DNA from: Lachnospiraceae bacterium
Lineage (GTDB): Bacteria; Bacillota; Clostridia; Lachnospirales; Lachnospiraceae
Direction: 5' to 3'
Length of the DNA: 50,464 nucleotides
NCBI GenBank assembly: GCA_017446045.1
Contig: JAFSRP010000058.1
Span: 1 to 50,464, forward strand
The notes beneath the pieces are model-generated. The model was not told the origin of the DNA and searched no databases. It worked only from the letters and a program-made list of their open reading frames with translations. Shown one piece after another: positions 1 to 50,464 of the stretch. Position 1 is the stretch's first letter. The number at the start of each line of letters is the position of its first letter. A program made the position numbers and the translations under genes.

Positions 1-347
1 CCCATACCACAGGTAACGAATACCATATCCGCTCCCTTGAATGCCTGCGCCAGCTCATCGGAACTTTCTTCCGCTGCCTTCTCTCCGACCTCCGGTTTTG
101 CACCGGCACCCAGTCCCTTGGTCAGCTTCTCACCGATCTGCATTGCAGTAGGAGCCTTGCAGAACTGCAGTGCCTGCTTATCGGTATTGACACCGATAAA
201 CTCAACACCTGCTACATTTTCATCGATCATGCGGTTAACGGCGTTATTGCCTGCGCCTCCGATGCCGACTACGATTATTCTTGCCGCTGATTCACTTTCC
301 GGAATTTTTATTTCTAACATGTATTTGCCCGCCTTTTCAGAACTCAT
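1..347 (-). CDS. ftsZ: Cell division protein FtsZ (3' part outside window)
   Basis: The first 115 codons of FtsZ, the tubulin-like GTPase that polymerises into the division ring. The visible N-terminus carries [18 protein letters not shown], the first nucleotide-binding loop of FtsZ, followed by the VNTDKQAL strand region and an [14 protein letters not shown] segment typical of the family; the tubulin signature loop and C-terminal tail lie beyond base 1. It is the last gene of the division cluster, 83 bases after ftsQ. Two starts are possible: ATG at 347 (weak AGAAG upstream) or ATG at 320, which gives the MLEIK-type N-terminus usual in related clostridia. The identity is certain; the start is not. 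Confidence 0.96.
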
Positions 348-430
348 AATACTTCTTATTTAATATAAGCCGTTTAACATCATTTTTCAAGTTGTTTTGC
401 AATAAAAACTGTCATGTTATTTCAAATCCA

Positions 431-1231
431 TTATATTTCGTTTTTATCCGAATTATTTTTCGTATTCGCACTATCTGTCGGCCGCAGTTTAAAACTACTC
501 GTGCTTCCTTTTTCTTTATCATTGTATGTGCTGAGATCCAGAACGCCCTGCAGCTCTCTTGCACGGATCTCGGGAAGCATGTCGTGCAGAACGGAGATCT
601 TGGCCAGAATATCCTCATTGGTTCCGAAATAGACATCCACATCTCCGCCTGACAGTGAAATGGTAATGTTCCTGTACTCGTCAAATCGGATGGTTTCGCA
701 GTCGATCTCATAAAGGCTGAACTGCTGTGTCAGATTCATGATCTCATTGAACAGCTGCGGACTTCCTGCAGGCAATTCCTTCCCCAGCACGACATGACCG
801 AACTTGAGACCGGTGATCACCGGCACATCCTGCAGTCTTATAGGCGAGCTCTCGACCATCACCCCGTCTTTATCAAAGTACATATAATTGCTCATGTATA
901 CGATGCAGCCGATCGGATTCTTTTCATAAATGATCAGATCGCAGCTGAACGGGCCGGTCAGTATGATCTCGTAATCCTGCACAAAAGGCAGGCTCTTTTT
1001 TTTACCCCGGATGCGGTTGATAAGGCACAGTGCCGAGTTGCGGTCCCAGTATCCGCTGAATACCAGCGCTTCCGCCTGCTCATCGGTGTAGGTCTTGTTT
1101 CCCATCACATTGACATCACGGATACGTACGCGCAAAGCAACGGCCAGGATGATCAGTATGACCAGTATCACGGTCCACTGCCTGACCTTGCGTTGTTTTA
1201 TATATAAAATATCTGCTTCTTTTGCAGTCAT
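431..1231 (-). CDS. ftsQ: Cell division protein FtsQ/DivIB
   Basis: Membrane-anchored divisome subunit of about 266 residues that links FtsL-type proteins and the septal synthase. A cytoplasmic stretch (1-18) is followed by one membrane segment (about 19-34) and a POTRA domain that begins RVRIRDVNVMGNKTY (about 34-105), then the beta domain and a charged C-terminus. The open frame extends upstream to 1420 inside ftsW, but the real start is the ATG at 1231, which shares one base with the ftsW stop (TGATG), so translation is probably coupled to ftsW. murG, often found between ftsW and ftsQ in clostridia, is absent here. Sequence identity in this family is low, so the call rests on architecture and position. 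Confidence 0.9.
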   Translation of the reverse strand: MTAKEADILYIKQRKVRQWTVILVILIILAVALRVRIRDVNVMGNKTYTDEQAEALVFSGYWDRNSALCLINRIRGKKKSLPFVQDYEIILTGPFSCDLIIYEKNPIGCIVYMSNYMYFDKDGVMVESSPIRLQDVPVITGLKFGHVVLGKELPAGSPQLFNEIMNLTQQFSLYEIDCETIRFDEYRNITISLSGGDVDVYFGTNEDILAKISVLHDMLPEIRARELQGVLDLSTYNDKEKGSTSSFKLRPTDSANTKNNSDKNEI

Positions 1232-2550
1232 CAGACAGTGCCCGTCCGGATCTGGTGCGCTACACTGAGGACCAGCCCGATCTCCGCCATCGTGATCAGG
1301 ACAGCCGATCCTCCGTAACTGATGAAGGGAAGGGTGACACCGGTATTGGGAATAACCATGGTGACTACGGCGATATTCAGGGCCACCTGCAGTCCCAAGT
1401 GTGCCATCACGCCGGCGCATATCATGGTGCCGAAAACATCCGGTGCGTTATACGCGATCTTATAGATACGGTAAATGATATAGAAAAACAGGAGAATGAG
1501 CGTAGCGGCGCCGATAAAACCGAACTCCTCACACACGATCGTAAAGATCATATCGTTCTGTACTTCCGGTATCTTCCCGAATTTCTGTATGCTCTCTCCC
1601 AGCCCATGTCCTGTCATACCGCCGGAACCAATGGCATACATGCCCTGCATGGTCTGATAGGCGTCTGCCTCAAAGATCTCAGGCGCAGCCCATCCCACGA
1701 TGCGGCGCATCCAGTATTTTTCGGGGCGCGATGTCATGCCCCTTTCAATAATGACCCTGTGCAGCAGAGGTTTTGCTCCCAGAATACATCCCATTCCAAA
1801 AGTTCCTAGGAATGCGAAGACCGAATAGTTTTTGACCGCCACAAAGATCATTACCGCTGCGATCATCGCAACGATAAACGCGGAACTGATGTTCTGCTTG
1901 AGGATGAGCGCGGTCGGGATCAGGCTGAACCCGATGGCGCGGACGATATGCTTCGATTTTCTCATATTGGGTCCGTGTACGGAAATATAGTATGCGAGCA
2001 AAAGAATAAGGCCGACTTTTGCCACCTCGGCGGGCTGGAATGAAATACCGGCGATGGAGAGCCACCGTGTCTTGCCATGGGATGCCAGGCCGCTGATCAG
2101 TGTGACCAGCAGCAGTCCGCAGGAACCCAGATAGGCAGCAAAGGACATCACCATATTTTTCAGAAAACGGTAATCGATCAGGGAAAGAACGATCGCCACC
2201 AGAAGGCCGAAAGATCCGATGATCAGCTGGCGTTTGAAATAGTATTGTCCATCTCCCTTTTCCAGCATGGCCATATACTGGGAACTGGAATAGATCACCA
2301 GAAGGCCCAGGGCAAAAATAAAGATCACCCCGAACAGAAGACTGTAATCGTAGAAATGTTTCGGTTTGCGTACCGGTACCGGATCGGGATTCATCTGCTG
2401 CTGCATCTGCATCTGCTGCTGCGCGCGGATCTCATTGCGGTACATCGGCCGCTGCTGGCCCTGTGATGCCTGCGGCCGCGCACCACGCTGCGCGGGATGC
2501 TGCACAGACGCCGGGATCCGGCGATTCTGATGATGTACATATGCAGGCAT
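1231..2550 (-). CDS. ftsW: SEDS peptidoglycan glycosyltransferase FtsW
   Basis: Polytopic septal glycan polymerase of the FtsW/RodA/SpoVE family, about 439 residues. Residues 1-65 are a cytoplasmic, Gln/Met-rich low-complexity extension; the membrane domain follows. SEDS landmarks are visible: SFQPAEVAKVGLIL, the G-x-GLG-x-S-x-QK loop, PEVQNDMIFTIVCEEFG with the family's catalytic Asp (ND), and NTGVTLPFISYGGS near the C-terminus. The ATG at 2550 is chosen over 2580 because GAGGAGG sits eight bases upstream of it. It works with the transpeptidase encoded at 5093-7447. The usual LGTA-type motif is replaced by NISSA, a conservative variant seen in FtsW of related clostridia. Confidence 0.95.
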   Translation of the reverse strand: MPAYVHHQNRRIPASVQHPAQRGARPQASQGQQRPMYRNEIRAQQQMQMQQQMNPDPVPVRKPKHFYDYSLLFGVIFIFALGLLVIYSSSQYMAMLEKGDGQYYFKRQLIIGSFGLLVAIVLSLIDYRFLKNMVMSFAAYLGSCGLLLVTLISGLASHGKTRWLSIAGISFQPAEVAKVGLILLLAYYISVHGPNMRKSKHIVRAIGFSLIPTALILKQNISSAFIVAMIAAVMIFVAVKNYSVFAFLGTFGMGCILGAKPLLHRVIIERGMTSRPEKYWMRRIVGWAAPEIFEADAYQTMQGMYAIGSGGMTGHGLGESIQKFGKIPEVQNDMIFTIVCEEFGFIGAATLILLFFYIIYRIYKIAYNAPDVFGTMICAGVMAHLGLQVALNIAVVTMVIPNTGVTLPFISYGGSAVLITMAEIGLVLSVAHQIRTGTV

Positions 2551-2676
2551 CTTCGTGTCCTCCTCTCTCAAGAGAATCAACAGGTCATTTTATGACGATA
2601 ACGCTATACTACTCAGCAGGCTGCGCAAAGCTTCGCTGCTTTTCTCAGCCCTCAAACGGAAGCAGTCCGGCTGACC

Positions 2677-4038
2677 TTACAGTTCTTCCACACATTTTTT
2701 GAAGATCCGTCCGCGTTCCTCATAGTTTTGGAACATCCCCCAGCTGGCACAAGCAGGGCTGAGTAGCACATAATCTCCTTCGTCAGCGAAGGAAGCACAG
2801 GCTTTGACTGCCTCACTCATGTCTTCCGCGTAGGATATCTCATCAAAACCATACTTTTTACAGCATTCATAGATCTTATCACGTGTCTCACCGAGAAGCA
2901 CCAGTTTCTTGACCTTTCCCGGGAAGAGTTTGACCCAGTCATCGTATTCCGAATGTTTGTCATATCCACCGGCGATGAGGATCGTCGGACCGGGCATGGC
3001 CTTGAGCGCCTGTATCGCGGCATCGGGATTGGTTCCCTTGGAATCATTGTAATAGCGGACTTTGCAGCGTTCACGAACGAATTCGATGCGGTGCTCAACA
3101 GCCTTGAATTCCTTCAGTGCTTCCCGGATCTTATCCAGCGGCACATCCATCTTCAGCCCGACCGCGACCGCAGCCATCACGTTTTCGTAGTTATGTGTCC
3201 CGAGCAGCTGCAGTTCATGGACATCGATGACGACCTGTTCCTTTCCGTTTTCCCTGAGGAAGATGCAGTCGTCGCTCAGATACAGGCCGTTTCCTTCCGG
3301 TTTCTTCTGAGAAGAGAACCAGACGACCTTCGGCTTCAGGTCCTTACTCTTCCCAAAGCGCCTGAGTTCGGGATCCGAATAGTTCAGAACGATAAAGTCA
3401 TCCCGGGTCTGGTTAATGGCAATCGCCTTTTTGCACCGGATATAATTGGTCATGGTCTTATGCCGGTCCAGATGATCCGGCGTAATGTTCAGGATCGCGC
3501 TGACATGCGGCTTGAACTCATTGATCGTTTCCAGCATAAAGGAGCTGACCTCCACCACGGTGGCGGACTCTTCCGTCGTACGCAATGCCTCTGCGGAAAA
3601 CGGTTCCCCGATATTTCCGGCTACATGTACGTCATTATAATGTTTTTTCAGGATCTCGCCAACCAGAGCGGTCGTTGTGGTCTTTCCATTGGTTCCGGTT
3701 ATCGCGGCAAGTTTTCCTTTGGAAGCCTGATAGGCCAGTTCCAATTCGCCGATCACCGGGACGCGCGCCCGGTCAAGCACGGTGATAAAGTCTGCCGTAA
3801 GCGGGATACCCGGACTTACGATAGCAAGATGTACGCCGCGCAGATTAACAGGACGCAGTTCTCCGCAGATGATCTGAATATGATCTGTCCGTTCGAACTG
3901 TGCCATGACTTCCTGCACATTCGTATCCTGGCTGCTGTTATACAGCAGTACTTCCCCGCCCATCTGCAGGACCATTTTTGCTGCTGCGATGCCGCTTTTG
4001 CCGGTGCCGGCGATAAACACTTTTCTGTTATCGTTCAT
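2677..4038 (-). CDS. murD: UDP-N-acetylmuramoyl-L-alanine--D-glutamate ligase
   Basis: Cytoplasmic Mur ligase, 453 residues, adding D-Glu to UDP-MurNAc-L-Ala with ATP. An N-terminal Rossmann domain starts KVFIAGTGKSGIAAA; the ATP loop ITGTNGKTTTT lies at 113-123; the central domain includes GNIGEPF and NITPDHLDRH (about 160-195); the C-terminal domain has the ligase motif YNDSKGTNPDAA and ILIAGGYDK, the latter characteristic of MurD. Length is normal. Start at 4038 is supported by AGAGGA seven bases upstream. It lies 26 bases after mraY, and 126 bases separate it from ftsW. Confidence 0.98.
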   Translation of the reverse strand: MNDNRKVFIAGTGKSGIAAAKMVLQMGGEVLLYNSSQDTNVQEVMAQFERTDHIQIICGELRPVNLRGVHLAIVSPGIPLTADFITVLDRARVPVIGELELAYQASKGKLAAITGTNGKTTTTALVGEILKKHYNDVHVAGNIGEPFSAEALRTTEESATVVEVSSFMLETINEFKPHVSAILNITPDHLDRHKTMTNYIRCKKAIAINQTRDDFIVLNYSDPELRRFGKSKDLKPKVVWFSSQKKPEGNGLYLSDDCIFLRENGKEQVVIDVHELQLLGTHNYENVMAAVAVGLKMDVPLDKIREALKEFKAVEHRIEFVRERCKVRYYNDSKGTNPDAAIQALKAMPGPTILIAGGYDKHSEYDDWVKLFPGKVKKLVLLGETRDKIYECCKKYGFDEISYAEDMSEAVKACASFADEGDYVLLSPACASWGMFQNYEERGRIFKKCVEEL

Positions 4039-4064
4039 GATATCCTCTATCTTCAGTAATCAGG

Positions 4065-5096
4065 TCAATGGTGCAGCACACCGATCAGAGCGGCGCTGCT
4101 TAACAGTATGGTTGCGATGGTAAAAGCAGCGACGATCCTGGTTTCCGAGTTTCCTAAAAGCTCAAAGTGGTGATGGATCGGCGCCATTTTGAAGAACCGC
4201 TTTCCATGGGTAGCTTTAAAATAGCCGACCTGGATCATGACGGAAATGACTTCGATCATGTAAATGAATCCGACCACAGGGATATATAGTTCGGTACCGC
4301 TGACTACGGCAGCTGCCGCTACAAAGCCGCCCAGTGCCAGGGAACCCGTATCACCCATGAATACCTTTGCCGGATACACATTAAAAAGAAGGAAACCCAT
4401 CAGTCCGCCGATCACTGCGCCGGATACTACAGAGATCCCCGGCTCGGTTCCTGCCAGACCCAGTATCAGGAAAAAGGCCGCTGTCACACAGGTAACAGAG
4501 GAACACAGTCCGTCCAGTCCATCGGTAAAATTGACGCCGTTGTCTGTTCCGAGGACGACAAAAATGACAAAGGGGATATAGATCCATACCGGAAGATCAA
4601 TATACAGTGCGTTTTCGGAGCTTCCCGTGAACGGGACCAGGATCCTGCCTCCCGGCTGACCGCCCGCTTCTCCGTGCATCCATACCCACAGGGCAAACAC
4701 AAAAGTCAGGACCAGCTGCAGGATAAGCTTTTGCCGCGGGCTCAGTCCGTCAGATTTATGACGTTTGATCTTGAGATAATCATCCGCGAAGCCGATAAGT
4801 CCGAATCCCGCTGTCATCAGCAGGATCTGCAGCATTTCCGGTGTCGGTTTTCCTATACGGAGGGCTCCGATCAGACTCGCCGCTATGATCGCGATGAGGA
4901 ACATGATGCCGCCCATCGTAGGTGTTCCCTGCTTTTTCAGATGGGACTGCGGTCCGTCGTCACGGACCTCCTGTCCGAACTTCAGACGATGCAGCATCGG
5001 AATGAACCGGGGTGCCAGAAGTACCGTTATGATAAATGCAGTTAATAAGGTCAGGAATGCCGCTTCAAGCCCTGTCATGTCCAGCGTCAGCTTCAT
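4065..5096 (-). CDS. mraY: Phospho-N-acetylmuramoyl-pentapeptide-transferase
   Basis: Integral membrane enzyme, 343 residues, moving phospho-MurNAc-pentapeptide from UDP to undecaprenyl phosphate to form lipid I. All family motifs are present: FADDYLK with the paired Asp (105-106), NFTDGLDGL, MGDTGSLALGG and the PIHHHFE loop (about 300), with around ten hydrophobic helices between them. Its ATG overlaps the stop of the upstream PBP gene in an ATGA arrangement, so the two are translationally coupled. Nothing unusual is seen. Confidence 0.98.
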   Translation of the reverse strand: MKLTLDMTGLEAAFLTLLTAFIITVLLAPRFIPMLHRLKFGQEVRDDGPQSHLKKQGTPTMGGIMFLIAIIAASLIGALRIGKPTPEMLQILLMTAGFGLIGFADDYLKIKRHKSDGLSPRQKLILQLVLTFVFALWVWMHGEAGGQPGGRILVPFTGSSENALYIDLPVWIYIPFVIFVVLGTDNGVNFTDGLDGLCSSVTCVTAAFFLILGLAGTEPGISVVSGAVIGGLMGFLLFNVYPAKVFMGDTGSLALGGFVAAAAVVSGTELYIPVVGFIYMIEVISVMIQVGYFKATHGKRFFKMAPIHHHFELLGNSETRIVAAFTIATILLSSAALIGVLHH

Positions 5097-7447
5097 TCAG
5101 TCTCCTCCTCTTCCCCGGAAGATCCTTCCGCAGGGGGCAGCTCCACTATCGGTTCATTGATGCCCGCATTTTCCGGAAGCATATAGGGCAGCTCGGATCC
5201 GTCATCTTCTCCCTCGATATATTCGTCTGATGCCCGTTCCGTGCTTTCCTCCTCCAAACTGTCAACAGATACCGTCTCATAAACAGGCTCTCCGTTGCTG
5301 TTGGTCAGGACATTGACCGTACCTTCCGGAAGCGTCTCCTCTTCTTCCGTGCTTCCTCCCGACCCCATCGTCTGATGTGAATCGCCTTCTTCAGCGGGAA
5401 GCAGCATATCAGCCACCTGATAGTCTCCCGCATCCGTTCCTTCCGGATAGATGTTCATTGCGGGGAGTGCCTCTGCCATGATCTTGGAAAAGATCTCCGA
5501 AGCAAAACTGCTGTGTGCTGCTGCTTCGCCGGGGAGTTTCGGCTCATCGACGATCACATAGCAGAGCAAAGCGGGATCTTCCGCAGGAGCAAATCCGCAG
5601 AAAGATACGACATAGGTTTTTGCTGCACGCGGCTGTTTCTGCGCCGTACCCGTCTTGCCCCCGACAGTATACCCCGGAACGCGGGCTGCCTTTCCTGTAC
5701 CGTTTTCAACAGTTTCCACCAGCGCTTTTCTGATAAAGTCACAAGTCGATGCCGACACTGTCTCCCGGACAAGAAGCGGCTGGACATCTTCTTTGAGCGC
5801 CCCGTCTGCCGACAGGATCTGTTTCACCACGTGAGGCTTATAATAATAACCGCCATTCAGGATGGAGCAGTAAGCCGATGCCATCTGGATCATCGTACAG
5901 TTGAAGTTCTGTCCGAAGGAATTCGTTGCCAGCTGGGTCCGACCGATCTCATCCGTCTGGAAGCCCAGGTTCTCTGTGTTGGCCTCAGCCGGAAGATCGA
6001 CACCGGTATACCCACCAAAGCCGAACAGACGCTCATACTTTACAAAGGTACCCGCTTTTTCCGCGAATGCGATATTCATCATGACCACATTGCAGGAATT
6101 GGTAATACCGCCGGTCACATCCAGAATGCCGTGGCCGTTCCGGTTGACACAGTTGATCTTCCAGGTATGGATGCCGTCCGACAGCTGCACGTTGCCGTCA
6201 CAGCGGAAGGAATCATTCTCTGAGATCACATTTTCCTCCAGTGCGCCGGCGACTGTGAATATCTTCTGGGTGGAACCGGGTTCGTAAGTGTCACTGACAC
6301 AGAGATTGCGCCAGTTCTGATACATGGCGATCGTTTCACCCAGCTTCATGATCTCTTCCCGGCTGTAATGATCCGGCACTTCCTTGCTGGTAATAGAAAC
6401 TAATCCGGGATTTTTTAGTTTATAATCGGAAACTGCTTCGTTAATTCCAAAAGCATAGATTTCTTCCGGAGTATAGTCGCCTGTTGTGTTCGGGTTATTG
6501 AGATCAAAGGTCTTCGTGCTGGCCATGGCCAGGATCTCTCCGTTTTTGGGATTCATTACCACACAGGCTGCGGATTTGGAACCGATCTCGCCGTTCTTCC
6601 ACTGCATTATGTATTTCTCGGCAATATTTTGGATCGTGGCATCGATCGTCAGTACCAGGCTGTCCCCATTGACAGCGGGGCGAATGACCTTCTCCAGATT
6701 GGCTTCATCATCCAGGTACCCGTACTCTCTTCCGTTCACACCGGTCAGGATGTCATTATAATACTGCTCCACACCTCCGCTGCCGTTCATGCCGTCCGAG
6801 GAGGCAAACCCGATGACACTGCACGCAAGAGAGTTATACGGATAACTGCGCTTGTAATTATCTTCGAACCAGACGCCGCGGATCCTGTTCTTGCCGATCA
6901 CCGGATCTGTGCTGGCGAGAAACTCTTCATTTTTCCTGGTCTGATAGGCGACGAATTCCTGCTTTTTATCGTAGCTGACATTCTTCATGTACCGGATGTA
7001 CGAAGAATTAGGATTGTTGCTGATCGTCTCGCGCAGGTCCTGCTCGTCAAAACCGAACTGCTCCACCAGTGCGGCGATCGTCGGTTCAATGACATTGCGG
7101 GTCTTCGTGCCATCCGCATTGATCCCTTCATAATCCCGCATCTGTGCAGGATCCAGGATGAGGATATAGACTCTCTCACTCGTCGCCAGGCGGCTGCCGT
7201 TCCGGTCATAAATATCCCCGCGCCGATACGGGATCGTCCGGGACTCATACTCCGACTGCCGCTGGTTCAGCACGATCTTGCTGTAGTTCTCGGCATTATC
7301 TCTCTGTATAAAAAAAATATGTATCAACAATGCAAATAATGCCAGTCCTATTAATACAACAGAGACTGACAACTTACCTGCCATATAGTCCATGAGCCTT
7401 TTCGGCCCTTTATCCCGCCTGTCAGTTCGCGGCTGGGAGGTCTTCAT
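5093..7447 (-). CDS. Class B penicillin-binding protein (FtsI/SpoVD type)
   Basis: Septal transpeptidase, 784 residues. One membrane helix (about 25-47) is followed by the PBP dimerisation domain (YESRTIPYRRGDIYDRNG at about 66-84) and the transpeptidase domain with S392-T-Q-K395 (active serine), S451-C-N453 and K598-T-G600. No PASTA repeats follow; instead residues about 665-784 are a very acidic, Glu/Ser-rich tail. It is the cognate partner of the SEDS protein FtsW. The frame overlaps ftsL by 26 bases; the ATG at 7447 has no clear ribosome site, and the ATG at 7393 (after AAAAGG) is an alternative that still keeps the membrane helix. In this position the gene may be the vegetative ftsI or a sporulation spoVD; the sequence alone does not decide. 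Confidence 0.95.
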   Translation of the reverse strand: MKTSQPRTDRRDKGPKRLMDYMAGKLSVSVVLIGLALFALLIHIFFIQRDNAENYSKIVLNQRQSEYESRTIPYRRGDIYDRNGSRLATSERVYILILDPAQMRDYEGINADGTKTRNVIEPTIAALVEQFGFDEQDLRETISNNPNSSYIRYMKNVSYDKKQEFVAYQTRKNEEFLASTDPVIGKNRIRGVWFEDNYKRSYPYNSLACSVIGFASSDGMNGSGGVEQYYNDILTGVNGREYGYLDDEANLEKVIRPAVNGDSLVLTIDATIQNIAEKYIMQWKNGEIGSKSAACVVMNPKNGEILAMASTKTFDLNNPNTTGDYTPEEIYAFGINEAVSDYKLKNPGLVSITSKEVPDHYSREEIMKLGETIAMYQNWRNLCVSDTYEPGSTQKIFTVAGALEENVISENDSFRCDGNVQLSDGIHTWKINCVNRNGHGILDVTGGITNSCNVVMMNIAFAEKAGTFVKYERLFGFGGYTGVDLPAEANTENLGFQTDEIGRTQLATNSFGQNFNCTMIQMASAYCSILNGGYYYKPHVVKQILSADGALKEDVQPLLVRETVSASTCDFIRKALVETVENGTGKAARVPGYTVGGKTGTAQKQPRAAKTYVVSFCGFAPAEDPALLCYVIVDEPKLPGEAAAHSSFASEIFSKIMAEALPAMNIYPEGTDAGDYQVADMLLPAEEGDSHQTMGSGGSTEEEETLPEGTVNVLTNSNGEPVYETVSVDSLEEESTERASDEYIEGEDDGSELPYMLPENAGINEPIVELPPAEGSSGEEEETE

Positions 7448-7970
7448 ATTGTCTTACATACTCGCTTTCCGTTTTGTCATACTGGATGATATTGCTCTGC
7501 CCGACGCGGACCATCCCAAGTTCATTGACAGCCACGCTGTAAACGTAATTCAGGTCGACGGAAGTATCGATGCTGCGTTCCAGCGCATCGTTCTCCGTCC
7601 GCAGATTATCGAGGCGGGTCTCAAGCGTCTTAATGGTATCCATGTGAACATCCAGCGAAGACTTCAGACGCAGATAGTTATAGCCAATAAAAAGCGCGGC
7701 AACGACTGCTGCAAGCAGCATCAGCGTAGAACCGAATGTTATGGAGATAGACGCCGTCTGGGCTGCCTCCTGATAACGGACACGACGACGCGGCTGCGGC
7801 TGACGGGGCTGCGGGCGCGGTTCTGCCGTATAACGGCGCTGCGGTACGGAAACAGCACCATACTGTCTGGGCGGCACTGCGTGAGGCTGTGCCACTCTGA
7901 CGGTGTTGCCATCCACATATGCGGTTGTGCGGTACCTGTTATATACAGGACGCTGTGTTCTGGCAGGCAT
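7422..7970 (-). CDS. ftsL: Cell division protein FtsL-like
   Basis: Bitopic divisome protein, 182 residues. A long, Arg/Pro/Gln-rich cytoplasmic segment (1-73) leads to one membrane helix (about 74-99) and a short extracellular coiled coil (LKSSLDVHMDTIKTLETRLDN region, heptads about 102-135), then the NELGMVR element that resembles the FtsL/septum-initiator family. Position between rsmH and the class B PBP is the standard ftsL site. AAGGA lies eight bases before the ATG at 7970. Sequence conservation of FtsL is always poor, so the call leans on layout and topology. Confidence 0.88.
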   Translation of the reverse strand: MPARTQRPVYNRYRTTAYVDGNTVRVAQPHAVPPRQYGAVSVPQRRYTAEPRPQPRQPQPRRRVRYQEAAQTASISITFGSTLMLLAAVVAALFIGYNYLRLKSSLDVHMDTIKTLETRLDNLRTENDALERSIDTSVDLNYVYSVAVNELGMVRVGQSNIIQYDKTESEYVRQYEDLPAAN

Positions 7971-8003
7971 GGTGTGTTCCTTCTTCAGTATGACTTCTGT
8001 TTA

Positions 8004-8942
8004 TCAGCTGTTCTTTTCAAAGATCCGAAGTTTTGCGCTGTGTGCCCGGTTATTCTCCTCCAGTTCTTCAGCAGATGCCGTGACCGGTTTCCGGGTGATC
8101 ACCTTTCCTTTCGGCTTTCTGCCGCAGACGCAGACCGGAAAGTCCTTTGGACAGATGCAGGGATCTTCCGCTGTCCGGAAAGCGTTTTTAACGATCCTGT
8201 CCTCCAGGGAGTGGAAAGTGATAATACATAACCGTCCGCCCGGAGTGAGCAGGTCGATCAGAGAATCGATCGAGTCCTTCAGGATCTCGAGTTCATGGTT
8301 GACCTCGATCCGAATCGCCTGAAAGGTCTTTTTCGCGGGATGTCCCTTTCCCTCCCGCATCTTTGCCGGAATCGCGCCCCGGATGATCTCCGAGAGCTCC
8401 AGCGTGGTCTCCACCGGCTTTTTCTGCCGGTACATCACAATATGTTTAGCGATATTCTTCGCAAACTGATCTTCACCGTAGTCCCGGATGATCCGGAACA
8501 ATTCCGCCTCACTGTAGCCATTGACAATGTCTGCGGCCGTGAGTTGGTCCCTGCGGTCCATCCGCATGTCCAGCGGTGCATCTTCCCGATAGGAGAATCC
8601 ACGGTCTGCTTCGTCGAACTGATGGGAGGAAACGCCGATATCAAGAAGCATTCCGTCCATGCTGCCGATCCCGAGATCCTGCAGGATCGAAGGGGTATCC
8701 AGATAGTTTCCCCGAACGATCGTGACCCGGTCCGCAAAAGGCTCCAGCCGTTTGGCGGCAGCCTCGACGGCAGCCTCATCGCGGTCGATCCCGACCAGTC
8801 TGCCGTCTAAGCTTAACCGTCTCACTATCTCGAATGAATGACCGGCACTGCCCAGGGTGCCATCGACGTAAATCCCGTTTGGCCTGATGTTTAAGCCTTC
8901 TATCACTTCCCGGAGCAGGACCGGTTTGTGTTCAAAGCTCAT
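8004..8942 (-). CDS. rsmH: 16S rRNA (cytosine-1402-N4)-methyltransferase
   Basis: SAM-dependent methyltransferase of 312 residues (formerly MraW) that modifies C1402 in the ribosomal P site. It opens with the family hallmark [13 protein letters not shown], then [12 protein letters not shown] (SAM motif I, about 25-36), GIDRDEAA, the [32 protein letters not shown] block (split here by function: substrate loop and catalytic region), and the C-terminal [14 protein letters not shown] motif. Start overlaps the mraZ stop (ATGA). Length and motif order are standard. Confidence 0.98.
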
Positions 8943-9379
8943 CTCAGTTCAAAGCTCTCCAGATGCCGGAGATCTTCCTCGCTCAGCTCATCGAAATTGA
9001 TGGCGTTCATCTCATTCCACTGTGCACTGCTGCGGATCTCGACCCTGTTGCCGAGTCCCGTGACTGTGACATCCTTTCCGAGACCCACTGTATTTTTCAG
9101 CGGTTGGGGGATCAGGATGCGTCCCATCTTATCGACTTCACACTCGCAGGCATTTCCGAGGATCAATGCCTGTACCTGCATGCCCAGTTTATCTGTCATG
9201 GAAATGTTCATCAGCTTTTCCTGGATCGGCTCCCACCGCTGATAGGAATAGGCTGTAATGCAACGGCCGAACAATCCCCGGGTAATCACAAAGGAATCAC
9301 CCAGATCCTCGCGGAATTTGGCAGGGATCGTGACCCTGCCTTTCGCGTCGACGGAATGATTGTATGAACCGATTAACAT
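8939..9379 (-). CDS. mraZ: Transcriptional regulator MraZ
   Basis: Ring-forming DNA-binding protein of 146 residues that represses its own division cluster. Two SpoVT/AbrB-like repeats are visible: [21 protein letters not shown] (N-terminal; DAKGR motif) and [19 protein letters not shown] (C-terminal; DKMGR motif). It is the first gene of the cluster. Upstream, five copies of a 10-base element spaced exactly one helical turn apart match the known MraZ operator plan (see the site at 9384-9433); the last copy overlaps the weak GGGA ribosome site, so binding could also hinder loading of RNA polymerase already past the promoter. Confidence 0.98.
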
Positions 9380-9383
9380 TTGA

Positions 9384-9433
9384 TATTTCCCACAATTTTA
9401 CACTTTTTGACATAAAATGACATTTTTTGCCAC
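9384..9433 (-). promoter_or_regulatory. MraZ operator: five 10-bp phased repeats
   Basis: Read on the minus strand the segment divides exactly into GTGGCAAAAA, ATGTCATTTT, ATGTCAAAAA, GTGTAAAATT and GTGGGAAATA. The cores TGGCA, TGTCA, TGTCA, TGTAA and TGGGA are each separated by five bases. Known MraZ operators in other bacteria are TGGGA-like pentamers repeated every 10 bp between the promoter and mraZ, so this is inferred to be the autoregulatory site. Five units is more than the three or four usually described. Confidence 0.8.
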
Positions 9434-9444
9434 TTATGAATCCA

Positions 9445-9472
9445 ATTTTATAGAAAATTCATCAAATGTCAA
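9445..9472 (-). promoter_or_regulatory. Promoter of the mraZ/division cluster
   Basis: A perfect -35 TTGACA (9472-9467) and -10 TAAAAT (9450-9445) are separated by 16 bases, about 65 bases upstream of the mraZ start and immediately before the repeated MraZ sites, as expected for a housekeeping sigma-A promoter repressed from downstream. Confidence 0.75.
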
Positions 9473-9520
9473 GGGCTTTAAGTGGCTTTTTATTAAGGAA
9501 TTTTTCAAAAATATGTAATA

Positions 9521-9553
9521 GAAAAAGACAGACACAATATCTTGTGTCTGTCT
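9521..9553 (-). terminator. Intrinsic terminator of the signalling operon
   Basis: A perfect 12-bp stem (9526-9537 with 9542-9553, loop of four) is followed on the minus strand by TTTTTC. It lies 40 bases after the HD-GYP stop and separates that operon from the mraZ promoter. Confidence 0.85.
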
Positions 9554-9592
9554 CTTTCCCGAACAAGGAAACGCTGTTCTCCTGTTATCTTA

Positions 9593-11104
9593 TCATTTCT
9601 TTTTCCAGGCTTCGCTTCTTTCAAACATATCCAGCAGCCGGGCATCGATCTTGCCTTCGCCGCACATGCTCTTCAGGATGGAAAACGCCTTTTCGGGCGG
9701 CATGGGCGGCTTATAGGGGCGGTCCTCCGCCGTCAGGGCGTCATAAACATCCAGGATCGTAAGAAGCCGCACCTCATCGGGGATATCCTTGCCGGATACA
9801 TGGTTTGGGTAACCGGAGCCGTTCAGCAGTTCATGATGCATGGACGCCCAGGCAGGAACCCTTTCATAATCACCCTCAAAGACCATCTTGGAAAGCAGAC
9901 TGCCTGTATATTCGACATGCCGTTCGATCTCTCGTCTTTCCCCGGCAGTGAGAGTTCCCCGTCTCACCGTAATTGCCGTCAGTTCTTCTTCATTTAAAAG
10001 AGAAGTTTTTGTCCCGTCCGCCTTCTGGATCTGCATCTTTCCGATCTCATTCAGCTCAGCGAGCATTTCATCTGTCAGAAATCCTGCCCCGTCTGCTTCC
10101 AGGATCAGCTCCCTGGCGCGCGCGAGACGGGATTCGGCTTCCGTAGGTCCGGAGACCGCTGTGCCGGAATCCTGCCCTGCCGTCATGCCGCCAGGCTCTC
10201 CGGCCTGCGCTTTTTTATATGCCTCAGCCTGTTCTGTCAAGACCCTGATCCTTTCCATCAGCATCGCCGTTTCGATGCGGTTTAGGACAGCTTCTTTGCG
10301 GCTGCCAAGGCGCGTGGCCTTGTCCATGATCTCCAGAGGAATGATCAGCTTGCCGATATCATGCAGCCAGATACTCATCAGGAACGGGTCTTTTTCCGCT
10401 TCCGGGATCTTCCAGCCTTCCTCCGACCGGTCCAGCCATTCGATAAACCGTTCCCCGTACCGCACCATGCTCCTGGTGTGATTCGCGTTATAAGAACTGC
10501 GGGCGTCGACCGCGTCCACCATCACTGTTACAAAGGAATGAAGGATATCGGAGACCGCCTTTCCTAGGCGGTTATTGTTCAGGATGACCGCAGCCAGGGA
10601 GGCGAGTGCCGCAATGAGCTCCTCCCACTCTTTTTCAAAAGGTATAACATTGCCCTGGGCGTCCTTCGCGTTGATGAGCTGCATCACACCGATGTTCCGT
10701 CCCTTTTCATCTTCCATGGGGATGACCAGCATGGACTGCGTGCGGTAATTATTATAGCGGTCGTATTTTTCCGCGCCTGAAAAATCATAGGTATCGGACG
10801 TATAGATGTCTTCAATGTTGATCCTCTTGTGATCTATGGCTGCGCAGGCGCATACATGGCTCCTTGTCATGGGTACCGGCGGCGCGATGTCCTCACTGCC
10901 GGTCATCAGCTTATGGAAGCTCTTTGAGAGAGTCACCATATCATAAAAATGAAGTCCGTCCTCCTCTCGGATGTAGACGGTTCCGCCGTCGCAGTTCGTG
11001 ATGTTCATCGCCTCGGTCAGAATCAGATCCAGGAGTTTCGCGGTATCCTTTTCCGCGGACATGGCAATGGCGACCTGGATCATCCGTTCCAGAGAATACT
11101 TCAT
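9593..11104 (-). CDS. GAF domain plus HD-GYP-type phosphohydrolase
   Basis: Cytoplasmic signalling enzyme, 503 residues. Residues about 15-175 form a GAF sensor domain (CDGGTVYI, SMLVIPM, GVMQLINAKD). The HD domain follows: NH209T, H248-D249 in LHDIGK, H396, H423-H424 in HHELLNGSGYP, and DVYDALTAEDRPYK (452-465), the layout of HD-GYP cyclic-di-GMP phosphodiesterases, although GYP is preceded by LNGS instead of the usual RxDGxG. About 130 residues of charged, low-complexity sequence are inserted between LHDIGK and H396. It is the last gene of a four-gene set with a CHASE2 adenylate cyclase, so a cyclic nucleotide could be its GAF ligand or its substrate; this is inference. All metal-binding residues appear intact. 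Confidence 0.9.
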   Translation of the reverse strand: MKYSLERMIQVAIAMSAEKDTAKLLDLILTEAMNITNCDGGTVYIREEDGLHFYDMVTLSKSFHKLMTGSEDIAPPVPMTRSHVCACAAIDHKRINIEDIYTSDTYDFSGAEKYDRYNNYRTQSMLVIPMEDEKGRNIGVMQLINAKDAQGNVIPFEKEWEELIAALASLAAVILNNNRLGKAVSDILHSFVTVMVDAVDARSSYNANHTRSMVRYGERFIEWLDRSEEGWKIPEAEKDPFLMSIWLHDIGKLIIPLEIMDKATRLGSRKEAVLNRIETAMLMERIRVLTEQAEAYKKAQAGEPGGMTAGQDSGTAVSGPTEAESRLARARELILEADGAGFLTDEMLAELNEIGKMQIQKADGTKTSLLNEEELTAITVRRGTLTAGERREIERHVEYTGSLLSKMVFEGDYERVPAWASMHHELLNGSGYPNHVSGKDIPDEVRLLTILDVYDALTAEDRPYKPPMPPEKAFSILKSMCGEGKIDARLLDMFERSEAWKKK

Positions 11105-11190
11105 AACAGGATGACCTCCCTTTCTTTTTTACAAAGCCAACACTTTCTTCCGACCGTGTTCCGTTTTCTGGCAGCTGTTTTATATCTGTC

Positions 11191-13008
11191 TCATTCACGC
11201 CGCAGTGAGTCCAGTGTCAGTACTTCAAAACCTTCTGCCTTGCCTTTCAGCCTGATCGAAGACCCGAGAGAGGTGACCCCGGCCCGGTCGCCGAGCATAT
11301 CCGCAACCACGCGGGATATCAGCACCGTACTGCCAGGAGCGTTTGCTTCCAGGCGGGCAGCTGTATTGACGGTATCACCGATAGCCGTGTAGTCCATACG
11401 GCGCGGAGCGCCGATATTACCTACTACAGCCGGTCCGTAATTCACTCCGATCCCGAAATCGACCGTACGGCCAAACCGACTCATCAGTTCTTCACCCAGC
11501 GCCTTGGAGCCATCTACCATATCCATGGCGGCACAGCACGCCAGATAGACCGGATCTTCCTGCTCCACGGGGGCATTCCAGAATGCCATCGTACAATCCC
11601 CGACAAATTTATCAAGGGTCCCGTGATTTTTTATGATGCACTCTGTCGTAAGCGTCAGGTATTTATTAATGATCTCCACAACTGTCGGCGGATCCAGCGC
11701 TTCGCTCATGCTTGTAAACCCGCGGACATCTACAAAAAGCACCGCAATATTATACATCTTGCCGCCGAGTTCCAAAGCGCTGCTTCCCTGATCCAGAAGT
11801 TGCTTCATGACAGCGGGATCCACGTAATGACCGAAGGTATCGGTCACTCGTTTTTTCTCCAGCTGGGACCGCACGTAGTTGACGGCAACAGAACCTATAA
11901 ACAGTACAGTGACCGACAGCGGCACCCAAAGTACATGCAGGATCAGTCCGCCCTTCTCATAGAGAAGCTTTGCCGCAGCCAGCCATCCGAAGGTGACCAG
12001 GAGCCATGCGGGCACGGTCTGACGAAGGGGACGGTCCCGGAAACAGATCATCATTCCCGCGGAGATCAGGAACAGCAGAAGAAGCTGCAGGCCTTTCGGC
12101 ACTTCCTCAGGGTAAAAGCCGCGTTCAAAGGCTTCTATCAGATTGGCATGGACCTCCACTCCGTACATCGGCTCGGCATGGGATATGGAGGTGCGGTATT
12201 CATCCTGCATGGCAGCGGCATATGGGCCGATCAGGACGATCTTTCCGGCAAATACCTCCGGAGGAATGCTTCCGTCCAGGATCTGTGCTATGGAGATGCT
12301 GTCGGAATATCCGCCCGGTTGTTTGGTGAATGGAATATAGAAGAATCCTCCTTTGGTTTTCGGCGCGGGATTCGGCTGAATCCCCATATACTTACAATAC
12401 TGTTCATAAACAGCCCGTGAAAACGAATCAACACGCCCCAGGTCCTGTACATCTTCAAAAAGGAGCGCATGACGGAGGACCGCATCCCCGTCTTCCATTG
12501 TATTGATATGACCGACCCGGGCTGCTGCCTTAAGTGCCGGATAAGGTTCCTCAAACGTCAGTACCGTCCGGTTCTGAAGATAAAAGATCTCTCCCTCGTC
12601 CACCAGTGTGGTACCGAAAACAGCTGCTCCCGCAACGACCACATTGCCCGCATCCGCGGCAGCCGCCGCCAGCGCTTCATCCGCTTCCGGATCACTTCCC
12701 TCGCCTGTGTACAGCACGTCGATGCCGATCACGGCAGGCTTTGATCCGTCTTCGGCACTGTTCAGAGACTCCAGGACAAAAGCCATCACAGACCTTGACC
12801 ACGGCCAGGGACCCAGCATATCTATCGCATCTTCATCGATCTGTATGATCATGATATCAGCATTCCCGGCCCGTTCTTCCTGATAAAAGGCATCCGATAC
12901 GGTGCCGTCAGGTACCAAAAGAAGGCGGCCCGAGGCGACCCATGTGATCGCCGCCGCGACAAGGAAAGCTATAATGATCTGAATCGTCCGGTCTGTTTTT
13001 TTCTTCAT
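11191..13008 (-). CDS. CHASE2-domain class III adenylate cyclase
   Basis: Membrane sensor cyclase, 605 residues. One N-terminal helix (about 9-25) leads to an extracellular CHASE2 domain (about 35-300; DIMIIQIDEDAIDMLGPWPWSR, VIGIDVLY, VGHINTMEDGDAVLR, GKIVLIGPYA), then three closely spaced helices (about 308-378) and a cytoplasmic cyclase domain. Catalytic residues are complete: metal Asp 427 (VDVRGF) and 471, purine-selecting Lys 467 (LDKF) and Thr 541 region (MDYTAIGD), and transition-state Asn 548 and Arg 552 (VNTAAR). Lys at the purine site favours ATP over GTP. The neighbour encodes a secreted FecR-domain protein, and CHASE2 and FecR genes are often adjacent, suggesting an extracellular ligand relation. 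No strong ribosome site precedes the ATG; AAAGG lies 13 bases upstream. Confidence 0.94.
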   Translation of the reverse strand: MKKKTDRTIQIIIAFLVAAAITWVASGRLLLVPDGTVSDAFYQEERAGNADIMIIQIDEDAIDMLGPWPWSRSVMAFVLESLNSAEDGSKPAVIGIDVLYTGEGSDPEADEALAAAAADAGNVVVAGAAVFGTTLVDEGEIFYLQNRTVLTFEEPYPALKAAARVGHINTMEDGDAVLRHALLFEDVQDLGRVDSFSRAVYEQYCKYMGIQPNPAPKTKGGFFYIPFTKQPGGYSDSISIAQILDGSIPPEVFAGKIVLIGPYAAAMQDEYRTSISHAEPMYGVEVHANLIEAFERGFYPEEVPKGLQLLLLFLISAGMMICFRDRPLRQTVPAWLLVTFGWLAAAKLLYEKGGLILHVLWVPLSVTVLFIGSVAVNYVRSQLEKKRVTDTFGHYVDPAVMKQLLDQGSSALELGGKMYNIAVLFVDVRGFTSMSEALDPPTVVEIINKYLTLTTECIIKNHGTLDKFVGDCTMAFWNAPVEQEDPVYLACCAAMDMVDGSKALGEELMSRFGRTVDFGIGVNYGPAVVGNIGAPRRMDYTAIGDTVNTAARLEANAPGSTVLISRVVADMLGDRAGVTSLGSSIRLKGKAEGFEVLTLDSLRRE

Positions 13009-13032
13009 ATTGTGTAACGGCCTTTACAAACC

Positions 13033-13061
13033 CTCCCCGGACACTGGAGATGCCCGGGGAG
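13033..13061. repeat. Inverted repeat in the FecR-cyclase gap
   Basis: CTCCCCGG (13033-13040) and CCGGGGAG (13054-13061) form a perfect 8-bp stem with a 13-base loop in the 103-base gap between the FecR gene and the cyclase gene. No U-run follows on either strand, so it is not a standard terminator. It could stabilise or process the mRNA and set lower cyclase expression. Confidence 0.45.
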
Positions 13062-13111
13062 TCCTGCTCTGTATTCTCTTATACTGCGCGGTGCTGCCTT
13101 TCCGGCGCCGG

Positions 13112-15922
13112 TCAGTCTGTGTAATTGGAAGAGGTTGCCGGATCGGAAGATCTTTTTTCACTCTTCGTCTCTGCTCCTGAAGGATCAGACCGTGTATCAT
13201 CTTCACTGTCCGCAGTAACCGTTTCCTTCCCCGCTGAGGCAGCGGCTTTCTTCCTGTTCACCGCCGGGTATGCGTTATCCGCGGCCGCGTTATTAGTTGC
13301 AGCCCTATTACCCGGCGTTGTATCCGTGATCGTAACTGTCACATCGGCATATATCATTGAGAAATCAATATCTGTATTCTGATCTCCTGCCGCTAATTCA
13401 ATATTGCCACGCCTGAAAACATTGCCTCTTTCAGTTTCTGCTACTGTAAAGGAAAATGTCCTGTCTGCGGTACCGGTATTATACAGCATGACCATGACTT
13501 CCTCATCCTGCTTTGCCGTGTCAGAAACTTCACCTTCCACATAGACGGTTGTCGATATATCGTCAAGATCATTTTCACCCGCGCCTGTCACTATTATCTT
13601 AAAGGCCGGTTCCGGACTCAGTTTATAACCATCCCCGTCCGGGATTAAGATCCATCCGGGAAGAACAATGTCCGTTGGCTGTTCGGTGGTGCCGGTCCTG
13701 AGCACTGTGCCTCCGTCATAGGACAGCGTTCCCCCGCTGGTGCCTGTAGCCAGTACAAATCCGGTTCCGTTGTTGGTGATCGTACCGCCTTCCAGGAATA
13801 CCGTATCCAGCGAGTCGGTGCTGATCTCCAGCGCGGCCTCCGTGCCGCTGTATGTAATGCTGCCCCCCTCTATAGAGACCCAGGTAACTTCATTAAGAAC
13901 GACCCGTCCGTTGACCGTACCGCCTGTCATAATGAATGTGCCGACTGAAGCGGGAGTTAAACCGTTTATGGTGCCCCCGTTGACAGTAAGATTTTCTACA
14001 TCGACGCCTGACAGATCCGCGCTGAAGGTGCCGCCGTTGATTTCAATCGAGTCAAACGAACCAGTAAGACTGCCGCCGAGAGCGCCTTCGTCAAGCTTCA
14101 GACCACCGCCTGTGCTGCCTCTGATCGTACCATTTAAGCTGCCGCCGGAAAGTTCAAGAGTGCCGCCGCCAAAAACAACAGTATTGTTAAATTCCCTTCT
14201 GACGGTCAGCGTACCGCCCAGCAAGGTGACCGCCCCGTCGGCCGTACCGCCGCTGACGGTGCTTGTGCCGCCGCTGAATTCCAGATCTCCGTTTACTGTA
14301 CCGCCGCTGAGGGTGCATGTTCCGTCACTGATTGCCAGATTGCCGCTGACGGTGCCGCCGCTGAGGGTGCATGTTCCGTCGCTGAGTTTCAGGCCTCCGC
14401 TGACCGTACCGCCGCTGATCGTACATGTTCCGCCGCTGATCTCCAGATCTCCGCTTACGGTACCGCCGCTGATGGTGCTTGTTCCGCTGGCCGCTGAGAG
14501 ATTGCCGCTGACCGTACCGCCGGTGATCCTGACCGCGCCCTGGCCCTGAACGCTTCCTGAGAATACGCCGCTGTTCATGAAGACAGAGCCATTCCTGCCT
14601 GTATATCCGCCGGAGGCTACTGTCCGGCCTTTAGAAGTGTTATTAAAGGTTCCGGTATTTGTCAGCATTCCGGATACTTTAAGCGTGTTGCTGCTGTTGA
14701 CCGTGATCGTGCCATTATTCGTGACTTCATCGCCCAGGTCAGCTGTTCCATTCACAGTCAGACTGCTTCCGTCACGAACACTCACCGGCACCCCGGAATT
14801 CGCGGTAAGTGTCGTGCCTTCCGGAACAGTCATTGCGATATCTATATCCAGTGTGTTGTCATCTCCGTTCCCCGGATTAAGGATGACCTGGTCATAATTA
14901 CCGCTGTTCAGATAATCGTGTACTTCCTGCGCCGTGACCTTCATGGTCAGGGTAAGAGTACGGCTCGGAGCCGTTGTTGTCTCGGAACTATTATCCTCTT
15001 CATTCCTTTTGCGCTCCCAGACAGGATCCAGGGAAATATGGTTTTCCTGCGCGTCCTCCGACTTTTTGATCACATCCAGGATTTCAGACATCCGCTGCTG
15101 ATCTTGCTTGATCCTCTCGTCCGCCTCTTCAGCTGTCAGATCTCTGAGATCGATCCCCGATTCGTCATAGATCTTCTGCAGCAGTTCCGTATCTCCCACA
15201 AGTTCTTTCAACACAAAACCCGGCACATCTTCCCGTGTAAAACGGTTGATTATGATATCGCACTGATCTACCGGATTTGCGGGATCATAAACTATAAAAT
15301 CCGCAGTTTCTCCCGCATACAGCACTGTAGTTTTGGTCTGGCAGGTGATCGGATTGGTCACACTGACTTCAGCGCGGCCTTCCAGCATATACACCCTTGT
15401 GGTCCTTCCGTCAATGATCTCGACCCACCCGCACGTACCACGGATGCCCATCACCATAGATGAAGTGCGGATATTGAGGCTTTCATCCGATGTCAGCGGC
15501 CTTGTGATGTTGAAAAACAGATTTCCTGAATTCAACATGACTTCCAGTTTTTTGCCGTTCTCCCTCAGCTCCACTTCGCTGACGGCATCCTCTTTGATCG
15601 CTTTTGTCTCGTCAAGATCAAACCAGGAATAGCTGGCCTCCCCGGTCTCTATGTGAGTGCCGTTTGTCAGCCGCATATTTGCCTGCTTGAAAACAGCTTT
15701 TCCCGCGCTGTTCGTCAGCATTACACTTCCTTCTGTCTTTGCGAGGCGGATCGTAGTGGCTTGCGTATCCTGTGTCTGAAAAGGGTTCAGGACTTCTGCA
15801 TCCGCCGCTAAGGGGACAGATGCTGTGATCATACAAAGAGCCATCAGGAATGCGGCTGCTTTTGTCAGATTTCCGCTAATGGCACTGTGTATCTTTTCAG
15901 TTAATGCATTTATGATATTCAT
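13112..15922 (-). CDS. Secreted FecR-domain protein with beta-helix repeats
   Basis: Exported protein of 936 residues. A signal peptide (1-42, ending near ADA) is followed by a FecR-type domain (about 55-215: RLAKTEGSVML, MVMGIRGTCGWVEI, VYMLEGRAEVSV), a charged helical linker (about 225-305), and a long Gly/Ser/Thr-rich region (about 330-720) built of SGGTVSG-like turns, which should fold as a right-handed parallel beta-helix. Five of these turns are near-identical 18-residue units. The C-terminal 220 residues hold a beta-rich segment and a low-complexity, charged end without an LPXTG anchor or membrane helix. FecR domains elsewhere act as periplasmic signal transducers; here the partner is presumably the CHASE2 cyclase encoded next. 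AGAGGA precedes the ATG at 15922. Ligand unknown. Confidence 0.88.
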   Translation of the reverse strand: MNIINALTEKIHSAISGNLTKAAAFLMALCMITASVPLAADAEVLNPFQTQDTQATTIRLAKTEGSVMLTNSAGKAVFKQANMRLTNGTHIETGEASYSWFDLDETKAIKEDAVSEVELRENGKKLEVMLNSGNLFFNITRPLTSDESLNIRTSSMVMGIRGTCGWVEIIDGRTTRVYMLEGRAEVSVTNPITCQTKTTVLYAGETADFIVYDPANPVDQCDIIINRFTREDVPGFVLKELVGDTELLQKIYDESGIDLRDLTAEEADERIKQDQQRMSEILDVIKKSEDAQENHISLDPVWERKRNEEDNSSETTTAPSRTLTLTMKVTAQEVHDYLNSGNYDQVILNPGNGDDNTLDIDIAMTVPEGTTLTANSGVPVSVRDGSSLTVNGTADLGDEVTNNGTITVNSSNTLKVSGMLTNTGTFNNTSKGRTVASGGYTGRNGSVFMNSGVFSGSVQGQGAVRITGGTVSGNLSAASGTSTISGGTVSGDLEISGGTCTISGGTVSGGLKLSDGTCTLSGGTVSGNLAISDGTCTLSGGTVNGDLEFSGGTSTVSGGTADGAVTLLGGTLTVRREFNNTVVFGGGTLELSGGSLNGTIRGSTGGGLKLDEGALGGSLTGSFDSIEINGGTFSADLSGVDVENLTVNGGTINGLTPASVGTFIMTGGTVNGRVVLNEVTWVSIEGGSITYSGTEAALEISTDSLDTVFLEGGTITNNGTGFVLATGTSGGTLSYDGGTVLRTGTTEQPTDIVLPGWILIPDGDGYKLSPEPAFKIIVTGAGENDLDDISTTVYVEGEVSDTAKQDEEVMVMLYNTGTADRTFSFTVAETERGNVFRRGNIELAAGDQNTDIDFSMIYADVTVTITDTTPGNRAATNNAAADNAYPAVNRKKAAASAGKETVTADSEDDTRSDPSGAETKSEKRSSDPATSSNYTD
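14244..14513. repeat. Five tandem 54-bp repeats inside the FecR gene
   Basis: Five consecutive 54-base units, each starting GTACCGCCGCTGA or GTGCCGCCGCTGA on the plus strand, run head to tail and keep the reading frame; a sixth degenerate unit begins at 14514. They encode the 18-residue repeat with core SGGTVSG (about residues 470-560). The DNA identity suggests recent expansion and possible length variation among strains. Confidence 0.9.
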
Positions 15923-15998
15923 GGTTTCCTCTGCTTTTCATCCTGTCAGACTTCGATGAATGATCCGGTTATTAAGGATATTTTCCGCCTGCCCGGCC

Positions 15999-17003
15999 TC
16001 ATAAAGAGATAATGAAGATTTTTTTTGAAAAATTATCACAGACGTATAGTTTATTATTCATGACGCAGAGGCCTCTCGGTGAGACGGGGTAGCTCCTGAG
16101 AGCAGAGCTGCTTCTGATTGCCAGCGTCTCTACTATGCCGCCGCGGATCCTTCTTACGGCTCCGTTTGCAGTATCCGAGATATAGACCGTTCCGTCCGGC
16201 CCTACTGTAATGCCCTGCGGAGCTGAAAAAGCCGCCGAGGCAGCCGGGCCGTCCACATACCCGTCAGTTCCCGAACCGGCGAGATGTTCGATCTTGCCGT
16301 TTCCATATATTTTCAGGACCCTGTTGGCACCGGTCTCGACAACGTAAAGCACCCCCTGGAACCAGCAGATCCCTGTGGGAGTTTCCAGCTTATCGGCCAG
16401 TGTCCGCACATACCCATCAGGGGATATGAGCCTGACAGCTCCATTATTCGTATCGGAAACATAAAGATTACCGGACTCATCCGCTGCCAGGCCCGTCGGA
16501 TTGGCATATACCACTCCCATATCGTTCATGACCAGGCGTTCCTGCGTATCCGCGTTGACGGTCTCCGTCCGTTCCGGCCGCAGCAGACGCACTGCATTGT
16601 TGTCGGCATCCGATATGGCATATCCATCAAGAAACGGAGCAATACCCCAGGGTTCCTTGAACAGACTTTTCTCATGCGCTGCGTCATTATACCCTCCCAG
16701 CGGTTCCTGGTATGGGTCTTTCACGCTTTCTGCTCCCGCGTAAACAGAGCACACCCCGTCCTGCACTTTCCATATCTTTTTGTTGTAGGTGTCGGTGACC
16801 AGGAGAGCATTGTCCGCTGTCCGGATGATCCCGCTGGGAGCGCAATCCACATTCATGGCTGTCAGTACTTCATGATCCAAGGTATAACTGATCACGATCG
16901 GGTCTGCGGCAGCTGCGGTAATCGTAATAACTGCCGTCAGTATCATCGCAGATAAAGCAGCCGCGGTCTTTTTGATTCTGACTTCCTTTTTTCGTAGTTT
17001 CAT
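15999..17003 (-). CDS. Secreted NHL-repeat (beta-propeller) protein
   Basis: Exported protein of 334 residues. The N-terminus is a signal peptide (about 1-33, KK-rich then a hydrophobic stretch ending AAAADP). The rest is a set of about five or six NHL repeats, recognisable by recurring blades such as GLAADESGNLYVSDTNNGAVR and GITVGPDGTVYISDTANGAVR, giving a beta-propeller likely to bind a protein or glycan outside the cell. The open frame begins at 17048, but the ATG at 17003 is preceded by GGTGA at proper spacing and starts a normal signal peptide. It is first in the FecR/CHASE2/HD-GYP gene set, 76 bases ahead of the FecR gene. Precise role unknown. Confidence 0.88.
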   Translation of the reverse strand: MKLRKKEVRIKKTAAALSAMILTAVITITAAAADPIVISYTLDHEVLTAMNVDCAPSGIIRTADNALLVTDTYNKKIWKVQDGVCSVYAGAESVKDPYQEPLGGYNDAAHEKSLFKEPWGIAPFLDGYAISDADNNAVRLLRPERTETVNADTQERLVMNDMGVVYANPTGLAADESGNLYVSDTNNGAVRLISPDGYVRTLADKLETPTGICWFQGVLYVVETGANRVLKIYGNGKIEHLAGSGTDGYVDGPAASAAFSAPQGITVGPDGTVYISDTANGAVRRIRGGIVETLAIRSSSALRSYPVSPRGLCVMNNKLYVCDNFSKKIFIISL

Positions 17004-17047
17004 AATTATCACCAAATGATTAAAAAAGCTGTGCGCTGTTATTGTCA

Positions 17048-17076
17048 ATTATAAGAATAAATATACTATCACAAAA
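17048..17076 (-). promoter_or_regulatory. Putative promoter of the NHL-FecR-cyclase operon
   Basis: An exact TATAAT (17053-17048) lies 45 bases before the NHL-protein start; 17 bases upstream is TTTTGT, a weak -35. It follows the ychF terminator, so a new start here is expected. The weak -35 suggests dependence on an activator or modest expression. Confidence 0.45.
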
Positions 17077-17136
17077 TTATCATACATTAAAAACACTCAA
17101 GGCGCAAATAGTTTTAAAAAAGCGTATTTCTCATTC

Positions 17137-17171
17137 CAAAAAGGCGCCCGTCATACGATCCGGGTGCCTTT
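17137..17171 (-). terminator. Intrinsic terminator of ychF
   Basis: AAAGGCACCCG and CGGGCGCCTTT (minus-strand reading, 11 bp with one wobble pair, 10-base loop) are followed by further T residues. It sits about 70 bases after the ychF stop. Confidence 0.8.
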
Positions 17172-17242
17172 AAAAAAAAGAACAGTTGTATTCATTACAT
17201 CAAGGGAGAATTGACAGATCTGCAAAAACAGACATCAGGTAT

Positions 17243-18340
17243 TTATACGTTGAATCTGAAGAGGATCGTATCGCCATCCTGTACGACGTAGTCCTTGCCC
17301 TCGGAGCGGACCAGACCTTTCTCCCGGGCTGCGGAAAGAGAGCCACAGTCCAGCAGATCCTGATAGTTGATGACCTCGGCACGGATGAAGCCGCGCTCAA
17401 AGTCGGAATGGATCTTGCCGGCTGCCTGCGGAGCTTTGGTACCCTTTTTGATGGTCCATGCCCTGGTCTCCTTCTCGCCTGCGGTCAGGAAGGACATCAG
17501 ACCCAGCAGATCATAGCTTGCCCGGATCAGCTTATCCAGGCCGGACTCGGTCATGCCGAGCGTCTCCAGGTACTCCGCCTTCTCTTCATCGTCGAGTTCC
17601 GCGATCTCTTCCTCGATCCTGGCAGAGATCACAAACACGCCGCAGCCGGTCTCCTTTGCATATTCGCGGACGCGCTGTACATACTCATTGGAGGCACCGT
17701 CATCCGCCAGATCCTCCTCGCCGACATTTGCCGCAAAGATGACCGGCTTGGTGGTCAGCAGAAACAGGGAATCGATGAATTTCGCTTCGTCCTCGTCTTC
17801 CGGCTCTATGGTGGAAGCTGCCTTGCCTTCCTCGAGGACAGTCTTGATCCTGCGCAGGGTCTCCAGCTCCTTTTTGGCGGTCTTATCATTATTGGCAGCC
17901 TTAGCTGTGCGGGAGATCCGTTTCTCCAAAGTCTCCAGATCCGCAAAGATCAGCTCCAGATTGATGGTCTCGATATCGCGGATCGGATCCACGGAACCTT
18001 CTACATGGATGACATTGCTGTCCTCAAAGCAGCGGACCACATGCACGATGGCATCACATTCCCGGATATTGGCCAGGAACTGGTTGCCGAGACCTTCGCC
18101 CCTGGAAGCACCCTTTACCAGACCTGCTATATCGACAAACTCGATCACAGCCGGTACCGTGCTTTTGGAATTATAGAGAGCAGTCAGCTTATCCAGTCTC
18201 TCATCCGGCACAGCTACTACCCCTACATTGGGATCGATGGTGCAGAACGGATAGTTTGCGGACTCTGCGCCCGCCTTGGTAATAGAGTTAAACAATGTGG
18301 ATTTTCCCACATTCGGAAGTCCGACGATACCCAGTTTCAT
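17243..18340 (-). CDS. ychF: Ribosome-binding ATPase YchF
   Basis: OBG-family P-loop NTPase of 365 residues, homologous to OLA1, which hydrolyses ATP and binds ribosomes; in bacteria it influences oxidative-stress responses. The P-loop GLPNVGKST is at 7-15, the NYPFCTIDPN switch region at 29-38, DIAGLVKGAS at about 70, and the base-recognition motif is NVGE in place of NKxD, the known mark of ATP specificity. A coiled-coil arm (about 120-200) and a C-terminal TGS domain (about 280-365, ending GDTILFRFNV) complete the fold. AAGGAG lies 11 bases before the ATG. Monocistronic, with its own terminator. Confidence 0.98.
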   Translation of the reverse strand: MKLGIVGLPNVGKSTLFNSITKAGAESANYPFCTIDPNVGVVAVPDERLDKLTALYNSKSTVPAVIEFVDIAGLVKGASRGEGLGNQFLANIRECDAIVHVVRCFEDSNVIHVEGSVDPIRDIETINLELIFADLETLEKRISRTAKAANNDKTAKKELETLRRIKTVLEEGKAASTIEPEDEDEAKFIDSLFLLTTKPVIFAANVGEEDLADDGASNEYVQRVREYAKETGCGVFVISARIEEEIAELDDEEKAEYLETLGMTESGLDKLIRASYDLLGLMSFLTAGEKETRAWTIKKGTKAPQAAGKIHSDFERGFIRAEVINYQDLLDCGSLSAAREKGLVRSEGKDYVVQDGDTILFRFNV

Positions 18341-18508
18341 TTATATCACATCTCCTTTTAGACAGAAGTCTGTTCCTATCTGTTTACTGTTGACGCAACT
18401 GTTAATGTATCATGAAAGAGCGCTTTTCTCAAGCCATTTTGAGGTTTGTGGCCGTACATTTTTAAACTCTTTTCCCCTTGATAACAGATAAACAATCAGC
18501 TCCCTCTG

Positions 18509-18517
18509 TGCTATAAT
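18509..18517 (+). promoter_or_regulatory. Extended -10 promoter of the HD-protein pair
   Basis: TGC followed by TATAAT (18512-18517) is a complete extended -10 element; no good -35 is at the right distance. Predicted start of transcription is near 18524, giving a leader of only about a dozen bases, with AGGA (18525-18528) eight bases before the TTG at 18537. Confidence 0.6.
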
Positions 18518-18536
18518 ATGGCATAGGATCTGATTA

Positions 18537-19445
18537 TTGAGTATAGTATTAAACCTTCAACTGGGACATCCGGAGGAACTCACCTTGGAAACCTACCGTG
18601 AATTTTTTGATAAGCTGCAGCATCTCCTGAATGATATCGACCCGGAAGTGCTTTCCTACGATCAGAATGAATTCTGGATGATCGAATCCGATTACGAATT
18701 CATCGAGTATTATGCCGCTAAAAACCGCCTGATCAATACAGCAGTCGCACTGCCGCTCGCGCGCGGTCTGCATAACGGTGCGCATCGCAAGGCGACCATT
18801 GTCCGGGATGACGTTTCCTACCGCCTTCCCTATATTATTCATCCACTGGAGGTATGCCGTTTCCTGATCGAACTGAGCATACCCCTGCTCCCGGAGGAAC
18901 AGGATATACTTTTCGCTTCCGCCCTCTGTCATGACATGATCGAAGATGTGGAGTTTGCCAATGGCGGGACGGAGCTGAAGGACATATATCATCTGGATCC
19001 CAGAGTCTATGAAACTGTGAAAGCCGTCAGCAAGCGCCGGGATTTTACGGAAGAGGAGGAGCAGGAACACTTCCACAATATTGCCATGAATAAACTTGCC
19101 ATGCTGGTCAAGGTCGCTGACCGCGGCAACAACGTGGAAGACCTGTATAACCGGTCATCATGGAAGGTACACGAATATGTCGGTGAGACCAGGCAGTATT
19201 TTTTTCCGATGCTTTCCTATGCTGCGGAACATTATAAAGACATCCGGCCTGCCGTCAGTATTCTCCGTGACAAGATCTATTCCCTCACCAGCGCGGCAGA
19301 ATTTCTTGTCAACCGGTATGATCAGCACGAGGCCAAACTGAAGGACATCATCGCGGAGCTCCGAAAAGAAAATGAAGAGCTTCGAAAAGCCTGGAACGAG
19401 CGGTGGCATGAGGCTCTGGCAGCAGAGCAGGAAGTGAGGCAGTGA
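18537..19445 (+). CDS. RelA/SpoT-hydrolase-like HD protein with coiled-coil tail
   Basis: Protein of 302 residues with a stand-alone HD hydrolase fold resembling the ppGpp hydrolase half of RSH enzymes. The signature is in order: LHNGAHRK (79-85, matching HxGQxRK), PYIIHP (98-103), CHDMIED (131-137, with H132-D133 and E136-D137) and VADRGNN (193-199). The first 70 residues are extra, and residues about 265-300 form a basic/acidic coiled coil (LRKENEELRKAWNERW). There is no synthetase domain, so it could be a small alarmone hydrolase. The start is a TTG; the ATG just upstream is out of frame and the promoter leaves no room for a longer form. The stop abuts the next ATG directly, so the pair is coupled. 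Substrate is inferred, not shown. Confidence 0.82.
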   Translation: MSIVLNLQLGHPEELTLETYREFFDKLQHLLNDIDPEVLSYDQNEFWMIESDYEFIEYYAAKNRLINTAVALPLARGLHNGAHRKATIVRDDVSYRLPYIIHPLEVCRFLIELSIPLLPEEQDILFASALCHDMIEDVEFANGGTELKDIYHLDPRVYETVKAVSKRRDFTEEEEQEHFHNIAMNKLAMLVKVADRGNNVEDLYNRSSWKVHEYVGETRQYFFPMLSYAAEHYKDIRPAVSILRDKIYSLTSAAEFLVNRYDQHEAKLKDIIAELRKENEELRKAWNERWHEALAAEQEVRQ

Positions 19446-20180
19446 ATGGACCGGATCGAATATCTCTATGAGTTTATCAGCAGCTACATCGAGGAGCAGG
19501 ATCTCCCCTGTTCCCGCATTGCGATCCGGGCTGCACGGGAGGAGCTGGAAGGCATCATCCGGAAAAGCAGGATCTTTGACCGGCAGGGCGTACTGCGGCA
19601 GACATACTTTGAACACTGTCTCATCGTAACGAAGCTGCTGATCGATCTCAATATCCCTGTCTCTCATGACGAAGCCGATATCATTATCGCCTCCGGCCTC
19701 TGCCACGACATGATCGCGCATGCGAAATTCCCGAAAAAGGGACTGGAACTGACCGAGGACTACCATCTGGATCCACGTATCTATGAGATCGTACGGGTGA
19801 CGACCAAGACCGGTGTCCGGACCGAAGCCGATCTGCAGCAGCATTATAATGAGATCAGCCGGAACCGGCTCGCAGTCCTTGTCGCCATGGCTGACCGCAG
19901 CAACCTGGTCGAAAACGTCTATGCTCTTTCGATCTCGGAAGCTCTCGATTACATTCGTGAGATCCGTGATTACGCTCTTCCCATGTGTGTTTTCGCGCTT
20001 GAGCATTATCCGGATATCCGGCTGCCGGTCAAGCTTCTTGCAGACAAAGTGCATAACCTGATCGATGTCACCGATATCATCTCCCGCAGATACCAGGACA
20101 AGGAAACCGCCTGCAAAAAAGAGATCCTCTCCCTGCGGGAAGAAAACGCGAAACTCCGGAGTATGATCGCCTCTTTCTGA
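19446..20180 (+). CDS. Degenerate HD protein, paralogue of upstream gene
   Basis: 244-residue paralogue of the preceding protein. Shared blocks are CHDMI (86-90), HLDPRIYEIV (about 107-116), MADRSNLVENVY (148-159) and a C-terminal coiled coil (about 220-243, LREENAKLRSM). The metal/catalytic pair Glu-Asp after HDMI is replaced by Ala91-His92, and the N-terminal HxGxRK substrate motif is missing, although H57, H87-D88 and D150 remain. It may therefore still hold metal but probably cannot act as an RSH-type pyrophosphohydrolase; a regulatory or pseudo-enzyme role alongside the active-looking partner is plausible. Start codon immediately follows the partner's stop (TGAATG). Confidence 0.8.
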   Translation: MDRIEYLYEFISSYIEEQDLPCSRIAIRAAREELEGIIRKSRIFDRQGVLRQTYFEHCLIVTKLLIDLNIPVSHDEADIIIASGLCHDMIAHAKFPKKGLELTEDYHLDPRIYEIVRVTTKTGVRTEADLQQHYNEISRNRLAVLVAMADRSNLVENVYALSISEALDYIREIRDYALPMCVFALEHYPDIRLPVKLLADKVHNLIDVTDIISRRYQDKETACKKEILSLREENAKLRSMIASF

Positions 20181-20273
20181 GGCTGCACCCCGATTTGACG
20201 CGTGATATCCATAAACGGAACAGAATGTACTGAACTGATCGTGATCATTTTTATCAGTTTATCATCTCAATGA

Positions 20274-21428
20274 ATGGAAGCAGGAATGGATCAGATCAAA
20301 AAACTGCTGAAAAAAGAGCCCATGCTCACCGTCTCCCTTATTGCTGCCGCTGCAGCGCTGGTCATCACACCGCCGTCACCGGAGCTGCTTGGAGAGATCG
20401 ACTGGCATACACTTGCCACGCTTTTCATGATGCTGACCGTGCTGGAAGGCTTCAAGAAAGAGCAGATCTTCTGGCCGGTGCTGCGTCTGGCAGGCGGGAT
20501 CGGTTCCATGCCGCTGCTCACGGCTTTCCTTGTGTTCGGGGTTTTCTTTTCTTCCATGTTCGTGACCAATGATGTTTCCCTCATCATTTTCGTTCCGTTG
20601 ACGATCATTCTGTTCCGAACCGGCAGGAAGGAACATTACATCCTTCCCGTCATATCCATGGAGAATATCGCGGCAGTCCGCGGGTCCCTGCTTACTCCCT
20701 TCGGCAGCCCGCAGAACCTGTTCATCTTCGGACAGTCGGGAGTATCTGCCGGAAGATTTATCCGCTATATGTTTCCCATCTGGATCCTTTCAGCAGCCCT
20801 GCTGATCGTTTTTATTCTCGTTCTTTACAGAAAAGATCCCCGTGAAGGAACGGGGATCGGTACAGTGGAATCCTATGGCAGGCCGGATCCGGCCGGCAAG
20901 ACACGGCGGTATCTCTATCTGGCACTCTTTGGCATGATCATATGGACGATCGTCAGCCGGACAGGGTTTTGGCCTTTTGCGGTACTCATCGTCGCAGTCT
21001 CGGTATTCATGGCAGACAGAAGTCTGATGGCAAAAACAGACTATGTCCTTCTGCTGACCTTCCTTTGCTTTTTTATCTTCTCCTCCTCGATCGCGGCCAA
21101 CCCCGGGATCTCAGCTTATCTGAAAGGTGCGGTCGCACATCATGAGTATGCCTGGAGCATTCTTTTGAGCCAGGTGATCTCAAATGTACCTGCTGCCATC
21201 GTACTGTATCCTTTTGCAGTCAACAAAGGCGCTCTGCTCTACGGCCTGGATTCCGCCGGTCTCGTCTCTCTGATCGGTTCGCTGGCATCCGTCATCAATT
21301 ACCGCATCTATGTCAGGGAATATCCGGGAAAAGGCGCGGCATTTATCCGCACCTTCACCCTTGTGAGTCTTGCCTTTTTTGCGGTCGTCGTGATCCCGGG
21401 ACTGCTGATCAGCCGGATACCGCTGTAA
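20274..21428 (+). CDS. Ion-transporter-superfamily permease (ArsB/NhaD/CitM-like)
   Basis: Integral membrane protein of 384 residues with about ten hydrophobic helices. Two conserved half-site motifs of the ion transporter superfamily are visible: TNDVSLIIFVPL (about 100-111) with GSLLTPFGSPQNLFIF (about 140-155), and SQVISNVPAAIVLYPF (about 303-318). These paired N-x-x/GSPQN and SNVPA loops line the ion site in ArsB, NhaD and citrate-type carriers. The substrate (sodium, arsenite or a carboxylate) cannot be told; there is no arsR or ATPase neighbour. The first ATG (20274) lacks a clear ribosome site, and the ATG at 20286 is an alternative. It faces the phosphatase gene with only two bases between stops. 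Confidence 0.85.
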   Translation: MEAGMDQIKKLLKKEPMLTVSLIAAAAALVITPPSPELLGEIDWHTLATLFMMLTVLEGFKKEQIFWPVLRLAGGIGSMPLLTAFLVFGVFFSSMFVTNDVSLIIFVPLTIILFRTGRKEHYILPVISMENIAAVRGSLLTPFGSPQNLFIFGQSGVSAGRFIRYMFPIWILSAALLIVFILVLYRKDPREGTGIGTVESYGRPDPAGKTRRYLYLALFGMIIWTIVSRTGFWPFAVLIVAVSVFMADRSLMAKTDYVLLLTFLCFFIFSSSIAANPGISAYLKGAVAHHEYAWSILLSQVISNVPAAIVLYPFAVNKGALLYGLDSAGLVSLIGSLASVINYRIYVREYPGKGAAFIRTFTLVSLAFFAVVVIPGLLISRIPL

Positions 21429-21430
21429 AA

Positions 21431-21973
21431 CTATCGGAAATCATATCTGACGATCGCGCAGTTTCGTACGCCAAACGCTGCGAATTCTTCATTTGTCATT
21501 TCGTAGAAGTAGGAATTCAGCACACGCGCGATCCCATTGTGAGCCACTAAAATATAAGTTTTCCGGTCCGACTCCTGTTTCAGATCATCCAGCAGGTTGT
21601 AGATCCTCTGGCAGACCTGCATCATCGACTCTCCGCCTTCAAAACGGTTCATGAACTGCTGCTTTGCCAGGAAGAATTCTTCCCCGTTCCTCGGCGTAGA
21701 CTCATATTTGCCGAAATTCTGTTCCGTCAGCCGGGGTTCTGCTCTGCGGGGGATACCGGTGAGCTCCGAAATATGTCTCGCGGTCTCTGCCGCGCGCACC
21801 AGCGGCGAATACAATATCTCATCCGCAATGATCCGCAGTCTTAAGATCTCCCTGCCGGTCTCGATCGCCTGCTCATGTCCCAGAGCTGTCAGTTCTATAT
21901 CCGTCGCCCCGCATATCTTGTTTTCCACATTCCATAACGACTGTCCATGCCGGACAAAATATATATGTCCCAT
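21431..21973 (-). CDS. Histidine phosphatase family protein
   Basis: 180-residue member of the phosphoglycerate-mutase-like superfamily. The phosphoacceptor motif RHG is at 8-10, a second conserved Arg/Glu region (SPLVRAAETA) at about 57-66, and the second catalytic His in VAHNGIARVL at about 149-158. The short length and absence of mutase insertions favour a broad phosphatase (for example of phosphoglycolate, sugar phosphates or nucleotides) over glycolytic mutase. AGGAG lies seven bases before the ATG. It follows the aldose-epimerase-like gene by 38 bases, so the two may form a small carbohydrate operon. Confidence 0.9.
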   Translation of the reverse strand: MGHIYFVRHGQSLWNVENKICGATDIELTALGHEQAIETGREILRLRIIADEILYSPLVRAAETARHISELTGIPRRAEPRLTEQNFGKYESTPRNGEEFFLAKQQFMNRFEGGESMMQVCQRIYNLLDDLKQESDRKTYILVAHNGIARVLNSYFYEMTNEEFAAFGVRNCAIVRYDFR

Positions 21974-22011
21974 ACACCGCTCCTATGATCTTATTCGTCA
22001 TGAACCGTTCT

Positions 22012-22887
22012 TTACCCGTGGAACCTGATGCGATAGGCAATATGCTTTGTCTCTCCGGGCGGAAGCTGTTCCTCGCATACCTTATCACAAAGCGCTCCGG
22101 CAAACCCTTTGTCATCCGTACGTCCGCACCAGGGTTCAAGACAGATAAAAGGTCCTGCATCATTCGCCCAGACGGCAAGGATCGGAAAATCCTCGCAGTA
22201 AAGCGACACCCACGGTATCCCGTCCGGACGCACAAGCTCCACCGCGGAGACCTGATGGTTTTCAAAGATCCAGGTCTCAGGCAGGCTTTTTCCATACGGA
22301 GCCATGAAGTTCTGCAGCTCCAGTCTGTGCAGGGTCTCCGGGATCGCGAATCCGGCGGGATCGACACTGATATAGTTCAGCTGCGTCTGCCCGGGGAAGC
22401 CCAGAAAACAGTCTTCCTTCTTCGCATTTTCAGGCGGCAGAAAGCCAGGGTGCCCTCCGATGGAATAATACATAACTTCTTCCCCGGTATTGCTCACTTC
22501 CCATTCAACGTGGAGCAGGCGGGGATCTGTTTTATCAAGCCGGTGCCGCACAAGGAGACAAAAATCAAAGGGGTAGATCTCTTTTGTGGACCTGGTGGAA
22601 CACAGGACATGACTTACCGAATCCGACGTTTCTCCGGTACAGACGAAGTCCAGATCACGGGCAAAGCCATGCTGGGTCTTCATTTCGTACTCCCTGCCCT
22701 TCCAGCGGTATTTGCCCTCTGTTACCTTTCCCACAAAAGGAAACAGGATCGGCGCATGTCGGTTCCAGATGGAAGGATCCGCATTCCAAAGACGCTCACA
22801 CCCCGTCCTTTTATCCCATATCCTGCTAAGCTCCGCACCTTTATCCGCTATTTCGACATACAGCTCCTGATTTTCCAGAATACGCAT
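22012..22887 (-). CDS. Aldose 1-epimerase family protein (LacX-like)
   Basis: Cytosolic beta-sandwich protein of about 291 residues in the galactose-mutarotase superfamily, closest in feel to the LacX/YeaD group: NQELYVEIADKGAELSRIWDK at the N-terminus, HAPILFPFVGK, the catalytic-type His in QHGFARD, YSIGGHPGF with the second His, and a late Glu region in CLEPWCGRTD. Probable role is anomer interconversion of a hexose or hexose phosphate. The ATG at 22887 is used in place of the longer frame because AAAGGAG sits eight bases upstream; the longer frame would run into the tRNA gene. Confidence 0.88.
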   Translation of the reverse strand: MRILENQELYVEIADKGAELSRIWDKRTGCERLWNADPSIWNRHAPILFPFVGKVTEGKYRWKGREYEMKTQHGFARDLDFVCTGETSDSVSHVLCSTRSTKEIYPFDFCLLVRHRLDKTDPRLLHVEWEVSNTGEEVMYYSIGGHPGFLPPENAKKEDCFLGFPGQTQLNYISVDPAGFAIPETLHRLELQNFMAPYGKSLPETWIFENHQVSAVELVRPDGIPWVSLYCEDFPILAVWANDAGPFICLEPWCGRTDDKGFAGALCDKVCEEQLPPGETKHIAYRIRFHG

Positions 22888-22920
22888 TTGGGGACTCCTT
22901 TCATTTTCTATTAACGAAAG

Positions 22921-22947
22921 CCCCCATGGAAACGCTTTCCATGGGGG
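22921..22947 (-). terminator. Hairpin after tRNA-Ser
   Basis: A perfect 12-bp stem (CCCCCATGGAAA with TTTCCATGGGGG, three-base loop) lies seven bases beyond the tRNA 3' end. On the minus strand it is followed by CTTTCGTTAATAG, a poor T-run, so termination is likely but not certain; read-through would reach the epimerase gene. Confidence 0.65.
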
Positions 22948-22954
22948 TCGTGTC

Positions 22955-23040
22955 CGCAGACGGTGGGATTCGAACCCACGTGTGGTTGCCCACAAACTGA
23001 TTTCGAGTCAGCCCCGTTATGACCGCTTCGATACGTCTGC
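22955..23040 (-). tRNA. tRNA-Ser (anticodon CGA)
   Basis: Minus-strand cloverleaf of 86 nt: acceptor arms GCAGACG and CGTCTGC, anticodon loop CTCGAAA (anticodon CGA, reading UCG), long class II variable arm (GTGGGCAACCAC region), T-arm GTGGGTTCGAATCCCAC, and G as discriminator. CCA is not encoded. Confidence 0.97.
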
Positions 23041-23163
23041 ATTTGATACGTGTTCTATTTTATGCAAGACGCTGACGGAAGTCAAGGCTTAAAATCCGCG
23101 ATTATGGGTCCATTCACCAAGGCTGCCGGGAAGGAAGTCCCAGCTTCAAAACATCAGCCTGGG

Positions 23164-25740
23164 TCAGGGCAGCCGGCATCTGCCGCACAGAACGTAATTA
23201 CGTACCGAGTCCAGCCAGAAATACAGGCATTCCGGCTCCCTGACTGTTATCATATCCCACAGTCCGGGACAATCCGGCGCTATCTCCGGAAACAGGTTTT
23301 TCTCAGAGTCCAGCAGGCCGGGATCATACCGTAAGGTCCTCCGGTCATTCCAAATGGCGCTGTAGCTTATTTCTGCCTCTACCATATCCTGAAACATATG
23401 GCTGCCATAGCTTAACTCCGGCATGAATCCGGCGCGGCTGTCGGATATCTCACATATCTCCGAAAAACAGGAGATATCCGCAAACTGTGTAGGGATCCCC
23501 AGCTCAGGGGAAGAAGTTCCGATCCGGCCGGGCGCCATGAGAAGCATGTTTTTACCGCTGTCCCTGTAGTACCTGTTGATATTCCCGACAGCTGCCGCCA
23601 CCTCATATTTCCGGGCGTAAGGATATTCATTATATTTTGCCGGATCGATCTGAACGACAACGTCAACTTTTCGTTTTCTGGAAGATCCCATGGAAGCGGA
23701 CTGCAGCTCGAAAAATGCCTCACTGATCTCGGGGATCTGTGCGGATCCGGCATCGCCCTTGCGTCCCTGATACAGTGGCCGGCACTGCAGGAGGTTCACG
23801 ACGAATTCCTCGTTTTCATCCATATTGACCGTATATTCTATATCGACCGGCGTCCCGTAGACCCGCTCGAGTGTCTTCAGGATACTCTGCATAAGTCCGG
23901 TAAACATCCTGTTTTCAAGCACCCTCTGGAGACTTACGAACCAGACATTCTCGTAGATCCCTCTGTCCCTGAGCGCCATTTCTTCCTCATGGTCATGTTC
24001 CAGCACGATCTTTTTATACCATAACGGAAGATCCGGAAGCAGCTCCCGGAGAGAGATCTCACGATACCGGTTTTCCCGACAGTCAAGAACATCAACGTTG
24101 TGCTGTGAGAAGCGCTGTTTCTGTGCTGCCGTAGTATAGACCGTTATGGAGGGACGATCCAGGTTGGCAAGCCTCGGATAGTCTTCCTTTGTCCTGTCAA
24201 CGGCTTTCGTACCAAGTCCGATCACAAGCCGCAGCATGCCGGCAGCGGGATCCATGTCCGGGATCCACTGGTAAGCACTGTGGCTGTAGCCAACTCCTGC
24301 CGCGCATGGCATATAGTACCTGCCGTAATATGTTCCCGAGACTCTCTGGACAAGCACGGCCATCTGTTCGTCTCTCTTGTCCAGGCCCCGGCGCAGGCGG
24401 TATTCGAGTGCTGACCGATCCATTGTACTGGCATAGACTCTCCGAACAGCATTTTCAAAAGCCTCCAGACGTTCCTCCTCACTGCCCCTGTTGACGCAGA
24501 ACACCGATTCATACTTACCCGCAAAGGCATTTCCAAAACCGTCTTCCAGAAAAGAGGATGACCTGACGATAAACGGATTCTGACCGAAATAATCCAGGAC
24601 TTTCTGGAACTGTTCCCTTATCTTTCCGGGAAACCGCCCGTTAAGCAGGCGTTCTTTCAACTCATCCGCAGCTTTAAAATAGCCTTCGGCAGACCGCTGA
24701 CGGATGCGCAGGCGCCAATTGCCATTGGAAACGATATAGGTATAAAAGACATCGGACCCAATGTAAAATGAATCATGGGGCTCACTGAACAGTCTGAACT
24801 GTTCAAGTTCCGTTTCCGCGACCTTCCTTGCAAGCAGCATGCCGCAGGCTTTTCCTCCGATCGCTCCGCTGCCGATCATCCTGTCCCGGAGCATAAAATA
24901 ATCCTGAGGTGTGAAATACTTACGGACCAGCTGTTTCAGATGCGCATCCTTTGTCATCGTGCTGTCTATGATCAGTTCCTCCATTTCGTCGGTAAACCGA
25001 TCTGTTCCAAAGGCTGCTTTAGCCATATTAAAAAAGCGGTCATAGCTGTCTATGTTCTGGTCCTGGCTTTTGGCGCGTATTTCCTGTATCGTCTGGTAAT
25101 ATCTGCTGATACTGACCCCGTTGTCGATCAGCCGGAAGGCACCGCCGTTTTTCGGAAAGCCATGAGGCAGAAACATAGTATCGGAATTACGTTCCCATAC
25201 TTTTACCGGGTGCAGGTAGACCCATTTATCATTCGTATACACATCCAGAAACAGCTGTGTCGTTTCCCTGATCCTTGCAATAGCGTCAAAAGAATGCCGT
25301 CCCCTGAGGACCGGAAAATAGGCAACAGTATCCAGCTCAAACAGGTACGGACAGGTCACGCGGAAAAAATTTCCCATCATTAGATCTGTATACCATACAG
25401 ACTGAAGTTCTGACAGGCAGTCAAAAACATAAAACGCATCTTTTCCGTTGCGCGTGATCTCATCGTGGATATGAACGGTAAAGGTTTCAAATCCTTCATC
25501 CGGATCAAATTCCGCTACATAAACGCCATCTGTTTCGCGGAGAATGGGGGCATGATGCGCGAAACGGATATAAATGACATTTCTTTTATCCCGGATCGCC
25601 TGGTCCACAAAAGGCAGCGCGAATATCCTGAATTCATCGATATCCGACACCTGCCAGACAACATTGTCCCCCATTCTGATATAATCAAGGATCTCATCCA
25701 TTTGGGGGAAACCGCTTTTCACTTTATCAAATGCTGCCAT
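23164..25740 (-). CDS. KaiC-like domain fused to PEP/pyruvate-binding (PPDK-N) domain
   Basis: Large cytoplasmic protein, 858 residues, function unknown. Residues about 1-180 resemble a RecA/KaiC-type fold (SGFPQMDEILDYIRMGDNVVWQVSD, then RNVIYIRFA), but the usual Walker A GxxxxGKT is replaced by a sequence without GK, so it probably does not bind ATP in the ordinary way. Residues about 280-650 form the ATP-grasp domain of PEP synthase/pyruvate phosphate dikinase: GAIGGKACGMLLAR (292-305), PFIVRSSSFLEDGFG (389-403), an AVRRVYAST helix, AVLVQRVSG, and EYTVN...LLQCRP near the end. The swivelling phosphohistidine domain and the PEP barrel are absent, replaced by about 200 residues of unknown type. 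GGAGG lies eight bases before the ATG. A phosphotransfer role is possible but unproven. Confidence 0.75.
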   Translation of the reverse strand: MAAFDKVKSGFPQMDEILDYIRMGDNVVWQVSDIDEFRIFALPFVDQAIRDKRNVIYIRFAHHAPILRETDGVYVAEFDPDEGFETFTVHIHDEITRNGKDAFYVFDCLSELQSVWYTDLMMGNFFRVTCPYLFELDTVAYFPVLRGRHSFDAIARIRETTQLFLDVYTNDKWVYLHPVKVWERNSDTMFLPHGFPKNGGAFRLIDNGVSISRYYQTIQEIRAKSQDQNIDSYDRFFNMAKAAFGTDRFTDEMEELIIDSTMTKDAHLKQLVRKYFTPQDYFMLRDRMIGSGAIGGKACGMLLARKVAETELEQFRLFSEPHDSFYIGSDVFYTYIVSNGNWRLRIRQRSAEGYFKAADELKERLLNGRFPGKIREQFQKVLDYFGQNPFIVRSSSFLEDGFGNAFAGKYESVFCVNRGSEEERLEAFENAVRRVYASTMDRSALEYRLRRGLDKRDEQMAVLVQRVSGTYYGRYYMPCAAGVGYSHSAYQWIPDMDPAAGMLRLVIGLGTKAVDRTKEDYPRLANLDRPSITVYTTAAQKQRFSQHNVDVLDCRENRYREISLRELLPDLPLWYKKIVLEHDHEEEMALRDRGIYENVWFVSLQRVLENRMFTGLMQSILKTLERVYGTPVDIEYTVNMDENEEFVVNLLQCRPLYQGRKGDAGSAQIPEISEAFFELQSASMGSSRKRKVDVVVQIDPAKYNEYPYARKYEVAAAVGNINRYYRDSGKNMLLMAPGRIGTSSPELGIPTQFADISCFSEICEISDSRAGFMPELSYGSHMFQDMVEAEISYSAIWNDRRTLRYDPGLLDSEKNLFPEIAPDCPGLWDMITVREPECLYFWLDSVRNYVLCGRCRLP

Positions 25741-25863
25741 TGCTGATCCCTCCGTAGGTGTGTTTCTGATCTGTCAGTATTATTTAAAAAGTATATTTTA
25801 CCGCCTCATGCCCGTCAACATCCGGCCCATACAAAGAATATATGCCCGGATATAGGAAAGACG

Positions 25864-25908
25864 AATATAAAAAGAATGATCCACAGACAGATAAGTCCAT
25901 GGATCATT
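25864..25908 (-). terminator. Intrinsic terminator of mgtE
   Basis: AATGATCCA and TGGATCATT form a perfect 9-bp stem with a 16-base loop, followed on the minus strand by CTTTTTATATT. It lies about 57 bases beyond the mgtE stop. The rest of the 225-base gap to the next gene shows no coding signal. Confidence 0.8.
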
Positions 25909-25964
25909 TTGTATGGTTTTGATTTGATCAGGTATCAGGGATTCCCCTGGAAACGCCCTTCCTT

Positions 25965-27731
25965 TCAGCCGCTCAAACCCAGAAAACGGATCAGCAGCAG
26001 ATAACTCATGCTGTAATAGGTAACGACGGCGATCAGGTCGTTCAGGGTCGTGATCAGCGGACCGGATGCGACTGCCGGGTCTACCTTCAGCTTCGTCAGG
26101 ATCATGGGGATCGTCGTACCCAGCAGGCTGGCCAGCGTCATGGCAGTCAGCAGTGCGACGCCGACGCATCCGGAAATGGCAAAAGCCATGTGCGGCTCCC
26201 TTCCTTTCAGGATCATGATATAGAGTCCGACCAGCAGTACGGAGATCGAAGACAGGAGCAGGCCGTTGCAGAAGCCGACCCTCACTTCCTTCAGCACATG
26301 TCCGGCTTTCTGTGCCGCCGTAAGGTTCTCATCCATAAGGACTCTGATCGTGACTGCCAGGGACTGGGTACCGGCATTACCGGACATATCCAGGATCATG
26401 GACTGGAAGAACATGATCAGTGTCAGCTGGCTGATGACTGCCTCAAAGACGCCTACCACTGTAGAGACCACCATGCCGAGCAGGAGCAGGGCGATCAGCC
26501 AGGGCAGACGCTTGCGCATACTGTCCTTCAGCGGCTCTGCCAGTTCCTCCTCTGCGGTAAGACCTGCCAGACGCGCATAGTCTTCACCGAGCTCATCATC
26601 GACGACCTGGATGATGCTCTGGGAAGTGATAACACCCAGCATCCGGTTGGAATTGTCCAGGACCGGGATCAGGTTCTCGGAGTAGTCCTTCAGTTTTTCG
26701 ATACAGTCATCGATATTCTCCGTACCGTAAACATACGGATAGGAGGTCATGATCAGGTCATCCAAAGGGGTCCCCTGCCGTGCGATGATCAGATCCTTCA
26801 GGTCGATCGCGCCGTAGAAAACATCCGCACTGTCCAGAACGAAGATCGTGGAAATGTTATCGTTTTCCGGCGCCTGCCTGACCAGCTCGCTCATGGCACC
26901 CTTTACAGTAAGGTCATCATGGATGACGATGTAATTGGTCGTCATCTTTGAACCGATCTCGTCTTCGTCGAAGGATGCCAGCAGGGCGATATCCTTACGG
27001 AAATCCTCATCAACAAGGTCCACCATCAGGGAGCGTTTGGTCTTATCCATCTCCCGGAGAACACTGACAGCGACATCAGGCTCCATATGGCTTAAGACTG
27101 CTGCCGCCTTTCGGATGTCCATTTCGTCAAGATATCCGGCGATCTCATCTTCATCGGCATATTCGAGGATCCCGGAGAGTGTGGACACGTCAAGAACGCG
27201 GTAGACCTTCTTACGATACGCCGGTGTAAGATTAACGAGTACTTCGGCAATATCATTGTCATGATAATCGCTCAGCCGGTCCCGCAGCGCTTTGGGAGAA
27301 GCGTTGCTTTTGATGATCGCCGCGATCTCCGTCTCGTAATCCGGCTTTTCGAGAAGCTCTTCCTCTTCCTCTTCTTCATCTCTGGAAGATCCGGAACCGC
27401 TGTCGGAATCCAGATTCTCCATAAGCTCCTCTTTCAGTTCTTCCGGTGTTTTTTCCTTCTCTTCGACGGGTTCCTCCGGCATTTCCTGCGCTTCCTCTGC
27501 GATATCGGCGGCTTCCGGTGTCACGGCAACGGTTTCGGGCATCACGGCTGCGTCTTCAGACAGCTCCGCAGACACAGCTTCATCTTCCGTTAAACCGGAT
27601 GTCATACGGACACTCGCATCCTCCATGCCCGATTCATCCTCACTGACCGGCGCAAACGGATATACGGAAGCTCTCTTCGAGCCGCCGTTTTGTACTGGTT
27701 CTTTCAGGATCTTCTCTTCTGTTTTATCCAT
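25965..27731 (-). CDS. mgtE: MgtE-family magnesium transporter
   Basis: Mg2+ channel of 588 residues, acting as a membrane dimer gated by cytoplasmic Mg2+. Order of parts: an unusual acidic, Glu/Ser-rich extension (1-125, with a run of seven Glu near 120), the MgtE N superhelical domain (about 132-240; ALRDRLSDYHDNDIAEVL), a CBS pair (about 245-375) and a five-helix pore domain (about 408-588) containing DMSGNAGTQS and DPAVASGPLITTLND, the conserved pore-lining motifs. GAGG is six bases upstream of the ATG. A roughly 300-base leader with a terminator precedes it, so control by transcription attenuation is expected. The extension is the only oddity; its job is unknown. Confidence 0.96.
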   Translation of the reverse strand: MDKTEEKILKEPVQNGGSKRASVYPFAPVSEDESGMEDASVRMTSGLTEDEAVSAELSEDAAVMPETVAVTPEAADIAEEAQEMPEEPVEEKEKTPEELKEELMENLDSDSGSGSSRDEEEEEEELLEKPDYETEIAAIIKSNASPKALRDRLSDYHDNDIAEVLVNLTPAYRKKVYRVLDVSTLSGILEYADEDEIAGYLDEMDIRKAAAVLSHMEPDVAVSVLREMDKTKRSLMVDLVDEDFRKDIALLASFDEDEIGSKMTTNYIVIHDDLTVKGAMSELVRQAPENDNISTIFVLDSADVFYGAIDLKDLIIARQGTPLDDLIMTSYPYVYGTENIDDCIEKLKDYSENLIPVLDNSNRMLGVITSQSIIQVVDDELGEDYARLAGLTAEEELAEPLKDSMRKRLPWLIALLLLGMVVSTVVGVFEAVISQLTLIMFFQSMILDMSGNAGTQSLAVTIRVLMDENLTAAQKAGHVLKEVRVGFCNGLLLSSISVLLVGLYIMILKGREPHMAFAISGCVGVALLTAMTLASLLGTTIPMILTKLKVDPAVASGPLITTLNDLIAVVTYYSMSYLLLIRFLGLSG

Positions 27732-27800
27732 TCCAGGCCTCTTTTCTCCCGTTACTGTCCGGGAATCCTGATTTCGGAACCGATTGGCTGGAGCTTATAA

Positions 27801-27830
27801 TAAAAAAGACGGAGTTAAAAACTCCGTCTT
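27801..27830 (-). terminator. Attenuator hairpin in the mgtE leader
   Basis: AAGACGGAGT and ACTCCGTCTT (10 bp, loop of five) followed by TTTTTTATTAT on the minus strand: a strong intrinsic terminator 70 bases before the mgtE start. Its 5' arm can alternatively pair with ACTCTGACTT (27891-27882), the 3' strand of the upstream aptamer-like helix, which is the switch logic described for the leader. Confidence 0.85.
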
Positions 27831-27879
27831 CCAATATCTGATGTATCAGCCGTTGTCACAGGAACATGATACCATCTTT

Positions 27880-27981
27880 GTAAGTCAGAGTCTCACGGTC
27901 ATTCCACTTTTCTGTGTCCATATCCGATCGGTACGGTGTACTACTTCGGTCAAGACCATCACTTGCGTCCACTCTGCTCAC
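27880..27981 (-). ncRNA. Riboswitch-like structured leader of mgtE
   Basis: In the 337-base gap upstream of mgtE, the minus strand reads GTGAGCAGAGT (27981-27971) and ACTCTGACTTAC (27891-27880), which pair as an 11-bp closing helix with one bulged A around about 79 nt. The interior holds further pairing options (GGTCTTGACC; GTACCGAT with ATCGG). The 3' strand of the closing helix is also nearly complementary (8 Watson-Crick pairs and one wobble over 10) to the 5' arm of the terminator at 27801-27830, giving mutually exclusive antiterminator and terminator states. Known mgtE leaders carry the M-box Mg2+ riboswitch; only AGGTGAG resembles it here, and the M-box core is not recognised, so the class is left open. 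Confidence 0.6.
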
Positions 27982-28035
27982 CTGCCTTTATAAGGGATTG
28001 TGCATGAAAGCACATAAACCTTCATACATTCTTAG

Positions 28036-28062
28036 TCTATACTTAAATGTATCAAAATTCAA
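28036..28062 (-). promoter_or_regulatory. Putative promoter of the mgtE leader
   Basis: TTGAAT (28062-28057) and TATAGA (28041-28036), 15 bases apart, lie just after the M3-peptidase stop. A start near 28029 would give a leader of about 300 nt. A 13-codon open frame (ATG at 28029 or so, ending TAA near 27988) begins at once downstream but lacks a ribosome site, so it is not called a gene. Confidence 0.45.
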
Positions 28063-28068
28063 GAAATT

Positions 28069-30060
28069 TCAGCGGTCCTCCCCGTTTTTTTCGCAGCGCT
28101 CTCCCAGGGTCTTCATTTCTTCCTCCGGACCCGCATTCTGAGGATCATTCACCGCAGCAAGACCAGACGTTTCTTCAGTATCAGTCCGGCCTTGGGATAC
28201 GGCCAGCCGCAGTCTGCGCCGATAGTACGCGCGCACGGCCAAAGCCGGCAGAAGCGCCAGTGCCAGAAGTCCGCAGGCTATAAGAAGGATCCTTTTCCTC
28301 CGATCCCGCTCCGCCTCCTTCAAAGCCAGGATCCTGGCTTCCTCTTCTTTCCTGGCTTTCTGCTCGCGCGCGTCATAGATCGGCTGCAGGACATTATTTC
28401 TCCTTTGCCCGTCAGCGATGAGGCGCTCTCCGACCCGGTCAGCCAGTTCCCGTATATTATCCGCCTCCTGCATATTTCGCAGCCCGCTGAGAGAGATCAT
28501 TTCCTGATACGGAGTCCAGACGTCCACCGCCGTCGCGCGCATATAACGTTCTACCGCAAGCGGCTCCGCATCGAAGGCCTCATCCCACAGCTCCAGTGCA
28601 TTGAGCGCAGATGTAGCATAATGCATATAATAGAAAGGTGTCTCATATATATGGGAGATCGTTGTGAAAAACCAGGGGTCCTCAGGATCTTCCCCGAAGT
28701 ATTCCCGGTGAAGCTCCTCATAGACCCCTTTCAGCTCTTCGGGGCTCATATCGGGCTTTGCATATGCCCTCCTCTCCATTTCATCGATTACACTGCCATC
28801 CAGAATGCCCACCAGCTTTTTTCCCAGCAGGAAGAGGCGGTAAGCTTCATTTTCCTCCGGACCGAACAGCTCTCCGGTGTGATGCCAGGAAAGCAGTTCC
28901 AGTCCCTGGCTGTGCAGTTCCCTGACAGAAAGATGTGTCTCCGCATACATATGGTGATCAGACGTATGATAGTCGTTATTGAAATGCCCGAATTCATGGG
29001 TCATGTTGATATAGTCTTCTTCAAGAAAGGCCTTTGGAGAAGTAAAGATAAATGCGCTGTTGGATGTATAGAGCGGCGCAGTATATCCCGACAGCATTGC
29101 CGGACTCCTGAGATACAGCCGGTTGGCTGTCAGGTCATCATAAGCTTCCATGAGATCCGGATGAACACTCCTGATCACCGGCCTGAGCGCTTCCCACTGC
29201 TGTTCCATCTCCGTCGGCGCAGAACCGTTCAGGTCGCTGAGCTGCAGGGCATCGATTGCTTCACGCACCTCCCTGTAGAGCGGCGTGATCGTATCCTTTA
29301 CAGCCCGGTGGACTTCTTCCGCCACTGCCTCCGGCATGATATCGTTCCCGTTTGCTTCCTGATACGCATAATAATCCTCATAACCGGAGATCCGTGCCAG
29401 CGCACTGCGGGCCGCGACCAGCCGGAGATAGATCTCCGCAAGCTGCTCGGGCTTCCGGTCCTTTGCTCCTATCTGTATATAGTACTGCGCGACGACATCC
29501 GTGATCCCGTTCCGCAGTACATTCACCTTTGCCGCGTCCGGCGATGATCCGTCCTCCTCTTCCGCGGGGAGCTGGGTGGTCTTTCGGATAAAAGCCTTTT
29601 CCCCCTCTGAGAGTTCTTTGGTCAGAAAATCATATTCCTTATACTGCAGAACAACGTTCAGCAGGGAGCGCACGTAATTCTCCTGATCCAGCAAGAATGT
29701 CCTGTAACTGTTGATCTGCTGGTTAAGACCGACATCCCACGGAGTCAGATAATACTGTGCCTGCAGCGCCAGCATTTTATCAGAGATCAGGTCAAAGGAT
29801 GCCACGATCTGCCGGTAATCACTGACGATCTGTTCCCTGTCCATCTCCATACCGGCAGTAAGCTCGGCATAAAACCGGTCAACGATGGCAGCCGTACCGT
29901 CCAGATCAAGATCCGACCGCTCCAGCGCATTGACAGTAGTGTCGGTATGCTCCAGGGAAGTATAGTAAGAAGCAGCGTCTGATGCCATTGACAGTAAAAG
30001 GGTCCAGACTGCTGCCCCCACTGCCAGTGCAATATGACGGATCCATTTTCCCCGTTTCAT
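28069..30060 (-). CDS. Membrane-anchored M3-type metallopeptidase
   Basis: Zinc peptidase of about 663 residues related to oligoendopeptidase F (family M3). The zinc motif is H355-E-F-G-H359, with the third ligand Glu 381 in ELHSQGLE, the usual M3 spacing. Unlike cytoplasmic PepF, it has an N-terminal hydrophobic segment (about 7-30) and a C-terminal membrane helix (about 590-615, LLIACGLLALALLPALAV) preceded by a basic/acidic coiled coil and followed by a polar tail, so the catalytic domain should sit outside the membrane. The ATG at 30060 is preferred over 30132 because GGGAGG precedes it and the shorter form starts a proper signal anchor. It is divergent from the radical SAM gene; a role in processing that system's product is possible but not shown. 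Confidence 0.87.
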   Translation of the reverse strand: MKRGKWIRHIALAVGAAVWTLLLSMASDAASYYTSLEHTDTTVNALERSDLDLDGTAAIVDRFYAELTAGMEMDREQIVSDYRQIVASFDLISDKMLALQAQYYLTPWDVGLNQQINSYRTFLLDQENYVRSLLNVVLQYKEYDFLTKELSEGEKAFIRKTTQLPAEEEDGSSPDAAKVNVLRNGITDVVAQYYIQIGAKDRKPEQLAEIYLRLVAARSALARISGYEDYYAYQEANGNDIMPEAVAEEVHRAVKDTITPLYREVREAIDALQLSDLNGSAPTEMEQQWEALRPVIRSVHPDLMEAYDDLTANRLYLRSPAMLSGYTAPLYTSNSAFIFTSPKAFLEEDYINMTHEFGHFNNDYHTSDHHMYAETHLSVRELHSQGLELLSWHHTGELFGPEENEAYRLFLLGKKLVGILDGSVIDEMERRAYAKPDMSPEELKGVYEELHREYFGEDPEDPWFFTTISHIYETPFYYMHYATSALNALELWDEAFDAEPLAVERYMRATAVDVWTPYQEMISLSGLRNMQEADNIRELADRVGERLIADGQRRNNVLQPIYDAREQKARKEEEARILALKEAERDRRKRILLIACGLLALALLPALAVRAYYRRRLRLAVSQGRTDTEETSGLAAVNDPQNAGPEEEMKTLGERCEKNGEDR

Positions 30061-30090
30061 CAAAAGATACTGCCTCCCGAATGATACTTC

Positions 30091-30096
30091 ATTATA
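30091..30096 (-). promoter_or_regulatory. -10 element for the M3-peptidase gene
   Basis: Exact TATAAT on the minus strand, about 31 bases before the chosen ATG. No convincing -35 is found 17 bases upstream, so the promoter may need an activator. The 177-base gap is shared with the divergent radical SAM promoter. Confidence 0.45.
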
Positions 30097-30159
30097 TTTT
30101 AACTGATTGTGAGAAGGGGCGCAATCCCGCATTCAGAAAACATGACTGCATATATTCAT

Positions 30160-30188
30160 TTGCAAGTCTTTGCAGTTTAATATATAGT
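30160..30188 (+). promoter_or_regulatory. Promoter of the radical SAM operon
   Basis: TTGCAA (30160-30165) and TATAGT (30183-30188) with an exact 17-base spacer, 50 bases before the radical SAM start. TTTGCA repeats nearby (30159-30163 region and 30170-30174) could be an operator half-site pair. Confidence 0.6.
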
Positions 30189-30237
30189 AAAAGAAGCTCC
30201 ATATGGATGGACTGAATAAAGAAAGGACCCGGAACAA

Positions 30238-31635
30238 ATGATCCCCGTACCAAAGCTATTCCGAAATACAAAAACCGTTAAGCGCATCGAAGCTTACATG
30301 GACACCGCCTTTCAAGATGTACTTCATACCACCCTGAACCCCGACGGCCCGGGTGTGATCCGCATCCACCTGGTCCCGCCGAAAAAAGAAGAATATGCAT
30401 TGAATCCAAGCATTGCCATCATCAACGGGACAGATATCGTGCCGGTGAATTTTGTCTGGGCTGTCATTTTGGCGGAACTGATCCGGGAGACCAACAAATA
30501 TGACGGAAAAGAACTCGGAGAAGCCGAGATCGAGCTGATCCTCGACCGCACAGCGGTCAGTGTGAAGCAGATCATCCCTGTCTTTTCCAGAAAACGCATC
30601 GAAGAGGACATCCGGACCATCTACCGGACTCTGAAACAGATCGCTTACCGTGAAGAAGTCACCACCGATGTACATTATATGAGCATCGGTGAATACGCCG
30701 AATACATGACCGCGCCCCACCGGATGGATCTCATGGTCAGCGCGATGACAAAAAACGGACAGTGGCACTGCAACCAGAAATGCATCCACTGCTACGCGGC
30801 GGGACAGGTCCTTTCCGACGAAACGGAACTGTCCACCGAAGATTGGAAAGTGATCCTCGACCGATGCCGGGCTGCCGACATTCCCCAGGTGACCTTTACC
30901 GGCGGTGAGCCTACCATGCGGGAAGATCTCTTTGAACTGATCTCCTACGCCCGCTGGTTCATTTCACGGCTCAATACCAACGGTATCAAACTCACAGCGG
31001 ATTACTGCAAAAAGCTGCATGAGGCGGAGCTGGACAGCGTTCAGATCACCTTCTACTCATGGGACCCCGCAGTGCACAACAGACTCGTGGGCGCACCGCA
31101 GTATGAGAATACGGTACAGGGGATCGAAAATGCTCTGTCGGAAAGACTGTCCGTGAGTATCAATACACCCCTCTGTACCCTGAACCGGGACTATGTGAAG
31201 ACCCTGGAATTCCTGCATGAAAAAGGCGTGATCTATGTGACCTGTTCGGGCCTGATCACGACCGGCAACGCGGCCGGAGAAGCGTCTGAACGTCTCCAGC
31301 TGACCGGCGAAGAGCTGGAACAGGTCCTGCGGGATGCCGTGGCTTACTGTCACGCGAACGGCATGGAGATAGCCTTCACATCTCCCGGATGGATCCCCCA
31401 GCATGTTTTTGAAGAGCTGAATATTCCTTCACCCTCCTGCGGCGCCTGCCTGTCGAACATGGCCATCACACCGGGAGGCAATGTCGTGCCCTGTCAGAGC
31501 TGGCTCTCTGACGATCCGCTCGGCAATATGCTTACAGATGACTGGGCGGAGATCTGGAACAGTCCGAACTGTATCGAACGCAGGAATTACTCTTCCGAGA
31601 TGACCGGCGAATGTCCGTTGAGGAGGTACTGCTGA
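30238..31635 (+). CDS. Radical SAM/SPASM enzyme, likely peptide-modifying
   Basis: 465 residues. The radical SAM cluster motif is C178-x3-C182-x2-C185 (WHCNQKCIHCYA), with FTGGEPTMRE (219-228) as the SAM-binding GGEP. The C-terminal SPASM region holds cysteines C401, C404, C419, C445, C459 and a terminal C465 around ITPGGNVVPCQSW, enough for one or two auxiliary FeS clusters. The first 150 residues lie ahead of the barrel and contain a stretch (INGTDIVPVNFVWAVILAEL onward) that may be a PqqD-like recognition element; this is a guess. Enzymes of this type install thioether or other links in ribosomal peptides. The stop shares one base with the start of the next gene, whose cysteine-rich tail is an obvious candidate substrate. 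AAAGGA is ten bases before the ATG. Confidence 0.9.
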   Translation: MIPVPKLFRNTKTVKRIEAYMDTAFQDVLHTTLNPDGPGVIRIHLVPPKKEEYALNPSIAIINGTDIVPVNFVWAVILAELIRETNKYDGKELGEAEIELILDRTAVSVKQIIPVFSRKRIEEDIRTIYRTLKQIAYREEVTTDVHYMSIGEYAEYMTAPHRMDLMVSAMTKNGQWHCNQKCIHCYAAGQVLSDETELSTEDWKVILDRCRAADIPQVTFTGGEPTMREDLFELISYARWFISRLNTNGIKLTADYCKKLHEAELDSVQITFYSWDPAVHNRLVGAPQYENTVQGIENALSERLSVSINTPLCTLNRDYVKTLEFLHEKGVIYVTCSGLITTGNAAGEASERLQLTGEELEQVLRDAVAYCHANGMEIAFTSPGWIPQHVFEELNIPSPSCGACLSNMAITPGGNVVPCQSWLSDDPLGNMLTDDWAEIWNSPNCIERRNYSSEMTGECPLRRYC

Positions 31636-32900
31636 TGAAGAGAATAACCGCAAAATCGCTCAAGATCTTTTTACTGACAGCAGTCCTGCTGTTATCTGTC
31701 CTGATACCGTCGATCAATTCCCTGGCAGCTCCGACGGACGAGATCCTTGATTTTACGGTCACGGTAGACGTCAACGAGGATGCCTCGCTGGAGATGCTCT
31801 ATCACATCGACTGGGAAGTCCTCGACGACAAAGCCTACGGTCCGCTCGAATGGATCGACCTTGGCGTACCGAACAGCTCTCATTCTGACATCAATGCGCT
31901 GACAGACACCATTGACCATATCACGGACAACGGCAGTACGCTGGCCATCTACCTTGACCGGGAATACTATGCCGGTGAGACTGTTTCTCTTGAATTCCGG
32001 ATGACCCAGGACCGGATGTATCAGATCGACAAATGGGAAGAAGGAGAGACCGAATATTCTTTTACGCCGGCGTGGTTCGACGGGATGGATGTGGATCAGC
32101 TCACGATCCGCTGGAACAGCGAAAATGCTGTCGGCTGGCAGCCGGACTGTATGATCGAAGACGGATACCTCATCTTTACTTCGGAAGTTCCCGCGGGCGG
32201 ACGATATTCGATCGCTGTACGCTATCCGAATGAAGCTTTCGGTTTTGTACCCGAACGTCAGGCAGACAGCAGCAGCGGCACGTCAATTTCGACAGACTGG
32301 ACGGGCAGCGGTACCGAAGATCCCATATTCATGATCATCGGGATCGTGTTCTTCCTTGTGATCATGATCGTTTGCTTTGCAGTACCGATCATTATAGCCG
32401 TAAAATTTTTCTCATGGCTCGCCAGCGGCGAGGGTTTCGGATCCTCCCAGGCGACAGAAAAAAAGATCACACGGACAAAGATCGAATACTACGACAACTG
32501 CCCCAGCTGCGGAGCCGCACGTAAAGAAGGCAAAGACAATTGTGAATACTGCGGACGCAGCATGATCAAGAAAAAGGAAGTCGTGGAAGAAAACCAGATC
32601 GAGAAGCCGGAAAAGTATACGAAAAACGGTACCTACCGGTATGGTGATTCTCCAAATACGTATATCCATGTGAATGTCGTGAATGTTCCGGTCATAAGTC
32701 CGCGACCCTCTTCAAACCGTTCGTCCCATTCCGGCGGTTCATCACGCCACTCATCCTGCGCATCGTCCTGCGCCTGCGCGTGTGCGTCCTCCTGTGCCTG
32801 CGCCTGTGCCTGCGCGTCATCCGGACGTGCCGGCTGCTCCGTAAAGGATTTCTTTAAGGACAGCATCCATAAGGGACGTATCAGAGTAGACAGAAAATAA
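31635..32900 (+). CDS. Membrane protein with zinc ribbon and Cys-Ala-rich C-terminal tail
   Basis: 421 residues, no named family recognised with confidence. Signal peptide (about 1-31, ending SLAAP); an extracellular beta-rich domain (about 33-215) somewhat like DUF2207 ectodomains; one membrane helix (about 231-258); a cytoplasmic zinc-ribbon-like pair C289-x2-C292 and C303-x2-C306; a polar linker; a Ser/His/Gly-rich stretch; and then nine cysteines at 375, 379, 381, 383, 387, 389, 391, 393 and 401, set in alternating Cys-Ala separated by Ser-Ser, ending GRAGCSVKDFF and a basic end. The tail would face the cytoplasm, where the coupled radical SAM enzyme could modify it. The ATG at 31635 overlaps the previous stop (TGATG) and has GAGGAGG eight bases upstream, implying matched expression. 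A terminator follows. Confidence 0.85.
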   Translation: MKRITAKSLKIFLLTAVLLLSVLIPSINSLAAPTDEILDFTVTVDVNEDASLEMLYHIDWEVLDDKAYGPLEWIDLGVPNSSHSDINALTDTIDHITDNGSTLAIYLDREYYAGETVSLEFRMTQDRMYQIDKWEEGETEYSFTPAWFDGMDVDQLTIRWNSENAVGWQPDCMIEDGYLIFTSEVPAGGRYSIAVRYPNEAFGFVPERQADSSSGTSISTDWTGSGTEDPIFMIIGIVFFLVIMIVCFAVPIIIAVKFFSWLASGEGFGSSQATEKKITRTKIEYYDNCPSCGAARKEGKDNCEYCGRSMIKKKEVVEENQIEKPEKYTKNGTYRYGDSPNTYIHVNVVNVPVISPRPSSNRSSHSGGSSRHSSCASSCACACASSCACACACASSGRAGCSVKDFFKDSIHKGRIRVDRK

Positions 32901-32927
32901 AGATCACCAGATCAGATATTAATGATC

Positions 32928-32970
32928 AACACCGGTGTCGGAAGAATAAGCCTTCCGGTGCCGGTGTTTT
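32928..32970 (+). terminator. Terminator of the radical SAM operon
   Basis: A 17-bp stem (32928-32944 with 32952-32968, including three wobble pairs) and seven-base loop are followed by TTTTGC on the plus strand, 27 bases after the Cys-tail gene. Confidence 0.8.
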
Positions 32971-33001
32971 GCACTCTCTACAGCGTTTGACCCGTTAATT
33001 C

Positions 33002-33032
33002 AAAAAGAGGAAGAACGCTTGCGCTCTTCCTC
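33002..33032 (-). terminator. Terminator of gdhA
   Basis: GAGGAAGAGCGC and GCGTTCTTCCTC (minus-strand reading, 12 bp with one mismatch) are followed by TTTTTG, 31 bases after the gdhA stop. Together with the plus-strand terminator just upstream it isolates the two convergent units. Confidence 0.85.
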
Positions 33033-33063
33033 CTTCTGATTTACGGGAGCTTATATCAATACA

Positions 33064-34410
33064 TCAATAAATCCCTTGTGCCATCATAGCATCTGCAACT
33101 TTAAGGAAACCGACGATGTTGCCGCCTGCGACCAGGTTGTAACCCAGGCCGTACTGCTCAGCTGCCGCTGCAGAGCTGTCATGGATGCTGGTCATGATCC
33201 TCCTGAGCTTCTCATCGACTTCTTCCGCTGTCCAGGAATAACGCTCGGAGTTCTGGCTCATCTCCAGGCCGCTGACCAGCACGCCGCCGGCGTTAGCTGC
33301 CTTGGAAGGAGCTACCACGATGCCCTGGGACTGAAGATACTTCAGCGCCTCGTTGCTGGTGGGCATGTTGGAGACTTCGATGTAGTACTTCGTGCCGTTG
33401 GCGATGATCGTCTTTGCGATATCGAGATCGACTTCATTCTGGGTAGCACACGGCATGACGATGTCTGCCTTGACACCAAAGGGCTTCTCACCCGGGAAGA
33501 ACTTTGCACCCTGGAACTTAGCTGCGTAATCAGCAAGCTTGCACTTGCCGGCACGGCAGTCAAGGAGGAAGTTGATCTTATCCTCAGTCACGATGCCTGC
33601 TTCATCCAGGATGTATCCTGCGGAACCAGAGATGGTGATCGGCTTTGCGCCCAGCTCAACGAGCTTCTTCGCAGCACCCCAGGATACGTTACCATAACCG
33701 GAAAGGACGACAGTCTTGCCTTCGATGCTGTCATTCTGGTGCTTCAGAGCTGCCTGCAGATAGTATACAGCGCCGTAGCCTGTTGCTTCCGGACGAATGA
33801 GGGAACCACCGTAGGAACGGCCCTTGCCGGTGAGGACACCATTTTCGAATGCGCCGCGGATCCGGCGATACTGTCCATATAAGAAACCGATCTCTCTGCC
33901 GCCGACACCGATATCTCCTGCCGGAACATCAACGTCCGGACCGATATGACGGTACAGCTCAGTCATGAAGGACTGGCAGAAACGCATGACTTCGGCATCA
34001 CTCTTGCCCTTGGGATCAAAGTCCGTGCCGCCTTTGCCGCCGCCCATGGGAAGCGTGGTCAGGCTGTTCTTGAAGGTCTGCTCAAAGGCAAGGAACTTCA
34101 TCATGGAAAGGGTCACAGTCGGATGGAAACGAAGGCCGCCCTTGTACGGTCCGATCGCGCCGTTAAACTGTACGCGATAACCGCGGTTGACGTGGACCTG
34201 TCCGTTGTCATCCTCCCACGGGACGCGGAACTCGATCACACGCTCCGGCTCGGTCATACGCTCCAGAAGCGCTACCTTCTCATACTCCGGATGCGCATCG
34301 ATCACCGGCTCCAGGGAAGACAGGACTTCTTCGACTGTCTGCAGGAACTCCGGCTCGTTCGCATTCTTGATCTTGTTCTCATTGATGACCTTTTCGATGT
34401 ACTTGTTCAT
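33064..34410 (-). CDS. gdhA: NADP-specific glutamate dehydrogenase
   Basis: Hexameric cytosolic enzyme, 448 residues, forming glutamate from 2-oxoglutarate and ammonia with NADPH. The substrate domain contains GPYKGGLRFHPTV (substrate Lys in GGLRFH region), PMGGGKGG with the catalytic lysine, and DVPAGDIGVGGREIGF; the cofactor domain has GYGNVSWGAAKKLVE. Size matches the short hexameric GDH-I group used for ammonia assimilation. AGGAGGAAA precedes the ATG. It stands alone between its own promoter (34460-34488) and terminator, and neighbours asnA-type ammonia assimilation genes 9 kb away. Confidence 0.98.
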   Translation of the reverse strand: MNKYIEKVINENKIKNANEPEFLQTVEEVLSSLEPVIDAHPEYEKVALLERMTEPERVIEFRVPWEDDNGQVHVNRGYRVQFNGAIGPYKGGLRFHPTVTLSMMKFLAFEQTFKNSLTTLPMGGGKGGTDFDPKGKSDAEVMRFCQSFMTELYRHIGPDVDVPAGDIGVGGREIGFLYGQYRRIRGAFENGVLTGKGRSYGGSLIRPEATGYGAVYYLQAALKHQNDSIEGKTVVLSGYGNVSWGAAKKLVELGAKPITISGSAGYILDEAGIVTEDKINFLLDCRAGKCKLADYAAKFQGAKFFPGEKPFGVKADIVMPCATQNEVDLDIAKTIIANGTKYYIEVSNMPTSNEALKYLQSQGIVVAPSKAANAGGVLVSGLEMSQNSERYSWTAEEVDEKLRRIMTSIHDSSAAAAEQYGLGYNLVAGGNIVGFLKVADAMMAQGIY

Positions 34411-34459
34411 CCGTTAATTTCCTCCTCTTTATTAACAGTATGACTGTGTTTTCGGATAA

Positions 34460-34488
34460 TATATAAGCCGCGCGCTGCTTAGTGTCCA
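34460..34488 (-). promoter_or_regulatory. Putative gdhA promoter
   Basis: TGGACA (34488-34483) and TATATA (34465-34460), 17 bases apart, 50 bases before the gdhA start and just beyond the valS terminator. Confidence 0.5.
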
Positions 34489-34507
34489 GCACTCCTCCGC
34501 ATGCTTA

Positions 34508-34555
34508 TAAAAAAAGAAATCCACCACAAGAACATCTGTCCTTCTGATGGACTTC
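34508..34555 (-). terminator. Terminator of the valS operon
   Basis: On the minus strand GAAGTCCATCAGAAG pairs with CTTGTGGTGGATTTC (15 positions, two wobbles, one mismatch) and is followed by a run of seven T. It lies about 80 bases past the valS stop. Confidence 0.75.
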
Positions 34556-34634
34556 CTTGTCCATACGCTATACCTTACATAAAAACCCGTCAAAAGTCAA
34601 GCACTTTAACGCGTTACCGCGAAGGCCGGCAGAG

Positions 34635-37316
34635 TCAGCCAAAGCTGGCAAGCTGTGCCTGGACCTTGCGCATCATCTCTTCATAGGTCGCAAGTTTAGC
34701 CCGTTCTTCCTCGATCTTCTGGGCCGGTGCCTTAGAAATAAACTTCTCATTGGAAAGCATGCCTCGGGAACGCTTCAGCTCACCTTCAAGCCGCTTCACT
34801 TCCTTCTGCAGGCGCTCCTTTTCCTTTTCCACATCCACAAGATCATTCAGCGGGATATAAAGGGCCGCATTGGATGTCACGGCGGAAACAGCAGCCGGAT
34901 CGATACCTTCCTTATCTGCCTGAACGGTCAGTCCGGATGCGCCTGCCAGCGCGCCGAAGACACCTGCGGTCGCTTCAAACGCGGCACGCGCCTTTGGATC
35001 ATCGCTGACGACATAGACCGCAGCCTTTCTGGAAGGCGGTACATCCATCTCATTGCGGAGATTACGGATCGCGCGGATCGCTTCCTTGATACTCTCGATC
35101 TCTGCGGCATCCTCCGGGAAGCAGAAGTCTTCACTGTACTCCGGATAGACGGAGATCATGATGGATTCCTCATCCGTCAGATTATCGAAGATCTCCTCCG
35201 TGATAAACGGCATGAAGGGATGAAGCATCTTCAGTGAACCGACCAGTACGGTCTTGAGAGTCCAGAGCGCGGCATCGGTTGTAGCGTGATCCTCGCCATA
35301 GAGACGCGGTTTCACCATCTCGATGTACCAGTCACAGAACTCATTCCAAAGAAAACCGGTGATATTGTCGAGCGCGACTCCAAGCTCAAAGGTATCCATA
35401 TTCCGGGTGACATTGTCCACCAGATCATTGTAGAGGGACAGGATCCAGCGGTCTTCCTTGGCAAGCGCGAGTCCCTCCGGGATCGTGCCCTGGTCCTGTT
35501 CGCCGCCCGCGTTTTCAAATACCGCTTTGGCTTCTTCGTCTGCCCGCTCCACATTCATCATGATGAAACGGGTGGCGTTCCAGACCTTATTGGCGAAGTT
35601 TCGCTCATTCTCGACCTTCTCCCAGTAGAAACGCATATCATTGCCGGGTGCGTTGCCGGTCAGAAGTGCCGCCCGCAGGGCATCTGCCCCGTACTTTTCG
35701 ACGACCTCCAGCGGATCGATACCGTTGCCCAGGGACTTGCTCATCTTGCGGCCCAGGGAATCACGTACCAGTCCGTGGATCAGCACCTTATGGAATGGCG
35801 TCTCTCCCATCTGCTCATATCCGGAGAAGACCATACGGATGACCCAGAAGAAAATGATGTCGTAGCCGGTCACCAGCACGTCATTTGGATAGAATTTTGC
35901 CAGGGTCTCTGTCTTCTCCGGCCAGCCGAGCGTCGAGAACGGCCAAAGCGCAGAAGAAAACCAGGTATCTAATGTATCTTCATCCTGGGTAAAGGTATTG
36001 CAGCCGCATTCGCATGCTGCCGGTGCCTCATGCCCTACATAGAGCTTTCCGCAGCGGTCACAGTACCACGCCGGGATGCGATGGCCCCACCATAGCTGCC
36101 GGCTGATGCACCAGTCACGGATATTATCGACCCAGTTCATATAGGTCTTGGAGTAGTTCTCCGGTACGAACTGCAGTTCCCCGCTCTCCAGAGCGTGGCG
36201 GCAGTGTCCGGCGAACCTGTCCATCTTTACGAACCACTGGGGCTTGATCATCGGTTCGACTGTTGTTCCGCACCGGTCATGGGTTCCGACGCTGTGCGTA
36301 TGCGGTACGGTCTTTACAAGATATCCGCCTGCCTCCAGATCCTTTACGACTTCTTTGCGCGCTTCGTAACGGTCCATACCGTCGTACTTCGTGCCGGGCA
36401 GATCGATGGTGGCATCATCGTGGAGAATGCAGATCTCCTCTAGACCATGACGCTTGCCGACTTCAAAGTCATTGGGGTCATGCGCGGGAGTGATCTTAAC
36501 GCAGCCGGTACCGAACTCCATGTCCGCATGCTCGTCTCCCACCACAGGGATCTCCTTGTTCAGAAGCGGCAGGATCACATTCTTGCCGATCAGGTCCTTA
36601 TAGCGTTCATCCGCCGGATTGACCGCAACGGCAGTGTCTCCGAACATGGTCTCCGGACGGGTCGTGGCGATCTCGAGTGCCCTTCCCGGCTCTCCGGCCA
36701 CAGGATAAATGATATGCCAGAAAAAGCTGTCCTGATCCTTGTGTTCCACCTCCGCATCGGAGATCGAAGTCTTACAGACCGGACACCAGTTGATGATGCG
36801 GCTGCCCTTGTAGATCAGTCCTTTGTTATAGAGATCGATAAAGACATGCTCCACGGCATCGGAACAGCCCTCATCCATCGTGAAGCGGAGGCGGTCCCAG
36901 TCGGCAGAAACGCCCAGCTTATACATCTGGTTGATGATGCGGGATTCGTATTCTTCCTTCCAGGCCCAGGCTTCCTTCAGAAATCCTTCGCGCCCAAGTT
37001 CGTTTTTATCCTTGCCCTCAGCCTTCAGTTTGTTGATGACCTTGACTTCGGTCGCAATGGCGGCATGATCCGTACCCGGCTGCCACAGGACTTCAAAGCC
37101 CTTCATTCTCTTATAACGGCAGAGAGTATCCTGCAGGGTATTGTCCAAAGCATGTCCCATATGCAGCTGTCCCGTAACGTTTGGCGGCGGCATGGAAATG
37201 GAAAATGCCTTTTTGGGGGATTTTTCATCAGCATGGAAATATCCCATCTTCATCCATCTCTGGTAAATGCGGCCTTCCATCGCTGAAGGATCATACTTTT
37301 TTTCAAGTTCTTTCAT
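34635..37316 (-). CDS. valS: Valyl-tRNA synthetase
   Basis: Class I aminoacyl-tRNA synthetase, 893 residues. HIGH-type motif HMGH at 52-55 (NVTGQLHMGHALDN), the editing domain between about 145 and 345 (TTRPETMFGDTAVAV), the KMSKS loop (GRKMSKSLGNG, about 530), anticodon-binding helical domain, and a C-terminal valine-arm coiled coil (about 820-893, EKEKERLQKEVKRLEGELKRS region read in short pieces). Length is standard for bacterial ValRS. No T-box leader is present: only 61 bases separate it from the upstream gene, so it is probably expressed from the DUF5717-family operon. Confidence 0.98.
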   Translation of the reverse strand: MKELEKKYDPSAMEGRIYQRWMKMGYFHADEKSPKKAFSISMPPPNVTGQLHMGHALDNTLQDTLCRYKRMKGFEVLWQPGTDHAAIATEVKVINKLKAEGKDKNELGREGFLKEAWAWKEEYESRIINQMYKLGVSADWDRLRFTMDEGCSDAVEHVFIDLYNKGLIYKGSRIINWCPVCKTSISDAEVEHKDQDSFFWHIIYPVAGEPGRALEIATTRPETMFGDTAVAVNPADERYKDLIGKNVILPLLNKEIPVVGDEHADMEFGTGCVKITPAHDPNDFEVGKRHGLEEICILHDDATIDLPGTKYDGMDRYEARKEVVKDLEAGGYLVKTVPHTHSVGTHDRCGTTVEPMIKPQWFVKMDRFAGHCRHALESGELQFVPENYSKTYMNWVDNIRDWCISRQLWWGHRIPAWYCDRCGKLYVGHEAPAACECGCNTFTQDEDTLDTWFSSALWPFSTLGWPEKTETLAKFYPNDVLVTGYDIIFFWVIRMVFSGYEQMGETPFHKVLIHGLVRDSLGRKMSKSLGNGIDPLEVVEKYGADALRAALLTGNAPGNDMRFYWEKVENERNFANKVWNATRFIMMNVERADEEAKAVFENAGGEQDQGTIPEGLALAKEDRWILSLYNDLVDNVTRNMDTFELGVALDNITGFLWNEFCDWYIEMVKPRLYGEDHATTDAALWTLKTVLVGSLKMLHPFMPFITEEIFDNLTDEESIMISVYPEYSEDFCFPEDAAEIESIKEAIRAIRNLRNEMDVPPSRKAAVYVVSDDPKARAAFEATAGVFGALAGASGLTVQADKEGIDPAAVSAVTSNAALYIPLNDLVDVEKEKERLQKEVKRLEGELKRSRGMLSNEKFISKAPAQKIEEERAKLATYEEMMRKVQAQLASFG

Positions 37317-37377
37317 ACAATTACTGTCCTTTTATTTTATTATCAGGCTCTGGTACATTTCAGCCCTTTTGTCTGTC

Positions 37378-38184
37378 TTACAGCATTGCCCTGTACGTCT
37401 TTTTCCAGTTTCGAACCATATCACCGGCTTCCCGGAAGATCCGGACACTGTCATTTTCAAACAATGCTTCCACTTCTTTGTATGCCGCGCTGTTTCTTGC
37501 CCTTTCCAGTGCGGCTTCTTTTGCCTCGTTCAGCAGCTGTTTTTCCCTGTCAGAGATCTCACCGGTTCCGGTGATCAGGTAGCGCATCTGCCCCGCCCGC
37601 GGATTCGCACAGCACATTTCGGAAGAAGCGAGCAGTTCCAGCGCACGTGCCGTATCGAACATACGCAGGCGGATCGCCGCCATATCGCAGAAGATGTCTG
37701 CCTTTCGCCGGAGCAGCTGATCCATCCCGGACTCATCCCGGGTCTGACGGAACTCCTGATCCAGAAGCCGGACCGCCTCTTCCATGCGGTCATATGCCAT
37801 CTGCAGCTTGTCCGAACGGTAAAGGATCATCGCCTCCATGTACGCCAGCTCATAACGAGCCTTTTTCTTCAGCTCCTGGATCCTTTCACTGAAGTCACGC
37901 ACCTCGCTGACATCATAATAATCGCATTCCTGCAGCACACCGAGCAACTGGTTCTCAGCGCTCTCCCCTTCCTTTTTGCTCTTTCGGAGCTTTTCTGCCA
38001 GATCTTTCATCTGCAGTTCCTGCTCGATCCAGCTAAAAAGCGCCTCTGTCAGAAACGACCCTGTACAGAGCAGGGGATAGTTATAAATGACATAACAAAG
38101 CTCCTGCTCATTCCACAGATTGATATTCAGTTTGTCATGACGAAAAGGCGCCTTCGCCTTCTGTCTGCATAACAACACTGACAC
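37378..38184 (-). CDS. Conserved protein of the DUF5716/5717 cluster
   Basis: 268-residue soluble protein of unknown function, mostly helical. It opens SVLLCRQ and has NEQELCYVIYNYPLL (about 26-40), followed by helices that resemble tetratricopeptide-like pairs (KARYELAYMEAMILYRSDKLQMAYDRM, read as two helices). Residues about 75-90 and 110-125 are highly charged. The start is GTG at 38184 or GTG at 38178; AGGA is closer to the ideal distance from the latter. It lies 41 bases after the actin-like gene and 61 before valS. Homologues with the same opening appear, from memory, beside the same two partners in many Lachnospiraceae, suggesting one functional unit. Confidence 0.75.
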   Translation of the reverse strand: MSVLLCRQKAKAPFRHDKLNINLWNEQELCYVIYNYPLLCTGSFLTEALFSWIEQELQMKDLAEKLRKSKKEGESAENQLLGVLQECDYYDVSEVRDFSERIQELKKKARYELAYMEAMILYRSDKLQMAYDRMEEAVRLLDQEFRQTRDESGMDQLLRRKADIFCDMAAIRLRMFDTARALELLASSEMCCANPRAGQMRYLITGTGEISDREKQLLNEAKEAALERARNSAAYKEVEALFENDSVRIFREAGDMVRNWKKTYRAML

Positions 38185-38225
38185 TGTCCTGTACTGTTCC
38201 GTGCACTTACTGCACAGATCCTTTC

Positions 38226-39446
38226 TTATAAATGTATCACTTCTTCCGAAACAGTTCCGGAAGCAGGGAAGATCTCTCCGAACCCAAGATCGGTCAGCCT
38301 GATCCTGAGATGCTCCGCGTCAGTAAAGTCGACCTCCACAGCGATCTTGGTGCAACGGTCCGGCCGCTTCGGAAACTCATCCAGACGCATCCGCACCGCC
38401 TTGCTGCTCTCGCGCCTGTCCATGGGCTCGACCACAATATCCAGATAGTCCTGTCCCCTGGGCATCACTTCCGCATACGCACCCGCGCCATACCAGTACT
38501 GACCGGGCGGTATCAGGATCAGCCTGGACCGGTGTTCGCGGATCATAACATCCATGCTCACCTCTGCAGCCACCCTGGTATCGCAGAAGATCAGATACGG
38601 CTTTTCCTCTCCGAAAAACAGCTCTTCCGCCAGTTCTGCCGCACCGATCGCAAACAGCCCTTTCTCATACATGACCCGGCGGCGCTTGCATATATAGGCA
38701 ATGAAATTTTTTGCCCAGTCTGTCCTCTCAAATCCCCGTCCGGTCAGAAAAACAGAAGAAAAAATATCATTTCCGAGGCATTTTTTAGCTGCGTCGGTCA
38801 TGATCCGGTCGCCCAGTTCGGAACCCGATTCTTTTTTCAGGATCCCGATATGGAAGGCTTCCTCCAGATCCGTTCCCTCCACGATAACGCTGTTGCGGCT
38901 GATGCCGCGCATCACCTTCAGCCGGTAATAGGACAGTGATTCATCCGAAAGGTCAAACAGCCCGACCATGTTGCTGTAAAGATCCTTCTCCTGTGCCAGA
39001 GTATAGTAGGCAAATGCTTCCGCATGACTGATGATCCGGATGCGGGAACGTTCTACACCGGTGCTCTCCGCGGCATTCATCACCGCATCCATTACATCCT
39101 TCTCCGGCTTGTGGAGCGCGATCACCAGACGGTCCACGATGCTCAGGTCCCGTCCGTTCAGGATCTGCCAGAGTACGCTCGCCAGCATCCTGGAGATCAG
39201 CTGCTCTGCCGTATAGGAACGGCGGGAGATCGTAGAAGTACCGCCCTTTTTCAGGAGACTCAGGAGCCTGTCCGTGAGAACACCCTTGCCGGAAAGAGCC
39301 ATGCGGTATGCGCTCTCGCCGATGTACCACAAGTCATCCTTCTTCTCGCGGCACACTACGGCAGGCACATGCAGGAGCACCTTGTCTTCACTTCCATATG
39401 CAGTTATATAGTCATCGCACAGGTCGATGCCGATGGTCAGCGGCAT
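38226..39446 (-). CDS. Actin/Hsp70-fold ATPase-like protein (DUF5716-like)
   Basis: 406 residues. The N-terminus TIGIDLCDDYITAYGS looks like the phosphate-1 loop of the actin/Hsp70/hexokinase fold, VGLFDLSDESLSYYRL (about 163-178) like phosphate-2, and VFLTGRGFERTDWAKNF followed by EKGLFAIGAAELAEE (about 235-290) like the adenosine-binding segment. The C-terminal 110 residues form a beta-rich domain outside this fold. No membrane segment is seen. AAAGGAG is seven bases before the ATG. Flanked by a very large partner (DUF5717-like) and a TPR-like protein. The fold call is by motif reading only; the biological role is unknown. Confidence 0.75.
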   Translation of the reverse strand: MPLTIGIDLCDDYITAYGSEDKVLLHVPAVVCREKKDDLWYIGESAYRMALSGKGVLTDRLLSLLKKGGTSTISRRSYTAEQLISRMLASVLWQILNGRDLSIVDRLVIALHKPEKDVMDAVMNAAESTGVERSRIRIISHAEAFAYYTLAQEKDLYSNMVGLFDLSDESLSYYRLKVMRGISRNSVIVEGTDLEEAFHIGILKKESGSELGDRIMTDAAKKCLGNDIFSSVFLTGRGFERTDWAKNFIAYICKRRRVMYEKGLFAIGAAELAEELFFGEEKPYLIFCDTRVAAEVSMDVMIREHRSRLILIPPGQYWYGAGAYAEVMPRGQDYLDIVVEPMDRRESSKAVRMRLDEFPKRPDRCTKIAVEVDFTDAEHLRIRLTDLGFGEIFPASGTVSEEVIHL

Positions 39447-39495
39447 GCGTATCTCCTTTTAAATAAGCAGGCGGAAAATGGCGGGGTCCTTTGGA

Positions 39496-42006
39496 TCAAA
39501 GTTTGTAGAGCTCCCTCATCACTTCCCGGGTTTCGACATATTTCAGCATATTTTTCCGCAGAAGGTCCTGATCCTTATCGGCGATCGCCTTAAGCATATA
39601 GTTGAGACACTCAAAACGGTCGTCCTTCTGCCGGTGGAACTTGGTGACCTTGATCACACCTTCCTCGGAGGGTCTCTCCTCGGCAGGGACATGATAGATC
39701 AGGTAATGCAGCTCGTCTCCCATAAACAACAGAGTAGACATAACATAAACATTGCGGTATACACGCTTCATTTCCTCCGGATGAAACTCCTTTTCATCCG
39801 GCCGGATCCGCACCATCAGGCGGGGCGCTGTCTGCATGTCTCCGTGATATTCGATATAAAAGCGGTCACAGATCTCTCGTGGAACACGTATTTTCTTGCG
39901 AAGTATTTTGGTATAACGGAAAATCAATCCTTCTTCTATAAGTTTATCGGTTATACGCTGACAATATTCAGTTTCTTCCGCCGTCAGCATTTCCTTTTCA
40001 GACCAGTATCTGGTGATTGCCAGCAGCATGACCTCCGGCTGCTTCAGGGGATCATCCACGGCTTTCAGATAGCTCAGCAATGCCTCAAACAGGATGGATC
40101 CGATCACTTCCTGCTCATCCAGAAAATAATCCGCGCTTCGCCGGATCAGATAAGCCCTGACCATCATATCCGTGTAGGCACAGTGATCCAGATAACTCAA
40201 AAATGTCTCGTCAATGTGTTCCCGGCTGTCTGTAAACAGCAGGCAGGCCAGGACATTTTCCGGCAGATCATAAAGCTTCCGCTTCCGGTTCTGCAGCTCG
40301 GTCATGACCCGGTACATCTCACCGGCAGTACCTTCATACGCATAACCCAGAAATTCACAAACGGAATCCGGAGCCGCCGTCGGATCCAGATCGAAAACAT
40401 ACTTACAGATGCAGACGAAACTCCGCTCCGGCTGCCCATCCTTCCCGGGGATCCGGTCTGTCCGGATCAGCGTATCCAGGAGGTCCGCTGTCATGGCAGG
40501 GTCCTTACGCCATGAGCCGCAGGCTTTCATGATCTCCCATGCTTCCGCATGATGCGCATGCTTCACAAGTGCGCGGCAGATGTCAACAGCCAGCTGCGGA
40601 GTATAATCCTCCTGCACCAGGGTATTGACCCACCGGGGATCACTCTCGGCCCTGCAAAGCGCCCGGATCAGACGTGCGCGAAATGCCTGCTGCAGCTGCA
40701 GCGTTCCCAATGCCTTTGTGCATATGGAGGCTTCCTCCTCGCTGCGGATACCGCGGTCCGCGATCTCTCTGACTGCAGATAAGAGCAGCATCCTGTGCTC
40801 CGGATACATATCAAAACAGCGCCGCAGAAGATCGGGACGCCGGAATACCGGCTCATCAGAGATCTCCGCGCCGGAAATATCCGCAGACACTTCCGCGTCA
40901 TCAAAATATACAGGGACCCATGCGACTCCGCCGGTTACCTTTGCACGGATCTTCGTACCGAGCTCCGAATACCGGACAGTAACAGATCTGACCTGTGGAT
41001 CCGATACACTGATCCTGTGCGCTTTCAGAATATCAGGCAGATACTCTGCCGCCCTCCGGTCCACCATGCCCGGATAGATCATCCGGTCGTAGATCACACA
41101 GAGATCATCACTGATCCTCCGCTCCATCACACTGTTCATGGCAAACTGGCTGATACGGGGCTCATAGATCCCATACAGCTCAGAGTCCCGGTCTATATAA
41201 AGCAGTACATTTTTATACAGCTTCTCACGGATACCTGCTTCCGGATCCCGGTCGTAGGAGAAGTACAGCAGGACTTCCCTGGGCATCATTTCATCCGAAT
41301 CTGATGGATATGCATGGATATAACACTCGTAAAGACGCGTAATACTGAGGCCGCGGCGGATCGCTTCCCGGTAAAACGCAAATGCCGCCGGCGATTCGTC
41401 CTTTGCCCGTATAAGGCCGGTAACCACAGCCTCAAAAAGCGGACGGTCTTTGGGAAATACAGTACAAAGCAGTTTCCTCTGCTCATCAGTCATGCGGTCC
41501 GTGTCCGATCCGGCATCAGCCGGCGTGCGGATATATCCACGGGGCGCGCCATAAACGAGCGGCCCCTCTGTATGATCCACTGTCTGCCGCGTGGCAGCTG
41601 ACTCCCCTGGCTCTTCCGGCGCAGAGATCTCACCGGCAGGTTCCGAACCGGACGCTTCGTTCATCTCCGTGCAAAGAATATCACAATGGACCCGGAACTC
41701 CCCTGCATTGGTCACCAGACAGATGTCTCCCTGCAGATGCTCACCGGGTACAAGACCGACAGTATCCAAAAGTACGCGGATATGTATCCGCCTTCCTGTA
41801 AATGTCCTTGTCTCAAAGCTGATCCCGGGCTGGTCCGAAAAAACAGCACCTCTGACACTGAAGCCGTTCGTGCTGACCACTTCCAGTTCAAACGCATCCC
41901 GGCTTCCCGCAGGCATACGTTCACTGACAGACTCCGGCAATATCCTGACTGACGGAGTCTCTATATCGATCATTCCCCTGGATAGTCTGCTGATCTTGTC
42001 TCTCAT
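39496..42006 (-). CDS. Large conserved protein (DUF5717-like)
   Basis: 836-residue soluble protein of unknown function. The first 115 residues are a beta-rich module (RMIDIETPSVRILPESV, GRRIHIRVLLD) like an immunoglobulin or C2-type sandwich; residues about 175-600 are a long helical repeat array (RAKDESPAAFAFYREAIRRGLSI region and onward), and the C-terminal part ends in a beta segment with HRQKDDRFECLN. No signal peptide or membrane helix. It resembles the family labelled DUF5717, though shorter than some members. AGGGA precedes the ATG. First gene of the operon with the actin-like protein, the TPR-like protein and valS. A scaffold role for the ATPase is an inference. Confidence 0.72.
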   Translation of the reverse strand: MRDKISRLSRGMIDIETPSVRILPESVSERMPAGSRDAFELEVVSTNGFSVRGAVFSDQPGISFETRTFTGRRIHIRVLLDTVGLVPGEHLQGDICLVTNAGEFRVHCDILCTEMNEASGSEPAGEISAPEEPGESAATRQTVDHTEGPLVYGAPRGYIRTPADAGSDTDRMTDEQRKLLCTVFPKDRPLFEAVVTGLIRAKDESPAAFAFYREAIRRGLSITRLYECYIHAYPSDSDEMMPREVLLYFSYDRDPEAGIREKLYKNVLLYIDRDSELYGIYEPRISQFAMNSVMERRISDDLCVIYDRMIYPGMVDRRAAEYLPDILKAHRISVSDPQVRSVTVRYSELGTKIRAKVTGGVAWVPVYFDDAEVSADISGAEISDEPVFRRPDLLRRCFDMYPEHRMLLLSAVREIADRGIRSEEEASICTKALGTLQLQQAFRARLIRALCRAESDPRWVNTLVQEDYTPQLAVDICRALVKHAHHAEAWEIMKACGSWRKDPAMTADLLDTLIRTDRIPGKDGQPERSFVCICKYVFDLDPTAAPDSVCEFLGYAYEGTAGEMYRVMTELQNRKRKLYDLPENVLACLLFTDSREHIDETFLSYLDHCAYTDMMVRAYLIRRSADYFLDEQEVIGSILFEALLSYLKAVDDPLKQPEVMLLAITRYWSEKEMLTAEETEYCQRITDKLIEEGLIFRYTKILRKKIRVPREICDRFYIEYHGDMQTAPRLMVRIRPDEKEFHPEEMKRVYRNVYVMSTLLFMGDELHYLIYHVPAEERPSEEGVIKVTKFHRQKDDRFECLNYMLKAIADKDQDLLRKNMLKYVETREVMRELYKL

Positions 42007-42172
42007 GGTCTCCCTTTTTTACGCGCTTCGCGCTCCGAATCCCGCCATCTTTGTGACAGCGGCTTCAGAGCCTATACATAGTTATGATAGCATACGGGTC
42101 CACGGATTTCCATAACAAATTGGACATGATCATAAACTTCACACAGGATTATTCCGTGTTGTATAACAAGTA

Positions 42173-42181
42173 TGATATAAT
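42173..42181 (+). promoter_or_regulatory. Extended -10 promoter of the DUF4364 gene
   Basis: TGA followed by TATAAT (42176-42181); a poor -35 (TTCCGT) lies 18 bases upstream. Transcription would begin near 42188, which rules out the longer open frame beginning at 42084 and supports a start at 42210 or later. Confidence 0.6.
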
Positions 42182-42209
42182 AGAAATATCGGATATCGGA
42201 CAGATATCA

Positions 42210-42764
42210 ATGAGTTGGGAAAGGATGTGCTCCGACATGCTGCAGGAACCGGAAACCTTATATAAGCTGATGACGCTCTATATGCTGGACAGAGTCAATT
42301 TTCCCCTGACCAACAGTCAGCTCTCCGAGTTTTTCCTTGATAAGGAATACACGACATATATGACTCTCCAGCTCGTCCTGAATGACCTGGTCGAGGCGGG
42401 ACTGATCAACTCTCATAAGGTCGGCAACTCGACACATTACGAGATCTCAAGCGACGGCCGGGAAGCACTGAACTTTTTCATCGGGGATATTTCCGCCGCG
42501 GCTATGGCGGATATGGACGAGTATCTGGAAAACAACAAATACAGTATCCGTTCCGCAGTGGACACGACAGCTGATTATTTCCGCTCCGGCGGAAGCTACA
42601 CTGTACACTGTGTCTCCAGGGAAGGAAGCGGGCCCTTGCTTTCCATTGACATCAGCGTTCCTGACGAGCGCATTGCTGCCGATATGTGTGCCAACTGGCC
42701 TGCCCGGAGCCAGGAGCTCTATTCCCACATCATGCTGAGCCTGATGGGAAGCGATAAGACCTGA
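42210..42764 (+). CDS. DUF4364 family winged-helix protein
   Basis: About 184 residues. The block TLYKLMTLYMLDRVNFPLTNSQLSEFFLDKEYTTYMTLQ (residues about 16-55, quoted here as separate known segments TLYKLM, NFPLTN, YTTYMTLQ) is the PadR/MarR-like winged helix of the DUF4364 family, followed by LVEAGLI and a wing (HYEISSDGREAL), then an alpha/beta C-terminal half. Likely a DNA-binding regulator; target unknown. The ATG at 42210 is chosen because the promoter lies just upstream; the ATGs at 42225 or 42237 remain possible. It is divergent from the DUF5717 operon and could regulate it. Confidence 0.85.
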   Translation: MSWERMCSDMLQEPETLYKLMTLYMLDRVNFPLTNSQLSEFFLDKEYTTYMTLQLVLNDLVEAGLINSHKVGNSTHYEISSDGREALNFFIGDISAAAMADMDEYLENNKYSIRSAVDTTADYFRSGGSYTVHCVSREGSGPLLSIDISVPDERIAADMCANWPARSQELYSHIMLSLMGSDKT

Positions 42765-42768
42765 TCAG

Positions 42769-42832
42769 AAAAAGCTGCATTTTATCATCACGTATCCCTT
42801 TGAAACTGTGGTGACAAAACGCAGCTTTTTTT
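42769..42832. terminator. Bidirectional terminator between DUF4364 and asnA
   Basis: A 23-position stem (42769-42791 with 42808-42830) beginning AAAAAGCTGC and ending GCAGCTTTTT, two mismatches and one wobble, gives T-runs on both strands. It serves the convergent DUF4364 (plus) and asnA (minus) genes. Confidence 0.85.
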
Positions 42833-42882
42833 AGTTTTTGAAACAGTACTCCGAAAAGAAATACCTTTCGGCAGGAAAAGCC

Positions 42883-43890
42883 TTACAGGAGGAACATGCG
42901 GTGCTGCGCACACTGCTCGCGCATTTCCTGCGGCCAGTAAGATGCCTGGACCTCACCGACGTGCGCTCTGCCCAGAAGCAGCATGCACAGTCTCGACTGG
43001 CCGATGCCGCCGCCGATCGTATACGGAAGCTTCTGCTCCAGGATCATCCTGTGGAAGGGAAGTTTTGCCCTTTCCGGACAGCCGGCCTTCTCCAGCTGGG
43101 TGCGAAGACTGTCCTCAGACACACGGATACCCATGGAAGAGATCTCCAGTGCCATTTTCAGGGGCTCAAACCAGAACAGAATATCTCCATTCAGCTGCCA
43201 GTCATCATAGTCCGGTGCGCGTCCGTCGTGAGGGATGCCGTCCCCCAGTTTGTCACCGATCCTCATCAGGAAAACACAGCCATGCTTTTTGCAGATCTCG
43301 TTCTCTCTTTCCTTGGAAGAAAGAGAAGGATACATCAGCCGCAGTTCCTCAGAATCTATAAAGGTAATGTCATCCGGCAGATGGTAGACCGCCTGCGGAA
43401 AACGATACCAGACCTCATGCTCCATATGCTTGATGGTCTTGAAGATCGTCCGCACGGTCCTGCGAAGCATCTCTTCCGTTCGCTCGGATTTAAGGATAAC
43501 TTTTTCCCAATCCCACTGGTCCACGTAAATGCTGTGAAGATTATCAAGTTCCTCATCGCGGCGGATGGCGTTCATGTTGGTATAAAGCCCTTCTCCGGGC
43601 AGGAAGCCGTAGCGTCCGAGAGCCATCCTCTTCCATTTCGCCAGTGACTGAACGATCTCCATTTCCTCACCCGGCATCACCTTAAGATCAAAACTGACCT
43701 TACGTTCCACACCGTTCAGGTCGTCGTTGAGTCCGGAGCTCTTCTCCAGGAAAAGGGGAGCCGAGATCCTTTCCAGATTCATCTCTCTGGCATATACCTT
43801 CTGGAACTTGTCCCTGATGTATTTGATCGCTTCCTGGGTCTCCCGGACGGAAAGCTTCGGGTCATACCCCTCCGGTAAAATAAGCTGCAT
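42883..43890 (-). CDS. asnA: Aspartate--ammonia ligase
   Basis: Ammonia-dependent asparagine synthetase A, 335 residues, a class II-synthetase-like enzyme that adenylates aspartate. Family landmarks: [41 protein letters not shown] (read as two adjacent motifs), [29 protein letters not shown], and the C-terminal [14 protein letters not shown] motif 3. Length matches the roughly 330-residue standard. AAAGGAG precedes the ATG. It follows the pseudouridine synthase by 45 bases without a terminator, so it may be co-transcribed. Confidence 0.98.
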
Positions 43891-43935
43891 GGTGTTCTCC
43901 TTTCCCCGAACCGGACAGATACAACTGTCCTTAAG

Positions 43936-44724
43936 TCATATTTGATCCTGCCTGTCGAGTCCGATCAGGCGTTCCAGTGTCTTTAGTTCTTCTCCGCGTA
44001 CCTCACGGTACTGCCCTTCCGGCAGATCCCCGAGTTCAATATTCATGACACGGATCCTTATCAGTCGCTCTACGTAGTTCCCCAAAGCATCGCACATCCT
44101 GCGGATCTGACGATTCAACCCCTGTGTAAGAATGATATCGAAGCTGTATTCATCGATCCTCCGGACCTGGCAGGGTCTTGTCGTTATGGCAACATACTCC
44201 CTTCCGCCGGCGCCGCTGCGGTCCCTCTCTCCCGCATCGGTCACGGGAATGGTGATCTCCACGCCCTCCCGCATCTTTTGCAGGAACTCTTCCGTCACCT
44301 TTTTGCGGCAGGTGACGATGTATTCCTTTTCGTGACCATAGCGGGCACGGTTGACCAGATTCACGAGTTCTCCCCGGTTGGTCAGCAGGATGACGCCTTC
44401 CGACTCCTTGTCCAGACGTCCTATCGGATAGATGCGGCCCGGATAATCGATATACTGGATAATGTTGACAGCCTTGTCATTGGACGTTGTGGAACAGACG
44501 ATCCCGCGGGGCTTATGGAATGCGAGCAGCACAGGCTCTCCCTTCAGATCCGCAGTAACGGTCCTGCCATCCACACGGATCACATCTTCGTCCATGATGC
44601 GCTGTCCTGCGACAGCAGGCTTCCCGTTGACCCTTATGCGTCCTTCGGCCAGCAGCCGGTCGGCCTCCCGACGCGAGCAGATGCCCATGGCGGACAGATA
44701 TTTATTAATGCGAATGCCTTCCAT
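43936..44724 (-). CDS. RNA pseudouridine synthase (RluF/RsuA family)
   Basis: 262-residue enzyme with an N-terminal S4 RNA-binding domain (IRINKYLSAMGICSRREADRL, positions about 4-24) and a synthase domain containing the catalytic Asp in YPIGRLDKESEGVILLTN (about 96-113) and the LNRQIRRMCDALG motif (about 205-217). LNRQIRRMC and HEKEYIV placement best fit the RluF branch, which modifies 23S rRNA at position 2604; the RluB/RsuA branches cannot be excluded. It precedes asnA by 45 bases. Confidence 0.9.
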   Translation of the reverse strand: MEGIRINKYLSAMGICSRREADRLLAEGRIRVNGKPAVAGQRIMDEDVIRVDGRTVTADLKGEPVLLAFHKPRGIVCSTTSNDKAVNIIQYIDYPGRIYPIGRLDKESEGVILLTNRGELVNLVNRARYGHEKEYIVTCRKKVTEEFLQKMREGVEITIPVTDAGERDRSGAGGREYVAITTRPCQVRRIDEYSFDIILTQGLNRQIRRMCDALGNYVERLIRIRVMNIELGDLPEGQYREVRGEELKTLERLIGLDRQDQI

Positions 44725-44741
44725 ACCCAGCTCCTCCGCAC

Positions 44742-45251
44742 TCAGCCCCGCTCATTGCCGCCCAGACGGTCTGCGCTTCGTTCTGTAACGAACGAGTAAT
44801 ATGACCGCCTTCCGCTGCGCCAGCTCCGCCCGATCGCAGGGACCCGGCACCACATTATCGAAGGCAGCCCGATCAGCAGCAGGTACAGCGGGCCAAAGAT
44901 CATGGACTGGATCGAATGACCGTACTCGTGACGGAGAATACGCTCCAATGCCGGCGTCATGACGGTCTGGTCAGATACAGGTCCATCATTCGCGGATAAA
45001 AGCCTTATGCCTTCCTTATCCATCCCGCCGGGCGCTCCAGCCGCTCTCAGAAAGCTTTCTGAAATAAAAATGAAGGGGCCCAAAGATATACAATCGGCCC
45101 CATCGCTCCACGCCGTGATTATAGCATTCCTGTAGTTGAAATGTTTGTATTTATAAAAGAACAAAAATAAAATCAGGCCTGCCGCTGTCTGCGGCAGACC
45201 CCAGGTAAACTGAATCAGTCGGTACAGAAAACGGGGCATGTCCTTTTTCAT
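44742..45251 (-). CDS. Small membrane protein with HEYGH metal motif
   Basis: About 169 residues. One or two N-terminal hydrophobic segments (about 12-32 and 52-64), then R-H108-E-Y-G-H112-S-I-Q, a zinc-metalloprotease-type motif, a hydrophobic GPLYLLLIGLPS (about 120-132) and TERSADRLGG at the C-terminus, where the Glu/Asp could be the third ligand. The combination HEYGHxxQ...GPLYL...PS...ExxADxLGG recurs in a small uncharacterised bacterial family, from memory. A promoter with -10 ending seven bases before the ATG at 45251 suggests a leaderless or near-leaderless message; ATG 45239 is an alternative. A longer frame begins at a TTG at 45287 that overlaps the -35 and is rejected. Confidence 0.7.
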   Translation of the reverse strand: MKKDMPRFLYRLIQFTWGLPQTAAGLILFLFFYKYKHFNYRNAIITAWSDGADCISLGPFIFISESFLRAAGAPGGMDKEGIRLLSANDGPVSDQTVMTPALERILRHEYGHSIQSMIFGPLYLLLIGLPSIMWCRVPAIGRSWRSGRRSYYSFVTERSADRLGGNERG

Positions 45252-45258
45252 ACGCCCT

Positions 45259-45287
45259 ATTGTATCCGAAACCCCTTCTGTTTGCAA
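45259..45287 (-). promoter_or_regulatory. Promoter directly before the HEYGH gene
   Basis: TTGCAA (45287-45282), 17-base spacer, TACAAT (45264-45259). The ATG begins eight bases downstream of the -10, so the start of transcription would coincide with the start codon. Confidence 0.55.
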
Positions 45288-45290
45288 CTG

Positions 45291-46109
45291 TCAAATCACA
45301 GGGATCCCGGGATATACAGAAATCTCATTTTGCGCCTCTGCGGCATGGTGAATACCGGTTTCTTCACCGACTTCCATGACGGCATCAAGGAGTTCCCGCG
45401 TGTAGGGGTCCCGTGGATGGGATATCACACCCAGACAGTCTCCCTGTTCCACACACCGTCCTGAGCGCATCACTATCACTTCATCGCAGAGCTGGCTCAC
45501 TACACCAAGATCATGAGAAACAAAGATCATGGAAATGCCGTAATCGCGCTGCAGTTCTTTTAAAAGATCGATCACCATGGCCTGGGATGCCACATCAAGA
45601 GCACTTGTTGCCTCGTCGCATAATAGAATACGGGCACCTGAATATACCGCCCGTACAATGGAGAGCCGCTGGCACTGGCCTCCGCTGACTGAGCGCGGAT
45701 ACCGCTGCAGAAAGCTTTCGTCAAGCCTGACCTTTTTTAGAAGTTCCGCAAGAAGCGCAGGATCATCTTCTTCCCAGCGGGCTTCCCGGACACTCCTGTC
45801 AAAGCGCATCTTCGGATCAAAGGAGCCGTAAGCGTCCTGGAAGATCATCTGCATGAACTGACCGGCAAAAGCAGGTGTTCTGCCGGTATACTCGTTTCCG
45901 CGGTATAGCAGCTTTCCCCCATCCGGTTTTTCAAGACAGGCGATATGCCGGATCAATGTAGATTTGCCGCTGCCGCTCTCCCCGACGATCCCGAGGATGC
46001 TGCCCGGCATTAAACGCAGGGAGACTTGATCCAAAGCCTTGGTGATCCTGTCTTTCTGATGGTAAGTGTGCGAGATCTCCCTTACTTCCAGGATCGGTGT
46101 CATTCCCAT
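45291..46109 (-). CDS. ABC transporter ATPase, nickel/peptide type (NikE/OppF-like)
   Basis: About 272 residues, energising the importer encoded upstream. Walker A GESGSGKSTL (about 39-48), Q-loop region in QMIFQDAYGSFDPKMRF, signature SVSGGQCQRLSI (about 146-157), Walker B LLCDEATSALD, and the H-switch in VSHDLGVV. The short C-terminal extension lacks the long oligopeptide zinc/FeS motif of OppF. The ATG at 46109 overlaps the previous stop (TGATG) with GGGAG eight bases upstream; the ATG at 46115 is an alternative. Last gene of the operon. Confidence 0.93.
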   Translation of the reverse strand: MGMTPILEVREISHTYHQKDRITKALDQVSLRLMPGSILGIVGESGSGKSTLIRHIACLEKPDGGKLLYRGNEYTGRTPAFAGQFMQMIFQDAYGSFDPKMRFDRSVREARWEEDDPALLAELLKKVRLDESFLQRYPRSVSGGQCQRLSIVRAVYSGARILLCDEATSALDVASQAMVIDLLKELQRDYGISMIFVSHDLGVVSQLCDEVIVMRSGRCVEQGDCLGVISHPRDPYTRELLDAVMEVGEETGIHHAAEAQNEISVYPGIPVI

Positions 46110-46900
46110 CACCATTTCTCCCTTCGGACACGCGGGATCTTTTCCAGCAGCATTCTTGTATAGCTGTCCTGCGGATGGTACAGGACCTGGCTTGTACTGC
46201 CATACTCAACGATCTCGCCGAAATTCATGACCGCCACAGTGTCCGCGATCCGGTCAGCAATACCCAGATGATGTGTCACCATCAAAAGGGCAGCGCCGGA
46301 ACGGGCTGCATAACTTTCCACCTCATCAATGACTAACTTTCCGTTCGTCACATCAAGTGCACTTGTGATCTCATCGCATAGCAGCACCCTGGGCTTCAGC
46401 AGAAGGGAAAAAACGATCGCCACACGCTGATTCATTCCTCCGGATAATTCATATGGCCGGCTCTTCAGAAGTTTCCTGCCATCCTCAAGACCCATGGAAT
46501 CCATCAGACTGATCATTTCATCCGGATCGAAGGCCAGTCCATGACTGGACATAGTCTCCCGCATCTGTTTTTCGAAGGTCCTCAGCGGATTGAAGGAGCC
46601 CTGGGGATTTTGCGGGATCAGGCCGATCCCCGTCCCCATGAGGAGGCGCCGTTCCTTTCTGCTCATGTCCGTAAGTCTGCTGCCATTAAAGTATATCTCA
46701 CCGCCGGTCACATTGACTGCATCCATCCCATGGATCGCTTTCAGCAGCGTGGACTTTCCGCATCCTGACTCCCCTGCAATACAAACGATCTCACCGGGCA
46801 TTATGGACAGGGAAGCATGACGCACGATATCACTGTCTCCATAGGAGAGGCTCAGGTCCCGAATCTCAATGACCGGTGTTCCGGATGTATTCTGTTTCAT
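46109..46900 (-). CDS. ABC transporter ATPase, nickel/peptide type (NikD/OppD-like)
   Basis: About 263 residues. Walker A GESGCGKSTLL (about 37-47), PQNPQGSFNPLR Q-loop segment, signature ELSGGMNQRVAI, Walker B LLCDEITSALD, and VTHHLGIADRIADTVAVMN with the switch His. A GTG at 46903 and an ATG at 46900 are both possible; AGGAGG lies five bases before the ATG, which also shares a base with the stop of the permease gene (TGATG). It pairs with the following ATPase as a heterodimer. Confidence 0.93.
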   Translation of the reverse strand: MKQNTSGTPVIEIRDLSLSYGDSDIVRHASLSIMPGEIVCIAGESGCGKSTLLKAIHGMDAVNVTGGEIYFNGSRLTDMSRKERRLLMGTGIGLIPQNPQGSFNPLRTFEKQMRETMSSHGLAFDPDEMISLMDSMGLEDGRKLLKSRPYELSGGMNQRVAIVFSLLLKPRVLLCDEITSALDVTNGKLVIDEVESYAARSGAALLMVTHHLGIADRIADTVAVMNFGEIVEYGSTSQVLYHPQDSYTRMLLEKIPRVRREKW

Positions 46901-47742
46901 CACGCCCTCCTTTCAGCTGCTTTGAGTTCCATCACGGCGTCTCCGAGATAATTGAAGAGCATGATCGTAAGGATCGTAGCGCCTGCCGGAAACAAAACCG
47001 ACCACGGGGCAAGCTGGATATAGGCTCTGGATTCGTTGATCATGGAACCCCACTCCGCCTGAGGCGGGATCACTCCCAAGCCCAGAAATGACAAGCCTGA
47101 AATACCGATCATGGTCGTTCCGATCTGGGTCAGTGCATTGGTGACCAAAGGAAACAGGATATTTGGCAGGATGTGAAACAGGATGATCTGCCATCCTTTT
47201 TTCCCTGCCAGACGCGCGGCGGCAATATAGTTTTCACTTTTGATACTGAGTGTATGGCTCCGGGCGATCTTCGCATAGCCGGTCCAGGCTGTTACGCCCA
47301 GTGCGATCAAGGCAGCTCTCAGGCCTCCGCCGAGGATGCCCGCCACGGCTATCGCCACGACCATCTGCGGAAAAGCCAGAAAGAGCTCTGCGATCCGCAT
47401 GATGATCCCGTCTATGAATCCTCCATAATAGCCGGAGAGGATCCCCAGCACTGTTCCGATTGCAAAGGTGATCACAACCAGAAAACTCGTCGCAAAGATC
47501 GTGGTCCTTGCGCCGCTTAAGACACGGGAAAACACACAGCGCCCGAAGCTGTCCGTTCCGAAGGGATATTCTGCGGAAGGTGCCCGACGGATCAGAAGCG
47601 CGCTGGTCGCATTCGGATCATGCGGAACCAGCCGATCGGCAAAGACGGCAAGCAGGATCAGCAGGATGCAAAGCATGCCTATGATCGTTGTTTTTACACG
47701 TGCGCGCCGCTGCAGGATACGTGAGGAAATAACTTTTTTCAT
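46900..47742 (-). CDS. ABC transporter permease (NikC/OppC-like)
   Basis: 280 residues with an N-terminal helix (about 19-40), the HPFGTD-like element YPFGTDSFGRCVFSRVLSGARTT (read as YPFGTDSFGR, family N-terminal loop), five further helices, and the EAA coupling loop ARLAGKKGWQIILFHILPN (about 185-203). It starts at the ATGA overlap with the preceding permease; the longer frame up to 47901 lies inside that gene. Length and motifs match the NikC/DppC group. Confidence 0.94.
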   Translation of the reverse strand: MKKVISSRILQRRARVKTTIIGMLCILLILLAVFADRLVPHDPNATSALLIRRAPSAEYPFGTDSFGRCVFSRVLSGARTTIFATSFLVVITFAIGTVLGILSGYYGGFIDGIIMRIAELFLAFPQMVVAIAVAGILGGGLRAALIALGVTAWTGYAKIARSHTLSIKSENYIAAARLAGKKGWQIILFHILPNILFPLVTNALTQIGTTMIGISGLSFLGLGVIPPQAEWGSMINESRAYIQLAPWSVLFPAGATILTIMLFNYLGDAVMELKAAERRA

Positions 47743-48671
47743 GACTGCAGCTCCACTCTCGGGTCCAGAAATACGAAGATAAGGTCTGTTGCGAGCCCGA
47801 TCAGCAGATAAAGCACGCCCATCAGAAGCACAAATCCCTGTATCACCGGGTAATCTCTGGCTGTAATAGAATCCATGACCAGCTTGCCGATGCCCGACCA
47901 CCGAAAGATCGTTTCGATCACCACGCTGCCGCCCATCAGGGTACCGATAGAGAGTCCGATCACAGTGATCATATGTCCCAGAGAGTTTCTTAACACATTA
48001 TTGAAGAGCACCAGCTGTTCCCGTACCCCGCGGGCACGGATCCCGGTCACATAATCTTGTTCCAGCTGTTCGATGATCTCCGCACGAAACTGTCTTGTAA
48101 AGCGGCCTGTCATTGGCAGCGTCAGGGAGATCACCGGCAGCAGCATTCCGGAAAAAGAGTCCCCCGCAATGACCGGAAACAATTTGATCCTTATGCACAG
48201 AAAATACATCAGCAGCACCGAGATCAGGAAATTCGGAACAGAATTGCTGATAAATGAAAGTATTCTCGCTATGTGATCAAAAACAGATCCCTGCCGCACC
48301 GCACTGATGATGCTCACCGGGATAGATACCAGCAGAGAAAGCAGCAGGCTGCCCAAGGCGAGCCTGCATGTCATCTTCAGCCCGTTCATGAGCTTTGCCG
48401 AGACCGGAAGGCTGTCTTTGTAGGAGATCCCCAGATCCCCCTTCATTACGGATCCCAGCCACGAGATATAGCGGACCAGGAAGGGGCGGTCAAGCCCCAT
48501 CCTGATCCTTTCGGCTTCAATGATCTCTTTGGTCACGGCAATTCCCTGCGCAGACAGTTTTTTTTCGACGGGATCCCCCGGTGCCATATCCAACAGCCAG
48601 AAACTGAAGAAACTCAGAACCAGCAGCAATGGGATCAGGGTAAGCAGCCGTTTTGTAACATATCGTTTCAT
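47739..48671 (-). CDS. ABC transporter permease (NikB/OppB-like)
   Basis: 310 residues, six helices. Family marks: the first helix (about 10-28) followed by APGDPVEKKLSAQG, ERIRMGLDRPFLVRYISWL with GDLGISY (about 54-85), the EAA loop RARGVREQLVLFNNVLRNSL (about 208-227), and IETIFRWSGIGKLVMDSI with DYPVIQG near the C-terminus. The MGLDRPFLVRYISWL segment is reminiscent of nickel and opine-metallophore permeases. No clear ribosome site lies before the ATG, 38 bases after the binding-protein stop. Confidence 0.94.
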   Translation of the reverse strand: MKRYVTKRLLTLIPLLLVLSFFSFWLLDMAPGDPVEKKLSAQGIAVTKEIIEAERIRMGLDRPFLVRYISWLGSVMKGDLGISYKDSLPVSAKLMNGLKMTCRLALGSLLLSLLVSIPVSIISAVRQGSVFDHIARILSFISNSVPNFLISVLLMYFLCIRIKLFPVIAGDSFSGMLLPVISLTLPMTGRFTRQFRAEIIEQLEQDYVTGIRARGVREQLVLFNNVLRNSLGHMITVIGLSIGTLMGGSVVIETIFRWSGIGKLVMDSITARDYPVIQGFVLLMGVLYLLIGLATDLIFVFLDPRVELQS

Positions 48672-48709
48672 AAGTTTTAATCGGATGTGCCTGTGATGCA
48701 GGTCTGATA

Positions 48710-50317
48710 TTACTCTTTATCGGTATACTGGTCGACGCCGTAGAAATCAAAGGGAATGTCTTCCGCAAAGCCGTGCACACCCGGCTTCAGGACCGTCGTC
48801 TGGTTGAACAGGCCGACATAACCGAAGGCATTGTCATCGATCGCGATCTGTACCGCTTTATTGGCCAGTTCTGCCCGTTTTTCGGGATCCGGCTCGGTGC
48901 GCAGCGCTTCGATCGCAGCCTGACACTCATCGTCGTCAAAGCCTCCGCAATCATAATAGGAATCCTCTGCCAGGGTCGAATCCAGAAAATACAGAGGGTC
49001 TCCTGCCTTATCAGCGATCATACAGTAGAGCGCTATGTCGAAATCACCGGTTGCGATGTAGGTAGCATCCGGGTCTTCCTCCACGGTCAGAACGCTGTCG
49101 ATTCCGGCATTTTTCAGCTGCTCCTGCATCAGGATCGCGATAGCGTCCAGATTACGGGCCGCATAATAACAGATATTTAAGGAAAGCTTCTGTCCATCCT
49201 TTTCATAGATACCGTCTGCACCGATGGTGAATCCGTCCTCTTCTAAAAGCTTCTTAGCTTTATCCGGATCCGTCGCGGGTACAGTTGCCTTTCCATAGGC
49301 AGCACTGGGAAGGAAGGGACCTACTGCCGGAGAGACCGTACCTTCCTGATACGCCGCGATGCTGTCCTTGTCCACGATCAGGTTGACTGCTTCACGTACC
49401 TTATCATCGAGACGGTTCTCGTTCAGGATGTAGAACTGCAGCCGGGTACCTGCGATCTGTACAACATTGTAGGAAGACGGATCAGAAAGATAGATCTGCA
49501 GGGAGGCAGAATCAATGCTGTTGTAGCAATCCAGCTCTCCGGCCTGCATTGCCATCAGTTTCGGCTGATCTTCCTGCATATAATAGAATACCGCGCCGTC
49601 CAAAGCGACATTTCCATTCCAGTAATTCTCGTTGCGTACGACCCGGACATCACCGCTTGGCTGGAAGTCGCTCACCACAAAGGGACCGGTAAAGACAGGC
49701 GCCAGGTCAAAGTCTGTAGTGGCATCCAGATCGATCATACCGCATTCCGGACTGGCAAGGTCGTTCTTAAGAGTGGGGTAAGGTTCTTTTGTATCTATCG
49801 TGAAGCTGTGATCATCCAGCGCCTCATAATCGAAGTCCGCCAGGAAGGCAAAACGCGGATTGACCTCTGCCAGACGGGCAAAATTACGGATCACCATGTC
49901 CGCTGTCAAAGGATCACCATTGGAAAATGCTGCCTTCTCCTGCAGCTTCACAGTCATCACCGTACCCTCCGTCTCAGCGGATTCAGCAAGGCAGGGCACC
50001 AGGCCCATATCCGGTCCGATCTTGAAAAGCGCTTCTGAAAGGCCGTAGATCGATGTATACCACCCATAGTATTCTGTGTGGGTATCCAGGCTCGGATATG
50101 CGAAAGAAGCCGCAGTATACAGGATCTTTTCGCCACTCTCGGCAGATGGCTGTCCCTCGGCAGTGGTCTCCGGAGCTGCTTCTGCCGCAGTTTCCGATAC
50201 AGCGGCGGTCGTTTCCGGAGCCGCAGGAGCTGCAGGCTGTGCGGATGAGCCGCCGCAGGCCGTCAAAGACAATGACAGTGCACCCGCCATAATTGCAGAA
50301 ATGATTTGCTTTCTCAT
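48710..50317 (-). CDS. Nickel/peptide-type ABC substrate-binding lipoprotein
   Basis: 535-residue SBP family 5 protein. Signal peptide with lipobox L-T-A-C (about 18-21), so it is a lipid-anchored extracellular receptor; a Pro/Ala/Glu-rich linker follows (about 22-66). Body motifs are VKLQEKAAFSNGDPLTADMV, FTGPFVVSDF, NYWNGN, DKDSIAAYQ and FDIALYCMIADKAGDPLYFLDS. The short loops and the last motif resemble NikA-type nickel or metallophore receptors more than long oligopeptide OppA, but the ligand cannot be named. GGGAGG precedes the ATG by eight bases. First gene of a five-gene importer with no linked regulator in the window. Confidence 0.93.
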   Translation of the reverse strand: MRKQIISAIMAGALSLSLTACGGSSAQPAAPAAPETTAAVSETAAEAAPETTAEGQPSAESGEKILYTAASFAYPSLDTHTEYYGWYTSIYGLSEALFKIGPDMGLVPCLAESAETEGTVMTVKLQEKAAFSNGDPLTADMVIRNFARLAEVNPRFAFLADFDYEALDDHSFTIDTKEPYPTLKNDLASPECGMIDLDATTDFDLAPVFTGPFVVSDFQPSGDVRVVRNENYWNGNVALDGAVFYYMQEDQPKLMAMQAGELDCYNSIDSASLQIYLSDPSSYNVVQIAGTRLQFYILNENRLDDKVREAVNLIVDKDSIAAYQEGTVSPAVGPFLPSAAYGKATVPATDPDKAKKLLEEDGFTIGADGIYEKDGQKLSLNICYYAARNLDAIAILMQEQLKNAGIDSVLTVEEDPDATYIATGDFDIALYCMIADKAGDPLYFLDSTLAEDSYYDCGGFDDDECQAAIEALRTEPDPEKRAELANKAVQIAIDDNAFGYVGLFNQTTVLKPGVHGFAEDIPFDFYGVDQYTDKE

Positions 50318-50351
50318 ATACTATTCCTCCCTATAATGTCAAGTGATTTTT

Positions 50352-50366
50352 CCTTGAAAATCAAGG
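50352..50366. promoter_or_regulatory. Dyad upstream of the ABC importer
   Basis: CCTTGA and TCAAGG, three bases apart, flanked on both sides by A/T-rich runs, 35 bases before the binding-protein gene. Minus-strand TTCAAG and TATAGG, 17 bases apart, overlap it as a weak promoter, so the dyad is a plausible operator. Confidence 0.4.
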
Positions 50367-50376
50367 ATTTTTCAAC

Positions 50377-50455
50377 GGTATACCTCTACTGAATGAGCCG
50401 TAAGGGTGGGCATCTCTGAGTATCGGGTACGAGAATAGAGGTGTTTTGGGTATAC
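50377..50455. repeat. Nested repeats at the window edge
   Basis: GGTATAC occurs at 50377-50383 and 50449-50455, bracketing ACCTCTA (50382-50388) and its complement TAGAGGT (50436-50442), which enclose a 47-base interior with smaller stems (GTACCCGATAC). It could be an RNA structure in the importer leader or the edge of a mobile or intergenic repeat that continues beyond the window. Confidence 0.4.
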
Positions 50456-50464
50456 GAACCAGAA

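What the first reader, a model, noticed from the sequence alone, without database searches (positions are those of the whole stretch)
30160..32970. Radical SAM/SPASM enzyme coupled to a membrane protein with a nine-cysteine Cys-Ala tail
Seen: a SPASM radical SAM gene (C178, C182, C185; six C-terminal cysteines) overlaps by one base, with a strong ribosome site, a 421-residue protein with signal peptide, one membrane helix, a zinc-ribbon-like double CxxC and a C-terminal tail with cysteines at 375, 379, 381, 383, 387, 389, 391, 393 and 401, mostly alternating with Ala and broken by Ser-Ser. Known: radical SAM/SPASM enzymes join cysteine sulfur to peptide carbons in sactipeptides and ranthipeptides, and their substrates are usually encoded next to them, but as short peptides. 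Inference: here the modified core is the cytoplasmic tail of a membrane-bound signalling or structural protein, fixed in place and not exported. The promoter and terminator make it a closed two-gene unit.
Basis: partly seen in the sequence, partly recalled or inferred. Interest (0 to 1): 0.88.

Follow-up and report, generated by a model that had tools for sequence, protein, structure and literature searches.

The report
Membrane protein with enzyme-linked cysteine tail
Some gut bacteria carry a two-gene unit in which a radical-chemistry enzyme is paired with a membrane protein whose inner end is a repeated cysteine-alanine tail; the enzyme very probably modifies that tail chemically, an unusual place for this kind of chemistry.

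Summary
The pair recurs. Of 299 genomes of the family, 24 have the enzyme (E 1e-60), the same 24 have the tail protein (E 1e-6), 275 neither; all 24 pairs are adjacent and end in the same tail motif. The ectodomain is remotely related to DUF2207. Of 28 ordinary DUF2207 genes found in the phylum, 26 were readable and all 26 end in a glycine tail; none of the 28 loci shows the enzyme within about 1.5 kb. The enzyme models best on SkfB and SuiB, with an RRE-like N-terminus. Best reading: an RRE-SPASM radical SAM enzyme modifies the cytosolic Cys-repeat tail, most likely by thioether cross-links. Substrate assignment is strong; the chemistry is inferred. New variant of a known kind.

The parts
30220..30237 (+). 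ribosome site and spacer of the radical SAM gene (AGAAAGG, then ATG at 30238)
   Evidence: sequence
30238..31635 (+). radical SAM/SPASM enzyme, 465 aa
   Evidence: Pfam Radical_SAM and SPASM above cut-off
30322..30645 (+). N-terminal RRE-like domain (residues 29-136: strands, then three helices)
   Evidence: model secondary structure; alignments that begin at residue 41 (SkfB) and 29-31 (SuiB); inference from fold
30769..30792 (+). CxxxCxxC of the SAM-binding cluster (C178, C182, C185), 63 of 63
31438..31614 (+). SPASM domain; C401 and C419 63 of 63, C459 62 of 63, C445 56 of 63, C404 54 of 63
31620..31626 (+). GAGGAGG ribosome site of the tail gene, inside the enzyme gene
   Evidence: sequence
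31635..32900 (+). DUF2207-like membrane protein with Cys-Ala tail, 421 aa
31728..32249 (+). extracellular beta domain (residues 32-205)
   Evidence: model and structure comparison
32322..32423 (+). membrane helix (residues 230-263)
   Evidence: charge asymmetry in 57 of 64 homologues
32499..32552 (+). CxxC...CxxC zinc-ribbon-like stretch (C289-C306); not found in the shorter relatives listed
   Evidence: (listing incomplete)
32757..32837 (+). Cys-Ala tail, nine cysteines (residues 375-401); predicted disordered
32823..32855 (+). end motif GRAGC-x-x-K-[DE]-F-[YF], proposed recognition element
   Evidence: 24 of 24 loci found through the enzyme; role inferred
32928..32968 (+). terminator-like hairpin, 17 pairs

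Best explanation
A two-gene maturation unit. The first gene encodes an RRE-SPASM radical SAM enzyme; the second encodes its substrate, a DUF2207-like protein anchored in the membrane with its C-terminal Cys-repeat tail in the cytosol. The enzyme binds the tail, probably through the constant end motif GRAGC-x-x-K-[DE]-F and its RRE-like domain, abstracts hydrogens from residues next to the cysteines (mostly Ala), and closes several sulfur-to-carbon bridges, turning a disordered tail into a compact, redox-inert, cross-linked one. The product is not exported; it stays as the cytosolic end of the membrane protein, in the place where ordinary DUF2207 proteins carry a glycine-rich tail. Shown: gene pairing, conservation, predicted folds, tail replacement. 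Inferred: that the tail is the substrate (very likely), the docking site, and the thioether chemistry (likely).
Confidence: 0.62

Rival explanations
1. The enzyme modifies the tail, but by epimerisation: alternate Ala (or Cys) residues are turned to D-residues, giving an alternating L/D strand with free thiols.
Against: Z for EpeE is well below SkfB (26.8); units such as CASS, CAHSS and CHSA do not alternate.
Confidence: 0.1
2. The enzyme oxidises tail cysteines to formylglycine, as anaerobic sulfatase-maturating enzymes do.
Against: The CxPxR/CxAxR motif of anSME (recalled) is absent from the tail by inspection; many tandem targets would be unlike a sulfatase.
Confidence: 0.06
3. The tail is a metal or iron-sulfur binding sensor and the radical SAM enzyme acts on it only secondarily, for instance inserting or using the metal site.
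For: Dense CxC spacing resembles metallothioneins (recalled); some members carry an extra zinc-ribbon-like CxxC pair.
Against: Does not explain the strict coupling to a SPASM enzyme with an RRE-like domain nor the preference for Ala after each Cys.
Confidence: 0.1
4. The two genes are a co-inherited neighbour pair with no enzyme-substrate relation; the enzyme's substrate is elsewhere.
For: Adjacency alone can be inherited.
Against: Pairing holds in both gene orders (93 upstream, 4 downstream), with divergent duplicates and across enzyme clades at 36-40% identity, while neighbours outside the pair are not conserved.
Confidence: 0.06

Closest known systems
Sactipeptide maturases (SkfB, AlbA) and ranthipeptide maturases (CteB, PapB)
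   Same: Radical SAM plus SPASM/twitch plus N-terminal RRE-like domain; Cys-rich substrate encoded next door; SkfB is the first hit among solved structures
   Different: Substrate is a membrane protein of about 300-500 aa, not a short peptide; the modified part would be at the C-terminus with no N-terminal leader; no protease or exporter gene recurs; none of the 25 NCBIfam models shown (of 59) reaches its cut-off
QhpD (thioethers in a protein subunit) and anSME (formylglycine in sulfatases)
   Same: Radical SAM enzymes that modify proteins which remain proteins (PMC8326336 section 7)
   Different: Their substrates are not membrane-protein tails made of cysteine repeats (recalled)
DUF2207 membrane proteins (PF09972; S. 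mutans SMU.243)
   Same: Extracellular N-terminal part, membrane helix, intracellular low-complexity end (PMC10457818, passages); profile match probability 96.7%, E 3.8e-10 over the ectodomain
   Different: Below the Pfam cut-off (13.4 against 24.4 bits); Cys-repeat tail in place of the Gly-rich tail; radical SAM partner
ACGX system (TIGR04340 enzyme)
   Same: Radical SAM/SPASM enzyme of a system named for a repeat with Cys (name; the repeat is recalled)
   Different: A remote relative (L160) scores 63.7 bits against a cut-off of 400; peptide target, not a membrane protein (recalled)

Membership tests
Radical SAM / SPASM superfamily | CxxxCxxC cluster motif | tested here: met
   C178, C182, C185 in 63 of 63
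Radical SAM / SPASM superfamily | Pfam Radical_SAM and SPASM above cut-off | tested here: met
   70.4 against 29.5 and 33.7 against 21.5 bits
Sactipeptides / ranthipeptides | RRE domain in the maturase | tested here: inconclusive
   Predicted fold and alignment ranges to SkfB and SuiB fit; PqqD not among the 25 of 75 Pfam families listed; a remote relative has a sub-cut-off PqqD match, E 0.012
Sactipeptides / ranthipeptides | Short precursor peptide | tested here: not met
   421 aa membrane protein; no small ORF recurs in more than 4 of 97 loci
Sactipeptides / ranthipeptides | Exporter or protease gene in the cluster (common, not universal; recalled) | tested here: not met
   Only the two genes recur widely in 119 loci, ORFs of 100 aa or more
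Sactipeptides / ranthipeptides | Cys sulfur joined to C-alpha, C-beta or C-gamma | not testable with these tools
   needs mass spectrometry
NCBIfam radical SAM maturase equivalogs | Score above a curated cut-off | tested here: not met
   0 of the 25 families shown (of 59 matched) reach it
DUF2207 (PF09972) | Score above Pfam cut-off | tested here: not met
   13.4 against 24.4 bits for the window protein
DUF2207 (PF09972) | Glycine-rich C-terminal tail | tested here: not met
   Cys-Ala tail instead; 26 of 26 readable DUF2207 proteins have Gly tails
DUF2207 (PF09972) | Homologous ectodomain | tested here: met
   hhalign 96.7%, E 3.8e-10
anSME | CxPxR or CxAxR target motif (recalled) | tested here: not met
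   absent from the tail by inspection

The most novel reading that the evidence does not exclude
A widespread, unnamed class of membrane proteins in anaerobic gut bacteria whose cytosolic tails are converted in place into multi-bridged thioether structures by dedicated RRE-SPASM enzymes, with different enzyme clades reading different repeat codes: (CA)n and CASS units ending GRAGC, (CA)n ending GAGC, (CA)n ending GGCT, and possibly (CHSA)n. It would be a RiPP-like chemistry used to build a cell-envelope component, with the recognition element behind the core instead of in front.
Probability: 0.5. Interest if true: 0.88.

Novelty: new variant of a known kind. Interest (0 to 1): 0.77.

Why it matters
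Radical SAM peptide chemistry is known mainly from short peptides. A strictly paired enzyme acting on the fixed inner tail of a membrane protein would move that chemistry into cell-envelope biology, give the DUF2207 superfamily a handle for functional work, and offer natural repeat substrates (CA, CASS, CHSA) for making multi-bridged peptides.

Tried and rejected
Chance or microsatellite origin: rejected by mixed codons and by the motif in 24 of 24 loci found through the enzyme. Tail widespread without enzyme: not found; a looser pattern (CACACACA, no end motif) hit 12 of 392 genomes of the order, reversed control 0; 10 are real Cys-Ala tails, each beside the enzyme, and 2 (L171, L173) are not in a Cys-Ala reading frame. 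The lone exception L054 starts inside the ectodomain directly behind another gene. Three genomes without an enzyme hit (L060, L114, L119) have tail genes that run off the contig end on the enzyme side.

A third gene: in 119 loci the next ORF clusters after the pair reach 16, 15 and 9 loci; the first two look by eye like antisense shadow ORFs of the pair. A hidden short precursor peptide: no small ORF (20-99 aa) near the pair recurs in more than 4 of 97 loci; 66 small ORFs with five or more Cys occur in 45 loci but none forms a larger cluster. Promoter: not above shuffles. DUF2207 model in the own genome: none at E 0.001. The most remote tail proteins (L253, L254, L249-L251, L238) give no Pfam DUF2207 match; profile comparison with DUF2207 gives 97.3% for the GGCT group and only 85.6%, partial, for the CHSA group. 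The CHSA enzymes lie on a very long branch (4.56), so their link may be remote or convergent.

Literature: no paper held all terms of the searches. Searches gave listings (3, 25 of 32, 7 and 2 papers); I saw titles and starts of abstracts, with no description of this pair. Seen further: PMC8326336 (passages, section 7), PMC10457818 (passages), PMC7470986 (passages). Subscription journals and preprints were not searched, so absence from print is not shown.

Rows dropped or selected: the enzyme set of 112 was thinned to 93, of which 62 plus the window were aligned; tail proteins: window plus 63 of 82, thinned from 86. Rows of both alignments come from loci fetched by the tail pattern, so their tail columns are partly invariant by construction; the same selection adds about three Cys-Ala pairs per tail to the counts. 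The script stopped with an error after saving its table, so part of its listing was not seen; the output was cut in the middle and counts come. In one search two of 28 DUF2207 loci were not read (L284 wrong ORF, L285 cut). In one search, 4 of the 15 enzyme loci (L220, L225, L232, L234) show no tail because the contig ends.

Full report
Observation. The window holds, on the + strand, a 465-aa radical SAM/SPASM gene (30238-31635) whose stop codon shares one base with the start of a 421-aa gene (31635-32900), with GAGGAGG ending 8 nt before the second start. A strong terminator-like hairpin follows; the promoter is not above background. The flanking genes lie on the opposite strand: an M3-peptidase-like gene and glutamate dehydrogenase by Pfam.

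Co-occurrence, enzyme first. In 299 genomes of the family, 24 (own included) have the enzyme at E 1e-60. All 24 have an adjacent ORF with a Cys-Ala tail, and in all 24 it ends CACACA-x-x-GRAGC-x-x-K-[DE]-F-[YF]. Searching 299 family genomes with the tail protein at E 1e-6 returns the same 24 and no other. A genome of the same genus (G117, 97% complete) has neither. So within the family the pair comes and goes together.

Co-occurrence, tail first. A scan of genome contigs (one genome for each of 84,980 species) for the DNA of CACACA-x-x-GRAGC stopped at its limit with 119 stretches. These hold 121 tail ORFs: 93 have the enzyme (blastp E 1e-10) upstream and 4 downstream on the same strand; 22 are cut on the upstream side by the stretch; one (L032) is a second, divergent tail gene beside the single enzyme of its genome; one (L054) has no enzyme. 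Whole-genome searches of the 22 found the enzyme in 4 of 4 and 15 of 18. Of these 19, 15 show a tail gene beside the enzyme and 4 have the contig end there. The 3 misses have tail genes running off the contig end. L054 is a truncated gene that starts inside the ectodomain.

Wider family. In 398 genomes of the phylum the window enzyme finds 12 others; 11 have a Cys-repeat tail next door (one of them cut within the tail) and one is unreadable. A remote enzyme (L160) finds five more genomes, all with Cys-repeat tails: two end in GGCT, and three end in CHSA repeats. The enzyme tree of 97 rows groups by tail type (8 label changes, shuffled mean 27.8); the CHSA branch is very long, so its link is uncertain.

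Only two genes recur. In 119 loci, clusters of ORFs of 100 aa or more beyond the pair reach 16 loci at most, and no small ORF recurs in more than 4 of 97 loci. So no alternative precursor peptide, exporter or protease is conserved.

Tail grammar. In 104 distinct tails there are 4 to 11 cysteines, 7 to 10 in 90 of them; 703 of 748 non-terminal cysteines are followed by Ala and 37 by Val (about three Ala per tail are so by selection); common linkers are A, ASS and AHSS, and before the last Cys AGGGRAG, ASSGRAG or AGSGRAG. A constant end motif behind a variable number of repeats looks like a recognition element behind a modified core (inference).

Mechanism. Most likely the enzyme docks on the end motif and installs several thioethers, with Ala as likely acceptor. 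SkfB's acceptor can be Ala, with hydrogen taken from C-alpha (PMC8326336, passages), and QhpD shows that a radical SAM enzyme puts thioethers into a protein (same review, section 7). Shown here: pairing, conservation, predicted folds, replacement of the Gly tail. Inferred: substrate relation (near 0.9), thioether chemistry (near 0.6), physiological role (open; loss of a DUF2207 protein in S. mutans affects stress tolerance and biofilm, PMC10457818, passages including abstract).

Novelty. Each part belongs to a known superfamily; the arrangement (dedicated SPASM enzyme plus membrane protein with Cys-repeat cytosolic tail) was not met above cut-off in the libraries searched nor described in the papers listed or read. 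New variant of a known kind.

Noticed in passing
L249:2-1177, L250:2754-3926, L251:2757-3929: Membrane proteins ending in CHSA tandem repeats and CVSGGAR, each directly followed by a remote SPASM enzyme; a different repeat code from the window's tail.
   Followed up: partly
L249:2496-3479, L250:443-1477, L251:446-1285: A third gene, a membrane protein of similar sequence (by eye), follows the enzyme in all three CHSA loci; only a sub-cut-off Pfam match (Cpta_toxin, E 0.0064) for the L249 copy.
   Followed up: no
L238 (G316:C17:2639-3856): Enzyme match contains one in-frame TAG; sequencing error, decay or recoding not decided.
   Followed up: no
L058 and L090: Contigs labelled Eggerthellaceae (Actinomycetota) fall among Lachnospiraceae and other Bacillota rows of the enzyme tree; transfer of the unit or misbinned contigs.
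   Followed up: no
L054:3631-4446: Orphan tail gene lacking its N-terminal end, directly behind a large gene (1156-codon frame); looks like a remnant or assembly join.
   Followed up: partly
window 31728-32249: Ectodomain model resembles an oligosaccharyltransferase chain (Ost1/ribophorin I by recall) and M1-type aminopeptidases, a possible clue to the fold of the DUF2207 superfamily.
   Followed up: partly
window 28069-30132 (-): Divergently transcribed M3-peptidase-like protein (Pfam) with an N-terminal and a C-terminal hydrophobic segment (by eye).
   Followed up: no
L110, G300 (L032/L146), G1032 (L224): One enzyme with two tail genes, in tandem or divergent, suggesting one enzyme can serve several tail proteins.
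   Followed up: partly
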